Source: Haloarcula hispanica ATCC 33960
GTDB lineage: Archaea > Halobacteriota > Halobacteria > Halobacteriales > Haloarculaceae
DNA length: 64,000 nucleotides
Direction of reading: 5' to 3'
Assembly (NCBI RefSeq): GCF_000223905.1
Contig: NC_015948.1
Span: 2,604,001 to 2,668,000, forward strand
Below the pieces are notes generated by a model. That model saw nothing but the letters and a program-made list of their open reading frames with translations, was not told the DNA's origin and made no database searches. Shown piece by piece: positions 1 through 64,000 of the stretch (positions are counted from its first letter, which is position 1; each line of letters starts with the position of its first letter). The translations under genes and the position numbers were made by a program.

Positions 1-236
1 TCGTCGAACACGACGCGGTCCCGGGCGTCTACCCGGAGGTCGCCGCACTGGCGGCGTTCATCGTGCTGTCCGGGGCTGTCGCCGGCCTCGTGACGCTTTC
101 CGAGGCGTCGGTGACGCTCGTACTCGCGGCCGTTCTCTCGGGCTTCGGTGTCGGTGTCATCGCCAACCGGGCACTCTACGGTCTCGTCTTCGACGTGCCG
201 GCGTACCGGCTGACCCGAGTCCGAGAGACCTCGTAG
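1..236 (+). CDS. C-terminal part of a membrane protein (cut by window edge)
   Basis: An open frame enters from the left edge (first full codon at base 3) and stops at TAG 234-236. The visible 77 residues hold two hydrophobic stretches (around AALAAFIVLSGAVAGLVTL and TLVLAAVLSGFGVGVIA) and a short charged tail ending RVRETS, so this is the C-terminal end of a polytopic membrane protein. Codon use is typical of the window. The N-terminal part is outside the window and I cannot name the family. Confidence 0.55.
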   Translation, partial: VEHDAVPGVYPEVAALAAFIVLSGAVAGLVTLSEASVTLVLAAVLSGFGVGVIANRALYGLVFDVPAYRLTRVRETS

Positions 237-269
237 CTAAGCGGTCTGTGACCCGTCCGGAACCAGGTT

Positions 270-788
270 TCACTCGGGGAAGAACGGTTCGGGGTCCTCG
301 TGGGAGACGGTGACCACCTCGTCGTCGGTGAGCGGTCGGATGTGTGAGTAGAGTCCGTGGTCGGCGGCGACCTGCGAGAGGTCCGCCCGGTCGGTCTTGT
401 CGTAGTACAGCGGCACGAGCACGGCGAGGTCGTCGCCACATTCCAGCGCGACGAGCAGGAACACCATCCCGTCGTCGGTCGCCCGGAACACCTCGCTGCG
501 CTCGACGGTGCGGTCTTCGAGCGCGTCGGCGACCCGCCGGAACTCGTCGCCGGGAACCACAACATCGAAGCCGAGCCGCCGGGTCTCCGGCTCGTATTCG
601 CCAGTCTGTTCAGCCATCGTTCGCGGCTCGCCGGTCAGTACCGCCACGTCTCCGGGGTGGAGTTCGATAGCCTCGCGCCCGTCGTCGCGGTACTGTGTCG
701 CCGTGGCCGCCATGTCCTCGATGACCTGCTCCCAGTGACCGACGACACGGTCGAAGGGGTTAGACTCGGGGTCGACAGGGTCGTTCAT
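270..788 (-). CDS. Conserved haloarchaeal soluble protein, function unknown
   Basis: A 172-residue acidic protein without signal peptide or membrane segments. It begins [19 protein letters not shown] and contains the phrase [12 protein letters not shown] followed by a mixed alpha/beta region with a hydrophobic core strand ([22 protein letters not shown]). I believe it belongs to one of the haloarchaea-only DUF families (DUF7529 is my best recollection), but this rests on memory of the motif. It is transcribed away from the peptide transporter that starts 86 bases beyond it, so the two share a divergent promoter region. No catalytic motif is visible. Confidence 0.7.
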
Positions 789-843
789 ACGTCGAGTGTG
801 GCGGCGGCCGGGATAAATTGTTGGTGGGCCAGTGGCACAACAG

Positions 844-849
844 TTTTAC
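844..849 (+). promoter_or_regulatory. TATA-like element of the peptide transporter ATPase gene
   Basis: The T-rich element TTTTAC is centred about 28 bases before ATG 875, the spacing expected for a leaderless haloarchaeal transcript. It supports the start at 875 over the in-frame upstream codon at 818. Recognised by position and composition only. Confidence 0.4.
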
Positions 850-874
850 TGGTATTTTGAGAAGAAGGCGACAG

Positions 875-3547
875 ATGCGCGACCTCTTAACATTATCTGA
901 CCTCCGAACCCAGTTCGAGACGGACCGCGGCACCGTCAAAGCCGTCGACGGCATCGACCTCACTGTCAGGGAGGGCGAAACCGTCGGTCTGGTTGGCGAG
1001 TCGGGATCAGGGAAATCCGTCACAGCGTTATCGGCAATGGACATCGTCGACGAGCCCGGACACATCGCCGGCGGGGAGATCCGGTTCGGCGCGCTTGAGA
1101 CAGTCACACGGCTGTCTCGGCAGTATCCGAAGGCAGTACGGACGGCCGACAGCGACAGCGGTTTCATCACCATCGACGCGGCGACGGTCGACCGGAACCG
1201 TGTCCCCGACTCGGTTTCGACGACGGCTGACGACAGGACGCTCGCCGAGCAGTTCATTCGGAAAGCTCCGAAAAAGGCCCTTCCGGAGGGCGGCGAGGCG
1301 CCCGTCACGATCACCGACGGCTACGTCGACCTGACGGCAGCCCCGGAGCGGGTGATGCGGGACATCCGCGGCGGCGATATGGGGATGATCTTCCAGGACC
1401 CGATGACATCGCTGAACCCCGCGATAACGGTCGGCGAGCAGGTCGCGGAGAGCCTGCGCCTCCACCGCTACGGGAGCAAGCGGAACGACTCGTGGTTCAA
1501 CGCCGTCCGGGAGATTACGCCCTCGCTCAGCCGGGGCAGCGAGATGGACGAGGAGATCCGGTCGGACGTTATCTCGCTGCTGGAAGAGGTCGGAATCCCG
1601 GAGCCGGCCGACCGCGTCGACGAGTACCCCCACGAGTTCTCCGGCGGGATGCGCCAGCGCGTCCTCATCGCCATCGCGCTGGCGTGCCGCCCGAAGCTGC
1701 TCGTCGCCGACGAGCCGACGACGGCGCTCGACGTGACTATCCAGGCACAGATTCTGGACCTCATCGACGACCTCCAGGCGGACCTCGGGATGTCGGTCCT
1801 GTTCATCACGCACGACCTCGGCGTCGTTGCAGAGACCTGCGACCGCGTCGCCGTGATGTACGCCGGCGAAATCGTCGAGGAGGGGCCGGTCGAGGAGATA
1901 TTCCAGAACCCGTCACATCCCTACACGTACACGCTGCTGGAATCGATACCGGGCGAGGGAACGGAGCGGCTGACTCCAATCGAAGGAAACGTTCCCAGCC
2001 TCATCGACATGCCCGAAGGGTGCCACTTCGCTGACCGCTGTCCGTGGGCCGAGCCCGAGTGTCGCGAGGGCGAGATTCCGTATCTCCAGCACGGGCCGGA
2101 CGACGTCACCCACCGCTCGAAATGTATCCTCGAATCGTTCGATACAGACGAATACGGTACTGGCGACGCCGGTGTCGCCGCGACGGAGACGACGCGAACG
2201 GACAGACAGCTCATGGAGGTCGACGGGCTGAAAAAACACTTCTCGCGGGCCGACGACCTGCTTGACAAGTACATCGGGCGCGAGCCGGAGTCGGTCAAGG
2301 CCGTCGACGGCGTCTCGATGGATATCTACGAGGGCGAGACGCTGGGGCTCGTCGGCGAGTCCGGCTGTGGGAAGTCGACGACTGGCCGGACCATCCTCAG
2401 ACTGCTAGAACCGACAGACGGGACCGTGGTCTTCGCCGGCCAAGACCTCGCGGACCTCGACAAGGATGGCCTGCGGGAAGTCCGTCGGGACCTGCAGATG
2501 ATCTTCCAGGACCCGATGTCCAGCCTCGACCCGCGGATGACAGTCGGCCAGACGATCATGGAGCCGCTGAAGATCCACGACCTGCCGGAAGACACCGGTG
2601 ACGGCTCACGCCGGGAACAGCGGGTCGACCGCGTGGCCGACCTCATGGAGGCGGTGGGGCTCGATCCGGACCAGTACGACCGCTACCCGCACGAACTGTC
2701 AGGCGGACAGCGCCAGCGGGTCGGCATCGCTCGCGCGCTCGCCGTCGACCCCGATTTCATCGTCTGTGACGAACCCGTTTCGGCGCTGGACGTGAGCGTC
2801 CAGGCACAGATAATCAACCTTCTGGAGGACCTCCAGCATGAGTTCGGCCTAACGTATCTGTTTATCGCCCACGACCTGAGCGTGGTTCGCCACATCTGTG
2901 ACCGGGTCGCGGTGATGTATCTCGGTGAGGTGGTCGAAGTCGCCGACACGCCGGACCTGTTCGCGGACCCGAAACATCCCTACACGCGGGCACTCATGTC
3001 GGCGATCCCGGAACCGGACCCGACCGTGGAGGCCGACCGGATACTGCTGAAAGGCGACGTTCCGTCGCCGATCGACCCGCCGTCGGGCTGTCACTTCCGG
3101 ACACGCTGTCCCGAAGTCATCCCGCCCGACATCGACATCGAACAGGAGACGTACCGCGAGGTAATGGACTACCGGCAACGGGTCGAGGACGAGGCCATCG
3201 CCATCGATGCAGTTCGGAAGCAGGCCCGAAAAACCGACAGTGCCACAGCGGCGACGGACGGTGGCGCGGACCTTACCGAGCCGCCGAGCGGCAGGGGGGA
3301 GGTACCGATGGCAGCGTTCAAACAGACGATGGTCGACCGGTTCTTCGAAACGAGCCTGACCGGAGAGAACCGCCGCGTCGTCGAAACGTCGATTGAACAT
3401 CTCGCGGACGAGGACTGGGACGCCGCCGCGTCGGCGCTACGGGATCGATTCGAAAGCGTCTGTGAGACACAGCATCCCGAACTGCAACCGGACTCCCACC
3501 CAGCAGCGTGTCACCTCTACGAACAGGAGGAGGAAAGCAGTAACTGA
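875..3547 (+). CDS. Peptide ABC transporter, two fused ATPase domains (DppD-DppF type)
   Basis: Cytoplasmic energising subunit of an oligopeptide or dipeptide importer. The 890-residue chain carries two complete nucleotide-binding domains: Walker A GESGSGKS (residues 41-48), Q-loop FQDPM, signature FSGGMRQRV and Walker [13 protein letters not shown] in the first; [18 protein letters not shown] and [12 protein letters not shown] in the second. Each is followed by the Cys-rich oligopeptide-transporter C-terminal region ([14 protein letters not shown] and CHFRTRCP). The gap between Walker A and the Q-loop of the first domain is about 126 residues, well over the usual 50 or so. A further 100-residue acidic tail follows the second domain. 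The start at 875 is favoured by the TATA-like box. Substrate-binding protein and permeases follow on the same strand. Confidence 0.93.
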
Positions 3548-3610
3548 ATAATATTACTTAGCTGCACATAACTATCAACATATATATAGCAGAATCATTG
3601 ATCTATCCGG

Positions 3611-3625
3611 TACAATTATAATATA
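3611..3625 (+). promoter_or_regulatory. TATA-like element before the substrate-binding protein gene
   Basis: The 97-base gap between the ATPase and binding-protein genes is AT-rich. The element around TACAATTATAATATA lies about 25-30 bases before ATG 3645, so the binding protein probably has its own strong leaderless promoter. Extra expression of the binding protein is usual for ABC importers. Confidence 0.45.
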
Positions 3626-3644
3626 TCTGTTTGAACAAAGTTCC

Positions 3645-5372
3645 ATGTCATCCGGTGATTCTCTGGACAGACGGAGCTTCCTTACCGCGGCCGGCAGTGC
3701 CGCGGCAGCCGCAACGCTCGCAGGTTGTTCCGGCGACGGCGGCGATGGTGGCGGAACCGAAGGTGGAGACGGTGGCGACGGCACTGGTAGCGACGGCGGG
3801 GACGGCGGAAGCGACCAGACGCTCGTGTACGCCCGCGGTGACCACCCGGAAAACTACGACCCACAGCAGTCGACCAGCGGCGAGGTGGCGAAGGTCACCA
3901 ATCAGGTGTTTGACACCCTCATCCAGTTCGCGGCCGGGAGCGGCGGCCAACTCGAAGACGCGCTCGCGACCGACTACACTCTCGAGGGAACTACCGCGAC
4001 GCTGACGCTTCGCGAAGGTGTAACCTTCCACAACGGCGAAGAGTTCACCGCGTCAGATTTCAAGGCAACCTGGCAGCGGTTCACCCAGAGCGACTACGAG
4101 TACTACCTCGGCGACGATACCCGGTCGGGGTACGGTCCGTTCACGCTCGGCGACTGGATCGAAAGCGTCGACGCGAGCCAGGACTACGAGCTGACAATCG
4201 AGCTTACACAGCAGTTCGCGCCGTTCCTTCGGAACCTCGCGATGTTCGCCTCGGCAGTCCTCTCGAAAGCCCAGATCGAATCGATGGGCGACAATCAGGC
4301 CGACCTCGGAAGCGAACCCGCGGGCACCGGGGCCTTCCAGTTCGATACGCTCGACAACCCGAACGAGCGCATCCGACTGCGGGCCAACAACGACTACTGG
4401 GGCGACGGCCCGAACGTCGGAACGGTCATCTTCAAGACCATCACCGAAAACAGCACGCGAGTGCAGGACGTCATCAACGGGGCCTCACACATCACGGACA
4501 ACCTCGACTCCTCCGGCTTCCAGCGCGCCGAGGAAAGCGGGACGGCGACGCTGTTGCGGAAGGACGGCATCAACCACGGCTACATGGCGATGAACATGGC
4601 GCGGTTCGAGCCGTTCCGGGACCGGCAGGTCCGCCAGGCCATCGCCCACGCCGTCAACACCGAGGCCATCGTCAACCAGATCTACCAGGGCTTTGCGACC
4701 CAGGCCTCCCAGCCGCTCCCACCGGACGTGCTCGGGCACAACGACGACCTCGATCCGTATCCGACGGACAAGGAGAAGGCCCAGTCGATGCTCGAAGAGG
4801 CGGGCTACGGCGACGGCTTCGAGTTCGAACTCGCGACGTTCTCGAACCCTCGCGGATACAACCCCAGCCCGGTCAACACGGCGAACCAGGTGAAGTCTGA
4901 CCTGGAGGAAATCGGTCTGACGGTCAACATCAACCAGTTCTCCAACTTCGGGCCGTATCTGGACTACACGTCGGCCGGGAAACACGACGCGTGTTTCCTC
5001 GGCTGGTACACCGACAACGCCGACCCGGACAACTTCCTGTACGTCCTGCTGGACCCACAGGTCGAGATGGACGCCGTCCCCGACGGGCAGGACTGGGTCA
5101 GTTTCGACGCCGACGGGTACAACACCCTCAACGTGTCCGGCTGGGCCAACGCCGACTACATGGAACTGGTCCGGGAAGCCCAGAAGACCTACGCGGAGAG
5201 CGACCGCGAGACGATGTACGAAGAGGCCAGCCAGATAGCCTACGACGAGTCCCCGTGGGTGTTCATCGACTACGCCGAGACGCTCCGGGCGGTCAACGAG
5301 GCTGTCGTCGAAGACACCTACACGATCAGCTCCGTAGGTGGCCCGTATCTTAACACAGTCGAACTGCAGTAG
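3645..5372 (+). CDS. ABC transporter substrate-binding lipoprotein, family 5 (DppA/OppA-like)
   Basis: Extracytoplasmic peptide-binding protein, 575 residues. The N-terminus has a Tat motif (RRSFLTAAGS, Arg 9-10) and a lipobox LAGC with Cys 28 as the probable lipid anchor, followed by a Gly/Asp-rich linker to about residue 60. The mature part matches family 5 solute-binding proteins: NYDPQQS early, LTLREGVTFHNGEEFTASD in the first third, and the later stretch FRDRQVRQAIAHAVNTEAIV. It sits between the fused ATPase and the two permeases, which supports a complete importer. Peptide is the default substrate for the family; nickel or other ligands cannot be excluded from sequence. Confidence 0.93.
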   Translation: MSSGDSLDRRSFLTAAGSAAAAATLAGCSGDGGDGGGTEGGDGGDGTGSDGGDGGSDQTLVYARGDHPENYDPQQSTSGEVAKVTNQVFDTLIQFAAGSGGQLEDALATDYTLEGTTATLTLREGVTFHNGEEFTASDFKATWQRFTQSDYEYYLGDDTRSGYGPFTLGDWIESVDASQDYELTIELTQQFAPFLRNLAMFASAVLSKAQIESMGDNQADLGSEPAGTGAFQFDTLDNPNERIRLRANNDYWGDGPNVGTVIFKTITENSTRVQDVINGASHITDNLDSSGFQRAEESGTATLLRKDGINHGYMAMNMARFEPFRDRQVRQAIAHAVNTEAIVNQIYQGFATQASQPLPPDVLGHNDDLDPYPTDKEKAQSMLEEAGYGDGFEFELATFSNPRGYNPSPVNTANQVKSDLEEIGLTVNINQFSNFGPYLDYTSAGKHDACFLGWYTDNADPDNFLYVLLDPQVEMDAVPDGQDWVSFDADGYNTLNVSGWANADYMELVREAQKTYAESDRETMYEEASQIAYDESPWVFIDYAETLRAVNEAVVEDTYTISSVGGPYLNTVELQ

Positions 5373-5392
5373 CGCTTCAAGGGAACTTCCGA

Positions 5393-6475
5393 ATGAACTG
5401 GACACAGTTTCTTTTCAGGCTGGCTGAGCCGGTGGTACCGCCACGGTTCGTCATCAAGCGACTGCTGTTGCTCATCCCGGTGCTGTTCGGCGTCGCGTCG
5501 GTCGTCTTTGCGATCCTCCACCTGGCTCCGGGCGACCCGGCTATCATTATCGCCGGCCAGCGAGCGTCGGCCGAACAGCTCGAACAGATACGTGTTGAAC
5601 TGGGACTTCGGCGGCCGCTCTGGGAGCAGTACCTGACCTTCCTGTGGGACGCAGCACGGTTCGACTTCGGACAGTCCTACAGCATTAGCCGCGGGAACAG
5701 CGTCCGCTCGGTCATCTCCGACCGACTCCCGATCACGCTCGAACTCGCGATTTACGGCCAGGCGGCAGGCATCCTGCTCGGACTGCCACTGGGCATCATC
5801 TCCGCGGTCAAGCAGGATTCGCTGACGGACCACGTCACCCGAATCGGAGCACTGACGGGTATTTCCGTCCCGATATTCTGGTCCGGTCCGCTGCTCATCC
5901 TGCTGTTCTCGACGTACCTTGACGTGTTCCCGACCAGCGGGCGTATCGCCTCAACGCTATTTCTGCCCGACACCTGGACGCTGCTCGGCCGTGAGCTGCC
6001 CCTTACCGGGATGATAACAGTCGATACAATACTGCTCGGGAACACCGAGGCCTTCCTCTCGGCGGCGCATCACCTGTTCCTGCCGGCGGTGGTCATCGGC
6101 GTCTACTCGACGGCACTGATCTCGCGGATGATGCGCTCCTCGATGCTCGAAGTCATCCGGCAGGACTACATCCGGACCGCGCGGGCGAAGGGTCAGGGCG
6201 CGAAAATCACGCTGATGAAACACGGCTTCCGGAACGCGCTGATTCCGGTCGTCACCGTCATCGGTATCCAGTTCGGGACGCTGCTGGGCGGGGCAGTCCT
6301 GACCGAGACCGTGTTCGGTATCAACGGGATGGGGCTGACTATCGTCACCGCCATCGGCGTCTCGGACTACCCGGTCGTACAGGGAACGGTGCTCACCTTC
6401 GCCCTGCTGTTTACGCTCGTGAACCTCTTCGTCGACGTCACATACAGCTATCTCGACCCACGGATTCAACAATGA
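5393..6475 (+). CDS. ABC transporter permease, DppB type
   Basis: Inner membrane-spanning subunit of the peptide importer, 360 residues. It shows the family features in order: an N-terminal helix (FVIKRLLLLIPVLFGVASVV), the phrase LAPGDPA, ELGLRRPLWEQYLTFLWDAA, and the cytoplasmic coupling loop with the EAA-like sequence DYIRTARAKGQGAKITLMKH followed by RNALIPVVTVIG. About 30 residues precede the first helix, slightly long for the family, so a shorter start is possible. It overlaps the next permease gene by four bases (ATGA), which indicates translational coupling. Confidence 0.93.
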   Translation: MNWTQFLFRLAEPVVPPRFVIKRLLLLIPVLFGVASVVFAILHLAPGDPAIIIAGQRASAEQLEQIRVELGLRRPLWEQYLTFLWDAARFDFGQSYSISRGNSVRSVISDRLPITLELAIYGQAAGILLGLPLGIISAVKQDSLTDHVTRIGALTGISVPIFWSGPLLILLFSTYLDVFPTSGRIASTLFLPDTWTLLGRELPLTGMITVDTILLGNTEAFLSAAHHLFLPAVVIGVYSTALISRMMRSSMLEVIRQDYIRTARAKGQGAKITLMKHGFRNALIPVVTVIGIQFGTLLGGAVLTETVFGINGMGLTIVTAIGVSDYPVVQGTVLTFALLFTLVNLFVDVTYSYLDPRIQQ

Positions 6476-7401
6476 GTACGGACACCGAGACACGGGGCAC
6501 GCTGGGACGCCTGCGGGCGTCCCCGTTCCTCGCCGACCTGCTGACGAACCGCCTCGCCGTCGTCGGGCTGACGATCATCCTCGGCATGGCCGCTGTCGCC
6601 ATCTACGCCCGCGTGACCTACGACCTCGGCGCGCTTGCCAGCTCACAGCTCGGTACTGAGATCGCTGACCGCGCACCGCCCGGCTGGCTCGGTCCCGCGC
6701 CCGCGAATCAACAACTGTTCGGGACGGACGCGGCGGCCCGTGACATCTACAAGCGGAGCCTGTACGGCGCGTGGCTGGCCCTGAAGTTCGGGACGATTAC
6801 CGTCGGTACATCGACTACCGTCGGTGTCGGCCTGGGTATTATTGCGGCGTACTACGGCGACGTGACCGACAACGTCATCATGCGAACGATGGACGTCCTA
6901 CTGGCGTTCCCGCCGCTGTTGCTCGCACTTGCGCTGGTCGCCATCTTCCCGCGAGACCTTGGGCTCTGGCGGGCCGTGGTGGCGCTCGTGCTGGTGTACA
7001 CGCCGCGGTTCGCTCGGGTCGTCCGCGGAGCCGCGCTCAAAGTGCTCGAAGACGAGTACGTCGACGCGACAGTTGCGCTCGGCGCGACCGACCCGCGGGT
7101 GCTCGTCCGGCACATCCTGCCGAACACGCTCGCGCCGATCACCGTCCAGTCGACGCTGAACTTCGGGCTCGCCATCATCGACCTCGCGGCGCTGTCTTTC
7201 CTCGGATTCGGCGCACAGGCCGGGACGCCATCGTGGGGCCTGATGCTCTCCCGAGGCGTCGAGAACGGCCTCCTGACTGGTGAGTGGTGGCTCTCCTTCT
7301 TCCCGGGGCTGTTCCTCGCTATCACCGTCCTCGGGTTCAATCTGCTCGGTGACGGGATGCGTGACGCGCTCGACCCGCGGATGCGCGACGCGATCGACTG
7401 A
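6472..7401 (+). CDS. ABC transporter permease, DppC type
   Basis: Second membrane subunit of the peptide importer, 309 residues. Recognisable features are the N-terminal helix after SPFLADLLTNRLAVVGL, the periplasmic loop with HLLGTD-like LFGTDAAARDIYKRSLYGAW, and the coupling loop YVDATVALGATDPRVLVRHI followed by LPNTLAPITVQSTLNFG. The C-terminal pattern GDGMRDALDPRMR is typical of DppC. Its start overlaps the stop of the DppB-type gene and its stop overlaps the start of the following small gene by one base, so the set is one operon. Confidence 0.93.
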   Translation: MSTDTETRGTLGRLRASPFLADLLTNRLAVVGLTIILGMAAVAIYARVTYDLGALASSQLGTEIADRAPPGWLGPAPANQQLFGTDAAARDIYKRSLYGAWLALKFGTITVGTSTTVGVGLGIIAAYYGDVTDNVIMRTMDVLLAFPPLLLALALVAIFPRDLGLWRAVVALVLVYTPRFARVVRGAALKVLEDEYVDATVALGATDPRVLVRHILPNTLAPITVQSTLNFGLAIIDLAALSFLGFGAQAGTPSWGLMLSRGVENGLLTGEWWLSFFPGLFLAITVLGFNLLGDGMRDALDPRMRDAID

Positions 7402-7766
7402 TGGCCCAGAGCGGTGACCCACCCCGACTCCGGCAGTACGTTGCGGCCCGGGCACGACTGGTGGGGAGCGGCCTGGTCGTTGGGCTGGTACTTGGCGGCC
7501 TCGGAACGGCGGGCTGGACGCTCTACACCGGTGATGCACGGTCGAGTGAAGCGACGGTGTTCGCCATCGGTGCGCTCGTGTTCGGCTTCGGCCTGCTGGG
7601 CTGGTCGGGGTCGATACTCGCCGGCCGCGGCATCGAAGCCATGCAGGAACACATGGACACGCGAAGCAACTGGACCGAACGCGACTCCCGGCGGGCGATG
7701 GCCCGACTCTGTGGCGGTGGCGGCGGAATAATGGTCGGGACCTCAGTCGTCGCGGCGTTACTCTAG
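7401..7766 (+). CDS. Small membrane protein at the end of the transporter operon
   Basis: A 121-residue protein with two clear pairs of hydrophobic segments (LVGSGLVVGLVLGGLGTAGW, VFAIGALVFGFGLLGWSGSI, and a C-terminal GGIMVGTSVVAALL). Its ATG overlaps the DppC-type stop as TGATG, so it is translated with the importer. No catalytic or ligand-binding motif is visible. It may be a haloarchaea-specific accessory protein; a functional link to peptide uptake is inferred only from the overlap. Its last nine bases overlap the convergent pyrC gene. Confidence 0.7.
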   Translation: MAQSGDPPRLRQYVAARARLVGSGLVVGLVLGGLGTAGWTLYTGDARSSEATVFAIGALVFGFGLLGWSGSILAGRGIEAMQEHMDTRSNWTERDSRRAMARLCGGGGGIMVGTSVVAALL

Positions 7767-9086
7767 CCGCTCGCTGTCCGCGCCGCGGACGTTCTCGCCC
7801 TGATGGTCGTAGAACACGTCTTCCTGCGGCGTTGCATCGTCAGCCAACGCGTCGCCGCGCTCGTAGACGACCGTCCCCCGGACCATCGTCCATTCAGGGA
7901 ACACCGCATCGTGGCCCTCGAACGGCGTCCAGTCGCATTTCGAGTGGAGCGCCGCACCGCTGATCTCACTCGTCTCGATCGTGTCGACGAGCACGAGGTC
8001 GGCGTCCTTGCCGGCTTCGATGGCACCCTTCTGTGGGATGTCGAACACGTCGGCCGGGTTGCGTGCAGTGAGGTCCCGAACGCGCTCGTAGGTGAGCCCG
8101 CTGTCCGGGTCCCGGGCTTCGGCTAGTAGGAGCGGGAGGACAGTCTCGACGCCGGGAACACCCGACGGCGCGTCCCAGATGCTGGCGTCTTTCTCCTCGC
8201 GGGTGTGTGGCGCGTGGTCCGTCGCGATCATGTCGACGGTGCCGTCGACGACACGCTCGTAGAGCTTCTGGCGGCGCTTCTCGCGGCGCAGTGGCGGATT
8301 CATTCGCCCGAACGTCCCCAGTTCCGAGAGGTCGCGCCGAGAGAGCAGCAAGTGATGGGGCGTCACTTCGGTCGTCATTCCGGCCTCGCTGGCGATGTCG
8401 ACGCCCTCCGGCGTGGAGGTGTGAGCGATGTGAATGGTCGCGTCGTGTTCTTTCGCGACTGTACAGGCCCGCTCGACGGCCTCCGCTTCTGCCTTTGCGG
8501 TCCGGAACGCACTCCATGCGTCGGCGTCGTCGCGAGCCTTGGCATCGTCGTTGAAGTAGTCGGCGTCCTCGGCGTGGACCGTGACCGGCACGTCGGTGTC
8601 AGCAGCGGCCTCCAGCGCGTCGGCGAACAGGTCGGCCTCGATACCCATGTCGCCGGTCGAATCCGCGAGGAACACCTCGCCGAGTGCGAACAGGCGACGG
8701 CGCAGGAGGACGTTCGGAATCCAGTCGGCCGTGACGCCGCCGTTGATACCCCAGTCGACGACGGAGTCGGCGGCGAACTCGGCTTTCTGGTCGAACGCCT
8801 CACCGTCGACGGTCGGCGGGTCGGTGTTTGGCTGGTCGACGACCGTCGTGACGCCGCCGGCCGCCGCCGACCGTGATCCCGTCTCCCACGTTTCCTTGTG
8901 CGGGTAGCCGGGCTGGCGAAAGTGGACATGAGCGTCAATCATTCCCGGGAACAGACGCTTGCCAGTCGCTTCGATGACGTGCTGGTCGGATGCGTCGAGG
9001 TCGCGGCCGACTTCGACGATGGACTCGCCACGCACCCGGACATCGCGTTGATGGCCGTCCGGCAGCGTCGCGTTACGGATGAGCAT
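7758..9086 (-). CDS. pyrC: Dihydroorotase
   Basis: Third step of pyrimidine synthesis: reversible cyclisation of carbamoyl-aspartate to dihydroorotate. The 442-residue protein is an amidohydrolase with metal motif DAHVHF (His 53, His 55), the substrate-region RQPGYPHKE, GGVTTVVDQPNT, a second-shell His in VTVHAED, HIAHTST, and the catalytic-Asp segment ATDHAPH. The C-terminal GKDADLVLVD is usual for the class I type. Allantoinase is the nearest alternative but the overall pattern favours dihydroorotase. It converges with the transporter operon, overlapping by nine bases. Confidence 0.9.
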   Translation of the reverse strand: MLIRNATLPDGHQRDVRVRGESIVEVGRDLDASDQHVIEATGKRLFPGMIDAHVHFRQPGYPHKETWETGSRSAAAGGVTTVVDQPNTDPPTVDGEAFDQKAEFAADSVVDWGINGGVTADWIPNVLLRRRLFALGEVFLADSTGDMGIEADLFADALEAAADTDVPVTVHAEDADYFNDDAKARDDADAWSAFRTAKAEAEAVERACTVAKEHDATIHIAHTSTPEGVDIASEAGMTTEVTPHHLLLSRRDLSELGTFGRMNPPLRREKRRQKLYERVVDGTVDMIATDHAPHTREEKDASIWDAPSGVPGVETVLPLLLAEARDPDSGLTYERVRDLTARNPADVFDIPQKGAIEAGKDADLVLVDTIETSEISGAALHSKCDWTPFEGHDAVFPEWTMVRGTVVYERGDALADDATPQEDVFYDHQGENVRGADSERLE

Positions 9087-9110
9087 ACGCCCAGTCGGCC
9101 GGGCGCACCC

Positions 9111-9794
9111 CTAAGTCTCTCGGATAGCGCTCACCGACACGTCGGGGCCGTCAGCCAGCGACCGCTCCAGCGCCACGATAACCTGTTCGGGGTCGTCGGT
9201 TCCCCCAGCGTTGGCGACGCTCCCGACGCTCTGGGGGTCGAACGGGACATCGATTGCCTCGTAGATGGGAGCCAGCACCTCGGCGATAGCCTCGTGGTCC
9301 CGAACGACGACGATGCCGCCGACGACAGCGACGGACTGGCGGACGCGCTGTGCGAGCCCCGCGATTTTGCCATCGGCCTGCAGCGAGTGGCTCCCCGGAC
9401 AGAAAGAGGCGTCCGGTTCGCCCGTCCGAGCGGTGACGCCGCAGTCGTCGAGCGCGCGCTTCACAGCGGCTTTGGCCCACTCGTAGCGGTCATCGATAGA
9501 CCCTCGCGGGTCATCGGTCGGGACGGCGATGGAAAACGAGACAGTCGACCCGGTGTAGGCGACGGCGCGACCCCCCACGGCGCGCTCGGTGACGGTGTAG
9601 CCCCGGTCGCGAGCGGCCCGGCGCGCTCGGTCGTAGCCGTCGCTGTTCGTGTCACGGCGGCCGAATGCGACCTGTCTGTGCGGTCGCCAGGCTCGCAGGG
9701 CTGGCTCGCGGTCCTCGGCGACCGTCTCGGCCATCTCGCGGGTCCGCTCGAAGTCGGTTTCCGGGTCGGCGGTGCGACCCCGTAGCAGACGCAT
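9111..9794 (-). CDS. Lipoate-protein ligase A family protein
   Basis: Predicted to attach lipoate (or octanoate, or a related acyl group) to a lysine of a target protein. The 227-residue protein has the BPL/LplA/LipB fold signatures: RAVGGRAVAYTGSTVSFSIA in place of the usual RRxxGGGxVxHD, and the catalytic-lysine segment LQADGKIAG with the conserved Lys. The Gly-rich motif is less canonical than in true LplA, so the donor or acceptor may differ. It lies 24 bases after pyrC on the same strand order (upstream of it), which could allow cotranscription. An inverted repeat flanks its probable TATA box. Confidence 0.8.
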   Translation of the reverse strand: MRLLRGRTADPETDFERTREMAETVAEDREPALRAWRPHRQVAFGRRDTNSDGYDRARRAARDRGYTVTERAVGGRAVAYTGSTVSFSIAVPTDDPRGSIDDRYEWAKAAVKRALDDCGVTARTGEPDASFCPGSHSLQADGKIAGLAQRVRQSVAVVGGIVVVRDHEAIAEVLAPIYEAIDVPFDPQSVGSVANAGGTDDPEQVIVALERSLADGPDVSVSAIRET

Positions 9795-9795
9795 A

Positions 9796-9842
9796 GCGGA
9801 CCGTATGGCTCCTCGGGCTTAAAACGGTCCGCCGGTCAAGCA
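9796..9842. repeat. 9-bp inverted repeat around the ligase gene promoter
   Basis: GCGGACCGT at 9796-9804 is matched by ACGGTCCGC at 9834-9842, perfect over nine bases with a 29-base spacer. The spacer holds the T-rich element (TTTTAAGCC on the minus strand) that would be the TATA box for the ligase start at 9794. A repressor or activator site is possible. Several repeats of this length are expected by chance in 64 kb, so position is the main argument. Confidence 0.3.
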
Positions 9843-10017
9843 GATACCCCTCAGCGGTGGATAGCGAACAGGCGACACATGGCCGTCGCGGCGGGACGTG
9901 TCGCGCTCCCGCTGTCCCCGCCGCGGTCGTCGTCAGCGCACACGAACCGGTGGCCTCGGCATGGGTCTTGAACTCTCGGGCGACAGAGCCATACCGACAC
10001 ACGCCTAATCGCCGCCG

Positions 10018-10875
10018 ATGGTCGTCACGATACCGCGAGGCGTACTCTTTCAGTATTACCGCTTTTCCCTGTACAACTCGCCGTTCGACGCCCACGACAA
10101 GGGGTGTGCCATCGACCTCTACCCAGACGGCGAGCGCGCGCCGTCGCCGGTCGCCGGCGAAGTGCTGGACACGAAGACGGTGCAGGCCCCGCCGAAGGCC
10201 TACGCCGCCGAACACGACCATCTCATCCTGGTCGACACCGGCGACACTGTGGCACGGCTGCTGCATGTCGACCCCGCCGTCGAACCCGGCGAGACGGTGG
10301 CCGTCGGCGACGACCTCGGAGCGCTGGTCCGAGCGGGCTTTTTCGCGCCGTGGGTCCCGAACCACATCCACCTCGGCTTCCGTGATCCCGACGCGAACCC
10401 CTACCGGGCGTCGGGGTCGCTGCCGGTCGACGTGGCTGTCGACGTGACGCCGCTTTCCTGGGACGGGACCGGCACCGTCGTCGCCGGCGGCGAAACGTGG
10501 GTCCGACTTGACGAACCTGCTCATCCGGCACCTGGTGAATCCTTCGTCGGCATCGCCAACGACGCCGACGGCGGCGATTCCGGAGTCCTCGACGGCGGGC
10601 TCCCACACTACTTCGGAGGCGGGCTGCTGGGCCGTGACGGAACCGACGCCGCAGCCCTTGCAGGCCAGCACGTCGGGACAGCGGACGGCCGCACGGTCAC
10701 ATGGGACGACCTGACCGTCCTGGCAAACGGCGAACCGATAACCGGCATCGCGCTGTTCTGTGGCCGCGAACGCTTCGGCGCGAAGCTCGTCGGTGAGACC
10801 ATCGACCTCGCCGTCGGTGACGAGGTGCAGGTGACTATCGAGCAGGCCACGACCGGTGACGAGGCGTCTCTGTAA
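10018..10875 (+). CDS. M23/LytM-like protein with duplicated hybrid motif fold
   Basis: A 285-residue protein whose first 125 residues follow the layout of the lysostaphin/M23 peptidase fold: His 26 and Asp 33 in AHDKGCAIDLYPDGERAP, a strand pair SPVAGEVLDT, a beta segment HLILVDTG with LLHVDPAVEPGETVAVGDDL, and HIHLGF supplying His 116 and His 118. In bacteria this fold binds zinc and cuts cell-wall peptides; haloarchaea lack peptidoglycan, so another substrate or a non-catalytic sugar-binding role is likely. The spacing in the first motif (H-x6-D rather than H-x3-D) departs from the family. The C-terminal 150 residues are unassigned beta-rich sequence. No signal peptide is visible. Confidence 0.6.
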   Translation: MVVTIPRGVLFQYYRFSLYNSPFDAHDKGCAIDLYPDGERAPSPVAGEVLDTKTVQAPPKAYAAEHDHLILVDTGDTVARLLHVDPAVEPGETVAVGDDLGALVRAGFFAPWVPNHIHLGFRDPDANPYRASGSLPVDVAVDVTPLSWDGTGTVVAGGETWVRLDEPAHPAPGESFVGIANDADGGDSGVLDGGLPHYFGGGLLGRDGTDAAALAGQHVGTADGRTVTWDDLTVLANGEPITGIALFCGRERFGAKLVGETIDLAVGDEVQVTIEQATTGDEASL

Positions 10876-10950
10876 CTACGATTTGTCGTACCGCTCGGGA
10901 TGTGCGCGGAAGTCCAGGTCGTACTCGGGACCTTCCTTGACCTCGGCCAT
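10876..10950 (-). pseudogene. 24-codon remnant resembling the N-terminus of a DUF4385 protein
   Basis: A short minus-strand frame with ATG at 10950 and TAG at 10876-10878 encodes MAEVKEGPEYDLDFRAHPER plus YDKS. The phrase YDLDFR-HPE-Y is, from memory, the N-terminal hallmark of DUF4385 proteins of about 150 residues, where it continues into a basic, aromatic domain. Here the frame stops right after the motif and abuts the convergent M23-like gene, so it looks like the surviving 5' end of a deleted gene. A genuine 24-residue peptide is the alternative. Confidence 0.35.
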
Positions 10951-10977
10951 GTCGCCGCGAATGGGTCAGCCCCCATC

Positions 10978-11550
10978 TCAGGCGAAGGCGAGTTCGCCCC
11001 GGTCGGTCAGTTCGCCGAACAGCCAGTCGGCGTGATCTAGTGCGTACTCGCGGTGGTCGTCCTCGATGTAGCCGACGGCGTCCTCGACGAGGATCGGGCG
11101 GTAGTCCCGCAGGCCGGCGCTAGAGGCGGTGTGGAGCACGCAGACGTTCGCGAGCGTGCCACAGATAGCCAGGTCCGTGACGCCGTGGGCGTCGAGCCAT
11201 CCCTCTAGTTCCGTCTGGTAGAAGGCGTCGTAGGTGTGCTTGACCACGGTCAGGTCCTCGTCCTGCGGGTCGAGGTCCTCGACGAGTTCGGTCTCCCAGG
11301 AACCTTCGACGACGTGTTCGCCCCATCGGTCGAACTCGTCGTAGTAGTGGGTGTCCTCGAACTGGTCGGGCGGATGCACGTCGCGAGTGAACACGACTTT
11401 CGCGCCGGCCTCACGGGCGCGGTCGACGAGTTCGGCACAGGGTTCGATGGCTGCTTCGCTGTCCGGTGCATAGAGGCTTCCATCGGGGTGACAGAAGCCG
11501 TTCTGCATATCGACGACGACCAGAGCGGTCTGTGCTGGGTCGAGTTCCAT
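10978..11550 (-). CDS. pncA: Nicotinamidase / isochorismatase-family hydrolase
   Basis: Predicted to hydrolyse nicotinamide to nicotinate in NAD salvage. The 190-residue protein begins MELDPAQTALVVVDMQNGF; the catalytic triad of the family is present as Asp 14, Lys 104 (VVKHTYDAF) and Cys 137 (GTLANVCVLHTA). The metal-ligand region RDVHPPDQFEDTHYY matches nicotinamidases better than plain isochorismatases. An in-frame start at 11673 would add 41 residues of non-family sequence, so 11550 is chosen. Nicotinate phosphoribosyltransferase, the next enzyme, lies 3 kb away at 14562. Confidence 0.85.
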   Translation of the reverse strand: MELDPAQTALVVVDMQNGFCHPDGSLYAPDSEAAIEPCAELVDRAREAGAKVVFTRDVHPPDQFEDTHYYDEFDRWGEHVVEGSWETELVEDLDPQDEDLTVVKHTYDAFYQTELEGWLDAHGVTDLAICGTLANVCVLHTASSAGLRDYRPILVEDAVGYIEDDHREYALDHADWLFGELTDRGELAFA

Positions 11551-11697
11551 GCGGGACCTTGGGAGGGCGCGACTACGAAAGTTACTCCCACGGTGAATTT
11601 CGGACGGCGGGAACAAACACGAGCAGTCTTTCTGACCGACGAACGTTCCCGCGATTAGCGTGTGACTTTTCACTGTGGTAACCCAGCGTAAAGGTAG

Positions 11698-13155
11698 ATG
11701 CGCCGCCCTTTCGCCCTCGTCGTTCTCTGTGCCGTTGTGCTGTTACTGGCGGGCTGTCAGGCACCCAGTGCGTCGCCCGAGACGGAAACTGGTGGCGACG
11801 ACCTGACGCCAAGTGAGCCCGCGACCGACTACGGGAGCAACGACTCCGCCCCGCCAGCGCCTGCGACGGACCGGCTGGGCTACGAGAATGGCTACTGGTA
11901 CAACGAATCGCTGTCGATAACAACCGGGGACGGGCTGAACGAGACGGAGCGGGAAGCCGTCGTCGCCCGGACGATGGCCCGCGTCGAGCGGATTCGCGGG
12001 CTGGAGTTCGAGGAGACAGTGCCGGTCTCCGTCGTCTCGCGAGCCGAGTATCGAAACAACACGGGCGGCGGCGAAACCGGCGATTCGCTGCGTCGGTTCG
12101 ACAACGCGAAGTTCGAGGCGCTGTTTTTCATCGGCGAGGACCGCGACTCCATCGCCGTCCAGAACAGCAACCGCGGGGAGAGCGTGCTTGGCTACTACAG
12201 CAGCCAGCGCGGTGAAATCGTCATCGTCAGTGATTCCGAGACGCCGACGATAAGCCGGGGGACGCTGGCCCACGAACTCGTCCACGCCCTGCAGGACCAG
12301 CACTTCGGCCTCGAAAGTGACGCGCGGACGCGGGATCAGGTGCAGGGTCGAAACGGAATGGTCGAAGGCGACGCCGTCGCCGTCACCCAGACCTACACCG
12401 ACCGCTGTGGCGAGGAATGGCGCTGTATCGACAGGCCCGCCCAGAGCGGCGGTGGCGGCGGCGACCGTCACTTCGGCATCAACTTCATGCAGTATTTCCC
12501 CTACAGCGACGGTCCCGGCTTGATTGGAGCCCTCCGAGAACGCGGCGGCTGGAGTGCTGTCAACGACGCCTACGACGACTATCCCGACGGGGCCGCCGAA
12601 GTGACCTACCCCGAGCGCTACCCCGAATGGGAACCCGAGTCCGTCTCGCTGGCGGACCGGTCCAGCGACGACTGGGAGCGGGTCAGACCCTCGACCGACC
12701 GGGACCGGCCCGACTACGCCGTCGTCGGTCCCTCTGCCATCGCCGGGTCGATGGCGTACACCATCGCCGATGACTACAACGAGTCGAGCGTCGTCCGGAC
12801 GCGTGACGTCATCAACTACGAGGACGGATCGCTGGACAGCGACGACCCGTACAACTACGACCTGCCCGCCACCGACGGCTGGCAGGGCGGCCGGATGCAC
12901 ATCTACGACAACGGCGACGAGACGGCCTACGTCTGGAAGACGACCTGGGACAGCGAGGCCGACGCCCGCGAGTTCGCTGACGCTTGGGAAGCGGTCATCG
13001 CCCACTGGGGCGGTACCAGAACCGCGGAGGGCCACTGGGTCATCGAGGAAGATAGCCCCTACACCGACGCTGTCGCCGTCAGAGTCGATGGGGAGACGGT
13101 CACCGTCGTGAACGCGCCGACAGCCGACGAACTCGACGAGGTCCACGATGCGTAA
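11698..13155 (+). CDS. Hvo_1808-family surface lipoprotein with HExxH motif (copy 1)
   Basis: A 485-residue secreted protein. The N-terminus is a Sec-type lipoprotein signal (MRRPFALVVLCAVVLLLAGC, lipid Cys 20) followed by a Ser/Thr/Glu-rich linker. The body has the family pattern GLNETEREAVVARTMARVE and a zinc-metalloprotease motif HELVHALQDQHF with His 192, Glu 193 and His 196, plus a possible further ligand in NGMVEGDA. This suggests a gluzincin-type cell-surface peptidase, although activity in this family is to my knowledge unproven. It overlaps the next gene, a paralogue, by eight bases. Confidence 0.85.
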   Translation: MRRPFALVVLCAVVLLLAGCQAPSASPETETGGDDLTPSEPATDYGSNDSAPPAPATDRLGYENGYWYNESLSITTGDGLNETEREAVVARTMARVERIRGLEFEETVPVSVVSRAEYRNNTGGGETGDSLRRFDNAKFEALFFIGEDRDSIAVQNSNRGESVLGYYSSQRGEIVIVSDSETPTISRGTLAHELVHALQDQHFGLESDARTRDQVQGRNGMVEGDAVAVTQTYTDRCGEEWRCIDRPAQSGGGGGDRHFGINFMQYFPYSDGPGLIGALRERGGWSAVNDAYDDYPDGAAEVTYPERYPEWEPESVSLADRSSDDWERVRPSTDRDRPDYAVVGPSAIAGSMAYTIADDYNESSVVRTRDVINYEDGSLDSDDPYNYDLPATDGWQGGRMHIYDNGDETAYVWKTTWDSEADAREFADAWEAVIAHWGGTRTAEGHWVIEEDSPYTDAVAVRVDGETVTVVNAPTADELDEVHDA

Positions 13156-14509
13156 GGAACTGCTCATTGCGCTGGCGGTCGTCTTGGCGGGCTGTACGGT
13201 CCCATCCTTCGGCGGCAGCGACCACCCTGCAACACCGACCGGTGACGATGCCATCGGCTACGAGAGCGGCTACTGGTACGACGACTCGGTGTCGGTGACG
13301 ACCGACGACGGCCTGAACGAGACGGAGCGAGAGGCTGTCGTCGCCCGGACGATGGCCCGCGTCGAGCAGGTCCGTGACTTGGAATTCAAAGAGCCAGTCC
13401 CGGTTTCGGTCATCTCCCGGGCCGAGTACCAGAACCGGTCCGGGGGCAACGAGGGCGGCGGCAGCAGTCGTCCACAGGACCCCTGGAACGACCAGGTGTG
13501 GGAAGCGCTCTTGCTCATCGGCGAGGACTCCGGTAGCAGCGACGAAATCGACGACACGCTCTCGACGACGGTCCAGGGATACTACTCACCGAGCGAGGAC
13601 GAAATCGTCATCGTCAGCCCAACGGAGACGCCACAGATCGACCGGCGCACGCTCTCACACGAACTCGTTCACGCCCTGCAGGACCAGCACTTCGGGCTGA
13701 ACGGCTCCGCGGAGACGCAGGACACGCAACTGTCACGGCAGGGCGTCACCGAGGGCGAGGCCAACTACGTCCGCATCCTCTACGAGCGCCGCTGTGGTGA
13801 CGGCTGGGGCTGTATCGCGCTCCCGGACCGGACCAGTGACGACGGCGGAAGCAGCGACGGAGACGACGCCAGCCAGCAGCCGAGCTACAACGAGGGGCTG
13901 TTCACCGTCCTCTACCAGCCGTACGTCACCGGGCCGCGGTTCATCGACCAGGTGCGCGCTGACGGCGGCTGGGACGCCGTCGACGCGCTCCACGACGACT
14001 TCCCCGACAGCACCGAGCAGGTCCTCCACCCGGAGAAATACCCCGATGAGAAGCCCGTGAACGTCAGCGTCGCGGACCGCTCGAACGAGGAGTGGAGCCG
14101 CTTCGACCACGACCCGGTCGGCGACACGGTCGGGGAGACCTCGATCTACGCGATGATGTACCACAACGGCCAGACGGAGGGCGACCGCTACAGCTACGAG
14201 AGCGAGATATCGGCGGGCTGGGGCGGTGACCTCGTCGTTCCCTACCGCAACGGCTCCGGCGGCTACGGCTACGTCTGGGAGACCCGCTGGGATGCCGAGG
14301 AGGACGCCAGCGAGTTCGCACAGGCATATCGAGCGGCGCTGACCGAGGAACACGACGCCAGCCAGCCCCGGAGTAACGTCTACGTCGTCCCAGCGGACGA
14401 CCAGTTCAACGACGCCTTCCGCGTCGTCCGGTCCGGCAAGACCGTCCGTATCGTCAACGGGCCGACGGTGAGCGACCTCGACGAGATTCACCAGCCAGCG
14501 GAGTCCTGA
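13148..14509 (+). CDS. Hvo_1808-family surface lipoprotein with HExxH motif (copy 2)
   Basis: Tandem paralogue of the preceding gene, 453 residues. It has a lipobox VLAGC with Cys 16, the near-identical block DGLNETEREAVVARTMARVE, and HELVHALQDQHF with His 171, Glu 172 and His 175. The central region differs in Ser/Gly/Asp-rich inserts (for instance DGGSSDGDDASQQPS), as expected for surface proteins diverging after duplication. The eight-base overlap with copy 1 points to coordinated translation; the two may act together at the cell surface. Substrate unknown. Confidence 0.85.
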   Translation: MRKELLIALAVVLAGCTVPSFGGSDHPATPTGDDAIGYESGYWYDDSVSVTTDDGLNETEREAVVARTMARVEQVRDLEFKEPVPVSVISRAEYQNRSGGNEGGGSSRPQDPWNDQVWEALLLIGEDSGSSDEIDDTLSTTVQGYYSPSEDEIVIVSPTETPQIDRRTLSHELVHALQDQHFGLNGSAETQDTQLSRQGVTEGEANYVRILYERRCGDGWGCIALPDRTSDDGGSSDGDDASQQPSYNEGLFTVLYQPYVTGPRFIDQVRADGGWDAVDALHDDFPDSTEQVLHPEKYPDEKPVNVSVADRSNEEWSRFDHDPVGDTVGETSIYAMMYHNGQTEGDRYSYESEISAGWGGDLVVPYRNGSGGYGYVWETRWDAEEDASEFAQAYRAALTEEHDASQPRSNVYVVPADDQFNDAFRVVRSGKTVRIVNGPTVSDLDEIHQPAES

Positions 14510-14561
14510 GGGCCAGTCGCCGACCGGACCGCTTTTTTCGCCACACTGAAAACACCGTGTT

Positions 14562-15725
14562 ATGACCGAGGAGTTCGACGTCGTCTCGCCAGAGGCGATT
14601 CGCGAGGGGCGGGCGACCGACGCCTACTTCGACCGGACAATGGAGACGCTGGAACACGCCGGAAAGAACCCGGACGTGGTCGCCGAAGTGACGGCGAACC
14701 AGTTCGCGACGGGGCAGTGGAAGCTGCTGGCGGGGCTGAAAGACGCCGCCGAGTTGCTTGAAGGACGGAGCGTCGACGTTGACGCGCTCCCCGAAGGACA
14801 ACTGTTCGACGGCGGCCCGGTAATGCGAATCGAGGGGCCGTACCGGGAGTTCTGTCGCCTGGAGACGGCGCTCCTTGGTTTTCTCTCGCATCCGACAGGC
14901 ATCGCGACGCGGGCGCTAGAGGCCCGCTACGCCGCACCGGAGTCGACGGTGCTCTCCTTTGGCTCGCGTCACGTCCACCCGTCGATAGCGGCGATGATCG
15001 AGCGCTCGGCGCTGCTGGGCGGTCTCGACGGTATCTCGAACGTCGCTGCGGGCGAGGTCATCGACCGGGACGCTGGTGGGACGATGCCCCACGCGCTCAT
15101 GATCTGTTTCGGCCGCGGTAATCAGGAACAGGCGTGGCAGGCGTTCGACGCCGCCGTCCCCGAGGAGACGCCCCGCATCGCGCTGACAGACACCTACAGC
15201 GACGAGGTCGACGAGGCGCTCCGCGCAGCGGAAGCCGTCGACGACCTCGCGGGCGTCCGACTGGATACGACTGGATCCCGCCGCGGGGACTTCCGCCACA
15301 TCGTCCGGGAGGTTCGCTGGACGCTGGACGCCCACGGCCACGAGGACGTGGACCTGTTCCTCTCCGGCGGACTTACCCCGACGACGCTCCGGGAGCTACG
15401 GGACGTGGCCGACGGCTTCGGCGTCGGGGGCTACGTCGCCAACGCCGACCCGCTGGACTTCGCGCTGGATATCGTGGAACTAGACGGCGAGCCGGCGGCC
15501 AAGCGGGGGAAGCTTACCGGCACAAAATCGGTGTACCGTACCGCCGACGGCGGCCACCACATCGGCCTGGCCGACCGCGACGCGCCGGAGGACGCCGAAT
15601 CGCTACTGGAACCACTGATTCGTGACGGAGACATCGTCAGGGAGTTCGACCTCGACGGGGCCATCGACCGCGCGGCGGCGGACGCCGAACGGGTCGACTA
15701 CGAAGGCGCGACCGCAGCCGAGTAA
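14562..15725 (+). CDS. pncB: Nicotinate phosphoribosyltransferase
   Basis: Makes nicotinate mononucleotide from nicotinate and PRPP in NAD salvage. The 387-residue protein shows FDRTMETLEHAGKNPDVVAE at the N-terminus, the phosphoribosyl region FGSRHVHPSIAAMIERSALL, the segment ISNVAAGEV, and a C-terminal barrel with VDLFLSGGLTPTTLREL and SVYRTADGG. Length and order fit the archaeal nicotinate PRTase branch, which resembles quinolinate phosphoribosyltransferase folds. It is 53 bases after the surface protein pair, with a TTTTTT-containing spacer, and probably has its own promoter. Confidence 0.9.
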   Translation: MTEEFDVVSPEAIREGRATDAYFDRTMETLEHAGKNPDVVAEVTANQFATGQWKLLAGLKDAAELLEGRSVDVDALPEGQLFDGGPVMRIEGPYREFCRLETALLGFLSHPTGIATRALEARYAAPESTVLSFGSRHVHPSIAAMIERSALLGGLDGISNVAAGEVIDRDAGGTMPHALMICFGRGNQEQAWQAFDAAVPEETPRIALTDTYSDEVDEALRAAEAVDDLAGVRLDTTGSRRGDFRHIVREVRWTLDAHGHEDVDLFLSGGLTPTTLRELRDVADGFGVGGYVANADPLDFALDIVELDGEPAAKRGKLTGTKSVYRTADGGHHIGLADRDAPEDAESLLEPLIRDGDIVREFDLDGAIDRAAADAERVDYEGATAAE

Positions 15726-15759
15726 CGGGCGTTAAGTCGGCGGCCCGCGAACAAAGGGT

Positions 15760-16044
15760 ATGGTCGATCGCATCATGAAGGTCAACGCGTACACGACCTT
15801 CGACCTGCTCGACGGTGAGGTAGAGGGCCACGGCTTCGAGGAGGAGGCCCTGGCCGTGCTGAACGTGACCGCGCCGCGGAAGAACCCGGACCACGTCGAA
15901 CTCCAGTTAGAGATGGACAACACCGATCTCGACGCAGTGAAGCCACACGCGGACTCAGTGACGCTGTCGGCGGCCCAGGCACGCGAACTCGCCGCCGAAC
16001 TGGAGGAGTACGCCGGGAAGGTCGAAGACGCGCAATCGGAGTAG
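15760..16044 (+). CDS. Small conserved haloarchaeal protein (DUF6360-like)
   Basis: A 94-residue acidic protein beginning MVDRIMKVNAYTTFDLLDGE. It has alternating beta strands followed by a C-terminal helix (SAAQARELAAELEEYAGKVE). It contains no Cys and no membrane segment. I recognise it as a small haloarchaeal family, with DUF6360 as the likely name. It lies 34 bases after pncB and may be read through from it. Function unknown. Confidence 0.75.
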   Translation: MVDRIMKVNAYTTFDLLDGEVEGHGFEEEALAVLNVTAPRKNPDHVELQLEMDNTDLDAVKPHADSVTLSAAQARELAAELEEYAGKVEDAQSE

Positions 16045-16119
16045 TCTGTTCGTCTCAGCGATAATCATGCACCGCTACGGGTCGGTAATTCTATGGTGTG
16101 AAGACACATACCACGAAAT

Positions 16120-16419
16120 ATGTCAACCGAGACGCCCGGTAATCCAGCCGCACGGGAGCTGGGCTACTGCCCGTGCTGTGGCTACCAGACACTCCCCGAG
16201 GGGCGGCCCGGGTCGTACGAGATGTGTCCGGTGTGTCACTGGCTCGACGACCCAATCCAGTTCGGCGACGCGGAGTTCGTCAGCGATACGAACCATGTGT
16301 CGCTGACGGAAGCGCGCGAGAACTTCAGCGAACACGGGGCGTGTTCCCCCGACGAGGCCGGGGACTGCGAGGAGCCGACCGGCCTCGACCGCGACCCGAA
16401 CTGGCCTTACGAGGAATAG
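16120..16419 (+). CDS. Cysteine-rich CPCC-family zinc-binding protein
   Basis: A 99-residue protein with CPCCGYQTL near residue 20 and CPVCHWLDD about 20 residues later, the two-knuckle arrangement of the Cys-rich CPCC family, predicted to bind one zinc ion. The segment NHVSLTEARENFSEHGACS after the knuckles is also typical. Members occur across bacteria and haloarchaea and have no settled function. The gene stands alone between a conserved small gene and the convergent ZIP transporter gene. Confidence 0.85.
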   Translation: MSTETPGNPAARELGYCPCCGYQTLPEGRPGSYEMCPVCHWLDDPIQFGDAEFVSDTNHVSLTEARENFSEHGACSPDEAGDCEEPTGLDRDPNWPYEE

Positions 16420-16436
16420 CAGATACGAAACAGGAC

Positions 16437-17291
16437 TCAAGCTGCGAGCGCGATATCTAGGTACAGCATGACGATGACGCCCGCCATCAGTCCGAGCGTC
16501 GCGACGCGCTCGTAGCCGCGCTGGTGGGTCTCGGGGATTATCTCGTCGGAAATCACGAACAGCATCGCGCCCGCCGCAAACCCCATCGCGTAGGGCAGGA
16601 GCGGTTCGACGGTCACGACGGCGACAGCGCCGAGCACCGCGAGCGGGATTTCCACGACGCCGGAACGAATCCCGGTGAAGACGGCATAGAGCCGACGGTC
16701 CAGACCGGCGTTGATCGCTGCGACGGAGACGGCCAGCCCCTCGGGGATGTTCTGGATGCCGATGGCGAGCATCAGCGAGAGCGCGCCCCCGATCCGGAGC
16801 GGGTCGCCGGCGGCCGCGCCGAAGCCGACGCCGACGGCCAGCCCTTCCGGGATGTTGTGCAGCGTGATCGCGAGGATAAACAGGATGACGCCCGTCAGTT
16901 TGGATTCGTCAATCGAGAGGTCCTGGCTGGGGTTGGCGGCGTCCGACCGCCGGCTCCCGGTCAGGAGGTAGTGGGCGTGCGGGACGAGGCCGTCCGCGCG
17001 GTCGAGGAACAGCGCCCCCAGTGCGACGCCGACGAGTGTCGGAATCGGGTTCCCGCCCGAGTACTCCTCGATGCCGGGGATGATGAGGCTCGTGAACGCG
17101 GCGGCCAGCATCACGCCGGCGGCGAACCCGAGCGCCGTGTCCAGCGCCCGCTCCGAGGGGTCACGCCAGACCAGCACGAGCGACGCGCCGAAGAGGTTCA
17201 TCGTCGCGATGATGGTCCCACCTACGAGGCCGTTTATGAGCGGGTCGGTGCCGACGAGGTCGACAAACAGGTCGACGAACCCGGATTGCAT
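16437..17291 (-). CDS. ZIP-family divalent metal transporter (ZupT/GufA-like)
   Basis: Imports zinc or other divalent cations. The 284-residue protein has eight hydrophobic segments. The signature helices are present: helix IV TLHNIPEGLAVGVGFGAA with His-Asn-x-x-Glu, and helix V GIQNIPEGLAVSVA in which the usual His is Gln, as in the GufA branch. The loop between helices III and IV is moderately acidic and carries one His pair. An inverted repeat of ten bases lies just upstream, within 60 bases of the start, and could be a metal-responsive operator. It converges with the CPCC gene. Confidence 0.9.
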   Translation of the reverse strand: MQSGFVDLFVDLVGTDPLINGLVGGTIIATMNLFGASLVLVWRDPSERALDTALGFAAGVMLAAAFTSLIIPGIEEYSGGNPIPTLVGVALGALFLDRADGLVPHAHYLLTGSRRSDAANPSQDLSIDESKLTGVILFILAITLHNIPEGLAVGVGFGAAAGDPLRIGGALSLMLAIGIQNIPEGLAVSVAAINAGLDRRLYAVFTGIRSGVVEIPLAVLGAVAVVTVEPLLPYAMGFAAGAMLFVISDEIIPETHQRGYERVATLGLMAGVIVMLYLDIALAA

Positions 17292-17308
17292 TGTCGAGTA
17301 GTGGACGT

Positions 17309-17346
17309 CGCCCCCTCTTGGATGTACCGGCAGTCGAGAGGGGGCG
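17309..17346. repeat. 10-bp inverted repeat upstream of the ZIP transporter gene
   Basis: CGCCCCCTCT at 17309-17318 pairs perfectly with AGAGGGGGCG at 17337-17346 across an 18-base spacer. It lies 18 to 55 bases before the ZIP start at 17291, so it would sit on the core promoter or in a leader. It could be a repressor site or an RNA hairpin; no plus-strand gene ends here, which argues against a terminator. Confidence 0.35.
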
Positions 17347-17469
17347 TCTCAGGTTCTGGCGTCGTCTCCGTACAGAATCGGAAAACCCCGGCTCGCCCAG
17401 GTTGTCCAGCCGGCTTCAGGTAGCGCCTTCTAGCTGGTAGGGACCATATTCGAGCGAGTAAACGCTGTG

Positions 17470-18606
17470 TTAGAACGGTTCCGGGGACCCAACGAGCCGC
17501 TGCATCTCCATCGCACTGGAGAAGTCCTCGCGGGAGACCACACGGGTCCCCTCGGGGCCGTCGACGAAGGCGGCGGTGGCTCTGGCGGTGTCGAGTTCGA
17601 CGAGCACGTCGAAAGCGGCAGTTTCCGAGGCAAAGCGCGGCAGGTCGGTCTCCATCAGGTCGGCGACGGTGTCGGCCTCACGTTCGGCCTTCGAGAGTTC
17701 CCTGAAATCGCCGACGGTGACGACGCCGACCACGTCGCCGCCGCGCGTGACAGCGAACTCCGTCCGCCGGTCGGCGAACATCCGGTCGACGAGGTCCTCG
17801 ATACTGGCGCTGGCCTCGATAGTCGCGTCGAGCGGGCTGGCCACGTCGTCGACGGTCAGCCCTTCCAGCAGGGCGGCCAGGGCAACCGTGCGGGATTCAC
17901 TCGACGCAGCGCCGTAGACGAACAGCGCGAGTAGCAGCAACATCGGGCTAAACGACATGACGCCGACGACGGCGAACAGCACGGCGAACCCGGTCCCGAT
18001 CCGAGCGGCGATGCGAGTCGCCGTCGCGTAGGGTCGCTTTCGCGCGAGCAGCGCCCGGAGGACGCGGCCGCCGTCCATCGGGAACGCCGGCAGCATATTG
18101 AACACGGCGAGGAAGAGATTGGTGACGGCCAGCCAGCCAACGACAAACAGCGTCACCTGCGCGCTCGCTGGCAGGGCAAACAGCGCGGCGTAGCAGGCGA
18201 GCCCGGTCAGAATACTCACGGCCGGACCGGCCAGCGCGATGACGAGTTCCCGGTTCCACTCCTTGGGCATGGATTCGAGGCTGGCAAGGCCGCCGAGAAT
18301 CCAGAGCGTGATCGACTCTACCCGGAGCCCGTAGCGCATCGCCGCCCAGGCGTGGCCCAGTTCGTGCAGTGCGACGCTGGCGAACAGACCCACCGCCGCG
18401 GCGGTGCCGATGAGCCACGGCGTCTGGCCCGCGGTCAGCACCGTGAGGTCGAGCGTCACGCCGGAGAGAGCGCTCACGATGCCGGCGTACACCGATATCT
18501 GTGCCCCGCTGCCGATAATCCAGGCCAGCACCGGCAGGAAAATCAGCAGCGAGACGTTGACCCGTATCGGGATCCCCCAGACCGTCGTGATGTGGAAGTT
18601 TCGCAC
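17470..18606 (-). CDS. Site-2 protease-family membrane metalloprotease with CBS domains
   Basis: Intramembrane peptidase of family M50. The 378-residue chain has an N-terminal membrane domain with the zinc motif [15 protein letters not shown] (HExxH near residue 81) and the second-ligand motif [17 protein letters not shown]. After about residue 245 come two CBS modules ([20 protein letters not shown] and the following [18 protein letters not shown]), which commonly bind adenine nucleotides and may gate activity. The arrangement matches archaeal rhomboid-independent S2P homologues. Substrate unknown; membrane-anchored regulators are typical targets in bacteria. Confidence 0.9.
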
Positions 18607-18703
18607 GGGAAGTCCAACGAACAGTGGCCGGGTATAGCTTCTGACTGGGGACGGCGCCGACGAGTAGCGGCCTTATTCAGGGTGTAGCGTGTACGGACAC
18701 CTA

Positions 18704-19450
18704 ATGACAGTTCGACACGACGGGCTGACCGTCGACTGGCTGGGGTACGCGACGCTCCGGTTCGCCGGCGACGACACGGTGGTGTACGTCGATCCGGGCC
18801 GGTACGGCGTGCTCACCGGCGAGTGGGAGCCCCACACGGACGGTATCGGCCACCCGCCAAGCAGCGACTACCGCGCCGAGGACGGCGACGTGGTGTGTGT
18901 GACCCACGTCCACCACTACGACCCAGACGGCATCGAGCGCGTCGCGAGCGAGAACGCGACCATCGTCGCCTACGAGGGTATCGACGAGCGCGTGGGCGAC
19001 CGGGACCTCCCGCCGCTGTCCTCGCTCCCCTACGACGTGGTCGAGGTCGGGATGAAATCGCAAACGACGGTCAAGGACGTACCTATCTGGTCGACGCCGG
19101 CGTACAACGAACCGGACGGCCCGCATACGCTCCCCGACGGGACGCCCTACCACCCGGAGGGCTTCGGCTGTGGCTTCATGATCGCCGTCGAGGGGACCAG
19201 AGCGTTCTATCCCGGCGATTCAGACGTCCTGCCGGGCCACCGGACACTTGAGGTATCGCTGCTGTGTCCGCCTATCGGCCCGCGGGCGACCATGGACCGC
19301 CACGAGGCCGCCTCGCTGGCCGCGACCATCGACCCGGACCTCGTGATGCCGGTCCACTACAACACCTTTTCCAACCTCGAAGCCGACTCCCGCGAGTTCG
19401 CTGCCGACGTAGCCGAAGCCGGCGTCCCGGTCGTGTTAGACGAGCAGTGA
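18704..19450 (+). CDS. MBL-fold metal-dependent hydrolase (UlaG-like)
   Basis: A 248-residue metallo-beta-lactamase-fold protein. Visible motifs are WLGYATLRF at the N-terminus, the metal motif THVHHYDPDG (HxHxxD form), YPGDSDVL in the middle and MPVHYNTF near the end, all in the order seen in the UlaG/RNase Z-like branch. It lacks the long insertions of ribonuclease members and is more like small-molecule hydrolases annotated as Zn-dependent hydrolases. ATG 18704 is preferred over 18689 because family proteins begin just before the first strand. Substrate unknown. Confidence 0.85.
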   Translation: MTVRHDGLTVDWLGYATLRFAGDDTVVYVDPGRYGVLTGEWEPHTDGIGHPPSSDYRAEDGDVVCVTHVHHYDPDGIERVASENATIVAYEGIDERVGDRDLPPLSSLPYDVVEVGMKSQTTVKDVPIWSTPAYNEPDGPHTLPDGTPYHPEGFGCGFMIAVEGTRAFYPGDSDVLPGHRTLEVSLLCPPIGPRATMDRHEAASLAATIDPDLVMPVHYNTFSNLEADSREFAADVAEAGVPVVLDEQ

Positions 19451-19468
19451 GCGGGCGAAAGATCGGCG

Positions 19469-20764
19469 TTAGCCACCGTCGGCCCACCCGCTCCGCTCCC
19501 GGTGGGCCTCGGCGATCTCCTCGATGTCGTCCGTCCCCAGAACGCCGCGTTCGGTGACGACCGTCACTGCCGATGCCGGCGTCAGGTCGAAGGTGGGGTT
19601 GGACACAGCGATGTCGGCGTCACCGTCGTACACCTCCTCTGGCTCCCGCTCTTCTCGGCCCCACGCAGCGTGCGGTGCGATTTTGTCCGTGGCACACACG
19701 GCGTAGCAGTCCACGGCCGCGGCGGCCGCCGACAGAGCTGCTGGGCAGGTTCCAACTTTGTTGACCACGCGGCCATCCGGAAGAACTCGGTCGGCCCCGA
19801 CGACGAGCGTGTCGGCATTCCACACATCCAGTTCGTGACCGAACGCTGCGTCAGTAGTCAGCGTCACCGCGGCGCTGTCGGCGAACGTCTCCGCGACGCC
19901 GACGCCTTCACCGCCGGGCAGTGACTCGGCGACGAGCACGGCCGCTGGGGCAGCGGCGTCGACCACTGCACGGACTGTCCCGGAGCGAGACAGCGTCGCG
20001 AGGCGGTCACCGACGTGCTCGGCGGCGACGGCGGCGGCGACGCGGTCGGCGGTCACCGCGTGATTCAGCGTTTCGGTCGCCGCCCGCTCGACAGCCGCTG
20101 GCGATTCATCGGTCACGGCAGCCATCGCTCGGTTGAGACGGTTCGCGACGACGACCATCGAGGAGCGCGCTTCGCGGATTTCAGCGGCGAGGGCAGCGAG
20201 CATGTCCCAGCCGTCACCGTCCCGCTCGGCCGTCTCCAGGTCGTCAGACCGTCCGGCATCGGCCAGGGCGGCCTCGTCGCGCAGCACCTCCAGTGCCCGG
20301 AGCGACAGCCACGCCGAGCCGTGGGTCCGGTCCTCGCGTACTGTCGCCACTCGCGGGCGAACGCGGTCCCAGGAGGTCCACAGCCGCGGGACCGTCTCGC
20401 GGACCAGTATGTCGGGCGGGTGGACCCACGCAGTCTCGGTCGTCTCCTCGTTAGTCGCGACTGTGCGGGCCGCACAGTCGAACAGGAACGGATGAACGAC
20501 CCATCGAACGCCCCGGTCGTCGTCAGCGACCCGAAACGAGTCGCCCTGCCGGACGAGCGTCACCGCGTCGGCCAGCCCGGTCTCCTCGTCGATTTCGGCC
20601 CGCGCGGCCGTCTCCGGATCCCGATCTCGCCCGGCGTCGTCGGCGACGTGTCCCGCGACCCCGCTCCACTGGCCCTGATACGAGCCGACTGCATCGCTCC
20701 GGCGCAACAGCAACACCTCGCCATCGCTGCGCAGGAAGCACGTCACGACAGGGCGTGTCTCCAT
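19469..20764 (-). CDS. Nudix domain fused to an eIF2B-like (IF-2B/ribose-1,5-bisphosphate isomerase-like) domain
   Basis: A 431-residue two-domain protein. Residues 1-130 form a Nudix domain: VVTCFLRSDGEVLLLRRSD, GVAGHV and a Nudix box in which DPETAARAEIDEETGL keeps the metal-binding Glu residues but has Ala in place of the usual Arg. Residues 150-431 match the eIF2B alpha/beta/delta fold with GADRVLPDGRVVNKVGT, CYAVCATDKIAP and NPTFDLTPASAVTVVTERG. Archaeal members of this fold include ribose-1,5-bisphosphate isomerase of the AMP pathway, methylthioribose-1-phosphate isomerase and aIF2B-like proteins. A nucleotide- or sugar-phosphate-processing role is inferred. The start at 20764 is preferred over 20791. 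Confidence 0.85.
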   Translation of the reverse strand: METRPVVTCFLRSDGEVLLLRRSDAVGSYQGQWSGVAGHVADDAGRDRDPETAARAEIDEETGLADAVTLVRQGDSFRVADDDRGVRWVVHPFLFDCAARTVATNEETTETAWVHPPDILVRETVPRLWTSWDRVRPRVATVREDRTHGSAWLSLRALEVLRDEAALADAGRSDDLETAERDGDGWDMLAALAAEIREARSSMVVVANRLNRAMAAVTDESPAAVERAATETLNHAVTADRVAAAVAAEHVGDRLATLSRSGTVRAVVDAAAPAAVLVAESLPGGEGVGVAETFADSAAVTLTTDAAFGHELDVWNADTLVVGADRVLPDGRVVNKVGTCPAALSAAAAAVDCYAVCATDKIAPHAAWGREEREPEEVYDGDADIAVSNPTFDLTPASAVTVVTERGVLGTDDIEEIAEAHRERSGWADGG

Positions 20765-20842
20765 ACGGCCGTGAACGGCTGGCCGGGGCAATAAAGTCCG
20801 GGCCAGTGAGAGCCACAGTCGAGGCGGGATGCGTTGAGAGAA

Positions 20843-21946
20843 CTACAGCGCGTCGAGCAAGCGGTCGACATCGTCAGCCGTGTTGAACGCATGGACCGAC
20901 GCCCGAAGCGCCTCGGGGTGGGAGAGTGACCTGATAATGACACCCTCGGCCGCGAGTCGCTCGACGGTCGCCTCGGGGTCGTCGGCAGTGAACGTCACGA
21001 GTCCCGACTCGTAGTCGCGGGGGCTCAGCAGCCGGTCGCCGAGGCCGTCCTTGAGCCGGTCGGTCAGCCGTTCGACGCGGGCCTGAATCGTATCGAATCC
21101 GACGGCCTCGACCGTCTCGATGGCGTTCGCGAGCGCGACGTACGGGACCGGTGAGGTAGTGCCGACCTCGAACCGGCGCGCGCCCGGGTAGTACTCGTAT
21201 CCGTCCCCAGTGGGATTCTCGACGCTCCGGTAGCCGATGCGAGTCTGGCGCAGTCGGTCGTAGGCGTCGGGGTCGACGTAGAGGAACCCGCCGCCCCAGA
21301 TACCAAGCAACCACTTGTGCCCCGCTGCGGCCACGAAATCCGCGCCCCACTCGGTCACGTCGACGGGGTGTTGCCCGACGGACTGGACGGCGTCGACGAG
21401 CACCTGTGCGCCGGCGTCGTGGACCACGTCGACGACATCCCCGACCGGAAGTCTGGTCCCGTGTGTCCAGGTGAGCGAACTCAGCGCCACCAGTCTGGCG
21501 TCGGCCACGGCGTCTTTTACGTCAGCCATGTCGAGCCGACCACCCTCGGTTTCCAGTACGCGGACCTCGATATCGTGGGTGTCGGCCAGCCGGTCCCACG
21601 GGAGCGTTCCGGCGGGGTGTTCGAGGTCGGTCCGGACCACTACGTCGCCGGGCTGCCAGTCGATAGCCCCTGCAACCATGTTGACCCCATCGGCGGTACT
21701 GCGAGTGAACGCGACGTTGGCGGCCTCGGTTCCGATGTGGCCGGCGACGACTTCGCGGGCCGCCGCGATAGCGTCCCACGCAACCGTGTAAGGGCCGTCG
21801 CCGGCAGGTGCATCGAAGGCGTGGCGTTCGAGAAACGCCGTCGCAGCGTCGACTACGGGGCGCGGCGTCGGCCCGCTTGCCCCCGTGTTGAAGTACGTAC
21901 ACCGTTCGAGTGCCGGAATCGACGCTCGGAGCTCGGCTGGGTCCAT
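20843..21946 (-). CDS. Class V aminotransferase (cysteine desulfurase/epimerase-like)
   Basis: PLP-dependent enzyme of 367 residues. It starts with FNTGASGPTPRPVVDAA and has the phosphate-binding segment TRSTADGVNMVAGAI, the PLP-ring partners VDAVQSVGQHPVDV and the Schiff-base lysine Lys 211 in AAGHKWLLGIWGGG. This arrangement fits the isopenicillin-N-epimerase and SufS-like branch of class V enzymes. No obvious mobile Cys loop typical of a cysteine desulfurase is seen, so a non-desulfurase role is likely. It is a separate transcription unit from the Nudix fusion with a 78-base gap. Confidence 0.88.
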   Translation of the reverse strand: MDPAELRASIPALERCTYFNTGASGPTPRPVVDAATAFLERHAFDAPAGDGPYTVAWDAIAAAREVVAGHIGTEAANVAFTRSTADGVNMVAGAIDWQPGDVVVRTDLEHPAGTLPWDRLADTHDIEVRVLETEGGRLDMADVKDAVADARLVALSSLTWTHGTRLPVGDVVDVVHDAGAQVLVDAVQSVGQHPVDVTEWGADFVAAAGHKWLLGIWGGGFLYVDPDAYDRLRQTRIGYRSVENPTGDGYEYYPGARRFEVGTTSPVPYVALANAIETVEAVGFDTIQARVERLTDRLKDGLGDRLLSPRDYESGLVTFTADDPEATVERLAAEGVIIRSLSHPEALRASVHAFNTADDVDRLLDAL

Positions 21947-22162
21947 GTCCGTTTCGATGGCCCCCGACGCCTTCAGCCCTGTGTGAGCCAGTAGGCAGTT
22001 TCGCAGTCGGGGTTCCGGAACAGTAGTACGATTCTGATTCTGCGACTACCCGTAGCTACCGTATATTCTACTTTGTTGTGTTTCACAAACTCTGTCGATT
22101 GTTTCGACGTTTTCGAATCGTTGAGTCTATCCCGACAGTCAGGGAAGACGTAGAGTGGTAAC

Positions 22163-22780
22163 TCAGTCTTGCTGGCACTCACAACCGCCCTGCTCGAAGA
22201 ACTCCGCGACGGCGTACTGGCTGCCACACGACTGGCACAGCACCTGCGCGTCCAGAAACACCTCGAAGTCCTCGATGTCAATGCGGCCCGTATCGCGTAG
22301 TTTCTCGATGCGCTGGTCGGTGACCGACAGCGTTCGGGTCAGTAGCCGCTGAATGCTCTCGAGGTCCTTTTCGATCTTCTCGTCGTCGGACAGTCCCTGG
22401 TACTCCGCGCCGCGCCACTCCTTCAGATACGACCGGATAGCCTGGTAGGTGATGAAATCGGTTTCGAGACCATCGACGTCGACGCCGTTGCGTTCGAGTC
22501 GATTGACGGTGTCGGTCCTGACACCTGTGCTGATGTCGTCACCGGTGAGGTTCTCGTAGGTCGATTCCACGTCGCTTTCGAGGGCACTCAGGCCCGCATC
22601 GACCAACTCGCGTTCGAGGAGGCGCTTGTTGAAAAACTCCGCGAGGTCACGGAGGCTCATGCGCTCTTCACCGTCGCCCGTCCAGCGGGCCTCCATCTCC
22701 GCACCGAGTCCATCGAGTTCGTACTCGTCGATGAGCCGAGCGACTTTGCTCGACGGCCGGCCGTCTGTCGTATTCGCCAT
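22163..22780 (-). CDS. rdfA: Rod-determining factor RdfA
   Basis: Haloarchaeal cell-shape protein; in Haloferax volcanii RdfA is required for rod morphology. The 205-residue protein begins with SSKVARLIDEYELDGLGAEM, continues MSLRDLAEFFNKRLLERELV and ends in a Cys cluster (LCQSCGSQYAVAEFF, then CEC) that may bind zinc. It follows the SMC-like gene by 44 bases on the same strand, an association known for haloarchaea (the hp24/sph pair of Halobacterium salinarum, as I recall). The 216 bases after its stop are unusually AT-rich for the window and hold no gene I can see. Confidence 0.85.
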   Translation of the reverse strand: MANTTDGRPSSKVARLIDEYELDGLGAEMEARWTGDGEERMSLRDLAEFFNKRLLERELVDAGLSALESDVESTYENLTGDDISTGVRTDTVNRLERNGVDVDGLETDFITYQAIRSYLKEWRGAEYQGLSDDEKIEKDLESIQRLLTRTLSVTDQRIEKLRDTGRIDIEDFEVFLDAQVLCQSCGSQYAVAEFFEQGGCECQQD

Positions 22781-22824
22781 CTGTTGTTCCCACGTACGGT
22801 AACCGGAACTAAAAGACTACGGGG

Positions 22825-24786
22825 TTAGATCGAGGTGATGCGGTTGAAGTCGTCGTCCAGCGCCTGCGCGTCCTCCGGCAAGAGGGCGACGACGAGATGC
22901 TCGGCGTAGTCGGCGAAGTACTCGACGAGTTCGGCGATCCGCGCCGAATCGATGGCCTCCAGCGAGTCGAGCAGCATGAACGGAACGCTCTCGTGGAGGT
23001 CGTGCACCAGATAGCCCGCGAGAGCGAAGATGAGCCCGGTCACTTCGCGCTCGCTCTCGCTAAGGTGCTCGATGGTGTCCTCGTAAGCCGCGCCGTTCTC
23101 GGTGGTCCGGACGATGTGGAGTTCGAACACCGTTCGGTCGACCTTCTGGCGCCCCTCGCGGACGGTCTGCTCGACGCGTTCGATCCAGATGCGTTCGAGG
23201 TTCTCGTACTCCAGAATGCCGAGGATAGCGTCCATGTGCTCGTTGAACTCGTCGACAGCGTTAGCCTCGATCTGGTCGATTTTCGTCCGCTTGTCGGTGA
23301 GTTCCTCAACGAGGGCGTCGCGTTCCTCGCGGAGGTCGTCGGCCCGCTTGACCATCTCCTCGATCTCTTCGATTTCGGCTGATACGTCGTCGAGGTCGGA
23401 TTCCAGGCTGTCGATCTCGAACTCGAGCTGGTTTGCCTCCCGGTGTAGTGAGAGGATCTCGTCAAAGTCCTCGGATTCGAGGTTGTCGACCTCGTCTTCC
23501 AGCGACTCGACGTCGTCAGTCAGTTCCTCGCGTCGCTCCTTCAGCGAAGTGATCTGCTCCTCGCGGCGTTCGATCTCCGTTTCGGTCTCCTGTATCTTCC
23601 GCTCGACGTTCTCGCGACGGCGCTGCTTCTTTTCCGCCTCGCGCTGGTCGGTCTTGAGATCGTCGAGTTCCGACTTGATGTCGTTGAGGTCCTCGACCTT
23701 CCCCCGGCGGAGGTCCTGCAGGCGGTCGACGGTGTCTTCTATCTGCTCGCGGTCGACCGTCGAGCCACACGTCCAGCAGACGACGGATTCCTCGTCTTCG
23801 CCTTCGAGGAGTTGCTCCGTCACCGCGCCGTCGGAGCCTTCGGGCGCGTCTTCGAGTGACTGAATGACGTCGTAGTCTTCCTCTTCGAGCCGTTCCTCGT
23901 TGTACTGGATGAGGCTCTGAAGGTCGGAGATCTCGCTGTTCAGCCGCTGGCGCTGGTCGCGCAGGCTTGCGATCTCGTCTTCGAGGTGCTGCTGGTCGCC
24001 CATCGGCGTCTCCGGCAGTTCGTCCAGTTCGTCTTCGAGGTCGGACCGTTCGCGTTTCAGCGAGGAGATGCTCTCCTCCTGTGCCTCGATGTCCCGCCGG
24101 ACAGATTCGAGGTCCGACCGCGTCGAGCGGAGTTCGTCGAGTTTCTCTTCGAGGACGTCCTGTTCCTGACGGCTCTCCTCGATGTCCCGGCTGCTGTTGT
24201 CGATCTCCTCCTCGCGCTCGGCCAGTTCCTCGCGTTTCTCCTCGATCTGCTCGCGGAGTTCGGTCCGGCGCTGCTCGAGGTCCGGAAGGTCGCGCTGGTG
24301 GGATTCAACCGTGGCGAGTTCGTCGTTGATGTCGCCTTTCTCCGCTTCCAGCTGTTCGACTTCCGAACGGATCGCGTCGATGTCGACCGGGCGCATGATG
24401 ATCTCGCGGAGGTCGTCGCCGCGAGCCACGGACCGGCGCGCCTCGTTAGTTTCGAGGAGGAACGCGAACAGGTCGGCGACCTCGGGGTCGTCGAGGTAGC
24501 CGTCGCCGTCGAACTGGACAGCATCCCCCGCCCGCGTGAGCGTCCGTTCGTACACCTCATCCCCATACGTGAGGGCAACGCTCCCCTCGTCGGCGTCGCC
24601 TTTCAGCGTGGCCTGCGTACTCCCCATTGCCGCCATAATAGACTGCAGAAACGACGTCCGGTTTGTGGCGTTCTTTCCCGTCAGCACCGTCACACCCGGT
24701 GGAATATCGACTGATGTCTCGTCGATCCCACCGATATTGGTGACATCAAAATGGGCGACACTAGATCCTTGCTTTGATTCTGGCAT
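22825..24786 (-). CDS. Archaea-specific SMC-related protein (Sph-like) with zinc hook
   Basis: A 653-residue SMC/Rad50-like protein. It has an N-terminal head, two long heptad coiled-coil arms (about residues 140-300 and 345-530) around a zinc-hook-like CWTC (Cys 337, Cys 340), and a C-terminal head. The ATPase motifs are altered: the Walker A site reads GKNATNRTS (residues 37-45) with Arg 43 in place of Lys, the signature is LSESE (575-579), and the Walker B segment FMLLDSLEAID has Ser 608 where Glu is expected. The Sph protein of Halobacterium was described as essential and cell-cycle regulated. The start is supported by a TATA-like box 27 bases upstream. Confidence 0.85.
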   Translation of the reverse strand: MPESKQGSSVAHFDVTNIGGIDETSVDIPPGVTVLTGKNATNRTSFLQSIMAAMGSTQATLKGDADEGSVALTYGDEVYERTLTRAGDAVQFDGDGYLDDPEVADLFAFLLETNEARRSVARGDDLREIIMRPVDIDAIRSEVEQLEAEKGDINDELATVESHQRDLPDLEQRRTELREQIEEKREELAEREEEIDNSSRDIEESRQEQDVLEEKLDELRSTRSDLESVRRDIEAQEESISSLKRERSDLEDELDELPETPMGDQQHLEDEIASLRDQRQRLNSEISDLQSLIQYNEERLEEEDYDVIQSLEDAPEGSDGAVTEQLLEGEDEESVVCWTCGSTVDREQIEDTVDRLQDLRRGKVEDLNDIKSELDDLKTDQREAEKKQRRRENVERKIQETETEIERREEQITSLKERREELTDDVESLEDEVDNLESEDFDEILSLHREANQLEFEIDSLESDLDDVSAEIEEIEEMVKRADDLREERDALVEELTDKRTKIDQIEANAVDEFNEHMDAILGILEYENLERIWIERVEQTVREGRQKVDRTVFELHIVRTTENGAAYEDTIEHLSESEREVTGLIFALAGYLVHDLHESVPFMLLDSLEAIDSARIAELVEYFADYAEHLVVALLPEDAQALDDDFNRITSI

Positions 24787-25095
24787 TGGTCTGCTGTAGT
24801 CGGAGCGGATATAAAAATAATTTCATTGCCGAAAACCAAATTACACACTTGGCGCCCCGAGTGCGGGCGGACACGCCAGACTCGACGGCGATGAGACACG
24901 GCAGACAGCGCACAGACTGACAGTCGATTCCGGAATAACACCTGTACCAATATTATTCCGATACAGAAGGATTGACGGGAGGGAGAGGAGGTTTTTCTCT
25001 CTTATACTACTGTTTTATTGTGGATAGCAATCTTAACCGCTTGTGAGTCTCTTCAGATGCCAACCTATAAGTCGGCGTGATCGGAAGCAGGTCGT
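24787..25095. promoter_or_regulatory. Divergent promoter region of the SMC-like gene and the 25096 gene
   Basis: A 309-base AT-rich gap without a gene. On the minus strand TTTTTATATC around 24809-24820 is about 27 bases before the SMC-like start. On the plus strand CCTATAAG at 25064-25071 is 28 bases before ATG 25096. Both fit leaderless transcripts. Between them lies the inverted repeat CGGAATAA (24931-24938) with TTATTCCG (24953-24960), then a purine-rich to pyrimidine-rich run near 24975-25003. Confidence 0.55.
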
Positions 25096-25443
25096 ATGAC
25101 CCGTTACGAAACGCTGCTCGAGGTCGAACTGGACGAGTGGGACAGTGGGTACGGTGTCTTGCAGATCGTCGATCCGGATGACAGCGACACCGCCGAGTTA
25201 CGGTTCTGCTACTTCAACGAAAACGGCAAGTTCACGAACCGGCCGCTAACGCTACGACCCGACGAAGAGACACTAGACCGGACGACGCGGATGGTGGAGA
25301 ACCTCGGCTACGTCGCCCGAACGTTCGACCCGGCAGAGATCCGTGAACTCGTCGACGCGCTCGGCGAAGAACGGGTTATCGAACTCGCACAGCTCGTCGA
25401 CACGCTCGGTGAAGCGCGGCTAGCGGAGATACTTGGGGAGTGA
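25096..25443 (+). CDS. Unrecognised acidic protein upstream of the fluoride channel genes
   Basis: A 115-residue protein beginning MTRYETLLEVELDEWDSGYG. It has a beta-rich N-terminal half and a C-terminal pair of related helices (EIRELVDALGEERVIELAQ and LVDTLGEARLAEILGE) that look like an internal repeat. There is no signal, Cys or membrane segment. Its stop overlaps or adjoins the first crcB gene, so it is probably cotranscribed with the channel pair. A strong leaderless promoter precedes it. I do not recognise the family. Confidence 0.7.
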   Translation: MTRYETLLEVELDEWDSGYGVLQIVDPDDSDTAELRFCYFNENGKFTNRPLTLRPDEETLDRTTRMVENLGYVARTFDPAEIRELVDALGEERVIELAQLVDTLGEARLAEILGE

Positions 25444-25445
25444 AG

Positions 25446-25829
25446 ATGGCAGACACCCACCCACTGGTGACGGTCGAAACTATCGTCCTTGTGGGTCTGG
25501 GGGGCTTCGCCGGCTCGAACCTCCGGTACTTCGTCGGCCTCTTTGTTCCGGGGTTACAGGGGACACTGCTGGTCAACGTCTGCGGCAGTTTCGCGCTCGG
25601 CGTGCTCGTGTACGAAGGGCTGCAGGTCGGTGCGCTGGCCAGCGAGACGAAACTGGCCGCGTCGACCGGCTTCATCTCGTCGTTTACCACCTACAGCACG
25701 TTCGCAGTGGAGACGGTGTTAACGCCCGAGTGGGCTGTCGCGAACATCGTCGGCAGCTACGCTCTGGGGTTTGCCGGTGTCCTCGTCGGCCGTGAGGCCG
25801 TCCGGCTGTTCGCCGGAGGTGGCCGCTGA
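25446..25829 (+). CDS. crcB: CrcB/Fluc fluoride channel subunit 1
   Basis: Small membrane channel subunit that exports fluoride. The 127-residue protein has four hydrophobic segments and the family motifs GGFAGSNLRYFVGL, NVCGSFALGVL and FISSFTTYSTFAVE (the conserved Phe/Thr/Ser pore segment). An in-frame GTG at 25440 is an alternative start. It overlaps the second channel gene by one base (TGATG), so the two are translated together and probably form a heterodimer of opposite topology, as in other two-gene Fluc systems. Confidence 0.9.
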   Translation: MADTHPLVTVETIVLVGLGGFAGSNLRYFVGLFVPGLQGTLLVNVCGSFALGVLVYEGLQVGALASETKLAASTGFISSFTTYSTFAVETVLTPEWAVANIVGSYALGFAGVLVGREAVRLFAGGGR

Positions 25830-26188
25830 TGGTCGCTATCGAGCCGGCGCATCTGGTCGGGACCGGCGGCGCTATCGGCGCGCTCTGTCGTCACTACCTG
25901 GCGGGGGCTGTCCAGCGAGAGACGTTCCCGCTCGGGACGCTCACGGTGAACGTCATCGGGAGCTTCGTCCTCGGACTGCTGACGTTTGCTGGCGTCACCG
26001 GCGATGCAGCGCTGCTGGTCGGTGTCGGCGCGTGTGGCTCGTTCACGACGTTTTCCTCGTTTTCGGTCGGGACGGTGCGGCTATGGGAGGACGGCTACGT
26101 GGCGCTGGCCGTACTCAACGCCGTCGCCAACCTCGCCTGTGCGCTGGCCGGGATCGGATTGGCCTGGGGCGTCGTACAGATCGTGTGA
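25829..26188 (+). CDS. crcB: CrcB/Fluc fluoride channel subunit 2
   Basis: Partner of the preceding subunit, 119 residues with four membrane helices. Family motifs are GTGGAIGALCRHYLAG, LTVNVIGSFVLGLL and GACGSFTTFSSFSVGTV. Unlike subunit 1 it has the usual CRH in the first motif. In two-gene Fluc channels each protein contributes one orientation to the dual-topology dimer. No fluoride riboswitch is obvious upstream of the operon. It converges with the HerA-like gene after a 14-base gap. Confidence 0.92.
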   Translation: MVAIEPAHLVGTGGAIGALCRHYLAGAVQRETFPLGTLTVNVIGSFVLGLLTFAGVTGDAALLVGVGACGSFTTFSSFSVGTVRLWEDGYVALAVLNAVANLACALAGIGLAWGVVQIV

Positions 26189-26202
26189 TTCGTGCCGGAC
26201 CA

Positions 26203-27267
26203 TCAGATTTCAGAACCCCCTGTACGAGCTTCGTGCTCCCTGTCTGCTTTGAGATCGCTGGCTCGCGGCGTCTCGCCGCCGTGGGGCGTCCGCCGCTCGC
26301 GGACCGTTACATGATGAACGGATTCAGTATCGTCGTCGACGACGAGCGCGTCGCCGGTCGTCTCTGGCAGTCGAGCCGTGAAATCGCCGTCGAGATACGT
26401 CGGCTGGGCCGCCTGTAGCGCGTCGATGTCTGCCGTACTCGTCAGTCGGTGGGCGACGAGCAGGTCCGTCTGTGAGACGGTCGTCGGTGGCACAGCGCTA
26501 GGTCGCTGTGTCGCGAGCACACAACTCACGCCGGGCTGGCGGCCCCGGGTGACGAACCGACGGAGCGGACGCCGGGCGACGCCGTCGGTGAACGCGTGGG
26601 CTTCGTCGACCAGCAGCCAGGGCAGTCGGTCCGTCCGGTCAGTCACCCGGGCATCGTACAGCGCGGTCGCGACAGCGGCGAGGACCGCACCGGCCGGTCG
26701 GGAAGCGAATCCCGACATATCGAGCACGGTCAGGCCGTCGCTGCACAGCGTCTCCACCTCGATACCCGAAGGCTCGAAGACGCCCCAGGACGCGGCGAGC
26801 GCGAGATGGTTCGTCGCCGCGCGGGCGGTGCTCGCCGCCACATCGGCATCGGCCACCCACGAACGCATCCCGCCAAGCGTCGCACGCTCGCTCGCCGCTC
26901 GCCACACGAGCGCGCCCGCGCCCCGTTCGGGGTCGAGGCCGAGCACCGTACACCACTGGCGCGGGTCGAGCGCGTCCGCGCGAACGCTGGGGTCGACCAC
27001 CGTGGCAGACACGTCCGCGGCGCTAAGTGGCGTGAACGCCCCCATCGGGTCGACGACGACCGGCGCGACCCCCTCGGCAGCCAGCAGGCCCTCGGCGAGG
27101 ACGCCGAGCGTGTATGTCTTCCCCGACCCGCGTTTGCCGACGACGAGACCGACGTGTGGCCGGTCGATATCGAGGTCGACCGCAGCGCCGCGGCTCCCGT
27201 CGCGGGCCCGATAGTGACCCAGCCGCGCCGTCGCCCCCGTCGCCCCCTCACGTCCGATAACGACCAT
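26203..27267 (-). CDS. HerA/FtsK-like ATPase
   Basis: A 354-residue P-loop ATPase. It has an N-terminal strand segment, Walker A GKRGSGKT (residues 44-51), VVVDPMGAF, a middle helical part, Walker B WLLVDEAHAF, a probable Arg-finger region RGRQPGVSCVLATQRPSAVP and a C-terminal domain with DGDFTARLPET. The pattern LATQRPSAVP is common in HerA/VirB4-type ATPases, which pump DNA or assemble pili, but the protein is shorter than NurA-associated HerA. No nurA or mre11 neighbour is present. It is divergent from a pilin-like small gene, 75 bases away. Confidence 0.75.
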   Translation of the reverse strand: MVVIGREGATGATARLGHYRARDGSRGAAVDLDIDRPHVGLVVGKRGSGKTYTLGVLAEGLLAAEGVAPVVVDPMGAFTPLSAADVSATVVDPSVRADALDPRQWCTVLGLDPERGAGALVWRAASERATLGGMRSWVADADVAASTARAATNHLALAASWGVFEPSGIEVETLCSDGLTVLDMSGFASRPAGAVLAAVATALYDARVTDRTDRLPWLLVDEAHAFTDGVARRPLRRFVTRGRQPGVSCVLATQRPSAVPPTTVSQTDLLVAHRLTSTADIDALQAAQPTYLDGDFTARLPETTGDALVVDDDTESVHHVTVRERRTPHGGETPRASDLKADREHEARTGGSEI

Positions 27268-27342
27268 GCCGGCGGTTGCTTCGCTCTGATATTTGAACGT
27301 TTGTCCGGGGATTCAAGTACGAACCCGGGGCCACCCCAGCAC

Positions 27343-27789
27343 ATGTCAGATTCGTTGTGGCACGACGAACGTGCTATCGAGGGACTGCCGATCCGCCTGG
27401 TCATCGCGCTGGTGGTCGGCGTCGCCTGCCTCTCCGTGATGATGAGCACCATCTCCGGAATCGAGACGCTGCAGGTGACAGAGGTCGACGTTGAGCCACA
27501 CCCCGAAGTAGCTAATCCGGGGACACAGGACGTAGTTGTCACTGTCGTCGACTCGAAGGGGTCGCCCGTCTCCGGCGCGACGGTGGTCGCGAAAAGCGGG
27601 ACAGCAACGCTCTCGTCGGTCAAGACTGGCGAGACAGGGAGTGCAGGGAACGCGACCCTCTCACTGTCGCCGTCGCTCGGACCGAATCAACAGGACGGCA
27701 CGGTCACGTTCGAGGTGAAACCACCAGCGGGGAGCAACTACGAGGACGCCCGCTCGAACACCGACCTGCTCGTCGTCGAGTCGCCCTAG
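27343..27789 (+). CDS. Single-pass surface protein with carboxypeptidase-regulatory-like domain
   Basis: A 148-residue protein. After 15 charged residues comes one hydrophobic helix (LPIRLVIALVVGVACLSVMM), then an Ig-like segment (DVVVTVVDSKGSPVSGATVV, GSAGNATLSLSP) typical of CarboxypepD_reg-like domains in haloarchaeal surface proteins. The N-terminus resembles archaeal pilin or membrane-anchored families in which Gly precedes the helix, so prepilin processing is conceivable but the motif is not canonical. Its end overlaps the convergent methyltransferase gene by four bases. Confidence 0.65.
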   Translation: MSDSLWHDERAIEGLPIRLVIALVVGVACLSVMMSTISGIETLQVTEVDVEPHPEVANPGTQDVVVTVVDSKGSPVSGATVVAKSGTATLSSVKTGETGSAGNATLSLSPSLGPNQQDGTVTFEVKPPAGSNYEDARSNTDLLVVESP

Positions 27790-28517
27790 CCGTCCCAGTC
27801 GATCCACTCCTGCTCCCAGCCGGCGCGGGACTGGGCCGCCCGCCGGGCGCGCTCGCGGTCTTCACGATGGGTCCGGTTGCGCTCGACGGTGTCGGCCTGC
27901 TCGCCCTCGACGAGCATCGGCTGGAACGCGACGGTGCCGTGTTGCGTGACCGAGCCGTCGGCCTCCACGACAGCGAGGGACTGTTCACCGGTGCCAAGCG
28001 GCATCACCAGTCGACCGTCATCGGTCAGTTGCTGGAGGAGCGCCCGCGGCGGGTCGATTGCGGCGGCTTCCAGAAGAATACGGTCGTACGGTGCGTATTC
28101 GGGCAGCCCGGCAGCGCCGTCGCGGCGGTCCACGAGGACGGCGTCGTAGCCTGCTTCTGCCAGGTTCTGCCGGGCTTCGATGACGAGCCGCCGCGTGATA
28201 TCTATCGCGTGAACGTTGGCCGCACCGACGTGTTCCGCAAGCACCGCGGCCGTGTAGCCGACACCGGCACCGACCACGAGCACGTCGTCGTCTTCTTCGG
28301 GTGACAGGGTTTCGAGCACTCGACCGGCGGTACTGGGCGAGAGCACGCGCGTGCCGAGGCGCTCGAACGGGCGGTCGGAGTAGGCCTGTTGCTCGCCGAC
28401 GAAGGCCTCCCGGGGGACGGCACGCATCGCTGCCGACAGCCACGCGCTCCGGACAACACCCTTGCTCTCGTGTTGCAGGCTGTCGACCATGTCGTCCCGC
28501 AGTACCGCTGGGTCCAT
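27786..28517 (-). CDS. Protein-L-isoaspartate methyltransferase family protein (divergent copy)
   Basis: SAM-dependent methyltransferase of the PCMT family, 243 residues. The SAM motif VLVVGAGVGYTAAVLAEHVG and the post-I motif NVHAIDITRRLV are present, with MRAVPREAFVGEQQAYSDRP upstream as in the family. The substrate-gating motif reads LSPSTAGRVLET in place of the usual SAPHM-type sequence, and a C-terminal extension rich in Arg and Trp (RAGWEQEWIDWDG) follows. It may have changed substrate. A canonical paralogue lies directly upstream on the same strand (28580). Confidence 0.85.
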   Translation of the reverse strand: MDPAVLRDDMVDSLQHESKGVVRSAWLSAAMRAVPREAFVGEQQAYSDRPFERLGTRVLSPSTAGRVLETLSPEEDDDVLVVGAGVGYTAAVLAEHVGAANVHAIDITRRLVIEARQNLAEAGYDAVLVDRRDGAAGLPEYAPYDRILLEAAAIDPPRALLQQLTDDGRLVMPLGTGEQSLAVVEADGSVTQHGTVAFQPMLVEGEQADTVERNRTHREDRERARRAAQSRAGWEQEWIDWDG

Positions 28518-28579
28518 ACCAGTATATTCGACCAGAGCTATATCAATGGCGCGACAACGGCGGCGTCTGTCGAAAGACC

Positions 28580-29203
28580 CTACTGGAGCGGGACGAATCG
28601 AACGCCGCCGTGGTCCTCGCTATCGAGCGTGCCGTCGGCCTGTTTCTCCGCGCGGATGAGACGCTGTCGCCCGTCACCGATTGGAGCCAGCAAGAGACCA
28701 CCGGTGCGGGTCTGGTCGACGAGCGGGGCGGGGAACTCCGGCGCGGCACATGTGAGATACGTCCGATCGTAGGGGGCGTGGTCGGGCCACCCCTCCTTGC
28801 CGTCGTCGGCGCGAACGGAAACGTCGCCGTAGCCGGTCGCTTCCAGCGTTTCCCGTGCTTCGTCGGCCAGCGATGCGTGGTACTCCACGCTGTAGACGTT
28901 CTCGGGGCCGACCAGTTCGGCGGTCACCGCGGCGTGGTACCCACACCCCGTACCGACCTCTAACACCTGATCCCCCGGGGACAGGTCCAGTAACTCGGAC
29001 ATGATTGCAACCATGTGCGGCGCAGAAACCGTCTGACCTGACCCGATCGGGAGCGGGCGGTCGGCGTAGGCGTCGTGTCGCTTGTCGTCCGGAACGAACC
29101 GGTGGCGGGGAACCGACGCTATCGCCGCGAGAACGGCCTCGTCGGAGACACGCTCGCGAAGGCGGTCGGCCAGCCGCGACCGTTTTCGGCCCCAGTCGGC
29201 CAT
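28580..29203 (-). CDS. pcm: Protein-L-isoaspartate O-methyltransferase
   Basis: Repairs isoaspartyl residues in aged proteins by methylating them from SAM. The 207-residue protein has the standard features: SVPRHRFVPDDKRHDAYADR, the substrate motif GSGQTVSAPHMVAIM, SAM motif I VLEVGTGCGYHAAVTAELVG, YSVEYH, and GGLLLAPIG near the end. It precedes the divergent paralogue by 62 bases and follows the HVO_0476-family gene after one base, so the three are one operon. Duplicate pcm genes are common in haloarchaea. Confidence 0.92.
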   Translation of the reverse strand: MADWGRKRSRLADRLRERVSDEAVLAAIASVPRHRFVPDDKRHDAYADRPLPIGSGQTVSAPHMVAIMSELLDLSPGDQVLEVGTGCGYHAAVTAELVGPENVYSVEYHASLADEARETLEATGYGDVSVRADDGKEGWPDHAPYDRTYLTCAAPEFPAPLVDQTRTGGLLLAPIGDGRQRLIRAEKQADGTLDSEDHGGVRFVPLQ

Positions 29204-29204
29204 C

Positions 29205-29858
29205 CTACCACGCCGACCACGCCGTGGTCGACTCGTCCCTGACGTACAGTCGGTTGATGTCTTTCGCGATACCCATGTCGCCGTCGTGGTCCATGTTCTC
29301 GTGGTCGTAGCCGTGTGCGTCGTCGCGGACGTGAATCCCCTCGACGGTGAATTCCTCCTCGCCGAACTCCTCGGTCTCGCCGACGACGAACTCGTAGTCG
29401 CCGGGGACGTGGAGCTTGAAGCTCTCGGTCTCGTCGTGAGTGCCGTCCTTTGGATGCATCGTGACGTTGACCGAGACGTTCCCGACCGCCCGCGACCAGA
29501 TAGTCTCGACGTCCTCGGCGGCCGCCTCGTCCTCGCGGCCGTCCGCGGTCTCCAGACTGGTGATCCGCGCCGTCACAACTGCTTCTTCTGTCTCCAGCAG
29601 GAACTCCTCGCCGACGGACAGTTCTTCCTCTGCTGGGACGTCGACCTCGGCGGTAAAGGAGTCCCCGTCCTGTGAGACAACGACGCTTCGCTTCAGCGTC
29701 TCTTCCTCCGGCAATTGTTCCTTGTGGACGTGGTCGCAGTCCGTACAGCGAACCGTCACATGGCCGCCCGGCTTCAGCACCTCGTGAACCGTTTCCAGGT
29801 CCGGCGAACAGGCCGGACACGGGAGGGCGATGCGGTCGCCCGGTGTAGCGTCTGTCAT
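29205..29858 (-). CDS. HVO_0476-family zinc finger protein
   Basis: A 217-residue acidic protein. The N-terminal zinc ribbon is formed by LPCPACSPDLE and VRCTDCDHVHKEQL (CxxC...CxxC about 27 residues apart), followed by a long beta-rich region and a C-terminal block with DDAHGYDHENMDHDGD and KDINRLYVR. This is a conserved haloarchaeal family without assigned function; zinc ribbon plus beta barrel suggests nucleic-acid or protein binding. It is first in an operon with the two PCMT genes (one-base gap). The ATG at 29858 is chosen over upstream codons because the family begins just before the ribbon. Confidence 0.85.
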   Translation of the reverse strand: MTDATPGDRIALPCPACSPDLETVHEVLKPGGHVTVRCTDCDHVHKEQLPEEETLKRSVVVSQDGDSFTAEVDVPAEEELSVGEEFLLETEEAVVTARITSLETADGREDEAAAEDVETIWSRAVGNVSVNVTMHPKDGTHDETESFKLHVPGDYEFVVGETEEFGEEEFTVEGIHVRDDAHGYDHENMDHDGDMGIAKDINRLYVRDESTTAWSAW

Positions 29859-29968
29859 ATGCAGTCGTTGACTACGCTCCCGTAAATGGTCGTCGCCACG
29901 GCGCTGCTCGTGGTTCTCACTCGCACAGTCACGCCGACCTTCTTGAGCGGCGGGACGAAACAACGGGT

Positions 29969-30382
29969 ATGGCGCGCCGACAGAGCCGTACTGACATCGC
30001 AAGCGGTGCCATCATCGCCCTGACAGCCCTGGCCGGCGTGGCGGTCTGGTCGCGCCTCCCCGCAGAGGTCGCGATTCACTTCTCCGCGTCGGGCACGCCC
30101 GATAACTACGTCTCGAAGCCGGTCGGTGTCGTTCTCATGCCGGCGCTGATGCTCGCAACACTCATTGTGCTGAAATTGGCGTTCCGTTACGACCCGCCGG
30201 ACGTGCCGCGGGTGGCAGCCACCATCACCGTCGCAACGATGGCGTTCATGAGTGGGATACACGGGCTCGTGCTCGCGTGGAACCTCGGCTATTCGGTCCC
30301 GTTCGACATCGTCCTCGTCGGGTCGCTCGTCTGGACGGTTGTCATGGTCGCGTACGCGTTGAAAGCAGAATACGTAGACTGA
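29969..30382 (+). CDS. DUF1648-family membrane protein
   Basis: A 137-residue membrane protein with four hydrophobic segments. The hallmark of DUF1648, RLPAEVAIHFSASGTPDNYVSK, is present here shortened to LPAEVAIHFSASGTPDNY, located between helix 1 and helix 2. In Bacillus the SdpI immunity protein contains this domain, but most members are uncharacterised. The gene is divergent from the HVO_0476-family operon with a 110-base shared promoter region, and lies 67 bases from the convergent aminopeptidase gene. Confidence 0.85.
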   Translation: MARRQSRTDIASGAIIALTALAGVAVWSRLPAEVAIHFSASGTPDNYVSKPVGVVLMPALMLATLIVLKLAFRYDPPDVPRVAATITVATMAFMSGIHGLVLAWNLGYSVPFDIVLVGSLVWTVVMVAYALKAEYVD

Positions 30383-30449
30383 TAGCGGCGGTTGGCTGTC
30401 AGTCAGCGTCCGCTATTCACGGGTCTTTGTGGGAGTCCGTTCTCGCCGC

Positions 30450-31403
30450 TCACTCGACGCGAGGAAGTTCCACTTCCTCGCCGTCCGCATACACGGTCGG
30501 TTCCGTCAAAATCCCGTCCAGATGGATCGGCGCGTGCACGTCGCCGCCCATCGCGTGGTCGTCGCCGATAGCGATGTGGACCGTCCCGCCGGCCTTCTCG
30601 TCTAGGAGGACGGAGCCGACGAGTTCGGTCACGGCGACGTTCGTGCCGATGCCGAGCTCGGCGAGGTTGTAGGCGTCCCGGCCGACCTCCTCGGCAGCCT
30701 CCTCGACCTGTGCGCGGATATCGGGGTCGTCGATATCCGTGACGTAGCCGTCTTCGACCTCAAAGGTGAGACGCTTGCCGTCGAGTTTGCCGTGGGGGCG
30801 CATCGTCCCGTCGACGACGAACGTGCCGTCGGCAGTCTCCGGAGCGAGGAACACCTCGCCGGCAGGGAGGTTCGACATCTCGCCAGCCTCGTGGACGATA
30901 CCGGTGTCCATGTGCCACTCGCGCGCACCGATGCCGAACGTGATATCGGTCCCCTGGGGCGACGTGACTCGGATTTCATCGGCGTCCTCGACCTGCGCCA
31001 GCACGTCCTTGCAGTGCTGTTCGATGCGGTGGTAGTCGGCGTCTAATCCCATCAGAAACACGCCCTCGCTGATACCGGGCAAGGTTGCAACGCGAGCGCC
31101 GGCCTCATTGGCGTCGGTCCGGGCTTCTGTGTGGCTCAGGCTCTTGGTCGTCGGCGCGAGCACGACATCGGCAGTTTCCATCGCGCCAGCGACCGGCGCA
31201 GGCGGTTCCGAACCGTGTTGTTCGCCCGGCGGGTAGCGTACGAAAACGGCGTTATCGGTAATCTCCGCGGCGACGCGATACAGCGCCTCGCCGATTGATT
31301 TCCGCTGGTCGTCAGTAACGACGGCGCATGACTCGTCGGGCTGGAGGTTCAGGCACTGTTTGACAGCGGTCTCGGCGGGCGCGCGAAGCGACGAGTTGTC
31401 CAT
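30450..31403 (-). CDS. M29-like aminopeptidase
   Basis: A 317-residue predicted metalloaminopeptidase. Features of the M29/leucyl aminopeptidase-like group are the N-terminal region with CAVVTDDQRKSIGEALYRVA, the central TSPQGTDITFGIGAREWHMD, the glutamate segment GEVFLAPETADGTFVVDG, and the C-terminal metal site with AELGIGTN and HIAIGDDHAMGGDVHAPIH. It is shorter than the 400-residue M29 enzymes and belongs to the archaeal branch annotated simply as aminopeptidase. A TATA-like TTATTC is about 28 bases before its start. Confidence 0.82.
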   Translation of the reverse strand: MDNSSLRAPAETAVKQCLNLQPDESCAVVTDDQRKSIGEALYRVAAEITDNAVFVRYPPGEQHGSEPPAPVAGAMETADVVLAPTTKSLSHTEARTDANEAGARVATLPGISEGVFLMGLDADYHRIEQHCKDVLAQVEDADEIRVTSPQGTDITFGIGAREWHMDTGIVHEAGEMSNLPAGEVFLAPETADGTFVVDGTMRPHGKLDGKRLTFEVEDGYVTDIDDPDIRAQVEEAAEEVGRDAYNLAELGIGTNVAVTELVGSVLLDEKAGGTVHIAIGDDHAMGGDVHAPIHLDGILTEPTVYADGEEVELPRVE

Positions 31404-31530
31404 ACAACTGATTGCGTACTCCGACTGAATAACTCTTGATGGACTGTCGGCGCAGGGCGTCGAAACGCGCTACGTCTCAGTGTTTTCAGAGGAATGTGGT
31501 CAAAGCTCACAATCGCCAGAGGTACAACTA

Positions 31531-31585
31531 TGTGAGTTAATTTCTCCATATATTAATCACAAAGAATATACTCTCCCCGGAGATA
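31531..31585 (+). promoter_or_regulatory. gapB promoter with inverted repeat and TrmB-like site
   Basis: An imperfect inverted repeat TGTGAGTTAAT (31531-31541) with ATTAATCACA (31552-31561) abuts the upstream edge of the TATA box AATATA (31565-31570), which is 28 bases before ATG 31595. Overlapping the TATA is TACT-N7-GAGAT (31569-31584), one or two bases from the haloarchaeal TrmB consensus TACT-N7/8-GAGTA. Two regulatory inputs on this gluconeogenic promoter are plausible; neither has been tested here. Confidence 0.5.
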
Positions 31586-31594
31586 TGGACGTGT

Positions 31595-32659
31595 ATGCTC
31601 CACGTGGGCATCAACGGCTTCGGCACCATCGGGAAACGCGTCGCTGACGCGGTGCGTGTCCAGCCAGATATGACAGTTGCGGGCGTCGCAAAGCGCTCGC
31701 CGAACTTCGAGGCAACTATCGCAGACGACCGCGGCTACGACCTCTACGCCGCGGACGGCCGCGAACCGTTCGATGAAGCCGATCTCGCGACGGCCGGTAC
31801 GGTCCATGACCTCATTGAAACGAGCGACGTGGTCGTCGACACCACGCCAAGTGGCGTCGGCGCGGCCAACGCGCCGCTGTACGCCGAGCACGATACGCCA
31901 GCCATCTTCCAGGGTGGGGAGGACGCCGATGTGGCAGACGTGAGCTTCAACGCTCGCGCCAACTACGAGAACGCAGTCGGGGCTGACACGGCCCGCGTCG
32001 TCTCCTGCAATACGACTGGACTTTCACGCCTTCTCGCGCCGCTCAAGGAATCATACGGCGTCGAGAAATCGCGCGTGACACTGGTCCGGCGCGGTGCCGA
32101 CCCGGGCCAGACCGGTCGTGGCCCCATCAACGACACACTCCCCGACCCCGTCGAAATCCCCTCCCACCACGGTCCTGACGTCCAGACGATTTTTCCCGAC
32201 CTCGACATCGACACGATGGGGATGAAGGTCCCGACAACGCAGATGCACACCCACAGCGTCAACGTCACGCTGGAAAGCGAACCAACGACAGAGGAAGTCA
32301 CGTCGCTACTGACCGACGAATCGCGACTGTTCCTCATCCCGAAGACGCTGGGTATCGACGGTGCAGGGAAACTCAAAGAGTACACTCGTGATGCCGGTCG
32401 CCCGCGCGGTGACGTGTGGGAGAACTGTATCTGGGCCGAATCAATCACAGTCCAGGGGCGGGATCTCTACCTGTTTCAGGCGATTCACCAGGAAGCCGAT
32501 GTCGTGCCGGAGAACATCGACGCCGTTCGCGCGCTCTCGGAGCGGACCGCAAGCGCCGAGAAGAGCATCCGACGGACCGACGAAGCCCTCGGTGTCGGGC
32601 GCGGCCTCGTCGAACACGACGGCAGTCCACAGCGCGTCGACAGTCACGCCGACGACTGA
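31595..32659 (+). CDS. gapB: Type II (archaeal) glyceraldehyde-3-phosphate dehydrogenase
   Basis: Interconverts 1,3-bisphosphoglycerate and glyceraldehyde 3-phosphate with NAD(P). In haloarchaea the type II enzyme mainly serves gluconeogenesis, the bacterial-type enzyme glycolysis. The 354-residue protein has the archaeal Rossmann start [28 protein letters not shown], the catalytic Cys 138 in [13 protein letters not shown], and the substrate segment [14 protein letters not shown]. Transcription is probably leaderless from a TATA box at 31565-31570, overlain by candidate operators. The phosphodiesterase gene converges three bases after its stop. Confidence 0.95.
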
Positions 32660-32662
32660 TTC

Positions 32663-33154
32663 TCACCCCAGTTCGTGGAACTCGACTTCGCCGGTGTCCG
32701 TCGACAGCGTCGCAACCGAGAACGGCTCGGAGGCCGGCGGAATCGAGATGCCGCCGGGGTTGATTCGTTCCGTGCCCCCGCGCTCCTCGTGACCGCGTTC
32801 GTGCGTGTGGCCGTGGAAAACGTAGTCGTAGCTCCCACAGTCGACCAGCGCGTCGACGATCTCCCCGCTGGTCCCGTGATACACCGCGAGGGTGTGCCCA
32901 TCGATGGTCAGCTCGCCCATCTCGCCGAAGTACGTGCCGAATTCCTCGACGGTAGACTGGACTGCCCACTCGCCGTCGTTGTTGCCACGAACGGCGTAAA
33001 ACGACCAGTCGCCGTCGAACGGCGTCACCGAGAAGGGGGCGACGAAGTCGCCGCAGTGGACGACCGTCTCACAGTCCGCCTCCGAGAACGTCTCCACTGC
33101 GGCTTCGACCTGCGCGGCGTTGTCGTGCGTGTCCGAGACGATGCCGATCTGCAT
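32663..33154 (-). CDS. YfcE-type metallophosphoesterase
   Basis: Phosphodiesterase of 163 residues with the calcineurin-like metal motifs: MQIGIVSDTHDN (Asp and His), VVHCGDF, the RGNND motif in VRGNNDGEW, and the histidine segments VYHGTSGE and FHGHTHERG. It is the compact MJ0936/YfcE form, active on model phosphodiesters and possibly cyclic nucleotides. ATG 33154 is chosen because the family begins directly with the first strand; the longer frame adds 32 basic residues of non-coding look. It ends three bases beyond the gapB stop. Confidence 0.92.
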   Translation of the reverse strand: MQIGIVSDTHDNAAQVEAAVETFSEADCETVVHCGDFVAPFSVTPFDGDWSFYAVRGNNDGEWAVQSTVEEFGTYFGEMGELTIDGHTLAVYHGTSGEIVDALVDCGSYDYVFHGHTHERGHEERGGTERINPGGISIPPASEPFSVATLSTDTGEVEFHELG

Positions 33155-33265
33155 ACCGACGACGTTCAGCCGGGAGCGACTTGAACGTGTGGCCCACGAT
33201 ACAGGTGGGACCGCCGTCACCACACAGGCGCGACGCTTTTGTTTAGTCACCGCCTACGACGACCG

Positions 33266-33520
33266 ATGGCACGGGGACTCATCGGGACAATCGAGCTGAT
33301 GGTCGCGGTCGTACTCGCCGCGCGGGTCACCCTTCTCGGCGTCGACAACCTCGCCCGCGGCCAGACGGCGATCGGTGCGGTCTTTCTCGGGTTAGCCGCC
33401 GCCTTACTGATTATCGAGTGGGTCGCTCCCTCTCCGACAGACATCCCCGGTGCACTCGCCGGGCGGGCGCGGAGTGCGCTCCCCGGCGGGAAGCCACCGG
33501 ACAGTAGCGACGACGACTAA
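33266..33520 (+). CDS. Small two-helix membrane protein
   Basis: An 84-residue protein with two hydrophobic segments (LIGTIELMVAVVLAARVTLL and TAIGAVFLGLAAALLIIEWV) and a soluble tail with SPTDIPGAL and an acidic end (PDSSDDD). The layout matches a small family seen in many haloarchaea and of unknown function. ATG 33266 is preferred over TTG 33239. Its stop overlaps that of a minus-strand gene remnant. Confidence 0.7.
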   Translation: MARGLIGTIELMVAVVLAARVTLLGVDNLARGQTAIGAVFLGLAAALLIIEWVAPSPTDIPGALAGRARSALPGGKPPDSSDDD

Positions 33521-33718
33521 CTCTCGTCGCGCCAGCGGTCCGAGGTGACTCTGTCCACCGCCGCCATGTGGTCGTGTTCCTCGACCGTTTCGGCCCGCGA
33601 TTCCTCGGCCTTCTGGACGGGCTTTCCTCGAACACGCGCTCGAACGCCACGTCGAGCGCGACGAGACGAGGTACTACCTGGAAGGTGGAATCATCGACGA
33701 GGAAGGAAATCGGCGGCT
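33517..33718 (-). pseudogene. Possible frameshifted gene remnant downstream of the UvrD-type helicase
   Basis: Two minus-strand frames both show haloarchaeal coding composition. The end, from about 33632 to TAG 33517-33519, reads GKPVQKAEESRAETVEEHDH then MAAVDRVTSDRWRDES. Just upstream in another frame is FLVDDSTFQVVPRLVALDVA followed by FERVFEE, with no stop until the junction near 33630. A single base change would join them. There is no good start codon, so I read it as a broken gene or a sequencing frameshift. The antisense frame also looks partly coding, so the strand is not certain. Confidence 0.35.
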
Positions 33719-35560
33719 TCAGTCGGCCGCGATGGTCTCGCTGGCGTCGTCGAGCAGTTGCTCGATGGAGCGGTCGCTTGGCTCGTTTTCCAGCAAGACG
33801 TCGATAGGGAGCGTCGGCGCGCCGTCGACGAGGTTCTCGAGCAGGACGAGTCGCTCGCGAGCCCGGGACATCCCGACGTAGAACACGCGCCGTTCGTTGT
33901 CGGTCAGCGTCGGGACGGGACTGGTATGTTTCGTGAACTCGTCCATTCCGGGTACCTCGATACCCTGCTGGTCGACAGTCGCGGCCATCTGCTCGACGAC
34001 TTTCTCGGTGAGGTCGGTCGCGACGAACACATGATCGGCCTCGCGACCTTTGGCGGAGTGGATCGTCCCCACGCGGACCCGGTCGGCGTCCATCCCGGTG
34101 TAATCGCCGGTGAAGTACGCGTCGACGGTCCGCTCCTGGAAGTTGGTCACCTTCCGGAGCATGTCGCCCGCCGAGGCCGCGTCGGGGAGGAAGGGAACGT
34201 GGTCGTGGACGACGTCAGGGTCGATCTCGATATCGGCGATGTCTTCGTCCTCGTGGGACTCGTCGATCTCTTCGAGCGCGTCGAAGAGGTCGTCACGTTC
34301 GCCCGTGCCGAAGGCGGAGTCGACGAGCATATCGGCGAGCCGGCGCGCTTCGAGCACCGTGAGCGGTTCGTCGGCTTCGACGGCTTCGAGCCCGTTGACG
34401 TACTGGGTGAGCCGATCGGTCCACATCCGCTGGTCGGTGAGACAGGAGAAGGGGATCCCGTTGTCGATGAACTCGTCGATGAACTGGAACATCTGGTAGC
34501 GGGCCCGGAACAGCACCATCACCGTCTCATCGGACTGCTCGATGGTCCGCGTGACGTTCCGGGAGAGGTCGAACATCGAAGGGTTCTGGACCGCCTCGAC
34601 GCGGCCGCCCTCCTTGCGCGGATTGAGGTCTTTCTCCTGACGTTTCTCGATGTGGCGGACCTCGCGGTTGACGACGTTCAGGATGCGCGAGGGGAGCCGG
34701 TAGGAGTTGGGCAGCACCTCGTCCTGGGTGACGACCTCTTCGAGCAGGAGGTCCGGGTCCGCGCCCTGCCAGGCGTAGACGACCTGGTCGTCGTCGCCAG
34801 CGATGAGCACCCGTTCCATGTGGGGTTTCCACTCGTCGTAGACGTCGTACTGCAGCGTCGTGATATCCTGAAACTCGTCGATGATGAGGTAGTCGACGTT
34901 GGGGAGCAGCGAGCGCTGGGCGACCCGTTCGAGCATGTCGGCGAAGCCCGTCAAGTCGTTTTCGCCCTTGTAGGTGCGCCAGCCGCGGATGGCGGCGGGC
35001 ACGTCCACACGGTCGTCGTCGGTCGGCCACGTCGGCGTGTACTTGTTGCCGGTCTGGGCGTTGTCGTCGATCTCCGGCGGGAGTCGGACTTCCTCGTCGT
35101 CCCACTTGAAGGGCACGTCGTACCAGTCGGCCACGTCGCGGCGGGTCCGCTGGAGCCACTGGCTCGTCGCGATGATCTTGTTCCCGAGGGTGGTCGAGCG
35201 GGCCGAGCGACGGCGCGAGCCCTCGTACTCGTCCTCGTAGTCGATGCCGAACTCCTCGCAGAAGGCCTCCTTGTCGTCCTCGCCGACGACGTCGCCGCGG
35301 GAGAGGTTCAGCAGTTCGTACGCCTTCGCGTGCATCGTACAGACGTTCCCGCGAAGAGCGCGAGGGGACAGGCCGAGTCGGTCCGCGAGTCGCTCACGGA
35401 TCTCGGCGGCCGCCGCACGCGTGTACGAGACAACCAGTACGTCACGGAAATCGACGTCGTCGTCTTCCAGCAGTTCGTCGACGCGGTCGAGCAGCGCCGT
35501 CGTCTTCCCGCTACCGGGCCCACCGAACAGGCGGACAACCTCGGTGGTCGAATCAGTCAT
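33719..35560 (-). CDS. UvrD/Rep-family ATP-dependent helicase
   Basis: Superfamily 1A helicase of 613 residues. Motifs in order: Walker A FGGPGSGKTTALLDRV (residues 13-20 for GGPGSGKT), VSYTRAAAAEIRERL (motif Ia region), motif II IIDEFQDIT, motif III AGDDDQVVYAWQGAD, motif IV region LPNSYRLPSRIL, motif V VGTIHSAKGREADHVFVATD, and motif VI VFYVGMSRARERLVLL. It lacks RecB-type nuclease residues. The 613-residue size is short for UvrD. A single gene with its own promoter; DNA repair or replication restart is the likely role. Confidence 0.93.
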   Translation of the reverse strand: MTDSTTEVVRLFGGPGSGKTTALLDRVDELLEDDDVDFRDVLVVSYTRAAAAEIRERLADRLGLSPRALRGNVCTMHAKAYELLNLSRGDVVGEDDKEAFCEEFGIDYEDEYEGSRRRSARSTTLGNKIIATSQWLQRTRRDVADWYDVPFKWDDEEVRLPPEIDDNAQTGNKYTPTWPTDDDRVDVPAAIRGWRTYKGENDLTGFADMLERVAQRSLLPNVDYLIIDEFQDITTLQYDVYDEWKPHMERVLIAGDDDQVVYAWQGADPDLLLEEVVTQDEVLPNSYRLPSRILNVVNREVRHIEKRQEKDLNPRKEGGRVEAVQNPSMFDLSRNVTRTIEQSDETVMVLFRARYQMFQFIDEFIDNGIPFSCLTDQRMWTDRLTQYVNGLEAVEADEPLTVLEARRLADMLVDSAFGTGERDDLFDALEEIDESHEDEDIADIEIDPDVVHDHVPFLPDAASAGDMLRKVTNFQERTVDAYFTGDYTGMDADRVRVGTIHSAKGREADHVFVATDLTEKVVEQMAATVDQQGIEVPGMDEFTKHTSPVPTLTDNERRVFYVGMSRARERLVLLENLVDGAPTLPIDVLLENEPSDRSIEQLLDDASETIAAD

Positions 35561-35641
35561 TGAACATGTAGTGGGACCGCGGCCAAATAAACAACGTGCT
35601 TTACGGGGACGACAACTAACAGGCGCACCCGAACGGATTTC

Positions 35642-35941
35642 TCATCGGTACAGCGACACGTACAGCATCGCGAACCCGATGATGAACGGAATCGTCTCCG
35701 CCATCTGGAAGAACACGCGAACGATGGCACCGGTCTCGCCGGCGCTCAGTTGCGTGATGACACTGGATATAGCGACACCCATACTGATGAACGCAAAGCC
35801 AACGAACGCATACTGTAGTCGTTCTGACGGGCGTTTCCGGTAGGCCTGGAAGCTAATCAGGGTGATCCCGAGCGTCAGCCCGAACACCACCATCCGCATC
35901 AGGATGAGCACGCCGCGTGCGATAGCCACGCCGGTCGTCAT
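35642..35941 (-). CDS. Three-helix membrane protein paired with a winged-helix regulator (DUF7521-like)
   Basis: A 99-residue protein made almost entirely of three membrane segments (LILMRMVVFGLTLGITLISF, LQYAFVGFAFISMGVAISSV, TIPFIIGFAMLYVSLY). The loop after helix 1 has the sequence AYRKRPSERLQ, which I recall as the mark of the DUF7521 family. It lies 28 bases downstream of a winged-helix regulator on the same strand, a pairing repeated in many haloarchaea. It may sense a membrane signal for that regulator, but this is inferred from adjacency. Confidence 0.75.
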   Translation of the reverse strand: MTTGVAIARGVLILMRMVVFGLTLGITLISFQAYRKRPSERLQYAFVGFAFISMGVAISSVITQLSAGETGAIVRVFFQMAETIPFIIGFAMLYVSLYR

Positions 35942-35969
35942 GCAGTCACGCCTCCGCTGGAGAGTGAAT

Positions 35970-36320
35970 TCATTCCGGGTTCAGCTCGTCCCAGAGCTGA
36001 CTGAACCGGTCCGGGAGGTTCTCCTCCCGATAGATGCGCACTTTGTACTCCTCGTCTTCGAGCGAAATGACCGTCGACTCGAAGTTGGACTCGTACACCT
36101 TGTAGTGGTTTCCGTCCTCGGCGACGAGCGTTCGGTCGGTGACGAGGTCGTACTCGTCGAGCAGTTCGATACGTCGATACACCGTCGGCAGCGAGAGGTC
36201 GCACTCCTCCGCGAGTTCCTTCGCCGACTGCGGTTCACGACTGATTGCGGCGAGTACACGGCGCGCGTGCTGGTCACCGATTGTATCGAGAATCTCCTCG
36301 ATGCTCTGTTCCTCAGCCAC
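35970..36320 (-). CDS. ArsR-like winged helix transcriptional regulator
   Basis: A 116-residue DNA-binding protein. The helix-turn-helix lies in ARRVLAAISREPQSAKELAE and CDLSLPTVYRRIELLDEYDL, followed by a wing (TDRTLVAEDGNHYKVYES) and a C-terminal dimer region with LPDRFSQLWDEL. No metal-binding Cys are present, so it is not a metal sensor of the ArsR type. A TATA box (TTATATAATA on the minus strand, around 36340-36350) is 27 bases before ATG, pointing to a leaderless transcript shared with the downstream membrane gene. Confidence 0.88.
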   Translation of the reverse strand: MAEEQSIEEILDTIGDQHARRVLAAISREPQSAKELAEECDLSLPTVYRRIELLDEYDLVTDRTLVAEDGNHYKVYESNFESTVISLEDEEYKVRIYREENLPDRFSQLWDELNPE

Positions 36321-36339
36321 TACACCAAGATTCGCGTCA

Positions 36340-36350
36340 TATTATATAAG
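36340..36350 (-). promoter_or_regulatory. TATA box of the winged-helix regulator gene
   Basis: TTATATAATA on the minus strand is centred about 27 bases before the start at 36320. A separate plus-strand element TTTATATGATG at 36398-36408 precedes the PadR-like gene by about 50 bases, so that gene would have a short leader of about 20-25 bases. Confidence 0.5.
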
Positions 36351-36452
36351 CGTTTTCGAGCACTGTGGTGGTTTCACGTTCAGAAAACACTGCCCCGTTT
36401 ATATGATGATAGCCCCTGTAGTGCTCACTGCGGATTGCGTTCAGGTGAGACG

Positions 36453-36947
36453 ATGTCCGGAGACAACCTCCGTCGCGTGACGACGGGCAAGATGCAGGGC
36501 CAGAACGCCGATGAGCGAGTGACCCCTCTCGGCGAGACAGAGCGCCCGGAATCGCATGACCCACCCAGTCGTGACGCCATCACGGAGTCGTTGGACCCGG
36601 TCATTGACGACGTCGTCGACGGCGAGACCGCGGTCGATGACGGCCTGGTCACACAGAGTTTGGAAGAGATCCTACTGGCGATGATCGCAGTCGCCGATGG
36701 TGGCACCCACGGGACCGGACTGATGGAGGAACTGGAAGCCCAGTTCGGTGCCGAACTGAGTCCGGGGACAGTGTACCCCCGGCTACACGAGTTAGAAGCG
36801 GATGGCACGCTCCAGATGCACGAACTCGTCCAGACGAAACAGTACGGAATCGCGGACGATGCGGCTGCGAAAGAGCAGATCGCAACGTCCGCGTCCCAAC
36901 ATCTCGCGCTCGGGCTGTTCCTCCACGCGTCGCTCGATGCGCTGTAA
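36453..36947 (+). CDS. PadR-like transcriptional regulator
   Basis: A 164-residue protein. The first 65 residues are polar and probably disordered (EAD-like SRDAITESLDPVIDD), then a winged helix: LVTQSLEEILLAMIAVADGG, THGTGLMEELEAQFGAELSP and GTVYPRLHELEADGTL, the PadR-type recognition helix and wing. The C-terminal segment QIATSASQHLALGLFLHASL may dimerise. It is divergent from the winged-helix/DUF7521 pair. Target genes unknown. ATG 36453 is the only good start near the family N-terminus. Confidence 0.85.
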   Translation: MSGDNLRRVTTGKMQGQNADERVTPLGETERPESHDPPSRDAITESLDPVIDDVVDGETAVDDGLVTQSLEEILLAMIAVADGGTHGTGLMEELEAQFGAELSPGTVYPRLHELEADGTLQMHELVQTKQYGIADDAAAKEQIATSASQHLALGLFLHASLDAL

Positions 36948-37179
36948 CCACCACAAACCGGTCAGTCCGCCGACACACCACCCCCCAACCGTCGGCTGGC
37001 CACACAAAGACTCCCCACTTCCTTTCTGCGCAACGTGATACAGTCCCGACTGCCTGAGCCGTTGCTGTCCCGACACGAGACGTAGCGAGGCACATCCTGG
37101 CAGAGAGCGAACTGTCGGTTTGCGGGTCAGTACCGCCGCTATCGGATGCAGTGTGGAAAGCCGAGAAAGTGGAGTATCC

Positions 37180-37359
37180 TTACCGTACCGGTGTCCAGCC
37201 ACACACCGAGCACTGTGCCGCTGTCGACTCGTGAAGGCCGCCGCAATCAGGGCACTGCTTCTTGTTATAGCTCTCTTCCCAACCACTCTGGTCCACGTCG
37301 TGGCCACGCTGGGAGAGGAACTCGTCGAACATATCGTCACTACTCGGTGCGGACGCCAT
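37180..37359 (-). CDS. HVO_0416-family zinc finger protein (59 residues)
   Basis: A very small protein: MASAPSSDDMFDEFLSQRGH at the start, then SYNKKQCPDCGGLHESTAAQ, and CSVCGWTPVR at the end. The two CxxC pairs (CPDC and CSVC) form a zinc ribbon; the acidic N-terminal helix and the phrase YNKKQCP-CGGLH mark the HVO_0416 family of haloarchaea. Stop is TAA 37180-37182. A TATA box (TATATACTG on the minus strand, 37381-37390) is 27 bases before ATG 37359. Such micro-zinc-proteins have been linked to stress and swarming phenotypes in Haloferax; no role is established for this one. Confidence 0.88.
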   Translation of the reverse strand: MASAPSSDDMFDEFLSQRGHDVDQSGWEESYNKKQCPDCGGLHESTAAQCSVCGWTPVR

Positions 37360-37380
37360 ACATGCTATGGTATATCACAT

Positions 37381-37390
37381 CAGTATATAG
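37381..37390 (-). promoter_or_regulatory. TATA box of the small zinc finger gene
   Basis: The AT-rich element CTATATACTG on the minus strand is centred 27 bases upstream of ATG 37359. It fits a leaderless transcript and supports the small gene being real. The surrounding 150 bases are AT-rich and contain no other gene I can see. Confidence 0.55.
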
Positions 37391-37556
37391 GTTTAATGGT
37401 ATTGTGAAACATTGGCATAAGTAACGACGCACCACGCGCAACGAGACGGTCAGTCACAGCGAGCCGTGCCACTCAGGAGCCGTACAACCAGAAGACAACA
37501 TCAGATGAGCAGTCGTTCAGACGGTGTGCTGGCCCGGTTGTCTCCGATACCACCCG

Positions 37557-38129
37557 TTAGCTGTCGGTCGCAACCGGGTGGGTGTAATCAACAGTGATGC
37601 GGGCGCTTGCGATGAGCGCGTTCGCGATGGCCTCTGACGCCTGTTCCTGCTCTGTCCCACCCTCGATGGAAAGCATTTCGTCGAGAGCGAACACCTGAAA
37701 CCGGTGTTCGTACGGCTGGCCGGCCGGCGGACACGGCGGTTCGTACCCCGGCTCGTTGGGGGGCTGTGTTCCCTGTCGAGCGCCGCCGAGCGCGTCGAGG
37801 GTCGGCTCGCGAGGGAGGCCGGCCGGAATCCGGTCCGTCTCTGGCGGGACGTTCCACAGCGTCCAGAACACCGGCTGGCTAAACACGCCGCCGTCGTACT
37901 CGGCTGTGACAGCGAGCGCTGCCGTCGGCTCCGGGACGCGCTCGATGACGAACGGTGGCGAAACGCCGTCGCCGTCACAGGTGAACCGGGCCGGAAGCTC
38001 GTCCCCGGAACTGAACGCGGGGCTCGACACTTCGAAAGCCGGTGTCGTGTCGTCCGACTGCCCGGTACAGCCCGCGCTCCCGACCAGTGCTGACGCCCCG
38101 AGCGTCTGGAGGAGGTGGCGACGGCGCAT
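37557..38129 (-). CDS. YbhB/YbcL (PEBP)-family Tat lipoprotein
   Basis: A 190-residue exported protein. It begins with a Tat-type signal MRRRHLLQTLGASALVGSAG and a lipobox-like AGC with lipid Cys near residue 21. The body has the PEBP signatures FTCDGDGVSPPFVIERVP and GYEPPCPPAGQPYEHRFQVF, plus FWTLWNVPPETDRIPAGLPR. This family (Raf-kinase-inhibitor-like in eukaryotes) binds small anionic ligands; the bacterial and archaeal members have no clear role. The ATG at 38129 is chosen because it places the twin arginines at the N-terminus. It is divergent from the NO reductase gene. Confidence 0.88.
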   Translation of the reverse strand: MRRRHLLQTLGASALVGSAGCTGQSDDTTPAFEVSSPAFSSGDELPARFTCDGDGVSPPFVIERVPEPTAALAVTAEYDGGVFSQPVFWTLWNVPPETDRIPAGLPREPTLDALGGARQGTQPPNEPGYEPPCPPAGQPYEHRFQVFALDEMLSIEGGTEQEQASEAIANALIASARITVDYTHPVATDS

Positions 38130-38304
38130 ACCAGAGTGGGAGGGACAGGTCGTAATCTGCCTTGTGATACCCCGCCACGTACCACACCAAATCCGGTGAA
38201 GGGACACCACTGGTCCCTATCAGGGCGAACATGTTCCCGCCCGTCGCCAGCGACTGAGAACGTCTTACCCCCTTCTTATTTTGGGATACTGGAGTTCCAA
38301 CCAC

Positions 38305-40587
38305 ATGGAACTCAAACGCAAAACGATCGCGAAGGTGATCGCCGCCGCGTTCGTCTTCAACCTCGTCGTCATGGGGGCTGGCGCGTGGATCGCGTATCAG
38401 GAAGCGCCACCCATCCCGGAGCAGGTTGTCGGACCCGACGGCGAGACGCTCGTCACGGGTGAGGACATCCGCGACGGGAAGAAGGCGTTCCAGAAGAACG
38501 GGCTGATGAACCACGGGTCGATTCTCGGGAACGGCGCGTACTACGGCGCGGACTACACCGCCGACTCGCTGGAGTTGAAAACCCAGCACATGCGGACGTA
38601 CTACGCCGAGGAGCGCTACGGGACCGAGTACGACTCGCTGTCGACGGCCGAACAGGCTGCCGTCGATGACGACGTGAAACAGGACCTCAGTGGGGAGTAC
38701 GAGGGCGGGAACATCGAGTACTCCGCCGCAGAGCTGTACGCCCACGAGCAGGTCCGTCAGGAGTACGTCGAGCGGTACCACGAGGGCAGCCACGAACGGG
38801 GCGTCCCTGAGGGGATGATCGACTCCGAAGCCGACGCCCGACAGTTCGCCGACTTCGCCATGTGGACGGCGTGGTTCTCCCACACCGACCGACCTGGCGG
38901 CGAACACTCCTACACGAACGACTGGCCCTACGAGCCGGCCGCCGGTAACGACGCGACCGGCGCGGCGATGACCTGGAGCGTCATCGCAATGGTCCTGCTC
39001 GTCGCCGCCGCCGGTGGCGGCATCTGGCTGTACCAGTCCGTCAGCCTCCCGGAACCGTCCGCCGGCGACCTCTCGGTTCCCGAGCCGGGCGACGTGAGCA
39101 TCTTCCCCAGCCAGCGGGCCGCCCTGCGGTTCATCCCGGTCGCCGCCGGGCTGTTCCTCGCGCAGGTGTTACTCGGTGGATTACTCGCCCACTTCTACAT
39201 CGAACGGGCAGGGTTCTTCGGCATCGAGGAAATCTTCGGTGTCCATATCCTCCAGATTCTGCCGTTTGCGATGGCGAAGACCTGGCACATCGACCTGGGC
39301 ATTCTCTGGATCGCCGCGACGTGGCTCGGTGCCGGGCTGTTCCTGCCGCCGCTGTTGACCGGCCACGAGCCCAAACGCCAGTCGACGTACATCAACGTGC
39401 TGCTCGGAGCCATCGTCGTCGTCACCGTCGGCGGCCTCGGCGGCATCTGGCTCGGGTCGCACGGCTACTTCGGCGACCTCTGGTGGCTGTTCGGCAACGA
39501 AGGGCTAGAGTACCTCGAAGTCGGGAAGGTCTGGCAGGTCGGACTGCTCGTCGGCTTCGGCCTGTGGGCCGTCCTCTCGATTCGGGGCCTGAAACCGCTG
39601 CTAGACCGAGAGCCGGTGTTCGGCCTCGCCCACATGATTCTGTACGCCGGCGGCTCGATTGCACTGCTGTTTACCGCCGGGTTCTTCTTCACCCCGGAGA
39701 CCAACATCGCCGTCACGGAGTTCTGGCGCTGGTGGGTCGTCCACATGTGGGTCGAAGGGGCCTTCGAGTTCTTCATCGTCGCCATCATCGGGCTGACGCT
39801 GGTGTCGATGAACCTGCTCAGCCGCCGCAGCGCCGAGAAGGCAGTCATGCTTCAGGCCTTGCTGGTGATGAGTACGGGCGTCATCGGCGTCTCCCACCAC
39901 TACTGGTGGGTCGGCATGCCCGACATGTGGGTCCCCATCGGGAGCGTGTTCTCGACGCTAGAGCTGCTCCCGCTGGTGTTCATCCTCTACGAGGCGCTGG
40001 GTCAGTACCGGGCCATGTCGGAAACTGGCGGGTTCCCCTACAAGCTCCCGTTCATGTTCATCATCGCCAGCGGGGTCTGGAACTTCGTCGGTGCCGGCGT
40101 GCTCGGGTTCTTCATCAACCTCCCGCTCATCAACTACTACGAGCACGGCACCTACCTCACGGTCGGCCACGCCCACGCCGCGATGTTCGGGGCGTTCGGC
40201 TTCCTCGCGCTGGGGATGGTCACCTACATGCTCCAGCTCGCCATCAAGCCCGGCCGCTGGGACGGCTCCTGGCTCCGGGCGGCGTTCTGGTGCTGGAACG
40301 TCGGCCTCGCACTGATGGTGTTCGTCTCCGTCCTGCCCGTGGGCTTCCTCCAGCTGGAGGCGGCGTTCACCGGGAGCTACGCCGCGGCCCGGAGCGTGGC
40401 GTTCTACAACCAGCCGCTCGTCCAGACGCTGTTCTGGGCGCGGCTCCCCGGTGACACGCTCATCATCCTCGGGACGGCCATCTACGCGGCCGACCTGATC
40501 CGCAAGCGGTTCGTCCTCCGGCGGTCCGAGGACGACCCCACGGTCGAGGACATGGCCGTCGCGGAGGGCGTCATGAGCGACGACTGA
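38305..40587 (+). CDS. norB: Quinol-dependent nitric oxide reductase (qNOR, NorB/NorZ)
   Basis: Reduces two NO to nitrous oxide with electrons from quinol, in the cytoplasmic membrane. The 760-residue protein has one N-terminal helix, a large extracytoplasmic domain (QKNGLMNHGSILGNGAYYGA) without a haem-c CxxCH, as in qNOR, then twelve helices of the haem-copper oxidase fold. Ligand-bearing segments are visible, for example FWRWWVVHMWVEGAFEFF, GVSHHYWWVGMPDMW and VGHAHAAMFGAFGFLALGM. The ATG at 38305 follows a 90-base AT-rich leader. It stands without norC; single-gene qNOR is usual for haloarchaea. Confidence 0.94.
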   Translation: MELKRKTIAKVIAAAFVFNLVVMGAGAWIAYQEAPPIPEQVVGPDGETLVTGEDIRDGKKAFQKNGLMNHGSILGNGAYYGADYTADSLELKTQHMRTYYAEERYGTEYDSLSTAEQAAVDDDVKQDLSGEYEGGNIEYSAAELYAHEQVRQEYVERYHEGSHERGVPEGMIDSEADARQFADFAMWTAWFSHTDRPGGEHSYTNDWPYEPAAGNDATGAAMTWSVIAMVLLVAAAGGGIWLYQSVSLPEPSAGDLSVPEPGDVSIFPSQRAALRFIPVAAGLFLAQVLLGGLLAHFYIERAGFFGIEEIFGVHILQILPFAMAKTWHIDLGILWIAATWLGAGLFLPPLLTGHEPKRQSTYINVLLGAIVVVTVGGLGGIWLGSHGYFGDLWWLFGNEGLEYLEVGKVWQVGLLVGFGLWAVLSIRGLKPLLDREPVFGLAHMILYAGGSIALLFTAGFFFTPETNIAVTEFWRWWVVHMWVEGAFEFFIVAIIGLTLVSMNLLSRRSAEKAVMLQALLVMSTGVIGVSHHYWWVGMPDMWVPIGSVFSTLELLPLVFILYEALGQYRAMSETGGFPYKLPFMFIIASGVWNFVGAGVLGFFINLPLINYYEHGTYLTVGHAHAAMFGAFGFLALGMVTYMLQLAIKPGRWDGSWLRAAFWCWNVGLALMVFVSVLPVGFLQLEAAFTGSYAAARSVAFYNQPLVQTLFWARLPGDTLIILGTAIYAADLIRKRFVLRRSEDDPTVEDMAVAEGVMSDD

Positions 40588-40669
40588 GTTACCGCCGGGT
40601 TTCGGCTGTGGTCATCACGGCCGGAACACGGCTCGCCGACAGCAACGAGAAGAGAGTGACCCGTCGGAT

Positions 40670-42430
40670 CTAGACGGGGAACTGCGTCGCCGTCCCGGCG
40701 ACGATGACCCACGTCACGAGGACGGCGTTGATCGTCGCGCCGACCCAGACCCGACCCGTCTTCCTGAAGAAGTAGGTGCTGACGAAAGCCACGATGCTGA
40801 GCAGGGCGACGAACTGCAGCGCCAGGATTGTCAGCAGCGGGTGGCCAAGCGGCAGGGGCTGGCCAGTCAGCAGTGGGATGTACTGAACCGCCAGCAGCAC
40901 GACGAACCCACCGACGACGATGAGCCAGTTCGTCGCCATCGCGCGGCGGAGCGACCGGGACTCGCCCTCGGGACGGAGCTGACCGTGCAGGAGCGCACCG
41001 AGGACGACGAAGAAGGCAAACAGCGGCAAGAGATACGAGAAGCTGATCCGGAACTGCGCCGGGGACAGGAGTTTGATGGCGAACACCCAGATGCGGAAGT
41101 CCGTCTGGAACAGGAACGCCACGACAGCTTCCAGCAGATACAGCACACCGACGGTAACGACACCGGCCAGGACCGAGACGCCGACTGTCCGCGCGCCGTC
41201 GCCCGTATCGAGGCCGTAGCTCGCCAGCGACACCGAGGGGTCGTCCGCGTTAGTCGTGTAGTGCCACACCGCGAACAGCACCGCGGTGATGACCGCGTTC
41301 CCCAGCGCCCAGACGATCACGCCGTTGTTGATCTGCTGTGGGAACAGCCAACTGAGGCCGATAATCGCCGGTGCAACGTCTTGCAACGGGAAGTACGTCA
41401 CAATCGGAATCGCGGCGGCGAGCAGCGACGCCCCGTAGCGTTTCGCGCCGGTCATCCCCTTCCCGTCGGGGTACTCCCGTCGGAGCCTGTCGGTCGGTGC
41501 CCGGTCGATGAGCAGGCCGCCGACCGGGAACAGCGACAGCACGCCGCCGATGAGGGCAACAAAGGTCCCGAGCGATTTCCAGTACCAGACCTGGTTGCTC
41601 GGGTCCATCTCGTCTTCGCCTTCGAGCGTTAGCTGGAGCCACTCGATGGACGCGCCGATGGCTGCGGTCGAGAAGTGGTCGCCGGGGTGAGTGGTTGCCG
41701 GGGTGTACAGTTGCCGTGCGGTCCCGTCCTCGACACTGCCGTAGGTACGCCCCTCCTCGACGGCGCTGTCCGTGCCGAACACCGTCTGGAGTTTGTCGCT
41801 CTGCTCAACGTCGGACGCACTCGCCGTCCCCCACATCAACGGGGCGAACTCGTCGTACTCGCTGAACACGACGGCGAGGTTCCGTGGGAACGAGTCAGTA
41901 CCTTCGGGGGCACGGTTCGACCCAGTCGATGACCCCTCGATGACCATCGACTCGTACCCGTCCGGATGGGCCGCGGCCGCCGTGATGACAGTCCAGCCAC
42001 CCATCGAGTGGCCTTCGAGCCCGATGTTTTCGTTATCGACGTAGTCCAGCGACCGGAGATATTCGAGGCTGTCGGGGCCACCGTAGCCGTTTTTGAACGC
42101 TGGCGGGTCCGAGTAGCCGTGGCCGGTCTGGTCGATAGCGAGAACCACGAAACCTCGCCTTGCGTACTCGATAGCGAACGGCGACTGCGTCTCCTTCGAG
42201 TTGATGTAGCCGTGGACGGCTAACACCCCCGGCTGTGGGGAAGCGCTGCTCGCCTCCTCAGGGATGTACAGCGTCCCGCTCATCATCGTCCCGTTGGTCC
42301 CGGAGAACTTCACGTCGCGAACCTCGACGGAACCGGCGTCTGTTTGTACTGTCCATGCGAGCCCGCTCCCGCTGAATATCAGGAGTAGCGACACTGCAGC
42401 GACGAACCACAGTCGTCTATCATCGTTCAT
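40670..42430 (-). CDS. Secreted-side alpha/beta hydrolase fused to a polytopic membrane domain
   Basis: A 586-residue protein. An N-terminal membrane anchor (LWFVAAVSLLLIFSGSGLAW) is followed by an alpha/beta-hydrolase domain: VLAVHGYINSKE, VVLAIDQTGHGYSDPP, nucleophile elbow GLEGHSMGGWTVI and a late His in TTHPGDHFS. After about residue 280 the chain has eight or so membrane helices. The hydrolase part therefore lies outside the cell, anchored by its C-terminal membrane domain. Substrate unknown. The gap to the next gene (42431-42690, 260 bases) holds a TATA-like TTTAATTC near 42460 and no visible gene. Confidence 0.82.
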   Translation of the reverse strand: MNDDRRLWFVAAVSLLLIFSGSGLAWTVQTDAGSVEVRDVKFSGTNGTMMSGTLYIPEEASSASPQPGVLAVHGYINSKETQSPFAIEYARRGFVVLAIDQTGHGYSDPPAFKNGYGGPDSLEYLRSLDYVDNENIGLEGHSMGGWTVITAAAAHPDGYESMVIEGSSTGSNRAPEGTDSFPRNLAVVFSEYDEFAPLMWGTASASDVEQSDKLQTVFGTDSAVEEGRTYGSVEDGTARQLYTPATTHPGDHFSTAAIGASIEWLQLTLEGEDEMDPSNQVWYWKSLGTFVALIGGVLSLFPVGGLLIDRAPTDRLRREYPDGKGMTGAKRYGASLLAAAIPIVTYFPLQDVAPAIIGLSWLFPQQINNGVIVWALGNAVITAVLFAVWHYTTNADDPSVSLASYGLDTGDGARTVGVSVLAGVVTVGVLYLLEAVVAFLFQTDFRIWVFAIKLLSPAQFRISFSYLLPLFAFFVVLGALLHGQLRPEGESRSLRRAMATNWLIVVGGFVVLLAVQYIPLLTGQPLPLGHPLLTILALQFVALLSIVAFVSTYFFRKTGRVWVGATINAVLVTWVIVAGTATQFPV

Positions 42431-42690
42431 GATAATACCACGGACGCAGGTGAGACACTCAGTGAATTAAACTTACTGTAAACTCCAAGCCAACGGTAAA
42501 GAATTGGGAACGGCGCTGGAAACGGTGTTCTAACCCGTTGAAATGGGTGGCAGGTTCCACCCGCGTACTGGGCAGTGCTCCGATTCCCACTTCATTACCA
42601 ATTATTCGGCGTTATCAATAAACCGGTTTATCGGGCATCTACGGTCACAAATAGCCACTTCAGTTTCAATTACTCGCCCCATGGACGAGG

Positions 42691-43062
42691 TTACGCGCCG
42701 CCGAGTTCGTTGGTCCAGAGGTGTTCGATGTCAGCTTCGAGATCAGCCGTATCGAGCGCTTCGACGCCCGACAGGTGCTCGCGGGCGTCCGTGAGATGCT
42801 GCTGGACCGCGGCCACGTCGTCAACCGACTTCGCGGCACAGAGCGACACCCGTGCTCGGTTGATTTCCAGCCGCTCCCCGAGCGCCTGCGTCACCGGGAT
42901 GTCGTGCTCGTCGCCGAGCTGTGCCATGCGGTCTAGCACGCTCGTCGGGACTTCCAGCTGGGCCGCGAGCTCCCGGGACGGCAGATCGACCGTGATATCG
43001 ATCGTCTCACACTCGCTCTCACCCCACGGCGCGATAACGTACTCCTGCCCCTCTGTGGACAT
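42691..43062 (-). CDS. Conserved haloarchaeal protein, function unknown
   Basis: A 123-residue acidic protein starting MSTEGQEYVIAPWGESECET. It has a beta segment (IDITVDLPSRELAAQLEVP) followed by several helices (EHDIPVTQALGERLEINRA and VDDVAAVQQHLTDAREHL). There is no signal, membrane helix or metal site. A further ATG at 43089 would add MSVRTVPRY. The gene is isolated, between the membrane hydrolase and the dioxygenase genes. I do not recognise it beyond similarity in style to haloarchaeal helical proteins. Confidence 0.65.
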   Translation of the reverse strand: MSTEGQEYVIAPWGESECETIDITVDLPSRELAAQLEVPTSVLDRMAQLGDEHDIPVTQALGERLEINRARVSLCAAKSVDDVAAVQQHLTDAREHLSGVEALDTADLEADIEHLWTNELGGA

Positions 43063-43144
43063 ATAACGTGGGACAGTCCGGACACTCATATTTACTCACA
43101 GGCTAACAGGAAGAATGAGGCGTATACCGGTCGGTTCGTCGGTG

Positions 43145-44134
43145 TTAGTCGTCGGCTTCGGCGGCCGCTGGCCGGGGAATCGTCACCTCCGTGAGCCCCG
43201 CTTCGATTTCCTCGCGTCTGCCCTCGAACTTCCCGGGCAGCACCAGCCGGCCACCGAGGTCGTCAAGCGGTTCGTCGCTGTCGTACCCGGGGCCGCTCGT
43301 GGCGAGTTCAAACAGCACGCCGCCGAACTCCCGGAAGTAGACCGACCGGAACCAGTGGCGGTCGATCTGTGATGTGGGGCGCAGTCCCGCACCGCGAACG
43401 GCCTCACGCATCGACTGCTGGTCCTCGTCGGTTGGCGTCTGGAAGGCGACGTGGTGGACCGTGCCGTGGCCCTGCCGGCCGCCCTCGATAGTCGGCAACA
43501 CGTCGACGTACTTCCCGACAGACCCCGTCGCGGCGTAGCGGGTCCGCTCGTCGCCGGGCGTATCGCCCTGTGCCTGCTCGGTGCCGACTTCCTCGAAGCC
43601 CATCTTCTGGAGCAGGTCCTCCGTCGGTTCGGGGTCAGCGAGCCAGAGCGTCACCGAGTGGAAGCCACGGATGGCGGCGTCTTCGGGAACGAACTCCGTC
43701 CACGGCTCGGTCGGGTCGTCGTCGGGAATCCCGACTTCGACCAGTTCGACCGGGAGCCCGTCCGGGTCGCGAAACGGGAGGACGGTCTCGCCGAACCGCT
43801 CGACACGGTCGTCGTAGTCGACGCCGTACTCGTCGAAGCGGTCCTCCCAGTAGTCGAGGCTTCCCTCGGGAACGCGGAACGCGGTGCGTGAGACCTGTCC
43901 AGAGCCGACCTTCCCCTGTGCGTGGTCCTCCCACGGGAAGAACGTCATGCTCGTCCCGGGGTTCCCCGCGGCGTCGGCGAAGAAGAAGTGGTACGTACTG
44001 GGGTCGTCCTGGTTGATCGAGCGCTTGACGAGCCTGAGCCCGAGCGTTTCGACCCAGAAGTCCATGTTCTGCTGGGGATCGCTCGCGATGCATGTGACGT
44101 GATGGATGCCCGGTGTAGGGGTGGCTTCGGTCAT
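43145..44134 (-). CDS. Ring-cleaving dioxygenase-like VOC-family protein
   Basis: A 329-residue protein made of two vicinal-oxygen-chelate (glyoxalase-fold) modules. The first starts IHHVTCIASDPQQNMDFWVE and TLGLRLVKRSINQDDPSTYH; the second has IRGFHSVTLWLADPEPTEDL and HGTVHHVAFQTPTDEDQQSM. Metal ligands HH in the first and His and Glu (VLFELATSGPGY) in the second are present. Such archaeal and bacterial proteins are annotated as ring-cleaving dioxygenases (MhqO-like), but substrates are usually unknown. ATG 44134 is chosen over the TTG at 44143. Confidence 0.85.
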   Translation of the reverse strand: MTEATPTPGIHHVTCIASDPQQNMDFWVETLGLRLVKRSINQDDPSTYHFFFADAAGNPGTSMTFFPWEDHAQGKVGSGQVSRTAFRVPEGSLDYWEDRFDEYGVDYDDRVERFGETVLPFRDPDGLPVELVEVGIPDDDPTEPWTEFVPEDAAIRGFHSVTLWLADPEPTEDLLQKMGFEEVGTEQAQGDTPGDERTRYAATGSVGKYVDVLPTIEGGRQGHGTVHHVAFQTPTDEDQQSMREAVRGAGLRPTSQIDRHWFRSVYFREFGGVLFELATSGPGYDSDEPLDDLGGRLVLPGKFEGRREEIEAGLTEVTIPRPAAAEADD

Positions 44135-44239
44135 TGGGAGCAATACGTGCCGGAACTACTTGAGTGACTGCTGACGTGAGTGTTACCGGGGTACAGTCGG
44201 TGGAAGCTGTTGGCACTGGCGAGTCATGCGACGGACAGC

Positions 44240-44246
44240 AGTTATA
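44240..44246 (+). promoter_or_regulatory. TATA box of the coaD gene
   Basis: The sequence TTATATA lies about 27-30 bases before ATG 44272. It sits inside the upstream open frame, which shows that the true start is 44272 rather than the ATG codons further upstream. Confidence 0.55.
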
Positions 44247-44271
44247 TATGACACTGGTGGGACATTCGCGT

Positions 44272-44799
44272 ATGGCAGACGCGGACCGGACAGCGATTCT
44301 CGGCGGGACCTTCACACCGATTCACAACGGCCACCGGGCGCTCCTACACAAGGCGTTCCAGACCGCAAGCCACGACGGACGTGGCGATGGCCACGTCATC
44401 GTCGGTCTGACGAGTTCCAAGCTGGCTACAGAGACGCGTAGCGACCCGGGACACGCGGAGCAGTTGGGTGCGTACGACGACCGCCATGCCGCGCTCGATG
44501 CCGAGTTGGCCCAGTTAGGCGAGTCATACACCGCCACTTACGAGATTCTCCAATTAGAGGACACGCAAGGACCAGCCGCGACGCGGGCCGACGTGGATGC
44601 GCTCGTCGCCTCGCCGGAGGCGAAGGCACAGCGCCGCGCCTACGAACTCAATCAGCAGCGGCGGGACGCGGGGCTCCACCCGCTGGAGATCCACACGCCG
44701 CCGTTTGTCGTCGCCGAAGACGGCACGCGGATCAGCAGCACCCGGATTCGGAACGGCGAAATCGACGTACACGGCCGCCTGCTCGACGCGTCAGAGTGA
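44272..44799 (+). CDS. coaD: Phosphopantetheine adenylyltransferase (archaeal CoaD/PPAT type)
   Basis: Converts 4'-phosphopantetheine and ATP to dephospho-CoA in CoA synthesis. The 175-residue protein shows the nucleotidyltransferase motif AILGGTFTPIHNGHRALL (GxFxPxHxGH, His 18 and His 21) and the second motif DGTRISSTRIRNGEI near the C-terminus. Compared with bacterial CoaD it has the archaeal DNA-style split (ATR, YELNQQRRDAGLHPLEI) and little similarity in the middle. The start follows a TATA box (44240-44246) and omits 36 residues of the longer frame. It is not clustered with other CoA genes. Confidence 0.9.
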   Translation: MADADRTAILGGTFTPIHNGHRALLHKAFQTASHDGRGDGHVIVGLTSSKLATETRSDPGHAEQLGAYDDRHAALDAELAQLGESYTATYEILQLEDTQGPAATRADVDALVASPEAKAQRRAYELNQQRRDAGLHPLEIHTPPFVVAEDGTRISSTRIRNGEIDVHGRLLDASE

Positions 44800-44840
44800 G
44801 GGTGGTGTGAAAAGCGCCAGTTTCTCTGCGCGTCAGACCG

Positions 44841-45653
44841 TCACTCCATGGTATCCGGACCGTCCGCGTCCAGCCGTTCGGCGGCCCCCGCGACGGTCAG
44901 TGGCACGTCGTCCGTCCGGCCCTCGAACAGTCTGACGACTTGTGGCGGGCGCAGGTCACAGTCCCGCAACAGGTCAGTATCAGTCAGGATACGGCGGGTG
45001 GGCCCCCTCGCGGCAATCGTGCCGGTATCGTCGAGCAACAGGACCCGGCCCGCGACGTGCGGGACGAGTTCGGTGTCCGGCGTCGAGACGACGAGCGTGA
45101 CGCCCGCGGCCGCGAGTTCGTCCAGCAGGTCGAGAATCGTCTCCCGGTTCGCGGCGTCGACGTTGCTCACCGGTTCATCGAGCAACAGTACGTCCGGTTC
45201 GACGGTGAGCGCGCTGGCGAGAGCAGCCCGGCGCTGTTCACCGCCGCTGAGCCGGAACGGCGGCTTCGACAGGAGGCCGTCGAGGTCGAGCCGGGCCGCG
45301 ACTCGCTCGACGCGGCGGTCAACCTCCGCGCGCTCGCAGTCGAGTTGCGCCGGCCCGTAGGCGAGGTCTTCGCGAACGGTCGGGTTGAACAGGTAGTCCG
45401 CAGGGTTCTGCGTGAGGACGCTCAGACGGCTGCGGACGGTGTCGGCGTCGGTCGTCTCCCCGAAGTACCGGACCCGCCCGCCATCGGGGTCGACCAGCCC
45501 GCCCAGCAGTTCCAGCAGCGTCGACTTGCCAGCCCCGTTCGGGCCGAGCAGCGCTACGCGGTCGCCGCGCTCGATGGACACATCGACGCCGTCGACGGCC
45601 AGCGTTTCATCGGGGTATGCGTACCGGAGGTCAGTCGCCTCGATAGCAGTCAC
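44841..45653 (-). CDS. cbiO: ECF/cobalt-nickel transporter ATPase (CbiO/NikO-like)
   Basis: Energises an energy-coupling-factor importer for nickel or cobalt. The 270-residue protein has Walker A LLGPNGAGKSTLLELLGG, Q-loop LTQNPADYLF, signature RLSGGEQRRAALASAL and Walker B VLLLDEPVSNVD. The start is a GTG at 45653: it overlaps the cbiQ stop as GTGA, and the family begins with TAIEATDLRYAYPDETLAV. A long upstream frame with another codon frame runs inside cbiQ and is not coding. It is the last gene of the cbiM operon. Confidence 0.92.
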   Translation of the reverse strand: MTAIEATDLRYAYPDETLAVDGVDVSIERGDRVALLGPNGAGKSTLLELLGGLVDPDGGRVRYFGETTDADTVRSRLSVLTQNPADYLFNPTVREDLAYGPAQLDCERAEVDRRVERVAARLDLDGLLSKPPFRLSGGEQRRAALASALTVEPDVLLLDEPVSNVDAANRETILDLLDELAAAGVTLVVSTPDTELVPHVAGRVLLLDDTGTIAARGPTRRILTDTDLLRDCDLRPPQVVRLFEGRTDDVPLTVAGAAERLDADGPDTME

Positions 45654-46441
45654 GCGACCACCACCACGACGGCGAGCGCGACGACCAGTCCGAAGGCGAG
45701 GTCGGCCCGCCCGAGCGGTTCCCGGGGCTGTGCCGGCGTCGAGCCAGTCCCGCCACGAGCGCGAGCGGCCCGCTGGACCCGCTCGCCGCGTTCCAGACTG
45801 CGGACGAGAAACGAGCCCACGAAGTTCCCCGAGTCGCGCCAGTTCCGGCGGAGGCTCGGCTCGGCGATGGTTCGACTCCGGCGAGCCCGGACCATGCGTT
45901 CGAGTTCGGCGAAAAAGAGGAGCAGATAGCGGTACGTGATTCCGAGCAGCGAGACGGCAATCGACGGGACCCGGAGCCGGCGAAACGCCGCCAAGAGGTC
46001 GGCGAAGCGGGTGGTCAACAGCAGGACAGACAGGAAGCCGACACACGCGGTTACGCGGACGGCGAACGTAAGCACGTAGTCGACGCCAGCGGCCGAGAGC
46101 GGGAGCGAGCCAAGCGAGGGACCACCCATCAGGATGGCCTGTGGCGCGACGACGACGAACGCGAACGCCGGCGGGCCGGTCAGCCGCCCCAGGAAAGTAC
46201 GGATAGGTATCCGAGAAATGGCCGCAAGCACCGAAGCGAGGAGCGCGAGCGCGCTGACGACTGCCAGCGTCCGCTGTGTCACGGTAAGGGCGACGAGCGT
46301 CGCGACGCCGACGAGCTTGACCGTCGGCGTGACGGCCTGGAGAAACCCGTCCCGGTCCGGCAGGTCCTCAGCGAGCAGGAACCACTGGGCGCTGGCCGCG
46401 ATGGCCGCAACGGTCCGGTCGAGCAGGTCTCTGCCGGACAT
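45650..46441 (-). CDS. cbiQ: ECF/cobalt-nickel transporter membrane protein (CbiQ/EcfT-like)
   Basis: Transmembrane coupling subunit of the nickel or cobalt importer, 263 residues with four to five membrane segments. The two Ala-Arg-type coupling motifs that contact the ATPase are visible as ELERMVRARRSRTIAE and RGERVQRAARARGGTG. It overlaps cbiO by four bases and lies three bases from the PDGLE gene. The last 20 residues are a hydrophobic helix (AFGLVVALAVVVVVA). Confidence 0.9.
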   Translation of the reverse strand: MSGRDLLDRTVAAIAASAQWFLLAEDLPDRDGFLQAVTPTVKLVGVATLVALTVTQRTLAVVSALALLASVLAAISRIPIRTFLGRLTGPPAFAFVVVAPQAILMGGPSLGSLPLSAAGVDYVLTFAVRVTACVGFLSVLLLTTRFADLLAAFRRLRVPSIAVSLLGITYRYLLLFFAELERMVRARRSRTIAEPSLRRNWRDSGNFVGSFLVRSLERGERVQRAARARGGTGSTPAQPREPLGRADLAFGLVVALAVVVVVA

Positions 46442-46444
46442 CAG

Positions 46445-46759
46445 CTACTGCCGCTGGTCGGTATCCGCCCCGAGCAGGCGACCGATGCCGGCACCGAGGA
46501 GGAGCGTCAGCGCCGTCCCGACGACGGCCGACACGAACGTTCCGGTTGCACCACCGAGACCGGGGACGCCGTAGTCCGGGAACAGCGCGGTACCGACGGC
46601 GGTGGCGTGTTCCGTCGCATCGGTCGCCTCGGCGGCGTTTTCGAGCGGTTCGGCGTAGCCGACCTGACCGGCCGCCCATCCGAACACCGGCGCGAGCAAT
46701 GTCAGGACCAGCAGCGCGGCGAGGGCACGAGGTAGCCAGTCGGGAAGATCCCGGGCCAT
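46445..46759 (-). CDS. PDGLE-domain protein (CbiN/NikN-like) of the metal importer
   Basis: A 104-residue protein with an N-terminal and a C-terminal membrane helix and an extracytoplasmic loop containing ALFPDYGVPG, the PDxxxPG version of the PDGLE signature. PDGLE proteins replace CbiN or NikN next to CbiM in many nickel and cobalt importers. The ATG at 46759 overlaps the stop of cbiM by one base; a GTG at 46762 is possible. It is needed with CbiM for transport activity in related systems. Confidence 0.85.
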   Translation of the reverse strand: MARDLPDWLPRALAALLVLTLLAPVFGWAAGQVGYAEPLENAAEATDATEHATAVGTALFPDYGVPGLGGATGTFVSAVVGTALTLLLGAGIGRLLGADTDQRQ

Positions 46760-47397
46760 CACGCACTCACCTCCGGGGCGGCGTTCGGTCGCAGGTCGGG
46801 GCGAGCGCGGGCCAGATAGCGGTAGACCAAGGCGGTGATGGCCCCCTCAATCAGGCCCAACGCGAGGTGCCCGACGCCCATTATCGACAGCGTCGTCAGC
46901 AACTGGTACTGGAACGCAGAGGAAAGGCCCAGCTGAAGGGCGGCGGTCAGCGCGCCGGCCGTGATTCCTAACCACCCCGCGACGAAGGCCGCGCGGAATT
47001 CACCGTAAGGGACGAGCAGGCGATAGATGGCATAGCCGACGTACACCTCGACGACAGCCATGTTGAACACGTTCGCGCCAAGCACCACGAGCCCGCCGTC
47101 ACCGAAGACGAGCGCCTGAATCGTGACGACAGTCGCGACACAGAGCGCGCCCAGGTGCGGACCGAGGAGAATCGCCGCGAACGCGCCCCCGACGAAGTGG
47201 GCGCTGGTGCCCCCGGGAATTGGCCAGTCAAGCATCTGTGCGGCGAAGATACTCGCTGCGACGACACCGAGCAGCGGCGCGCGCGCATCGGAAATCTCAC
47301 CGTTGACACGCTTGGCAGCGACGCTCAGAACGACGACCGCAAGCGCACCGAACAGCAACGCAAGCGGTAGATCGATATATCCGTCGGGAATGTGCAT
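46759..47397 (-). CDS. cbiM: Energy-coupling factor substrate-binding membrane protein (CbiM/NikM-like)
   Basis: Substrate-specific subunit of the importer, 212 residues with about seven helices. The N-terminus MHIPDGYIDLPLALLF is the metal-binding hallmark (His 2), and GTSAHFVGGAFAAILLG carries the second conserved His. Nickel and cobalt members are hard to separate from sequence; the divergent nikR gene and GTATTAC-type elements in its promoter favour nickel. First gene of an operon with the PDGLE protein, cbiQ and cbiO. Confidence 0.92.
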   Translation of the reverse strand: MHIPDGYIDLPLALLFGALAVVVLSVAAKRVNGEISDARAPLLGVVAASIFAAQMLDWPIPGGTSAHFVGGAFAAILLGPHLGALCVATVVTIQALVFGDGGLVVLGANVFNMAVVEVYVGYAIYRLLVPYGEFRAAFVAGWLGITAGALTAALQLGLSSAFQYQLLTTLSIMGVGHLALGLIEGAITALVYRYLARARPDLRPNAAPEVSA

Positions 47398-47422
47398 GCT
47401 ACCCGGGTCTGGCCCCGGCGCA

Positions 47423-47473
47423 GTAATAATACTTTTTCATCGGGCAGTATTACTGCCGACGAGTGAGTATTAC
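47423..47473. promoter_or_regulatory. Three GTATTAC-type elements between nikR and the nickel importer operon
   Basis: Site 1, GTAATAATAC (47423-47432), lies on the cbiM TATA element (minus-strand GTATTATTAC, about 27 bases from the start). Site 2, GTATTAC (47447-47453), lies in the perfect odd palindrome GCAGTATTACTGC. Site 3, GTATTAC (47467-47473), is exactly 20 bases further and 10 bases upstream of the nikR TATA (47484-47494). Bacterial NikR binds inverted GTATGA-type half sites, so these are candidates for NikR binding and nickel repression. Confidence 0.6.
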
Positions 47474-47517
47474 CGAAGCCCGGATATCCATATGCGAGCC
47501 CCTCTCTATCGACACAC

Positions 47518-47928
47518 ATGAGTGAGGACCTCGACCGGATCAGCCTGACACTCCCCTCGTCGATGGTCGACCGACTCGACGGTATCGTCGACGACTGGGA
47601 GTACGCGAGCCGGTCGGAAGCCATTCGTGACTCGCTACGTGACTTCTTTGCGACCTACGAGTGGGAGTCCGGTGACGAAAAACACCACCACGGGACCATC
47701 GTCATCGTCCACGACCACCACGTCTCGGGCATCGCAGACGAGCTTCAGACGGTCCAACACGAGATGGCCGACATCATCACCTCCGTCCAGCACATTCATC
47801 TCTCCCACGACACCTGCATGGAGACCCTGGTCGTCGAGGGCGCGGGCGGCAATATCACGGAGCTAGCCAACCGTCTCCGGGCGATTGGTGGTGTCCAACA
47901 GGTCAAGGTCGTCGTCGTGGACGAGTGA
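47518..47928 (+). CDS. nikR: Nickel-responsive regulator NikR
   Basis: Nickel-sensing repressor, 136 residues. The ribbon-helix-helix DNA-binding domain occupies the first 45 residues (DRISLTLPSSMVDRLDGIVD and SRSEAIRDSLRDFF). The C-terminal ACT-like domain keeps all four nickel ligands in the spacing of Escherichia coli NikR: His 81, His 92, His 94 and Cys 100 (QHIHLSHDTC). An extra His cluster (KHHHGT and HDHH) precedes them. It is divergent from the importer operon it probably represses, and a TATA at 47484-47494 makes it leaderless. Confidence 0.93.
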   Translation: MSEDLDRISLTLPSSMVDRLDGIVDDWEYASRSEAIRDSLRDFFATYEWESGDEKHHHGTIVIVHDHHVSGIADELQTVQHEMADIITSVQHIHLSHDTCMETLVVEGAGGNITELANRLRAIGGVQQVKVVVVDE

Positions 47929-48008
47929 GTTGTGGGCGTGTGAGTCGCCTTCCCCTCGAAAATATGAGACTCCGACCGCATTGCAGACCGTTCTGCCAGT
48001 GGTGGACA

Positions 48009-48083
48009 TGGGCCCTGCCGGATTTGAACCAGCGCTCAATCGGTTATGAGCCGATCGCTTTAACCAGACTAAGCTAAGGGCCC
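48009..48083 (-). tRNA. tRNA with CAU anticodon, probably tRNA-Ile2 (AUA decoding)
   Basis: A 75-base cloverleaf on the minus strand. Acceptor stem GGGCCCT pairs with AGGGCCC, discriminator A. Anticodon stem ATCGG/CCGAT carries loop CTCATAA (anticodon CAT). T-arm GCTGG-TTCAAAT-CCGGC closes well. The GGGCCC acceptor with A73 is typical of isoleucine tRNAs, so this is probably Ile2, whose C34 becomes agmatidine (Haloarcula marismortui is the type case), rather than Met. No intron and no encoded CCA. Confidence 0.9.
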
Positions 48084-48267
48084 TCAGAATGGTGTTGATG
48101 AGTCCGCATCTTTAGCCTGTCGGGTTGGAGTGGAGGGGTTTCGGAGATGCAAGCGAGACAGGACAGAGCGATCTATGCATCGTTTGTGTGGACATTGTTC
48201 AGCGGCCGAACGCCGACGTTACAGCGACTGACTCGCAGCACTCGTCGATTTGCGAGTGAAAGAACGA

Positions 48268-48340
48268 CGCCACCGCCAGGGCTCGAACCTGGGACAACCT
48301 GGGTAACAACCAGGTGCTCTACCAACTGAGCTACGGCGGC
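48268..48340 (-). tRNA. tRNA-Asn(GTT)
   Basis: A 73-base cloverleaf on the minus strand. Acceptor GCCGCCG pairs with CGGTGGC (one G-T pair), discriminator G. D-arm GCTC/GAGC, anticodon stem CCTGG/CCAGG with loop TTGTTAC (anticodon GTT), T-arm CCAGG-TTCGAGC-CCTGG. No intron and no encoded CCA. It lies 184 bases from the CAU tRNA, and its 5' end is 95 bases from the divergent cca gene. Confidence 0.97.
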
Positions 48341-48435
48341 GCGAACGCATCCAATCATTGCCAGAGTTGGTAATTAGGGCTTTCGTTTCCAGTCGGCATC
48401 GACACGCTTTCACGCACTTGTGCGCAAGCGGCGGT

Positions 48436-49872
48436 ATGAGCGATGAGTTCGACGCCGTCGTCGAGGAGATGCGAGCACGGGCCTCGCCAACCGACGACGA
48501 GCGAGCGCAGTTACAGCGGGTCGCCGACGCGGTGATGGCCGACGCCGAAGCAGCCATCGCGGACCTGCCGGTCGCTGCGGAGGTAGTGCAAGTCGGATCG
48601 ACGGCCCGCGGAACGTGGACCGCCGGCGACCGAGACGTGGACGTGTTCGTCTGTTTTCCACCGTCACTCGACCGCGAAGCGCTGGAGGAATACGGGCTGA
48701 CGGTCGGGCACGAAGTCCTCCCCGATGGGCGCGAGGAGTACGCCGAACACCCCTACGTCGTCGGCGAGCGCGAGGGGTACGCCGTGGATCTGGTGCCCTG
48801 CTACGCGGTCGAGGACGCCACCGAGATCCAGTCCGCGGTCGACCGGACGCCGTTTCACACCAGATATCTGCAGGAGCGACTGGACGACGACGGCGCGGGC
48901 GAGGTGCGGGTGGCAAAGCAGTTCCTGAAGGGCATCGGTGTCTACGGGAGCGACCTCCGAACATGCGGGTTCTCGGGCTATCTGACGGAGCTGCTGGTAC
49001 TCGAGTACGGCGGCTTCCGGGCGTTCGTCGAGGCAGTCGCGGACTGGTACCCGCCGGTTCGGCTGGACCCCGAGGACCACGGGAGCGAGACGTTCGACGA
49101 CCCGCTGGTCGTCATCGACCCGACGGACCCGGAGCGCAACGTCGCGGCGGTGCTGTCCGCCACGAACGTCGCCAGGCTCCAGCACTACGCCCGGGACCTG
49201 CTCGCCGAACCACGGGCCTCGCTGTTCACCGAGGACGACCCTGAGCCGTTCGCAGCACCAGACATCGAAGCCGCTGTGTCACAGCGGGAAACGACGCCGA
49301 TGGCGCTCCGCTTCGTCGCCCCGGACGTGGTCGACGACCAGCTCTGGCCCCAGCTCCGGAAATCCCTCGATGGGCTCTGCAGCGAACTCGACCGACTGGG
49401 GTTCGAGGTCCTGCGGTCGGCCGCGTTCGTCGAGGACGGCAGCGGAGACGACGGGGGCCGAGCCGTCGACAGTGCGAGAGCTACCGCCGGCGGCGACAGC
49501 GGATCACCAGCACAGCGGGACGCCGTCCTGCTGCTCGAATTTGCCGTCGCCGAGCGGCCGGCCGTCGAGCGCCACGAAGGGCCGCCGGTCCACGTCCGCG
49601 AGCACGCGAGCGGGTTCTTCGAGAAGTACGACGACGACCCCGAGGTGGCCGGCCCCTTCATCGACGGCGACCGCTACGTCGTCGAGCGGCCACGCGCGAT
49701 CACCACAGCTGCCGGGTTCCTGTCGAGCGATGCTGTCTTCGACGTGGGGCTGGGGCCACGGATCGAGTCGGCACTGGAGGACGGCTACGAGGTACTGGTC
49801 GGCACAGAGATTACAGCGCTTGCCGACGGTTTCGGCGTCGATCTGGCGGACTACTTCGAGCCGAAGCCCTGA
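48436..49872 (+). CDS. cca: CCA-adding enzyme (archaeal class I)
   Basis: Adds or repairs the 3' CCA end of tRNAs using CTP and ATP. The 478-residue protein has the polymerase-beta motif VQVGSTARGTWTAGDRDVDV with Gly 54/Ser 55 and the catalytic Asp 67 and Asp 69, then VDLVPCYAV, KGIGVYGSDLRTCGFSGYL and the C-terminal tail domain HVREHASGFFEKY. The start at 48436 drops 26 residues of the longer frame, which overlap no family sequence. The tRNA genes here lack encoded CCA, consistent with need for this enzyme. It converges with the deacetylase gene with a 22-base overlap. Confidence 0.95.
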   Translation: MSDEFDAVVEEMRARASPTDDERAQLQRVADAVMADAEAAIADLPVAAEVVQVGSTARGTWTAGDRDVDVFVCFPPSLDREALEEYGLTVGHEVLPDGREEYAEHPYVVGEREGYAVDLVPCYAVEDATEIQSAVDRTPFHTRYLQERLDDDGAGEVRVAKQFLKGIGVYGSDLRTCGFSGYLTELLVLEYGGFRAFVEAVADWYPPVRLDPEDHGSETFDDPLVVIDPTDPERNVAAVLSATNVARLQHYARDLLAEPRASLFTEDDPEPFAAPDIEAAVSQRETTPMALRFVAPDVVDDQLWPQLRKSLDGLCSELDRLGFEVLRSAAFVEDGSGDDGGRAVDSARATAGGDSGSPAQRDAVLLLEFAVAERPAVERHEGPPVHVREHASGFFEKYDDDPEVAGPFIDGDRYVVERPRAITTAAGFLSSDAVFDVGLGPRIESALEDGYEVLVGTEITALADGFGVDLADYFEPKP

Positions 49873-50858
49873 TCGGCGAGGTCATCGAGAACGTCGCGAG
49901 CGTCGTCGCTGACGTCGTCGTCCGGTTCCATCGGCTGGTAGCCGTCAAAGACTTCGTGAACGGTCGTAACCGAGTCTGAGAGGGTATCAAGTCCGTACCC
50001 GCCCTCGAGGATGATTCCAAGCGCCGCGTCATAGGCGTCTGTGAGCGAGCGCATGCGGTCCGTCATTGCGCCGTACCCTTCCGTCGAGACGCGCATCCGT
50101 GAAATCGGGTCGTGTTCGTGCGCGTCGAAGCCGGCGCTGATGAGCAACAGGTCGGGGTCGTAGTCCTCGATGGCCGGCGCGATGCACTCGTCGATCGCGG
50201 CGAGGTAGTCGGCGGTGTCAGCGCCGGGCTTGTACTTGACGTTGAGGTTCGTGCCGTCGGCGTTCCCCGTGCCGGTCTCCTCAATGTCGCCAGTGCCGGG
50301 GTAGAGGCCGTCCTCGTGTATCGAGGCGTAGAACACGTCGGAACGGTCGTAGAAGATGTCCTGTGTACCGTTCCCGTGGTGGACGTCCCAGTCGAAGATG
50401 GCGACGCGCTCGGCATCGGCTTCGAGGGCCGCCTGTGCCGCGACGGCCGCGTTGTTGATGAAACAGAAGCCCATGGCGTCGTCGCCCACAGCGTGATGGC
50501 CGGGCGGTCGGCCCAGAGAGAACGGTGTGTCGCGGCCGGCGTTGCCGTCAAGCGCGGCTTCCGCCGCCCAGACAGCGAGGCCTGCCGACGCGAGCGCGGC
50601 GTCCCACGTCTCCTCGACCGCGACGGTGTCGGCGTCCCAGTTCCCACCGCCGTCGTCACAGAACTCGCGGAACTCCTCGATGTAGTCGGTGTCGTGGACC
50701 TCGCGCACGAGGTCGATGTCGGCGTCGTCGGCGGTGACGTACTCGACACCGTGGTTCTCCTTGAGCGCGCGCCGTATCGCTCGAAGTCTGTCGGGACTCT
50801 CCGGATGTCGCGGCCCGGTGTCGTGGTCCAGACAGACCTCGCGGTAGCCGAAGTTCAT
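49851..50858 (-). CDS. Histone deacetylase-family amidohydrolase
   Basis: Class II-like zinc deacetylase of 335 residues. The active-site residues are all present: GRPPGHHAVGDDAMGFCFIN with His 121 and His 122, FDWDVHHGNGTQDIFY with metal ligands Asp 158 and His 160, SAGFDAHEHDP with Asp 245, and the Gly-rich EGGYGLDTL loop. In haloarchaea such enzymes (HdaI-type) are essential or nearly so and may act on protein lysines or polyamines. It starts one base before the histone gene stop ends (the two abut), so they form one operon. Confidence 0.93.
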   Translation of the reverse strand: MNFGYREVCLDHDTGPRHPESPDRLRAIRRALKENHGVEYVTADDADIDLVREVHDTDYIEEFREFCDDGGGNWDADTVAVEETWDAALASAGLAVWAAEAALDGNAGRDTPFSLGRPPGHHAVGDDAMGFCFINNAAVAAQAALEADAERVAIFDWDVHHGNGTQDIFYDRSDVFYASIHEDGLYPGTGDIEETGTGNADGTNLNVKYKPGADTADYLAAIDECIAPAIEDYDPDLLLISAGFDAHEHDPISRMRVSTEGYGAMTDRMRSLTDAYDAALGIILEGGYGLDTLSDSVTTVHEVFDGYQPMEPDDDVSDDARDVLDDLADQGFGSK

Positions 50859-51296
50859 TCAGTAGTACTGTTCGAGTTCGAAGTACGTTTCGACGTCAGC
50901 TGCCTTGATCGTCCGACGGTCAGCGTGACGAGCCAACGTGGCGGCCGCGGCGGCCGTGTCGTCGGCGTACGTTTCGAGGAGCGACGCGAGGGCGACGCGG
51001 GCGTCCATTGCGACGCGGTAGTCGTCGTCGATGTCGAGCCGTGCGATGCGGTCGACCGGCGCGACGGGGAGTTCGAGGCCGTCCTTCTCCGGGACCTGCT
51101 CGATGCCGAAATCGGCCGGCATCAGCGTCTTTCGGCCGTCCGTGGTGGCCTCGGTAGCTGCTGTGACGGCAAGCGAAGCGCCGTGGTCCTGTATTCGACG
51201 AGCCAGTTCCTCCGCAGCGTCGGCACTCACCCGGAGCCCGTCCGCGTTCCGCCGAATGACCGCATCCACCGGTGCGAACGGTAGCTCGACACTCAT
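50859..51296 (-). CDS. hstA: Archaeal histone, two fused histone folds
   Basis: A 145-residue protein containing two histone-fold units in tandem: ELPFAPVDAVIRRNADGLRV, LARRIQDHGASLAVTAATEA and LMPADFG in the first; ELPVAPVDRIARLDIDDDYR, LASLLETYADDTAAAAATLA and IKAADVETYFELEQYY in the second. This doublet form is the haloarchaeal HstA type. It is acidic, unlike DNA-wrapping histones, and is thought to act more as a regulator. The start at 51296 is set by the MSVELPFAP N-terminus. It abuts the deacetylase gene and follows the RPA-like gene. Confidence 0.92.
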   Translation of the reverse strand: MSVELPFAPVDAVIRRNADGLRVSADAAEELARRIQDHGASLAVTAATEATTDGRKTLMPADFGIEQVPEKDGLELPVAPVDRIARLDIDDDYRVAMDARVALASLLETYADDTAAAAATLARHADRRTIKAADVETYFELEQYY

Positions 51297-51351
51297 ACCC
51301 AAACCCGGGAGTGTTGCGGTCTTAAGAGTTTCCGTAGCGTCGCTCGGCGAC

Positions 51352-52818
51352 TCAGAACACGTCCTCAGCGTGAAGCCGGTCGTCGTGGAGTTCGCCACGG
51401 ACCGTTATCTCCTGCCCTAACTGCACGCGCTCGCCGGTTTCGACGCTCATCGTCTGCTCGCCGTCGTCCAGCACCACGGGGTCGCCGGTCTGGACGACGG
51501 TGCCGGTGAACTCCACCTGCTGGCCGGCGCTCTGTGCGCCACCGTCCGGCGACGTGTCGCCGGTACCAGCACTGACTGCGGCCGCCCCGTCGCCGCTGTT
51601 GTCGGTATCAGCGTCGTCCGCACCGTCACCGAAGGAGGACAGGCCGGCGTGTTCGGCGTCGGTCGTCTCGGCGCTGGCTCCCCCACCTGCGCCACCAGTC
51701 GCCAGATCCGCGCCGTCGTCGAGCACGACGACCGTAGAGTTCCAGCTCGCCGAGGCCTCCTTGTCGTCCTGCCAGCCGTCCTGGATTTCGACATCCGCCG
51801 CGAGCACTTCGTCGCCCGGCGCGATGTCCTTGTCCGCCTTGTCGCCCCACAGCGCCACGCGGATGTCGCCCGTCGCGTCCTGGATGCGGACATTTCGGAC
51901 CTGTCCCTCGCTGCCGTCGTCGCGGTCGAACGTCCGCTTGGGGTCGGCCGAGCGCACGACGCCAGCAATATCGGCTGTCTCTTCGAGTTCGACCTCCGCG
52001 ATTGGGTCAGCGTCGGGCTCAAAGGCCACGTCGTCATCCACTTCGTCGACGGCCCCTTGGTCGCCGACGTGGAGTTCCAGCGAGCCGTCCCGCTCCCGGA
52101 CGTAGCCATCGATTATCTCCACGGCCGCCCCCGCATCGAGTTCCTCGGCGCGGTCGGCTCGGTCGTCCCACAGCGTCACCCGGATACGCCCCGTCTCATC
52201 GCCGAGCGTGAGGTTCGAGACACGGCCCTCGCTGCCGTCATCCCGGTCGAACGTCCGGATGGTGTCGGTATCAAGCACGAGCCCGCGCAGCGTCACGTCG
52301 GACTGGCCCATCGTCAGCGCGTCGATGGACGAGCCAGCGCCCGGCTCCACGTCGATTGTGGCGTCGTCGTCCGGCTCCGCCTTGTCGACGGACACCTCCA
52401 GCCCATTGTAGCCGTCCTTCGGCCGACCCTTCACCCGGAGTACGTCGCCGACCTCCAGTTGCCCCTCGTCGATATCGACGGCCTGCCCGTCCCAGAAAGC
52501 GAGCCTGAGGCTGCCGCTCTCGTCGGCCGCCTCGACGTTGATGACCCGGCCGTCCTCGTCCTCGTCGTCGCGTTCGAAGGTCTTCAGGTCGCCGATGGCC
52601 ATCACCTTGGCGAGGAACTTCACCTCGTCCATCCCGGGTTCGATATCGGCGATGGCGTTGACCTCGTTCTCGTTGAGCTCGTGGGCCAACAGCATCGCGG
52701 CCGTCTCCTCGTCGGCGAGCCCGCCCATCTGCTCGACCTTCTCCTCGACGGCCTCGCGGAACTCCTCCTCGGGGACGTCCGTCTCTAGGTCCTCGTAAAT
52801 GTCCTCTATCGCACCCAT
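51352..52818 (-). CDS. RPA-like single-stranded DNA-binding protein with several OB folds
   Basis: A 488-residue acidic protein with an N-terminal alpha region (EEKVEQMGGLADEETAAML) and at least three related OB-fold repeats, each marked by a TFxRDD-E-GRV signature (KTFERDDEDEDGRV, RTFDRDDGSEGRV, RTFDRDDGSEGQV) and a VxLWD-like strand (RVTLWDDRAD). A Gly/Ser/Asp-rich linker around residues 380-430 leads to a fourth short OB-like tail (VEFTGTVVQTGDPVVLDDGE). No zinc ribbon is present. It fits a haloarchaeal RPA for replication and repair, probably the Rpa2 type. It starts the run of RPA, histone and deacetylase genes. Confidence 0.88.
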   Translation of the reverse strand: MGAIEDIYEDLETDVPEEEFREAVEEKVEQMGGLADEETAAMLLAHELNENEVNAIADIEPGMDEVKFLAKVMAIGDLKTFERDDEDEDGRVINVEAADESGSLRLAFWDGQAVDIDEGQLEVGDVLRVKGRPKDGYNGLEVSVDKAEPDDDATIDVEPGAGSSIDALTMGQSDVTLRGLVLDTDTIRTFDRDDGSEGRVSNLTLGDETGRIRVTLWDDRADRAEELDAGAAVEIIDGYVRERDGSLELHVGDQGAVDEVDDDVAFEPDADPIAEVELEETADIAGVVRSADPKRTFDRDDGSEGQVRNVRIQDATGDIRVALWGDKADKDIAPGDEVLAADVEIQDGWQDDKEASASWNSTVVVLDDGADLATGGAGGGASAETTDAEHAGLSSFGDGADDADTDNSGDGAAAVSAGTGDTSPDGGAQSAGQQVEFTGTVVQTGDPVVLDDGEQTMSVETGERVQLGQEITVRGELHDDRLHAEDVF

Positions 52819-53010
52819 CTATCTATGGGACGCTGGGCTGGGGCGCGCTTAAGCGTTGTCGTTGGGCGAGCGAGCGGCCGTTGTCGGTCGATTTCGGTGG
52901 TCTCCCGTCCATTACTCGATGGTGGTCATGCGATGGGGTATAAACCCTCGTCCGCTGGCCCGACAGCGGGCACTGTTATGCCACCACGTTGAGAGAGTCG
53001 TGGGCAGCCG

Positions 53011-53481
53011 TTAGCGTGTCGCTGTTGTTACGGGGCTCTGGCCGTCGCCGGTGTCGTGAGACACAGACACCGTGCCGGGGAGCCCGTTCTCAAACGTCGC
53101 CGTCGCCCGGTAGTCGATCTCCATAATGGCTTGCGTACACACATCGCCAGCGTCCGGTTTATCCTTCGTCCCAACACTGATGCGAAGTTCATCGGCACTC
53201 GAATCGTACGTGACGTCTGTTAGGTCGGCCGTTTTGCACCCATCAGATCCCCAGATAGTGCCTTCGACGACGACTTGATCGCCGTCGAAAGCCACCGTTG
53301 CCGAACTTGTCTGTGACCCGGACTGTCGCTGGGTGACGCTGAATGTTGTCTCGTTCACACTCGGGGTTTCACTCGCGCCCTCTGTGGATGTTTCCCCGCT
53401 ACCGGGCGCCCCACCAAAGCAGCCAGCGAGCGCTATCGAGCAACCGAGACCACCGTATCGTAGGAGTTGTCGCCGCTTCAT
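53011..53481 (-). CDS. Secreted Tat lipoprotein, unknown function
   Basis: A 156-residue exported protein starting MKRRQLLRYGGLGCSIALAG with a lipobox LAGC (lipid Cys about residue 20) and a Tat twin-arginine. A Thr/Ser/Glu linker follows, then a beta-rich domain with two Cys (GSDGCKTADLTDVTYD and PDAGDVCTQAIMEIDY) that may form a disulfide. An ATG two codons upstream (53487) is an alternative start. It stands alone before the tRNA-Arg gene. I do not recognise the domain. Confidence 0.78.
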   Translation of the reverse strand: MKRRQLLRYGGLGCSIALAGCFGGAPGSGETSTEGASETPSVNETTFSVTQRQSGSQTSSATVAFDGDQVVVEGTIWGSDGCKTADLTDVTYDSSADELRISVGTKDKPDAGDVCTQAIMEIDYRATATFENGLPGTVSVSHDTGDGQSPVTTATR

Positions 53482-53616
53482 ATTCACCCGAATGTAGGCC
53501 AGTTGAAAGATGCTCCCGGTCGCTCAAATCAGCGTTGTAGCGAAGTGTGCCTACTCGTCGCGTGACGGCACGCGAACCGTCACCCTTTTTAGGTGCACCA
53601 CCCTCTCTGGAAATGA

Positions 53617-53689
53617 GTCCGGATAGGGTAGTGGACTATCCTCTTGGCTTGCGGAGCCAGGGACCGGAGTTCAAATCTCCGTCCGGACG
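53617..53689 (+). tRNA. tRNA-Arg(GCG)
   Basis: A 73-base cloverleaf. Acceptor GTCCGGA pairs with TCCGGAC, discriminator G. The anticodon stem TTGGC/GCCAG carries loop TTGCGGA (anticodon GCG), reading CGC and CGU. T-arm CGGAG-TTCAAAT-CTCCG. No intron and no encoded CCA. The 120 bases on either side hold no visible gene. Confidence 0.96.
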
Positions 53690-53847
53690 TTCATTCCATT
53701 CACGACCGGACGTGCTCCACGCTCGCGTGGAACTCCGTCCGGACGTTTCTACCGACGCAAACCGCCGAGCGACGGTAATAGGGTCTCGCTGTCGAAACTT
53801 TGCACAGATGGCGATGTGGTTTTCCGACCGCGAATACAACCCACCGT

Positions 53848-54453
53848 GTGCGCGACCATCTCCGTGCCGGCATCGCAGTGTACAACGAAGGTCGCTACCA
53901 CACCGCACACGACGCGTGGGAGGCGTACTGGCTGGACCTCGACGAAGGTGACGACGAGCGGTTTCTGCACGGTCTCATCCAGTTTACCGCAGTCGTCCAC
54001 CACGCTAGCGAGGAGAACTGGTCGGGCGCGCAGGGACTGGCCGAGAGCGCGGTGGAGTACCTCGACGGCTTGCCGGACCCGTATCACGGCGTGGCGCTAG
54101 ACGAGGTCCGGTCGTTCCTCGTGGCGACAGCGGCGGACCCACACCATGCAGCGGACCCGCCGACGCTGACACACAACGGCGAAGCGATTGGCTACGGCGC
54201 ACTTGGTTTCGACGCCACGGCCGTCGCCGCCGGGGTGCTGGCGGAGGCTGGCCGGTACAACGAGGCGGTCATCGCCGACGCTGTTGACCGCGCGCGAGAT
54301 GAACTCGACGGCGACGGCGGCTCGCAGTTCGTCGGAATGGTGTTCTCGTTCGTGCGCGAGCGCGACCAGCGCCCCGTCGTCTACCAGCGGCTCCGGGACC
54401 ACGTCGAACTGGAACAGCAGAAAGACGACGACGTGCGGGGGCTGTTCGAGTAG
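53848..54453 (+). CDS. DUF309-family protein
   Basis: A 201-residue helical protein. The family block is VRDHLRAGIAVYNEGRYHTA followed by HDAWEAYWLDLDEGDDERFL and HGLIQFTAVVHH, a conserved helical pair with His and Trp. The later part has another HxxxE-like helical region. The start is a GTG at 53848: upstream codons in frame encode Arg-rich sequence unlike the family, and a nearby ATG is out of frame. The function of DUF309 is unknown. It lies 150 bases after the tRNA-Arg gene. Confidence 0.8.
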   Translation: MRDHLRAGIAVYNEGRYHTAHDAWEAYWLDLDEGDDERFLHGLIQFTAVVHHASEENWSGAQGLAESAVEYLDGLPDPYHGVALDEVRSFLVATAADPHHAADPPTLTHNGEAIGYGALGFDATAVAAGVLAEAGRYNEAVIADAVDRARDELDGDGGSQFVGMVFSFVRERDQRPVVYQRLRDHVELEQQKDDDVRGLFE

Positions 54454-54496
54454 CTCGGGCCGCTTGACTGGCTGGTTACCCATTTAATCAACACAA

Positions 54497-54515
54497 CGGA
54501 TTTTCCGGAAATCCG
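54497..54515. repeat. 7-bp inverted repeat on the dacZ start region
   Basis: CGGATTT (54497-54503) pairs with AAATCCG (54509-54515) across five bases. It lies between a TATA-like TTTAATC (54483-54489) and the first ATG (54524), so it covers the expected transcription start. It could be a repressor site for the c-di-AMP synthase gene; a hairpin terminator for the upstream gene is the alternative. Confidence 0.4.
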
Positions 54516-54523
54516 CACCGACT

Positions 54524-55114
54524 ATGCCCGTGGCGGCCCAACCGACAGACGACCGAATGAGCGACTCGATTGAACGTCCGAGTCCCACAGACGCGGAGAG
54601 AGAGGCTGCCCCGGAGAGTGCTGTTCTCGACCGAATCAGGGGCTGTGTCGAGGACGTGAGTCTGGCGTTCGACCGGTGGGACGACGCTCACGTACGGGGG
54701 CCGGGGCTGTACGTCGTCATCGAGCGCGACCCGACGACGGCGTTTTCCGACCCGATGGGGTCGAACCGGTGGCCGGTCGAGGACTGCCCGAGCGTGTTCG
54801 ACCAGTCCGGGGCGCTGTTCGAGGCGGCCCAGTCGGTTGCGGTTGCGTGTGACGGCGCAGTTGTCGTCCGCAGTGACGGCACAGTCAGACCATCGATGGT
54901 TCGGCTCACGCAGTTGACTGAAGCGGAGGCGGAAGCTGTCGACCAGCTCCCGTATGCTGACTGGATGGGGACACGACACATGAGCGCGCTGGAGACGTCC
55001 ACTCGGGACGCCGTGTTTGCAGTGGTGACGCTGAGCGAGGAGAACGGGCGTGTCACTGTCTTTCGGGACGGGACCTACGAGGACCGGCAGCGCGGCGTGC
55101 TCGGTGAAGAGTAG
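54524..55114 (+). CDS. dacZ: Diadenylate cyclase DacZ
   Basis: Makes the second messenger c-di-AMP from two ATP, which in Haloferax controls osmolyte and potassium balance. The 196-residue protein contains the DAC domain: VACDGAVVVRSDG (the DGA motif) and MGTRHMSALETSTRDAVFAV (the RHR-type motif, here RHM). The N-terminal 30 residues are poorly conserved, and an ATG at 54557 is an equally plausible start; a TATA-like element favours 54524. No membrane helices, as expected for the soluble archaeal DacZ. A small inverted repeat lies on its probable transcription start. Confidence 0.9.
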   Translation: MPVAAQPTDDRMSDSIERPSPTDAEREAAPESAVLDRIRGCVEDVSLAFDRWDDAHVRGPGLYVVIERDPTTAFSDPMGSNRWPVEDCPSVFDQSGALFEAAQSVAVACDGAVVVRSDGTVRPSMVRLTQLTEAEAEAVDQLPYADWMGTRHMSALETSTRDAVFAVVTLSEENGRVTVFRDGTYEDRQRGVLGEE

Positions 55115-55131
55115 TAGTCGCGGCGTGCCGG

Positions 55132-55905
55132 CTACGGCTCCGGTTCGGCGACGCGTTCTTCGCCGTCGAAGTGCGCGGAGTTGTCCTGTGGGTCGTAGCC
55201 GAGTGCCTCTTTCGCGCGCTCGATGGAGTAGTACTTGCGGTCGTTATCGGAGATCCCGTAGACGATTTCGTACTCGTAGTCGGCCTGGAGCGCGCAGTCG
55301 TGGATGTGAGCACAGTCTCGGTAGGAGAGCCACATCGCCTGCCCGCGCTCGTAGTCTATCGGCGGGTGGCCCCGCGTGAGGTTGCCGATACGGATGTTGC
55401 AGACGGAGAGCCCGTACTGGTCGTGGTAGTAGCGGCCCAGCACCTCGCCGGTGGCTTTCGAGACGCCGTAGAGGTTGCCGGGGCGGGGAAGTTCCGTCCC
55501 GTCGAGGCGGTACTGGTCGTCCGGGCGGTACATCTCGGGCGTGCGCTCGTCCGTTTCGAAGGAGCCGACGGCGTGGTTCGAGGACGCGAAGACGAACTTC
55601 TCGACGCCCTCGTCGACAGCGGCCTCGTACATCTTCTGGGTGCCGTCGATGTTGTTTTCGAGGACGGAGTCCCAGGGGGCTTCGGGCCGGGGGTCGCCGG
55701 CCAGGTGGATGACGGCGCTGACGCCGTCCATCGCCGCGGCCACGTCGCCCTCGCTGGACACGTCCCCGACGAGGTACTCGTGGTCGGGCTCCTCGGCGGG
55801 TGGGCTGTGGAACATGAGTTTCCACTCGTAGGCGTCCTCGAGGCCTTCGAGGATGGCCGCCCCGACAGCGCCGCCAGCGCCGGTGAGCAGAACCGGGTCG
55901 TCCAT
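55132..55905 (-). CDS. azf: NAD-dependent glucose-6-phosphate dehydrogenase, Azf type
   Basis: Extended short-chain dehydrogenase of 257 residues that in Haloferax volcanii (Azf) oxidises glucose-6-phosphate with NAD, an archaeal form of the oxidative pentose phosphate start. The Rossmann motif is VLLTGAGGAVGAAILEGL; the active-site YGVSKATGEVLGRYY (YxxxK) and the ENNIDGTQKM and SSNHAVGSFE segments match that family. The C-terminus ALGYDPQDNSAHF is also typical. A general sugar epimerase is the alternative call. Convergent with the dacZ gene (17-base gap). Confidence 0.78.
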   Translation of the reverse strand: MDDPVLLTGAGGAVGAAILEGLEDAYEWKLMFHSPPAEEPDHEYLVGDVSSEGDVAAAMDGVSAVIHLAGDPRPEAPWDSVLENNIDGTQKMYEAAVDEGVEKFVFASSNHAVGSFETDERTPEMYRPDDQYRLDGTELPRPGNLYGVSKATGEVLGRYYHDQYGLSVCNIRIGNLTRGHPPIDYERGQAMWLSYRDCAHIHDCALQADYEYEIVYGISDNDRKYYSIERAKEALGYDPQDNSAHFDGEERVAEPEP

Positions 55906-55979
55906 TCGTATGAGACGATACGTCGCACGCAATAGGTAGCTTGCGGTTCGCTTTTGTGTCGCCCAGCCGGACCGAGCAT

Positions 55980-56327
55980 ATGGAACCCACAGCTCCGCAG
56001 GAGGCGTGTTTCGAAGCGGGCGTCAAGTTCGGGTCGTTGTATCACCAGTTCGCCGGCACCCCGATCAGCCCGGCCAGCGCCGACTCGCTCGCGGCGGCGA
56101 TGGAGGAAGCCATCGAGAACCAGCCGTTCTGTGAGGCGGTCACCGTCAGCGTCCGAACAGAGGCGCTGGAAGACGCTATCGCCGAGGGCGGGGCGGACTA
56201 CACCGAACTTACTGGGCGGTTCATCGACGTCGAGATGCGCATCGAATACGAGGGCGTCACGGTCGAGACAAGCATGGCGATGGAGGACGGCTACCCGCTG
56301 ATGCAGGTCGACGCAGTGCAGGAGTGA
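55980..56327 (+). CDS. mptD: Archaeal dihydroneopterin aldolase MptD
   Basis: Splits 7,8-dihydroneopterin to 6-hydroxymethyl-dihydropterin in archaeal pterin synthesis. The 115-residue protein has the MptD pattern: ACFEAGVKFGSLYHQFAGTP near the start, FCEAVTVSVRTEALED, and YTELTGRFIDVEMRIEYEGV near the end. It is unrelated in sequence to bacterial FolB. ATG 55980 is chosen over 55941 since the earlier residues are Arg/Ser-rich. It is divergent from azf by 74 bases. Confidence 0.85.
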   Translation: MEPTAPQEACFEAGVKFGSLYHQFAGTPISPASADSLAAAMEEAIENQPFCEAVTVSVRTEALEDAIAEGGADYTELTGRFIDVEMRIEYEGVTVETSMAMEDGYPLMQVDAVQE

Positions 56328-56400
56328 ATGACCAGACGGGAGCCTGAATCACTGACACAGGCCCGAAAATTTTACCAGAGCGGGCTGTGAGACTTCCGAT

Positions 56401-57498
56401 ATGGCCCTCCACGCAGTCGACGATATCGACGACGCAATCGACGCGACGAAGTCGTTCCTGTTCCCGTTCGAGAAGGGAACGTGGCTCCGAATGGCGTTCG
56501 TCGTGTTCTTCATCGGTGGCGGTGGTGTCGGACTGAACAACGTCCAGTCGTTCAGCAACTTCGGTGATTTCGGCGGGAACGGCGGTCCCAGCGGCCCGGG
56601 AAGCGAGTTTCAACTGGCCGCGCCGCTTGAAACTGTGATGTCCGTGCCCGGGAACCTCGCCTTGCAAGTCTCCGAGCCCGGCGTCCCGTCCGGCGCACCG
56701 GACGAACTACTCGCCGGGGCTGGGCTCCTTGTGCTCGCCGTCATCGGCCTGTTCATCCTGCTTGTGCTCGCGTACGGCATCCTGAGTAACTTCATGGAGT
56801 TCGTGTTGACCCAGGCGCTCATCGACCGCGAGATACACGTCCGCCGATACTTCAGCGACCACGTCGGGAACGGAATACGGCTGTTCCTGTTCCGGCTTGT
56901 CCTCGGGGTTATCTGGCTCGGCGTCGCGCTCGTGATTGGTGCGGCCGTGTTCTTCCTGGCGCTCGGTGGCGAAGCCGCAAACGTCGGTACGTCGAGCGCC
57001 CTCGCGCTATCGGGACTGTTCATCGCCGTTTTCGCGGTGCTCGCGATAAGCTACGGTATCGTCTTCGGCTTCACCACGGTGTTTGTCGTCCCGCTGATGA
57101 CGGCGGACGACGACGGCGTCCTCTCCGGGTGGTCGCGGCTCTGGGGGTCGATGAAAGGCCACCCCAAGCAGTACCTCGCCTACCTGTTTTTCTCCATCGT
57201 CCTCCAGATCGGTGTCGGTATCGTCAGCGCGATTCTCGGCATCATCGCATTTATCGTCGTTCTGATCCCGTTCGGGCTCGTTGCGTTTGCGCTGTATCTC
57301 GCGCTCCAGAATTCCGTCGGCGTGGTCCTGGCCGGGGTTGTCGGGCTGCTGGGGCTGCTGGTCCTGCTCGTTATCGGTGCGCTCATACAGGTCCCGCTAA
57401 CGACGTTCCTGCGGTACTACGCGATGCTCGTGCTGGGTGACATCGACGCAGACATGGACCCGATTCCCGAGGTGCGCTCGGCCATCCGGGCTGAGTAG
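56401..57498 (+). CDS. Polytopic membrane protein (DUF7544-like)
   Basis: A 365-residue membrane protein. A short N-terminal amphipathic part (ALHAVDDIDDAIDATKSFLF) leads to a glycine-rich loop (GGNGGPSGPGSEF) and then six or more helices, including ILSNFMEFVLTQALIDREIH and QYLAYLFFSIVLQIGVGIVS. The segment LIDREIHVRRYFSDHVGNGI, a charged loop between helices, is conserved in this haloarchaeal family, I believe DUF7544. Function unknown. It lies 73 bases after mptD and may be cotranscribed. Confidence 0.75.
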   Translation: MALHAVDDIDDAIDATKSFLFPFEKGTWLRMAFVVFFIGGGGVGLNNVQSFSNFGDFGGNGGPSGPGSEFQLAAPLETVMSVPGNLALQVSEPGVPSGAPDELLAGAGLLVLAVIGLFILLVLAYGILSNFMEFVLTQALIDREIHVRRYFSDHVGNGIRLFLFRLVLGVIWLGVALVIGAAVFFLALGGEAANVGTSSALALSGLFIAVFAVLAISYGIVFGFTTVFVVPLMTADDDGVLSGWSRLWGSMKGHPKQYLAYLFFSIVLQIGVGIVSAILGIIAFIVVLIPFGLVAFALYLALQNSVGVVLAGVVGLLGLLVLLVIGALIQVPLTTFLRYYAMLVLGDIDADMDPIPEVRSAIRAE

Positions 57499-57603
57499 CA
57501 ACAACCGCTTTTCGGTTTCAGGAATTACCGACCGGTCACGTCCTGCGGTTTCACTTTCACTTTCAGGCGGGCTTTTAATCCCTCACCGCACCAACGTCTC
57601 CGT

Positions 57604-58050
57604 ATGAGTCAGTCAAGTCTGGACGACGACGAACTGTTCGGCGAGGCGGCCAATGAAATGCGCACGGACGTCGAGGAGTCGCTCGCGGAGGCTCGCGACG
57701 CGCTCCCCGAGGCCGATTCGGTCTGGGACGTGGAGGCCGACAACACGCTCGGCGTTCTGAACTCGCTCAAAACGGCACTCGACGTGGGCGACGCCGAGGA
57801 CCACCTCCGCGACGCGAAGAAGTGGTACACGATGGGCGAACGCGCGGACGCCTTCGAGGACGCCGACGACCTCGCCGAGGAAATCGAAACCATCGCCGAC
57901 CTCATCGACGACGTCGACGACGCCCGCGAGCAGATCGGTGACCTCACCGCGACGATCCCACAGCTCCGAAGCACGCTCGAAGAGTTCGAGGGTGAAGACG
58001 GGGCGGACGCGGAGGCGGACGGCGACGCCGATGCGGAAGCCGAAGCCTGA
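57604..58050 (+). CDS. Acidic helical protein (DUF5790-like)
   Basis: A 148-residue, very acidic protein of helices (RTDVEESLAEARDALPEADS and NSLKTALDVGDAEDHLRDAK), with KKWYTMGERADAFEDADDLA and a low-complexity Asp/Ala/Glu tail of about 25 residues. I recognise this as the haloarchaeal DUF5790 family, without assigned function. It has no Cys, signal or membrane segment. The 105-base gap before it includes a TATA-like TTTTAAT at about 57571-57577, close to 30 bases before the start. Confidence 0.78.
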   Translation: MSQSSLDDDELFGEAANEMRTDVEESLAEARDALPEADSVWDVEADNTLGVLNSLKTALDVGDAEDHLRDAKKWYTMGERADAFEDADDLAEEIETIADLIDDVDDAREQIGDLTATIPQLRSTLEEFEGEDGADAEADGDADAEAEA

Positions 58051-58281
58051 GCGCAAGCTAGCCACGTTCCGGCGAATGCTCACCGCGTTCTCCGCCGGTC
58101 ACCAGCGCATCGCTCGCGTCGTCCAGCGACTTTTGTCCCGCAAGTCCCGGTTTCGGTGAAATTGACTGCAGAAACAGGTCCGGCCGGTGCCTGGCAACCG
58201 GTGTGACATTCTATCCAAAGCCGTATTTACGGCCGGTCGAGCGCTTAAGTGTTCGCGGAGCAACAGTTCCGGCCACGCGAT

Positions 58282-59169
58282 ATGGACGACAGACTCACAC
58301 GCCGAACGTTCGTCTGTGGCGTCTCGACTGCTGTAGCGACCGGTCTCGCGGGCTGTAGCGAGGACCAGTCGGGCGGCGGCGCGGTGACACCGACCCGGAC
58401 AGACGGAACCGATAGCATGGCAACGGAGCCAGCGAACGGCGGGGACACCGACACCACAGAAGCGGAGACCGGGGCGTATCGGAACGGCGTCGGACAGAAC
58501 GCCAGCGTCTCCGTTGCGGTCCCAAACGATACTGCGGCCCTTACCAGTCCGTCCGTACAGTGGCGGGCAACCGCTGACGGCGTCTCCATCGAAGAAGCCG
58601 GGGAAGTGACCAGCGGGGCCGGGCACTACCACATCATCGTTGACGCCGACCCTGTAACGCCGGGCGAGACAATTCCGACGGACGACGCCCACATCCACTA
58701 CGGGACCGGGCAGAAAGACGGCGTGCTGGAACTAGACCCCGGCGAGCACACGCTCCACCTCCAACTGGGGGACGGCGCACACACGGCGATGGCACTGACC
58801 GACAGCGTCGACGTGACCGTCAGCGACGAGGCCAGCCTCAGTGTCGAGACGAGCGTCGACGGGAGCGTCGTTGACTGGGAGGCCAGTGTCGAGAACTACA
58901 CCATCGGACCCACCAGCGACGGTATCACGTCGAATACGGGCCATCTGCACGCGATCGTCAACACCGATCCGGTGCCGACCGGCGAGGTCATCCCAAACGA
59001 TGCGCGACACGTCCACTACGGCGATGGCTCGACGAGCGGGAGCCTCGACCTCGCCGAGCAACTGGGCGATGCATACGAGGCCGGCGAGCACACAGTTCAC
59101 TTCCAGATCGCGTCCGCAACACACCGTGCGACGACGCTCACCGCGTCGGAGACAGTGACGACGGAGTAG
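58282..59169 (+). CDS. Tat lipoprotein with two DUF4399-like domains
   Basis: A 295-residue exported protein. It has a Tat-type signal (MDDRLTRRTFVCGVSTAVAT) with a lipobox LAGC, then a Thr/Ser-rich spacer and two tandem copies of a DUF4399-like domain. The first has GHYHIIVDADPV, DAHIHYGTGQ and GEHTLHLQLGDGAHTAM; the second GHLHAIVNTDPV, ARHVHYGDGS and GEHTVHFQIASATHRAT. Both carry the His-rich motif clusters, but the second has lost the aromatic/AM ending. A metal-binding surface protein is inferred. It lies next to the cytochrome oxidase genes, which need copper, but no functional link is shown. Confidence 0.8.
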   Translation: MDDRLTRRTFVCGVSTAVATGLAGCSEDQSGGGAVTPTRTDGTDSMATEPANGGDTDTTEAETGAYRNGVGQNASVSVAVPNDTAALTSPSVQWRATADGVSIEEAGEVTSGAGHYHIIVDADPVTPGETIPTDDAHIHYGTGQKDGVLELDPGEHTLHLQLGDGAHTAMALTDSVDVTVSDEASLSVETSVDGSVVDWEASVENYTIGPTSDGITSNTGHLHAIVNTDPVPTGEVIPNDARHVHYGDGSTSGSLDLAEQLGDAYEAGEHTVHFQIASATHRATTLTASETVTTE

Positions 59170-59196
59170 CTCGCAATCTCAGACAGGTCTTCGGCC

Positions 59197-59721
59197 TCAG
59201 ACGATAGAGTCCGGGCGCGTCGAGAAGTAGTTGAACACCGCGCCGAGACCGATGCCGTAGACGACGTGAGCGATGAGCGTCAGCACCGCGTACAGCACCA
59301 GCGTGAGTCCGGACTGGTCGGTGTAGAAGGCGAGCACGAACCCGGTCCACATCGCGCCGCCGAAGAACGCGCCGCTGACGGGATCGGACTGGCCCGGGAG
59401 GTACGCTTTCAGCGAAGCGAACAGCAGCGGCCACGGGAACATCCCGCCGCCGAGGAAGATGAAGAAGCCGAACAGTACCTCCGGGACGTAGCCGGTCAGG
59501 CCCACGAGTTCGGTGAGGATTGCGAAGTCGTCGAGACTGAACGCGCCCAGTGACTGGGCGATGAGGAAGACGACGGACATCATCGCGGTCCCGACCAGCC
59601 CGCCGGCAGCACCGACGACACCGTCGGCGAGAATCCCGGCGAGGCTATCGAACTCCTCGACCTCTGTGAGGCCGTCGTCGTTGATAGGCGGGTCCTCGAC
59701 GCCGGGTGACGTGTCTTCCAT
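59197..59721 (-). CDS. Four-helix membrane protein (DUF6789-like) next to the oxidase genes
   Basis: A 174-residue membrane protein with four helices, each with small residues (GVVGAAGGLVGTAMMSVVFL, LFGFFIFLGGGMFPWPLLFA, AFFGGAMWTGFVLAFY, LVLYAVLTLIAHVVYGIGLG). The N-terminal 30 residues are acidic. I recall DUF6789 as the family. The start at 59721 is supported by a TATA box (minus strand TTTTTTATC, about 59744-59752) exactly 26 bases upstream; ATG codons at 59736 and 59784 are inconsistent with it. It is divergent from coxB, suggesting a link to oxidase assembly. Confidence 0.75.
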   Translation of the reverse strand: MEDTSPGVEDPPINDDGLTEVEEFDSLAGILADGVVGAAGGLVGTAMMSVVFLIAQSLGAFSLDDFAILTELVGLTGYVPEVLFGFFIFLGGGMFPWPLLFASLKAYLPGQSDPVSGAFFGGAMWTGFVLAFYTDQSGLTLVLYAVLTLIAHVVYGIGLGAVFNYFSTRPDSIV

Positions 59722-59838
59722 GGTGTGTTGTAACATGGCAGTAGATAAAAAAGTTCCCGCACACGTTAGGCCAGCGAAGGACATATGTCAGAAATCTGTC
59801 CGCAATACCTATTACAAGGTGGGAAGAATCATGAAGAA
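59722..59838. promoter_or_regulatory. Divergent promoters of the DUF6789-like and oxidase subunit II genes
   Basis: A 117-base AT-rich spacer. On the minus strand TTTTTTATC at 59744-59752 serves the gene at 59721. On the plus strand CTATTAC around 59809-59815 is about 28 bases before ATG 59839. Both fit leaderless transcripts, and this fixes the start of the oxidase subunit II gene at 59839 rather than at the earlier in-frame 59785. Confidence 0.5.
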
Positions 59839-60618
59839 ATGGCGGCATCCTTGATAACATACGCCATGGTTGTGTTCCCCTTGCACGGTGGCGACGTCAG
59901 GGCACCCAGTGCGGTGTTCGACCAGATCTTCGAGGTGTTCCTGCTGCTGGGAACAGCCGTCGGGGTGGTCGTCGTGGCGTACACGATGTACCACGCGCTC
60001 AAGTACCGCGACGACGGGGGCGGAACGGACCCGTACGCCGACAAGGTCGAACGGCCCGAAATGGGGGAGATGCCGACCGGCGGCGCGGGCGGCCGGAAGG
60101 TGTTCTACTCGTTCAGCATCAGCGCCATCATCGTCGTCTCGCTCATCGCCTGGACGTACTCGCAACTGCTGTACATCGAACAGGGTCCCGATCTGGCTCA
60201 AGAGGAGGCGCTGGAGATCGACGTAGAGGGATACCGGTTCGGCTGGGACTTCGTGTATCCGAACGGGCACACGACCAACACGCTCTACGTGCCACAGGAC
60301 CGGGTGGTCAGGTTACAGGTGACCTCGACGGACGTGTTCCACAACTTCGGGATACCGGAGTTGCGAGTCAAGACCGACGCCGTCCCGGGCCAGTACACGT
60401 CGGCCTGGTTCACGGCCAACGAGACGGGGACCTACGCCGCCAAGTGCTACGAGCTGTGTGGCAGCGGCCACTCGCTGATGACGACGGATGTGGTTGTGAT
60501 GCCACAGGACGAGTACGAGGAGTGGTACGCGGAGACGAACGGGACGGCGGCGAGCGGCAACGAGACGGACCAGCGAATCGCGACTGAGGCGACCGCCCTC
60601 GGAGGTGCGCCCGCATGA
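59839..60618 (+). CDS. coxB: Cytochrome c oxidase subunit II
   Basis: Carries the CuA electron-entry site of a haem-copper oxidase. The 259-residue protein has two membrane helices (QIFEVFLLLGTAVGVVVVAY and FSISAIIVVSLIAWTYSQLL) and an extracytoplasmic cupredoxin domain. The CuA ligands are visible: His in VFHNFGIPELRVKTDAVPG, and CYELCGSGHSLM with both Cys, the carbonyl Glu, His and Met. It overlaps the fused subunit I-III gene by four bases. A longer start at 59785 is not supported by the TATA position. Confidence 0.95.
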   Translation: MAASLITYAMVVFPLHGGDVRAPSAVFDQIFEVFLLLGTAVGVVVVAYTMYHALKYRDDGGGTDPYADKVERPEMGEMPTGGAGGRKVFYSFSISAIIVVSLIAWTYSQLLYIEQGPDLAQEEALEIDVEGYRFGWDFVYPNGHTTNTLYVPQDRVVRLQVTSTDVFHNFGIPELRVKTDAVPGQYTSAWFTANETGTYAAKCYELCGSGHSLMTTDVVVMPQDEYEEWYAETNGTAASGNETDQRIATEATALGGAPA

Positions 60619-63185
60619 GCCACGACCACGAACACGGATTGCCGCCCAAGTCGTCGGTCAGCCGGTGGTTCCTCACGACCAACCACAAGGACATCGGCGT
60701 GCTGTATCTCATCACCGCGCTGTTTTTCCTGATTTTCGGCGGCGTTCTCGCCCTGCTGTTCCGCCTCGAACTGATTTCCTCAGGCGCTGACTTGCTGGGG
60801 TCAATGGGGTACAATCAGGCAGTGTCGACCCACGGCCTCCTGATGGTGTTCTGGTTCATTTCGCCGTTTGCCTTCGGCTTTGCGAACTACCTCGTCCCAC
60901 TACAGATCGGCGCGGACGACCTCGCCTTCCCGCGGCTGAACGCGCTGTCGTACTGGCTGTACCTGTTCTCTGGCATCCTGATGGGCGTCTCCTTCTTCCA
61001 GGGGACCACCTTCGCGGGCGGGTGGACGATGTACGCCCCGCTGAACACGCCGGCGTACATCCCCGGCGAGGGACTGGGGGCGACCTCGGTCGTGCTGGCA
61101 CTCATCATGTTCACCGCCGCGGTGACGCTGGGGTCGGTGAACTTCCTGACGACGATGTACCGGATGCGCGCCGAGGGGCTCCGGATGCGGGACATCCCCA
61201 TCTTCTCGCTGTCGATCAACCTCACTGTCTGGATGATGCTGTTCGCCTTCGCGGCGCTGCTGGCGGCGCTGATGATACTCGCCTCCGACCACGTCCTCGG
61301 AACGACCTACTTCCAGTACTCTATCGACGGGACGACGATGGCGACCGACGCGGACAACCCGGGTGCGTCGCTGCTGTGGGCGCACCTGTTCTGGTTCTTC
61401 GGCCATCCGGAGGTGTACATCGTCTTCTTCCCCGCGCTCGGCGTGATGGCCGAGTGCTTCCAGACCTTTACCGGCCGGCGGCTGGTCGGCCGCAAGTGGT
61501 TCATCATCTCGATGGTGCTGGTGGCGCTCCAGAGCTTCGTCGTCTGGATGCACCACATGTTCCTGACCGGCATCAACCTCCCAATCAAGACCATCTTCAT
61601 GGCGACGACCATCGGCATCTCGCTACCCTTCGACCTGATGGTGTTCTCGCTCATCTACACGATGGCGAAAGGTCGGGTCCGGTTCACGACGCCGTTCCTG
61701 TTCTCGCTGGGCGCGCTCATCCTGTTCATCATCGGCGGCATCACCGGCGTCTTCCTCGGCGCAATCGTGCTGGACTACCAGTTCCGCGGGACGTACTGGG
61801 TCGTCGCGCATTTCCACTACGTGATGGTCGCGGGCGCGACGGCGCTGTTCGGCGGCCTCTACTACTGGTATCCCAAGATAACGGGGAAGATGTACAACGA
61901 GACGCTGGGGAAGATACAGTTCGGCGTCTACTTCCTCGGGTTCAATCTGCTGTACTTCCCGATGTTCATCGCCTGGGAGACGCCGCGGCGAGTGTTCGTC
62001 TACCCCGATGGCCTGCAGATCTGGCACACGATGGCCACTGTCGGCGGGTTCATTCTCGGCGCGAGCTTCCTCCTCATGTTCTACAACCTCTTTGTGAGCC
62101 TCTGGCGCGGGGAGGATGTCGGGCCGAACCCCTGGGAGTACGCCACCTCCGCCGAGTGGGCCGCCGCCTCGCCGCCGCCGCTCGAAAACTTCCCCGGTGT
62201 ACCGAGCTACGCCACCGGGAAACTGGAGTTCCTCGACGAGGAGACGGTCGCCGAGCGGACCGAAAGCATGCCCGGAGCCGCGGCCCACGGCCACGCGGCG
62301 ACCGACGGCGGGACCGCGACGGACGGCGGCGCGGTGACAGCGAGGGCCGCGGCGACGGCCACTTCGGTGGAGCCGGCCCACGAGGTCGGCGGCGAGGAAC
62401 ACGCCAGCCACGCCAGCTTCTGGCCGTTCCTCGTCAGCCTCGGCGGGTTCATCGCCTTTCTCGGGCTCTCGGGCGTGCGGACGGGGAGCGTGTTCTACCT
62501 GTCGATGGCGGCCATCGGCGGGGTGGCGACGTTCGGGTCGCTCGTCGGGATGACCCGCGAGCCGTTCCACGCGCCGGAGATGGCCATCGCCGAGCGGTGG
62601 CCTTTCGAGCGCGTCGAGAAGATGAAACTCGGGATGTGGACGTTCCTCGCCAGCGACATCGTCCTGTTCGGGGCCTTCATCGGCTCCTACGCCTTCGTCC
62701 GGGTCGCGTACGGCTGGACGGCCTGGCACCACGACCTCATCCCGGCCGAACATGTGACGATGCCCGGCCTCATCAACACGTATCTGTTGCTCACGTCGAG
62801 TTTCCTCGTCGTGCTGGCAATGGTCGCCGCCGAGCGCGAGAGCAAGCGCGGGACCGTCGCCGCGCTCGTCGGGACGTTCGCGCTCGGGGTCGGCTTCCTC
62901 ATCAACAAGGGCCTTGAGTGGCAGCACCTGTTCCACATCAGCACAGAGGCGTTCCCGAACGGCTGGAACCTCTCGACGAACATCGCGTCGTCGACGTTCT
63001 ACCTGACGACGGGGCTCCACGGCGCTCACGTCACCATCGGGCTCGTCATCTGTGCGTACATGACCGTCAGGGCCTGGAACGGGGCCTACCAGGGCGACGA
63101 CAGGGCCATCGAGTACTTCGGCCTGTACTGGCACTTCGTCGACATCGTCTGGCTGTTCCTGTTCCCGCTGTTTTACATCCTCTAG
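60615..63185 (+). CDS. coxA: Cytochrome c oxidase subunits I and III fused
   Basis: Catalytic core of a haem-copper oxidase, 856 residues. Subunit I (about 1-580) has the haem a ligand in AVSTHGLLMVFWF, the CuB site WFFGHPEVYIVFF with the His-Tyr cross-link pair, HH in VVWMHHMFLTGIN, and VVAHFHYVMVAGA with haem ligands. A Gly/Ala/Thr-rich linker (about 590-640) joins subunit III (EKMKLGMWTFLASDIVLFGA; the helices end with WHFVDIVWLFLFPLFYIL). A-type channel residues appear present (for example the HPEV glutamate). The fusion is common in haloarchaea and some bacteria. Confidence 0.95.
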   Translation: MSHDHEHGLPPKSSVSRWFLTTNHKDIGVLYLITALFFLIFGGVLALLFRLELISSGADLLGSMGYNQAVSTHGLLMVFWFISPFAFGFANYLVPLQIGADDLAFPRLNALSYWLYLFSGILMGVSFFQGTTFAGGWTMYAPLNTPAYIPGEGLGATSVVLALIMFTAAVTLGSVNFLTTMYRMRAEGLRMRDIPIFSLSINLTVWMMLFAFAALLAALMILASDHVLGTTYFQYSIDGTTMATDADNPGASLLWAHLFWFFGHPEVYIVFFPALGVMAECFQTFTGRRLVGRKWFIISMVLVALQSFVVWMHHMFLTGINLPIKTIFMATTIGISLPFDLMVFSLIYTMAKGRVRFTTPFLFSLGALILFIIGGITGVFLGAIVLDYQFRGTYWVVAHFHYVMVAGATALFGGLYYWYPKITGKMYNETLGKIQFGVYFLGFNLLYFPMFIAWETPRRVFVYPDGLQIWHTMATVGGFILGASFLLMFYNLFVSLWRGEDVGPNPWEYATSAEWAAASPPPLENFPGVPSYATGKLEFLDEETVAERTESMPGAAAHGHAATDGGTATDGGAVTARAAATATSVEPAHEVGGEEHASHASFWPFLVSLGGFIAFLGLSGVRTGSVFYLSMAAIGGVATFGSLVGMTREPFHAPEMAIAERWPFERVEKMKLGMWTFLASDIVLFGAFIGSYAFVRVAYGWTAWHHDLIPAEHVTMPGLINTYLLLTSSFLVVLAMVAAERESKRGTVAALVGTFALGVGFLINKGLEWQHLFHISTEAFPNGWNLSTNIASSTFYLTTGLHGAHVTIGLVICAYMTVRAWNGAYQGDDRAIEYFGLYWHFVDIVWLFLFPLFYIL

Positions 63186-63189
63186 AACA

Positions 63190-63456
63190 ATGGACTGGAA
63201 AGGCTACACCGTGATATACGTCGTGTTGTTCGTGTTCGCGACCGCACAGGCCGTCGTCGAGTTCGCCGGCCTCGTCGACAGCGCCTACTGGGCCGCCTTC
63301 GCGCTCATCATGGTGCTGTCGGTTATCAAGGCCGTCGGCGTCGCCGCGTACTACCAGCACCTCCGCTGGGAACCCCGCGCCGTCACGTACCTCGTTCTCG
63401 GCGGGACTGTCGCCGCGCTCGCGCTGACCGGCGCAGCGGCGTACTCGATACTGTGA
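63190..63456 (+). CDS. Cytochrome c oxidase subunit IV-like membrane protein
   Basis: An 88-residue protein with three membrane helices (GYTVIYVVLFVFATAQAVVE, YWAAFALIMVLSVIKAVGVA, TYLVLGGTVAALALTGAAAY). The pattern of a Lys-Ala helix after HLRWEP (AVGVAAYYQHLRWEPR) is typical of the small subunit IV (caa3_CtaG/COX4-pro-like). It starts four bases after the fused subunit I-III gene and converges with the next gene with a five-base gap. Confidence 0.88.
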   Translation: MDWKGYTVIYVVLFVFATAQAVVEFAGLVDSAYWAAFALIMVLSVIKAVGVAAYYQHLRWEPRAVTYLVLGGTVAALALTGAAAYSIL

Positions 63457-63461
63457 GGGTC

Positions 63462-63905
63462 TCAGGCTCCGACAAGCTGGAAACCGACCGCGATGAGGAA
63501 GAGCACGCCGGCGACGGTCGCGGATTCCGCGACGGCCAGCGAGCGGGGATGTCCCCGTCGCGTCGCCGAGAGATACACCCCAAACAGGAGGTAGCCACAG
63601 AGGCCCGCCCCGCCGACGACAGCGACCGCCAGCCCGGCTATCGACTGGGTCTCGACGGGGCCGGAGATGGACGCGACGACGCCGATCAGGAGGCCGACGA
63701 CCAGCACCCCGAACGCGCCGACCCAGACCATCGGCTGGTCGGCATACGTCTCGAAGCGACTCTCGCGGTCACTGGTTGGAGACCGGCCGCTCGTTGACGA
63801 CCCCGGGCTGTAGTGATACCACCCTCGCCCGCGGACCATCCATGTGACCACCGCCACCACTAACGCACCCATCAGTGCCATGCTAGCGAGGTACGTGGTT
63901 GACAT
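63462..63905 (-). CDS. Membrane protein convergent with the oxidase operon
   Basis: A 147-residue protein with four hydrophobic segments (ASMALMGALVVAVVTWMV, MVWVGAFGVLVVGLLIGVVA, AGLAVAVVGGAGLCGYLLFG, ESATVAGVLFLIAVGFQLVG) and a soluble loop with GRGWYHYSPGSSTSGRSPTS. The segment YHYSPG next to the oxidase genes recalls a haloarchaeal family found beside cox clusters, but I cannot name it. The 95 bases after its start to the window end show nothing further. Confidence 0.68.
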   Translation of the reverse strand: MSTTYLASMALMGALVVAVVTWMVRGRGWYHYSPGSSTSGRSPTSDRESRFETYADQPMVWVGAFGVLVVGLLIGVVASISGPVETQSIAGLAVAVVGGAGLCGYLLFGVYLSATRRGHPRSLAVAESATVAGVLFLIAVGFQLVGA

Positions 63906-64000
63906 GTGATAGCATTACAACACAATGCGTAATAATCGTTTGTGCCCGGCCGGATAGAAATCGGCGTCTCGGGGTATTGCCCTGTTGAACCAGCGGGGCA

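Follow-up and report, generated by a model that had tools for sequence, protein, structure and literature searches.

A conserved pair of half-sites as the likely NikR operator of a divergent metal importer in Haloarcula hispanica and its relatives

In Haloarcula hispanica ATCC 33960, the gene for a NikR-type regulator lies back to back with a set of genes resembling those of a nickel or cobalt importer, and several short elements of the GTATTAC type are found in the gap between them. This arrangement raises the question of which elements make up an operator, whether NikR is the protein that reads it and which of the two genes it controls. An initial annotation of the window, the whole 64,000-nucleotide stretch of DNA that was analysed, had proposed a single three-site array acting on both genes. 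Here, we compare the locus with its counterparts in other haloarchaea and argue, on the basis of sequence comparison, that NikR very probably recognizes, as its own operator, a site in the promoter of the adjacent ECF-type metal importer genes cbiM-PDGLE-cbiQ-cbiO. The gene run (47397 down to 44841, minus strand) is divergent from nikR, and 120 bp separate the two start codons. The genes concerned are the following.

47518..47928, plus strand: nikR, 136 amino acids, ribbon-helix-helix (RHH) plus NikR_C; ATG at 47518, stop ending at 47928
46759..47397, minus strand: cbiM/nikM, membrane, substrate-specific component of an ECF-type Ni/Co importer; Pfam CbiM 210.3 bits, NCBIfam CbiM models all below cut-off; ATG at 47397
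46445..46762, minus strand: small membrane protein with a PDGLE domain (CbiN/NikN-like); Pfam PDGLE 41.1 bits, CbiN models weak and below cut-off
45650..46441, minus strand: cbiQ, transmembrane T component; Pfam CbiQ 101.5 bits, TIGR02454 139.1 against a cut-off of 111.8
44841..45653, minus strand: cbiO, ATPase; Pfam ABC_tran 103.9 bits, best NCBIfam models ECF/cobalt ATPases, below cut-off

The nikR product joins an RHH DNA-binding domain to a NikR_C domain, the combination by which the NikR family is recognized; a Pfam profile search gave 88.8 bits for NikR_C (cut-off 22) and 28.8 bits for RHH_1 (cut-off 20.5). The protein passes the NCBIfam models NF002169 (140, cut-off 111), NF003381 (113.9, cut-off 105) and NF002815 (86.8, cut-off 83) and misses TIGR02793 (74.5 against 175.45) and NF001884 (87.7 against 119). 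Its best solved relative by sequence is NikR from Pyrococcus horikoshii (E = 1.7e-26). The four nickel ligands that had been noted at the correct spacing bear up in this alignment: H81, H92, H94 and C100, which we take to be the square-planar nickel ligands of the family, are spaced H-x10-H-x-H-x5-C, equal to the aligned P. horikoshii protein. Together with R7, S9 and T11 on the N-terminal strand, presumably the DNA contacts by analogy to E. coli NikR, they are unchanged in 46 of 46 orthologues (tblastn E < 1e-20 among loci L001-L049). Genes for tRNA-Met and tRNA-Asn, both on the minus strand, lie downstream of nikR (48009-48083 and 48266-48341 of the window).

On the other side of the gap, all components of a Cbi/NikMNQO importer (M, N or PDGLE, Q and O) occur in one run; the cbiO start at 45653 was picked by homology, the mechanical open reading frame being longer. 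A whole-genome search returned this CbiM as the single match. The metal specificity is read from context, namely the neighbouring nikR, the one CbiM and a urease alpha encoded elsewhere in the genome, and the Ni or Co specificity of such importers has likewise been assigned partly by neighbourhood, according to the available part of PMC2667541. As the only CbiM of the genome, the importer may carry cobalt. We consider it very unlikely that cobalt rather than nickel import is controlled here, with NikR acting as a cobalt sensor. The family models matched, all below cut-off, are indeed named for CbiM, and no other CbiM is encoded; however, the ligand set is kept in all 46 orthologues, the genome encodes urease alpha, and one orthologue (L010, 2394-4411) adjoins genes for urease beta and a NicO-like protein. 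It also bears on the identity of the metal that ZnuA-like proteins are encoded next to nikR at two haloarchaeal loci (L022 and L024). For a NikR homologue that adjoins ZnuABC in methanogens, a response to zinc has been suggested (PMC3087415, in the part available).

The three GTATTAC-type elements reported for the nikR/cbiM gap were all found in place, and we designate them S1 to S3.

47426..47432, minus strand: S1, ATAATAC, proximal half-site, GTATTAT on the cbiM strand; lies within GTAATAATAC (47423-47432) and is also the likely cbiM TATA box
47447..47453, plus strand: S2, GTATTAC, distal half-site, family form GTAWTAC
47467..47473, plus strand: S3, GTATTAC, third half-site, 20 bp from S2 (N13)
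47426..47453, no strand: proposed core NikR operator, S1-N14-S2, -56 to -29 from the cbiM ATG

Measured from start to start, S1 and S2 are 21 bp apart, and S2 and S3 are separated by exactly 20 bp, as had been described. The motif GTATTAC by itself is unremarkable in the window (three seen, 1.09 expected, at least three in 7 of 100 shuffles), and S1 resembles a TATA box at an appropriate distance from the cbiM ATG. Both facts would suit a reading in which S1 is merely the cbiM TATA box and S2 and S3 are chance or other promoter elements, with no NikR operator at all, which we regard as extremely unlikely. ATAATAC-N14-GTATTAC with up to two mismatches occurs at this site alone on both strands of the window (0.00 expected, 100 shuffles), and the evidence against that reading comes from the relatives.

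The initial annotation had staked its proposal partly on conservation in other haloarchaea, and the operator is indeed present there: at 40 of the 40 fetched loci where cbiM diverges from nikR, the two start codons flank the N14 pair. These are all loci with cbiM among L001-L047, divergent in every case, with some species present twice. On the cbiM strand, its form across loci is RTAWTAY-N14-RTATTAT. When upstream regions at least 85% alike were removed (ungapped comparison, 75 nt), a non-redundant set of 26 loci was obtained, all of which carry the pair; among operator-bearing loci, identity to the window NikR reaches down to 41%. Of the spacings from 5 to 25 tested on this set, 14 occurs at 26 loci, 13 at five, 23 at two, 19 at one and the rest at none. 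At all 26 loci, 24-29 nt separate the end of the proximal half-site from the cbiM ATG, and the TATTAT of this half-site is invariant and follows A-rich, BRE-like bases. Many haloarchaeal transcripts lack a leader and have their TATA box near -26 to -30; S1 overlaps the likely importer TATA box, in line with the earlier proposal for one of the elements. A TATA role could explain the proximal half-site, but not the distal half-site, in which four of seven columns are invariant around an A/T centre and which is held at exactly N14 in all 26 loci despite the variable mid-spacer. The locus shows the sequence features by which an operator of this kind is recognized: paired 7-bp half-sites at a fixed spacing, conserved, at a Ni/Co importer promoter.

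A survey of 141 genomes of the class found the exact ATAATAC-N14-RTAWTAY in 26. It is present at cbiM in 21 of 21 genomes with nikR divergent from cbiM (the 30 fetched loci showed 22 such genomes, 21 of them within the 141) and elsewhere in five of the remaining 120, which have no divergent nikR-cbiM among those loci. The matches came to 31 rows (30 sites, one counted on both strands) against eight for the reversed control. Of these sites, 21 are at cbiM, four precede a Peripla_BP_2 gene and five lie elsewhere (L075, L080, L081, L082 and L084), without a match to a cbiM, nikR or Peripla_BP_2 protein. CbiM is encoded in 45 of the 141 genomes (44 over cut-off), and no operator was found at any of nine checked CbiM loci without a window-type nikR; eight of these are distant (26-33%), with only approximate starts, and L107 (53%) is the one close homologue.

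The four sites before Peripla_BP_2 genes are in G139, G088, G050 and G069, where 28-29 nt separate the operator from a downstream gene for a substrate-binding protein. The G139 and G069 proteins match Pfam Peripla_BP_2, and those of G088 and G050 are 65% identical to the G139 protein. These importer loci (L058, L070, L085, L151, L154 and L155) belong to four genomes of the window's family, and a FecCD-like permease gene comes next in L151 and L154 (by eye). Every one of the four genomes encodes a window-type NikR, and this recurrence of the pair before an unlinked transporter gene again argues against a TATA box alone. In G069, nikR lies elsewhere in the genome, with no operator within its 5-kb stretch (L152), so that in this genome the operator accompanies the transporter gene rather than nikR. 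The family models searched gave the transporter no specific assignment; we regard this Peripla_BP_2-type ABC importer as a candidate nickel (or nickel-chelate) importer.

Among the 46 NikR loci, the operator was not found at three, none with cbiM in the fetched stretch: L010, the urease beta and NicO-like locus mentioned above; L024, where the neighbours of nikR are a gene for a ZnuA-like protein and a urease beta gene, the latter identified by eye; and L039. A site lies between nikR and the ZnuA-like protein gene at L022 and before nikR at L023. At L041, nikR is divergent from the gene for a protein like the Peripla_BP_2 type (34% identity), and the site is slightly changed.

In the H. hispanica genome itself, RTAWTAC-N14-GTAWTAY has one exact match, at nikR/cbiM. 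A wider regulon was rejected, as allowing one mismatch yields a single further site, no better than the reversed control (one per strand), and the inverted repeat GTATTAC-N0-30-GTAATAC was likewise discarded as a regulon signature, with no exact match in the genome. The pattern RTAWTAY-N13-RTAWTAY matches S2+S3 exactly; its one-mismatch sites number 12 against eight in the control, and the extra sites are thus taken as chance. A search for GTATTAC pairs at other nickel genes had been suggested as a check, their presence being a supporting rather than strictly defining property of an operator, but the exact operator is unique in this genome and urease has none: the 15 kb around its single urease alpha gene contain no N14 match even when two mismatches are allowed, for which reason urease under the same control was rejected. 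One N13 match in this region (one mismatch, 0.10 expected, chance level) lies about 6.6 kb from urease alpha.

The same genome encodes three NikR_C proteins, and in Halobacterium NRC-1 cbiN, cbiM and cbiQ are predicted targets of SirR/DtxR-type regulation (PMC3600143, in the text available). The operator might accordingly be read by a NikR paralogue or by a SirR/DtxR-type repressor, which seems to us very improbable indeed. RTAWTAY-N13/14-RTAWTAY was found at neither paralogue locus (L050, L051, L054 and L055), and G020, G021 and G120, three other genomes with the cysK-side paralogue type, hold no exact operator; all 21 exact-pattern cbiM operators adjoin a window-type NikR. The second NikR-like gene (L055 4871-6269; G000:C3 ~1088870-1090268; NikR_C 61.5 bits) is divergent from that of a His-rich NicO-like protein, which falls just below the Pfam NicO cut-off and has a nickel/cobalt efflux model, below cut-off, as its best NCBIfam match; the pair possibly forms a separate efflux circuit. 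The third NikR-type regulator (L054 5776-6195; G000:C3 ~1775275-1775694) lies near a cysteine synthase-like gene (by eye) and has relatives (59-82%) at loci of four other genomes (L045, L048, L049 and L153). The TATA of this cysK-side paralogue and the stretch just ahead of its ATG carry TTAATAC-like boxes, a hint that it may regulate its own expression; by eye, over four loci, such boxes occur at L054 and partly at L048, and L049 and L045 are without the same form.

With NikR retained as the most probable reader of S1 and S2, the part played by S3 is to be considered, for which two further features are needed.

47443..47457, no strand: perfect palindrome GGCAGTATTACTGCC around S2, of odd length with T at its centre; flanks not conserved
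47488..47495, plus strand: likely nikR TATA region CCATATGC, an invariant 8-nt block in the lineage

In the non-redundant set of 26, five loci have S3, and these belong to a single Haloarcula lineage. Within the 30-locus fetch it occurs in eight of eight genomes of the window's genus; L006 and L009, two records titled Haloarcula, are without it. In an alignment of the lineage (12 distinct intergenic sequences from 15 loci), four invariant blocks of at least seven bases stand out: TAATAATACTTTTTCATCG, which comprises S1 and BRE-like bases; CAGTATTA, which is S2; GAGTATTACCGAAGCCC, a 17-nt block containing S3; and CCATATGC. Several relatives, by eye, read CATATTA at the same distance from the nikR ATG as the likely nikR TATA. 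S3 is probably functional in its lineage, on evidence that is only moderate because the aligned sequences are close relatives, with 80 of 130 columns invariant. The perfect palindrome described around one element exists, but appears incidental: only its CAGTATTA portion is invariant in the 12 sequences, and the 15-bp palindrome was rejected as a functional unit.

The initial proposal, in which one three-site array controls both genes and nikR is truly autoregulated through S3, is in our judgement doubtful. In its favour, the S3 block does not vary among the 12 distinct sequences of the lineage, and delta-proteobacterial NikR sites use N13 spacing, the distance between S2 and S3. Nevertheless, S3 is missing at 21 of the 26 non-redundant loci, about 15 nt separate its end from the likely nikR TATA downstream, and S2 could presumably not serve two tetramers simultaneously. 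The conserved operator is S1+S2, and a single three-site array as the ancestral unit is not upheld. Repression of nikR through S2+S3 is possible, although the distance of S3 from the likely nikR TATA means that direct overlap does not indicate it.

From these patterns we infer NikR binding and its nickel dependence, the TATA and BRE positions, repression and any role of S3, which may be combined as follows. A nickel-bound NikR tetramer would place one RHH dimer on S1 and the other on S2, two helical turns apart on the same face of the DNA. The 7-bp half-site is nearly symmetric (GTA-W-TAC), which would fit the two-fold symmetry of an RHH dimer; half-site orientation would therefore be unimportant, here as in the delta-proteobacterial predictions. 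Since S1 would be the importer TATA box and the spacer would hold the BRE, NikR binding should exclude TBP/TFB and shut off uptake. In the one Haloarcula lineage, S3 would form with S2 a second pair, which overlaps the first and lies upstream of the nikR promoter. It is conceivable, but on balance improbable, that the two overlapping operators there share S2 such that one NikR tetramer makes an either/or choice between S1+S2 and S2+S3. If true, this would be a built-in switch coupling nickel uptake (S1+S2) to the repressor level (S2+S3), later grafted onto a more ancient two-site operator in which an archaeal TATA box serves as the proximal half-site.

Taken together, these results provide a testable NikR operator for haloarchaea, with TATA/BRE occlusion as its probable logic and S3 as a lineage-restricted addition. 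They also predict a second NikR target in some relatives, the Peripla_BP_2-type ABC importer, and with it a possible nickel role for that transporter. We found no description of a haloarchaeal NikR operator in the openly licensed literature, in so far as its text was available, which is weak evidence of absence.

How does this operator compare with known NikR systems? The NikR of P. horikoshii (PDB 2bj1 and related) has the same ligand positions as the window protein and differs in having Arg/Ser/Ser where the latter has R7/S9/T11. The E. coli regulator belongs to the same family and also uses two half-sites about two turns apart at a nickel importer promoter, but its operator at nikABCDE, GTATGA-N16-TCATAC (PMC7055735, available part), has the half-site GTATGA instead of GTAWTAC and serves a different transporter family. 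The claim that the half-site is unlike the bacterial GTATGA thus stands against E. coli, but not against the delta-proteobacteria, in which the sites predicted upstream of nikMNQO read GTGTTAC-N13/14-GTAACAC, one with a GTaTTAC half-site (PMC545781, as far as its text was available). These closely resemble the haloarchaeal sites in their 7-bp half-sites, spacer of 13-14, Cbi/NikMNQO-type importer and reversible half-site orientation (<-->). The differences, within the same available text, are threefold: the haloarchaeal half-site GTAWTAC is more symmetric, its proximal copy likely doubles as an archaeal TATA box, and a third half-site is present in one Haloarcula lineage. In methanogens, which share an archaeal NikR and a NikMNQO-type importer with the haloarchaea, NikR sites were predicted for eight organisms with nikMNQO/NikR; the accessible portion of PMC10617489 credits them to Rodionov et al. 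2006. Among 26 non-haloarchaeal NikR loci of the phylum, GTAATAC-N13-GTATTAC occurs at two (0.08 expected, mononucleotide shuffles) and a looser variant at one; the looser pattern gave four matches against 1.96 expected (largest six), so that this third site taken alone is not above chance. All three sites belong to one genus and are found directly ahead of nikR, and downstream are cbiQ/cbiO-like genes; the two exact ones, from two genomes, are at 1919-1945 in L142 and L143. By these comparisons, the operator of the haloarchaea seems to be a local form of a NikR operator type that is already known.
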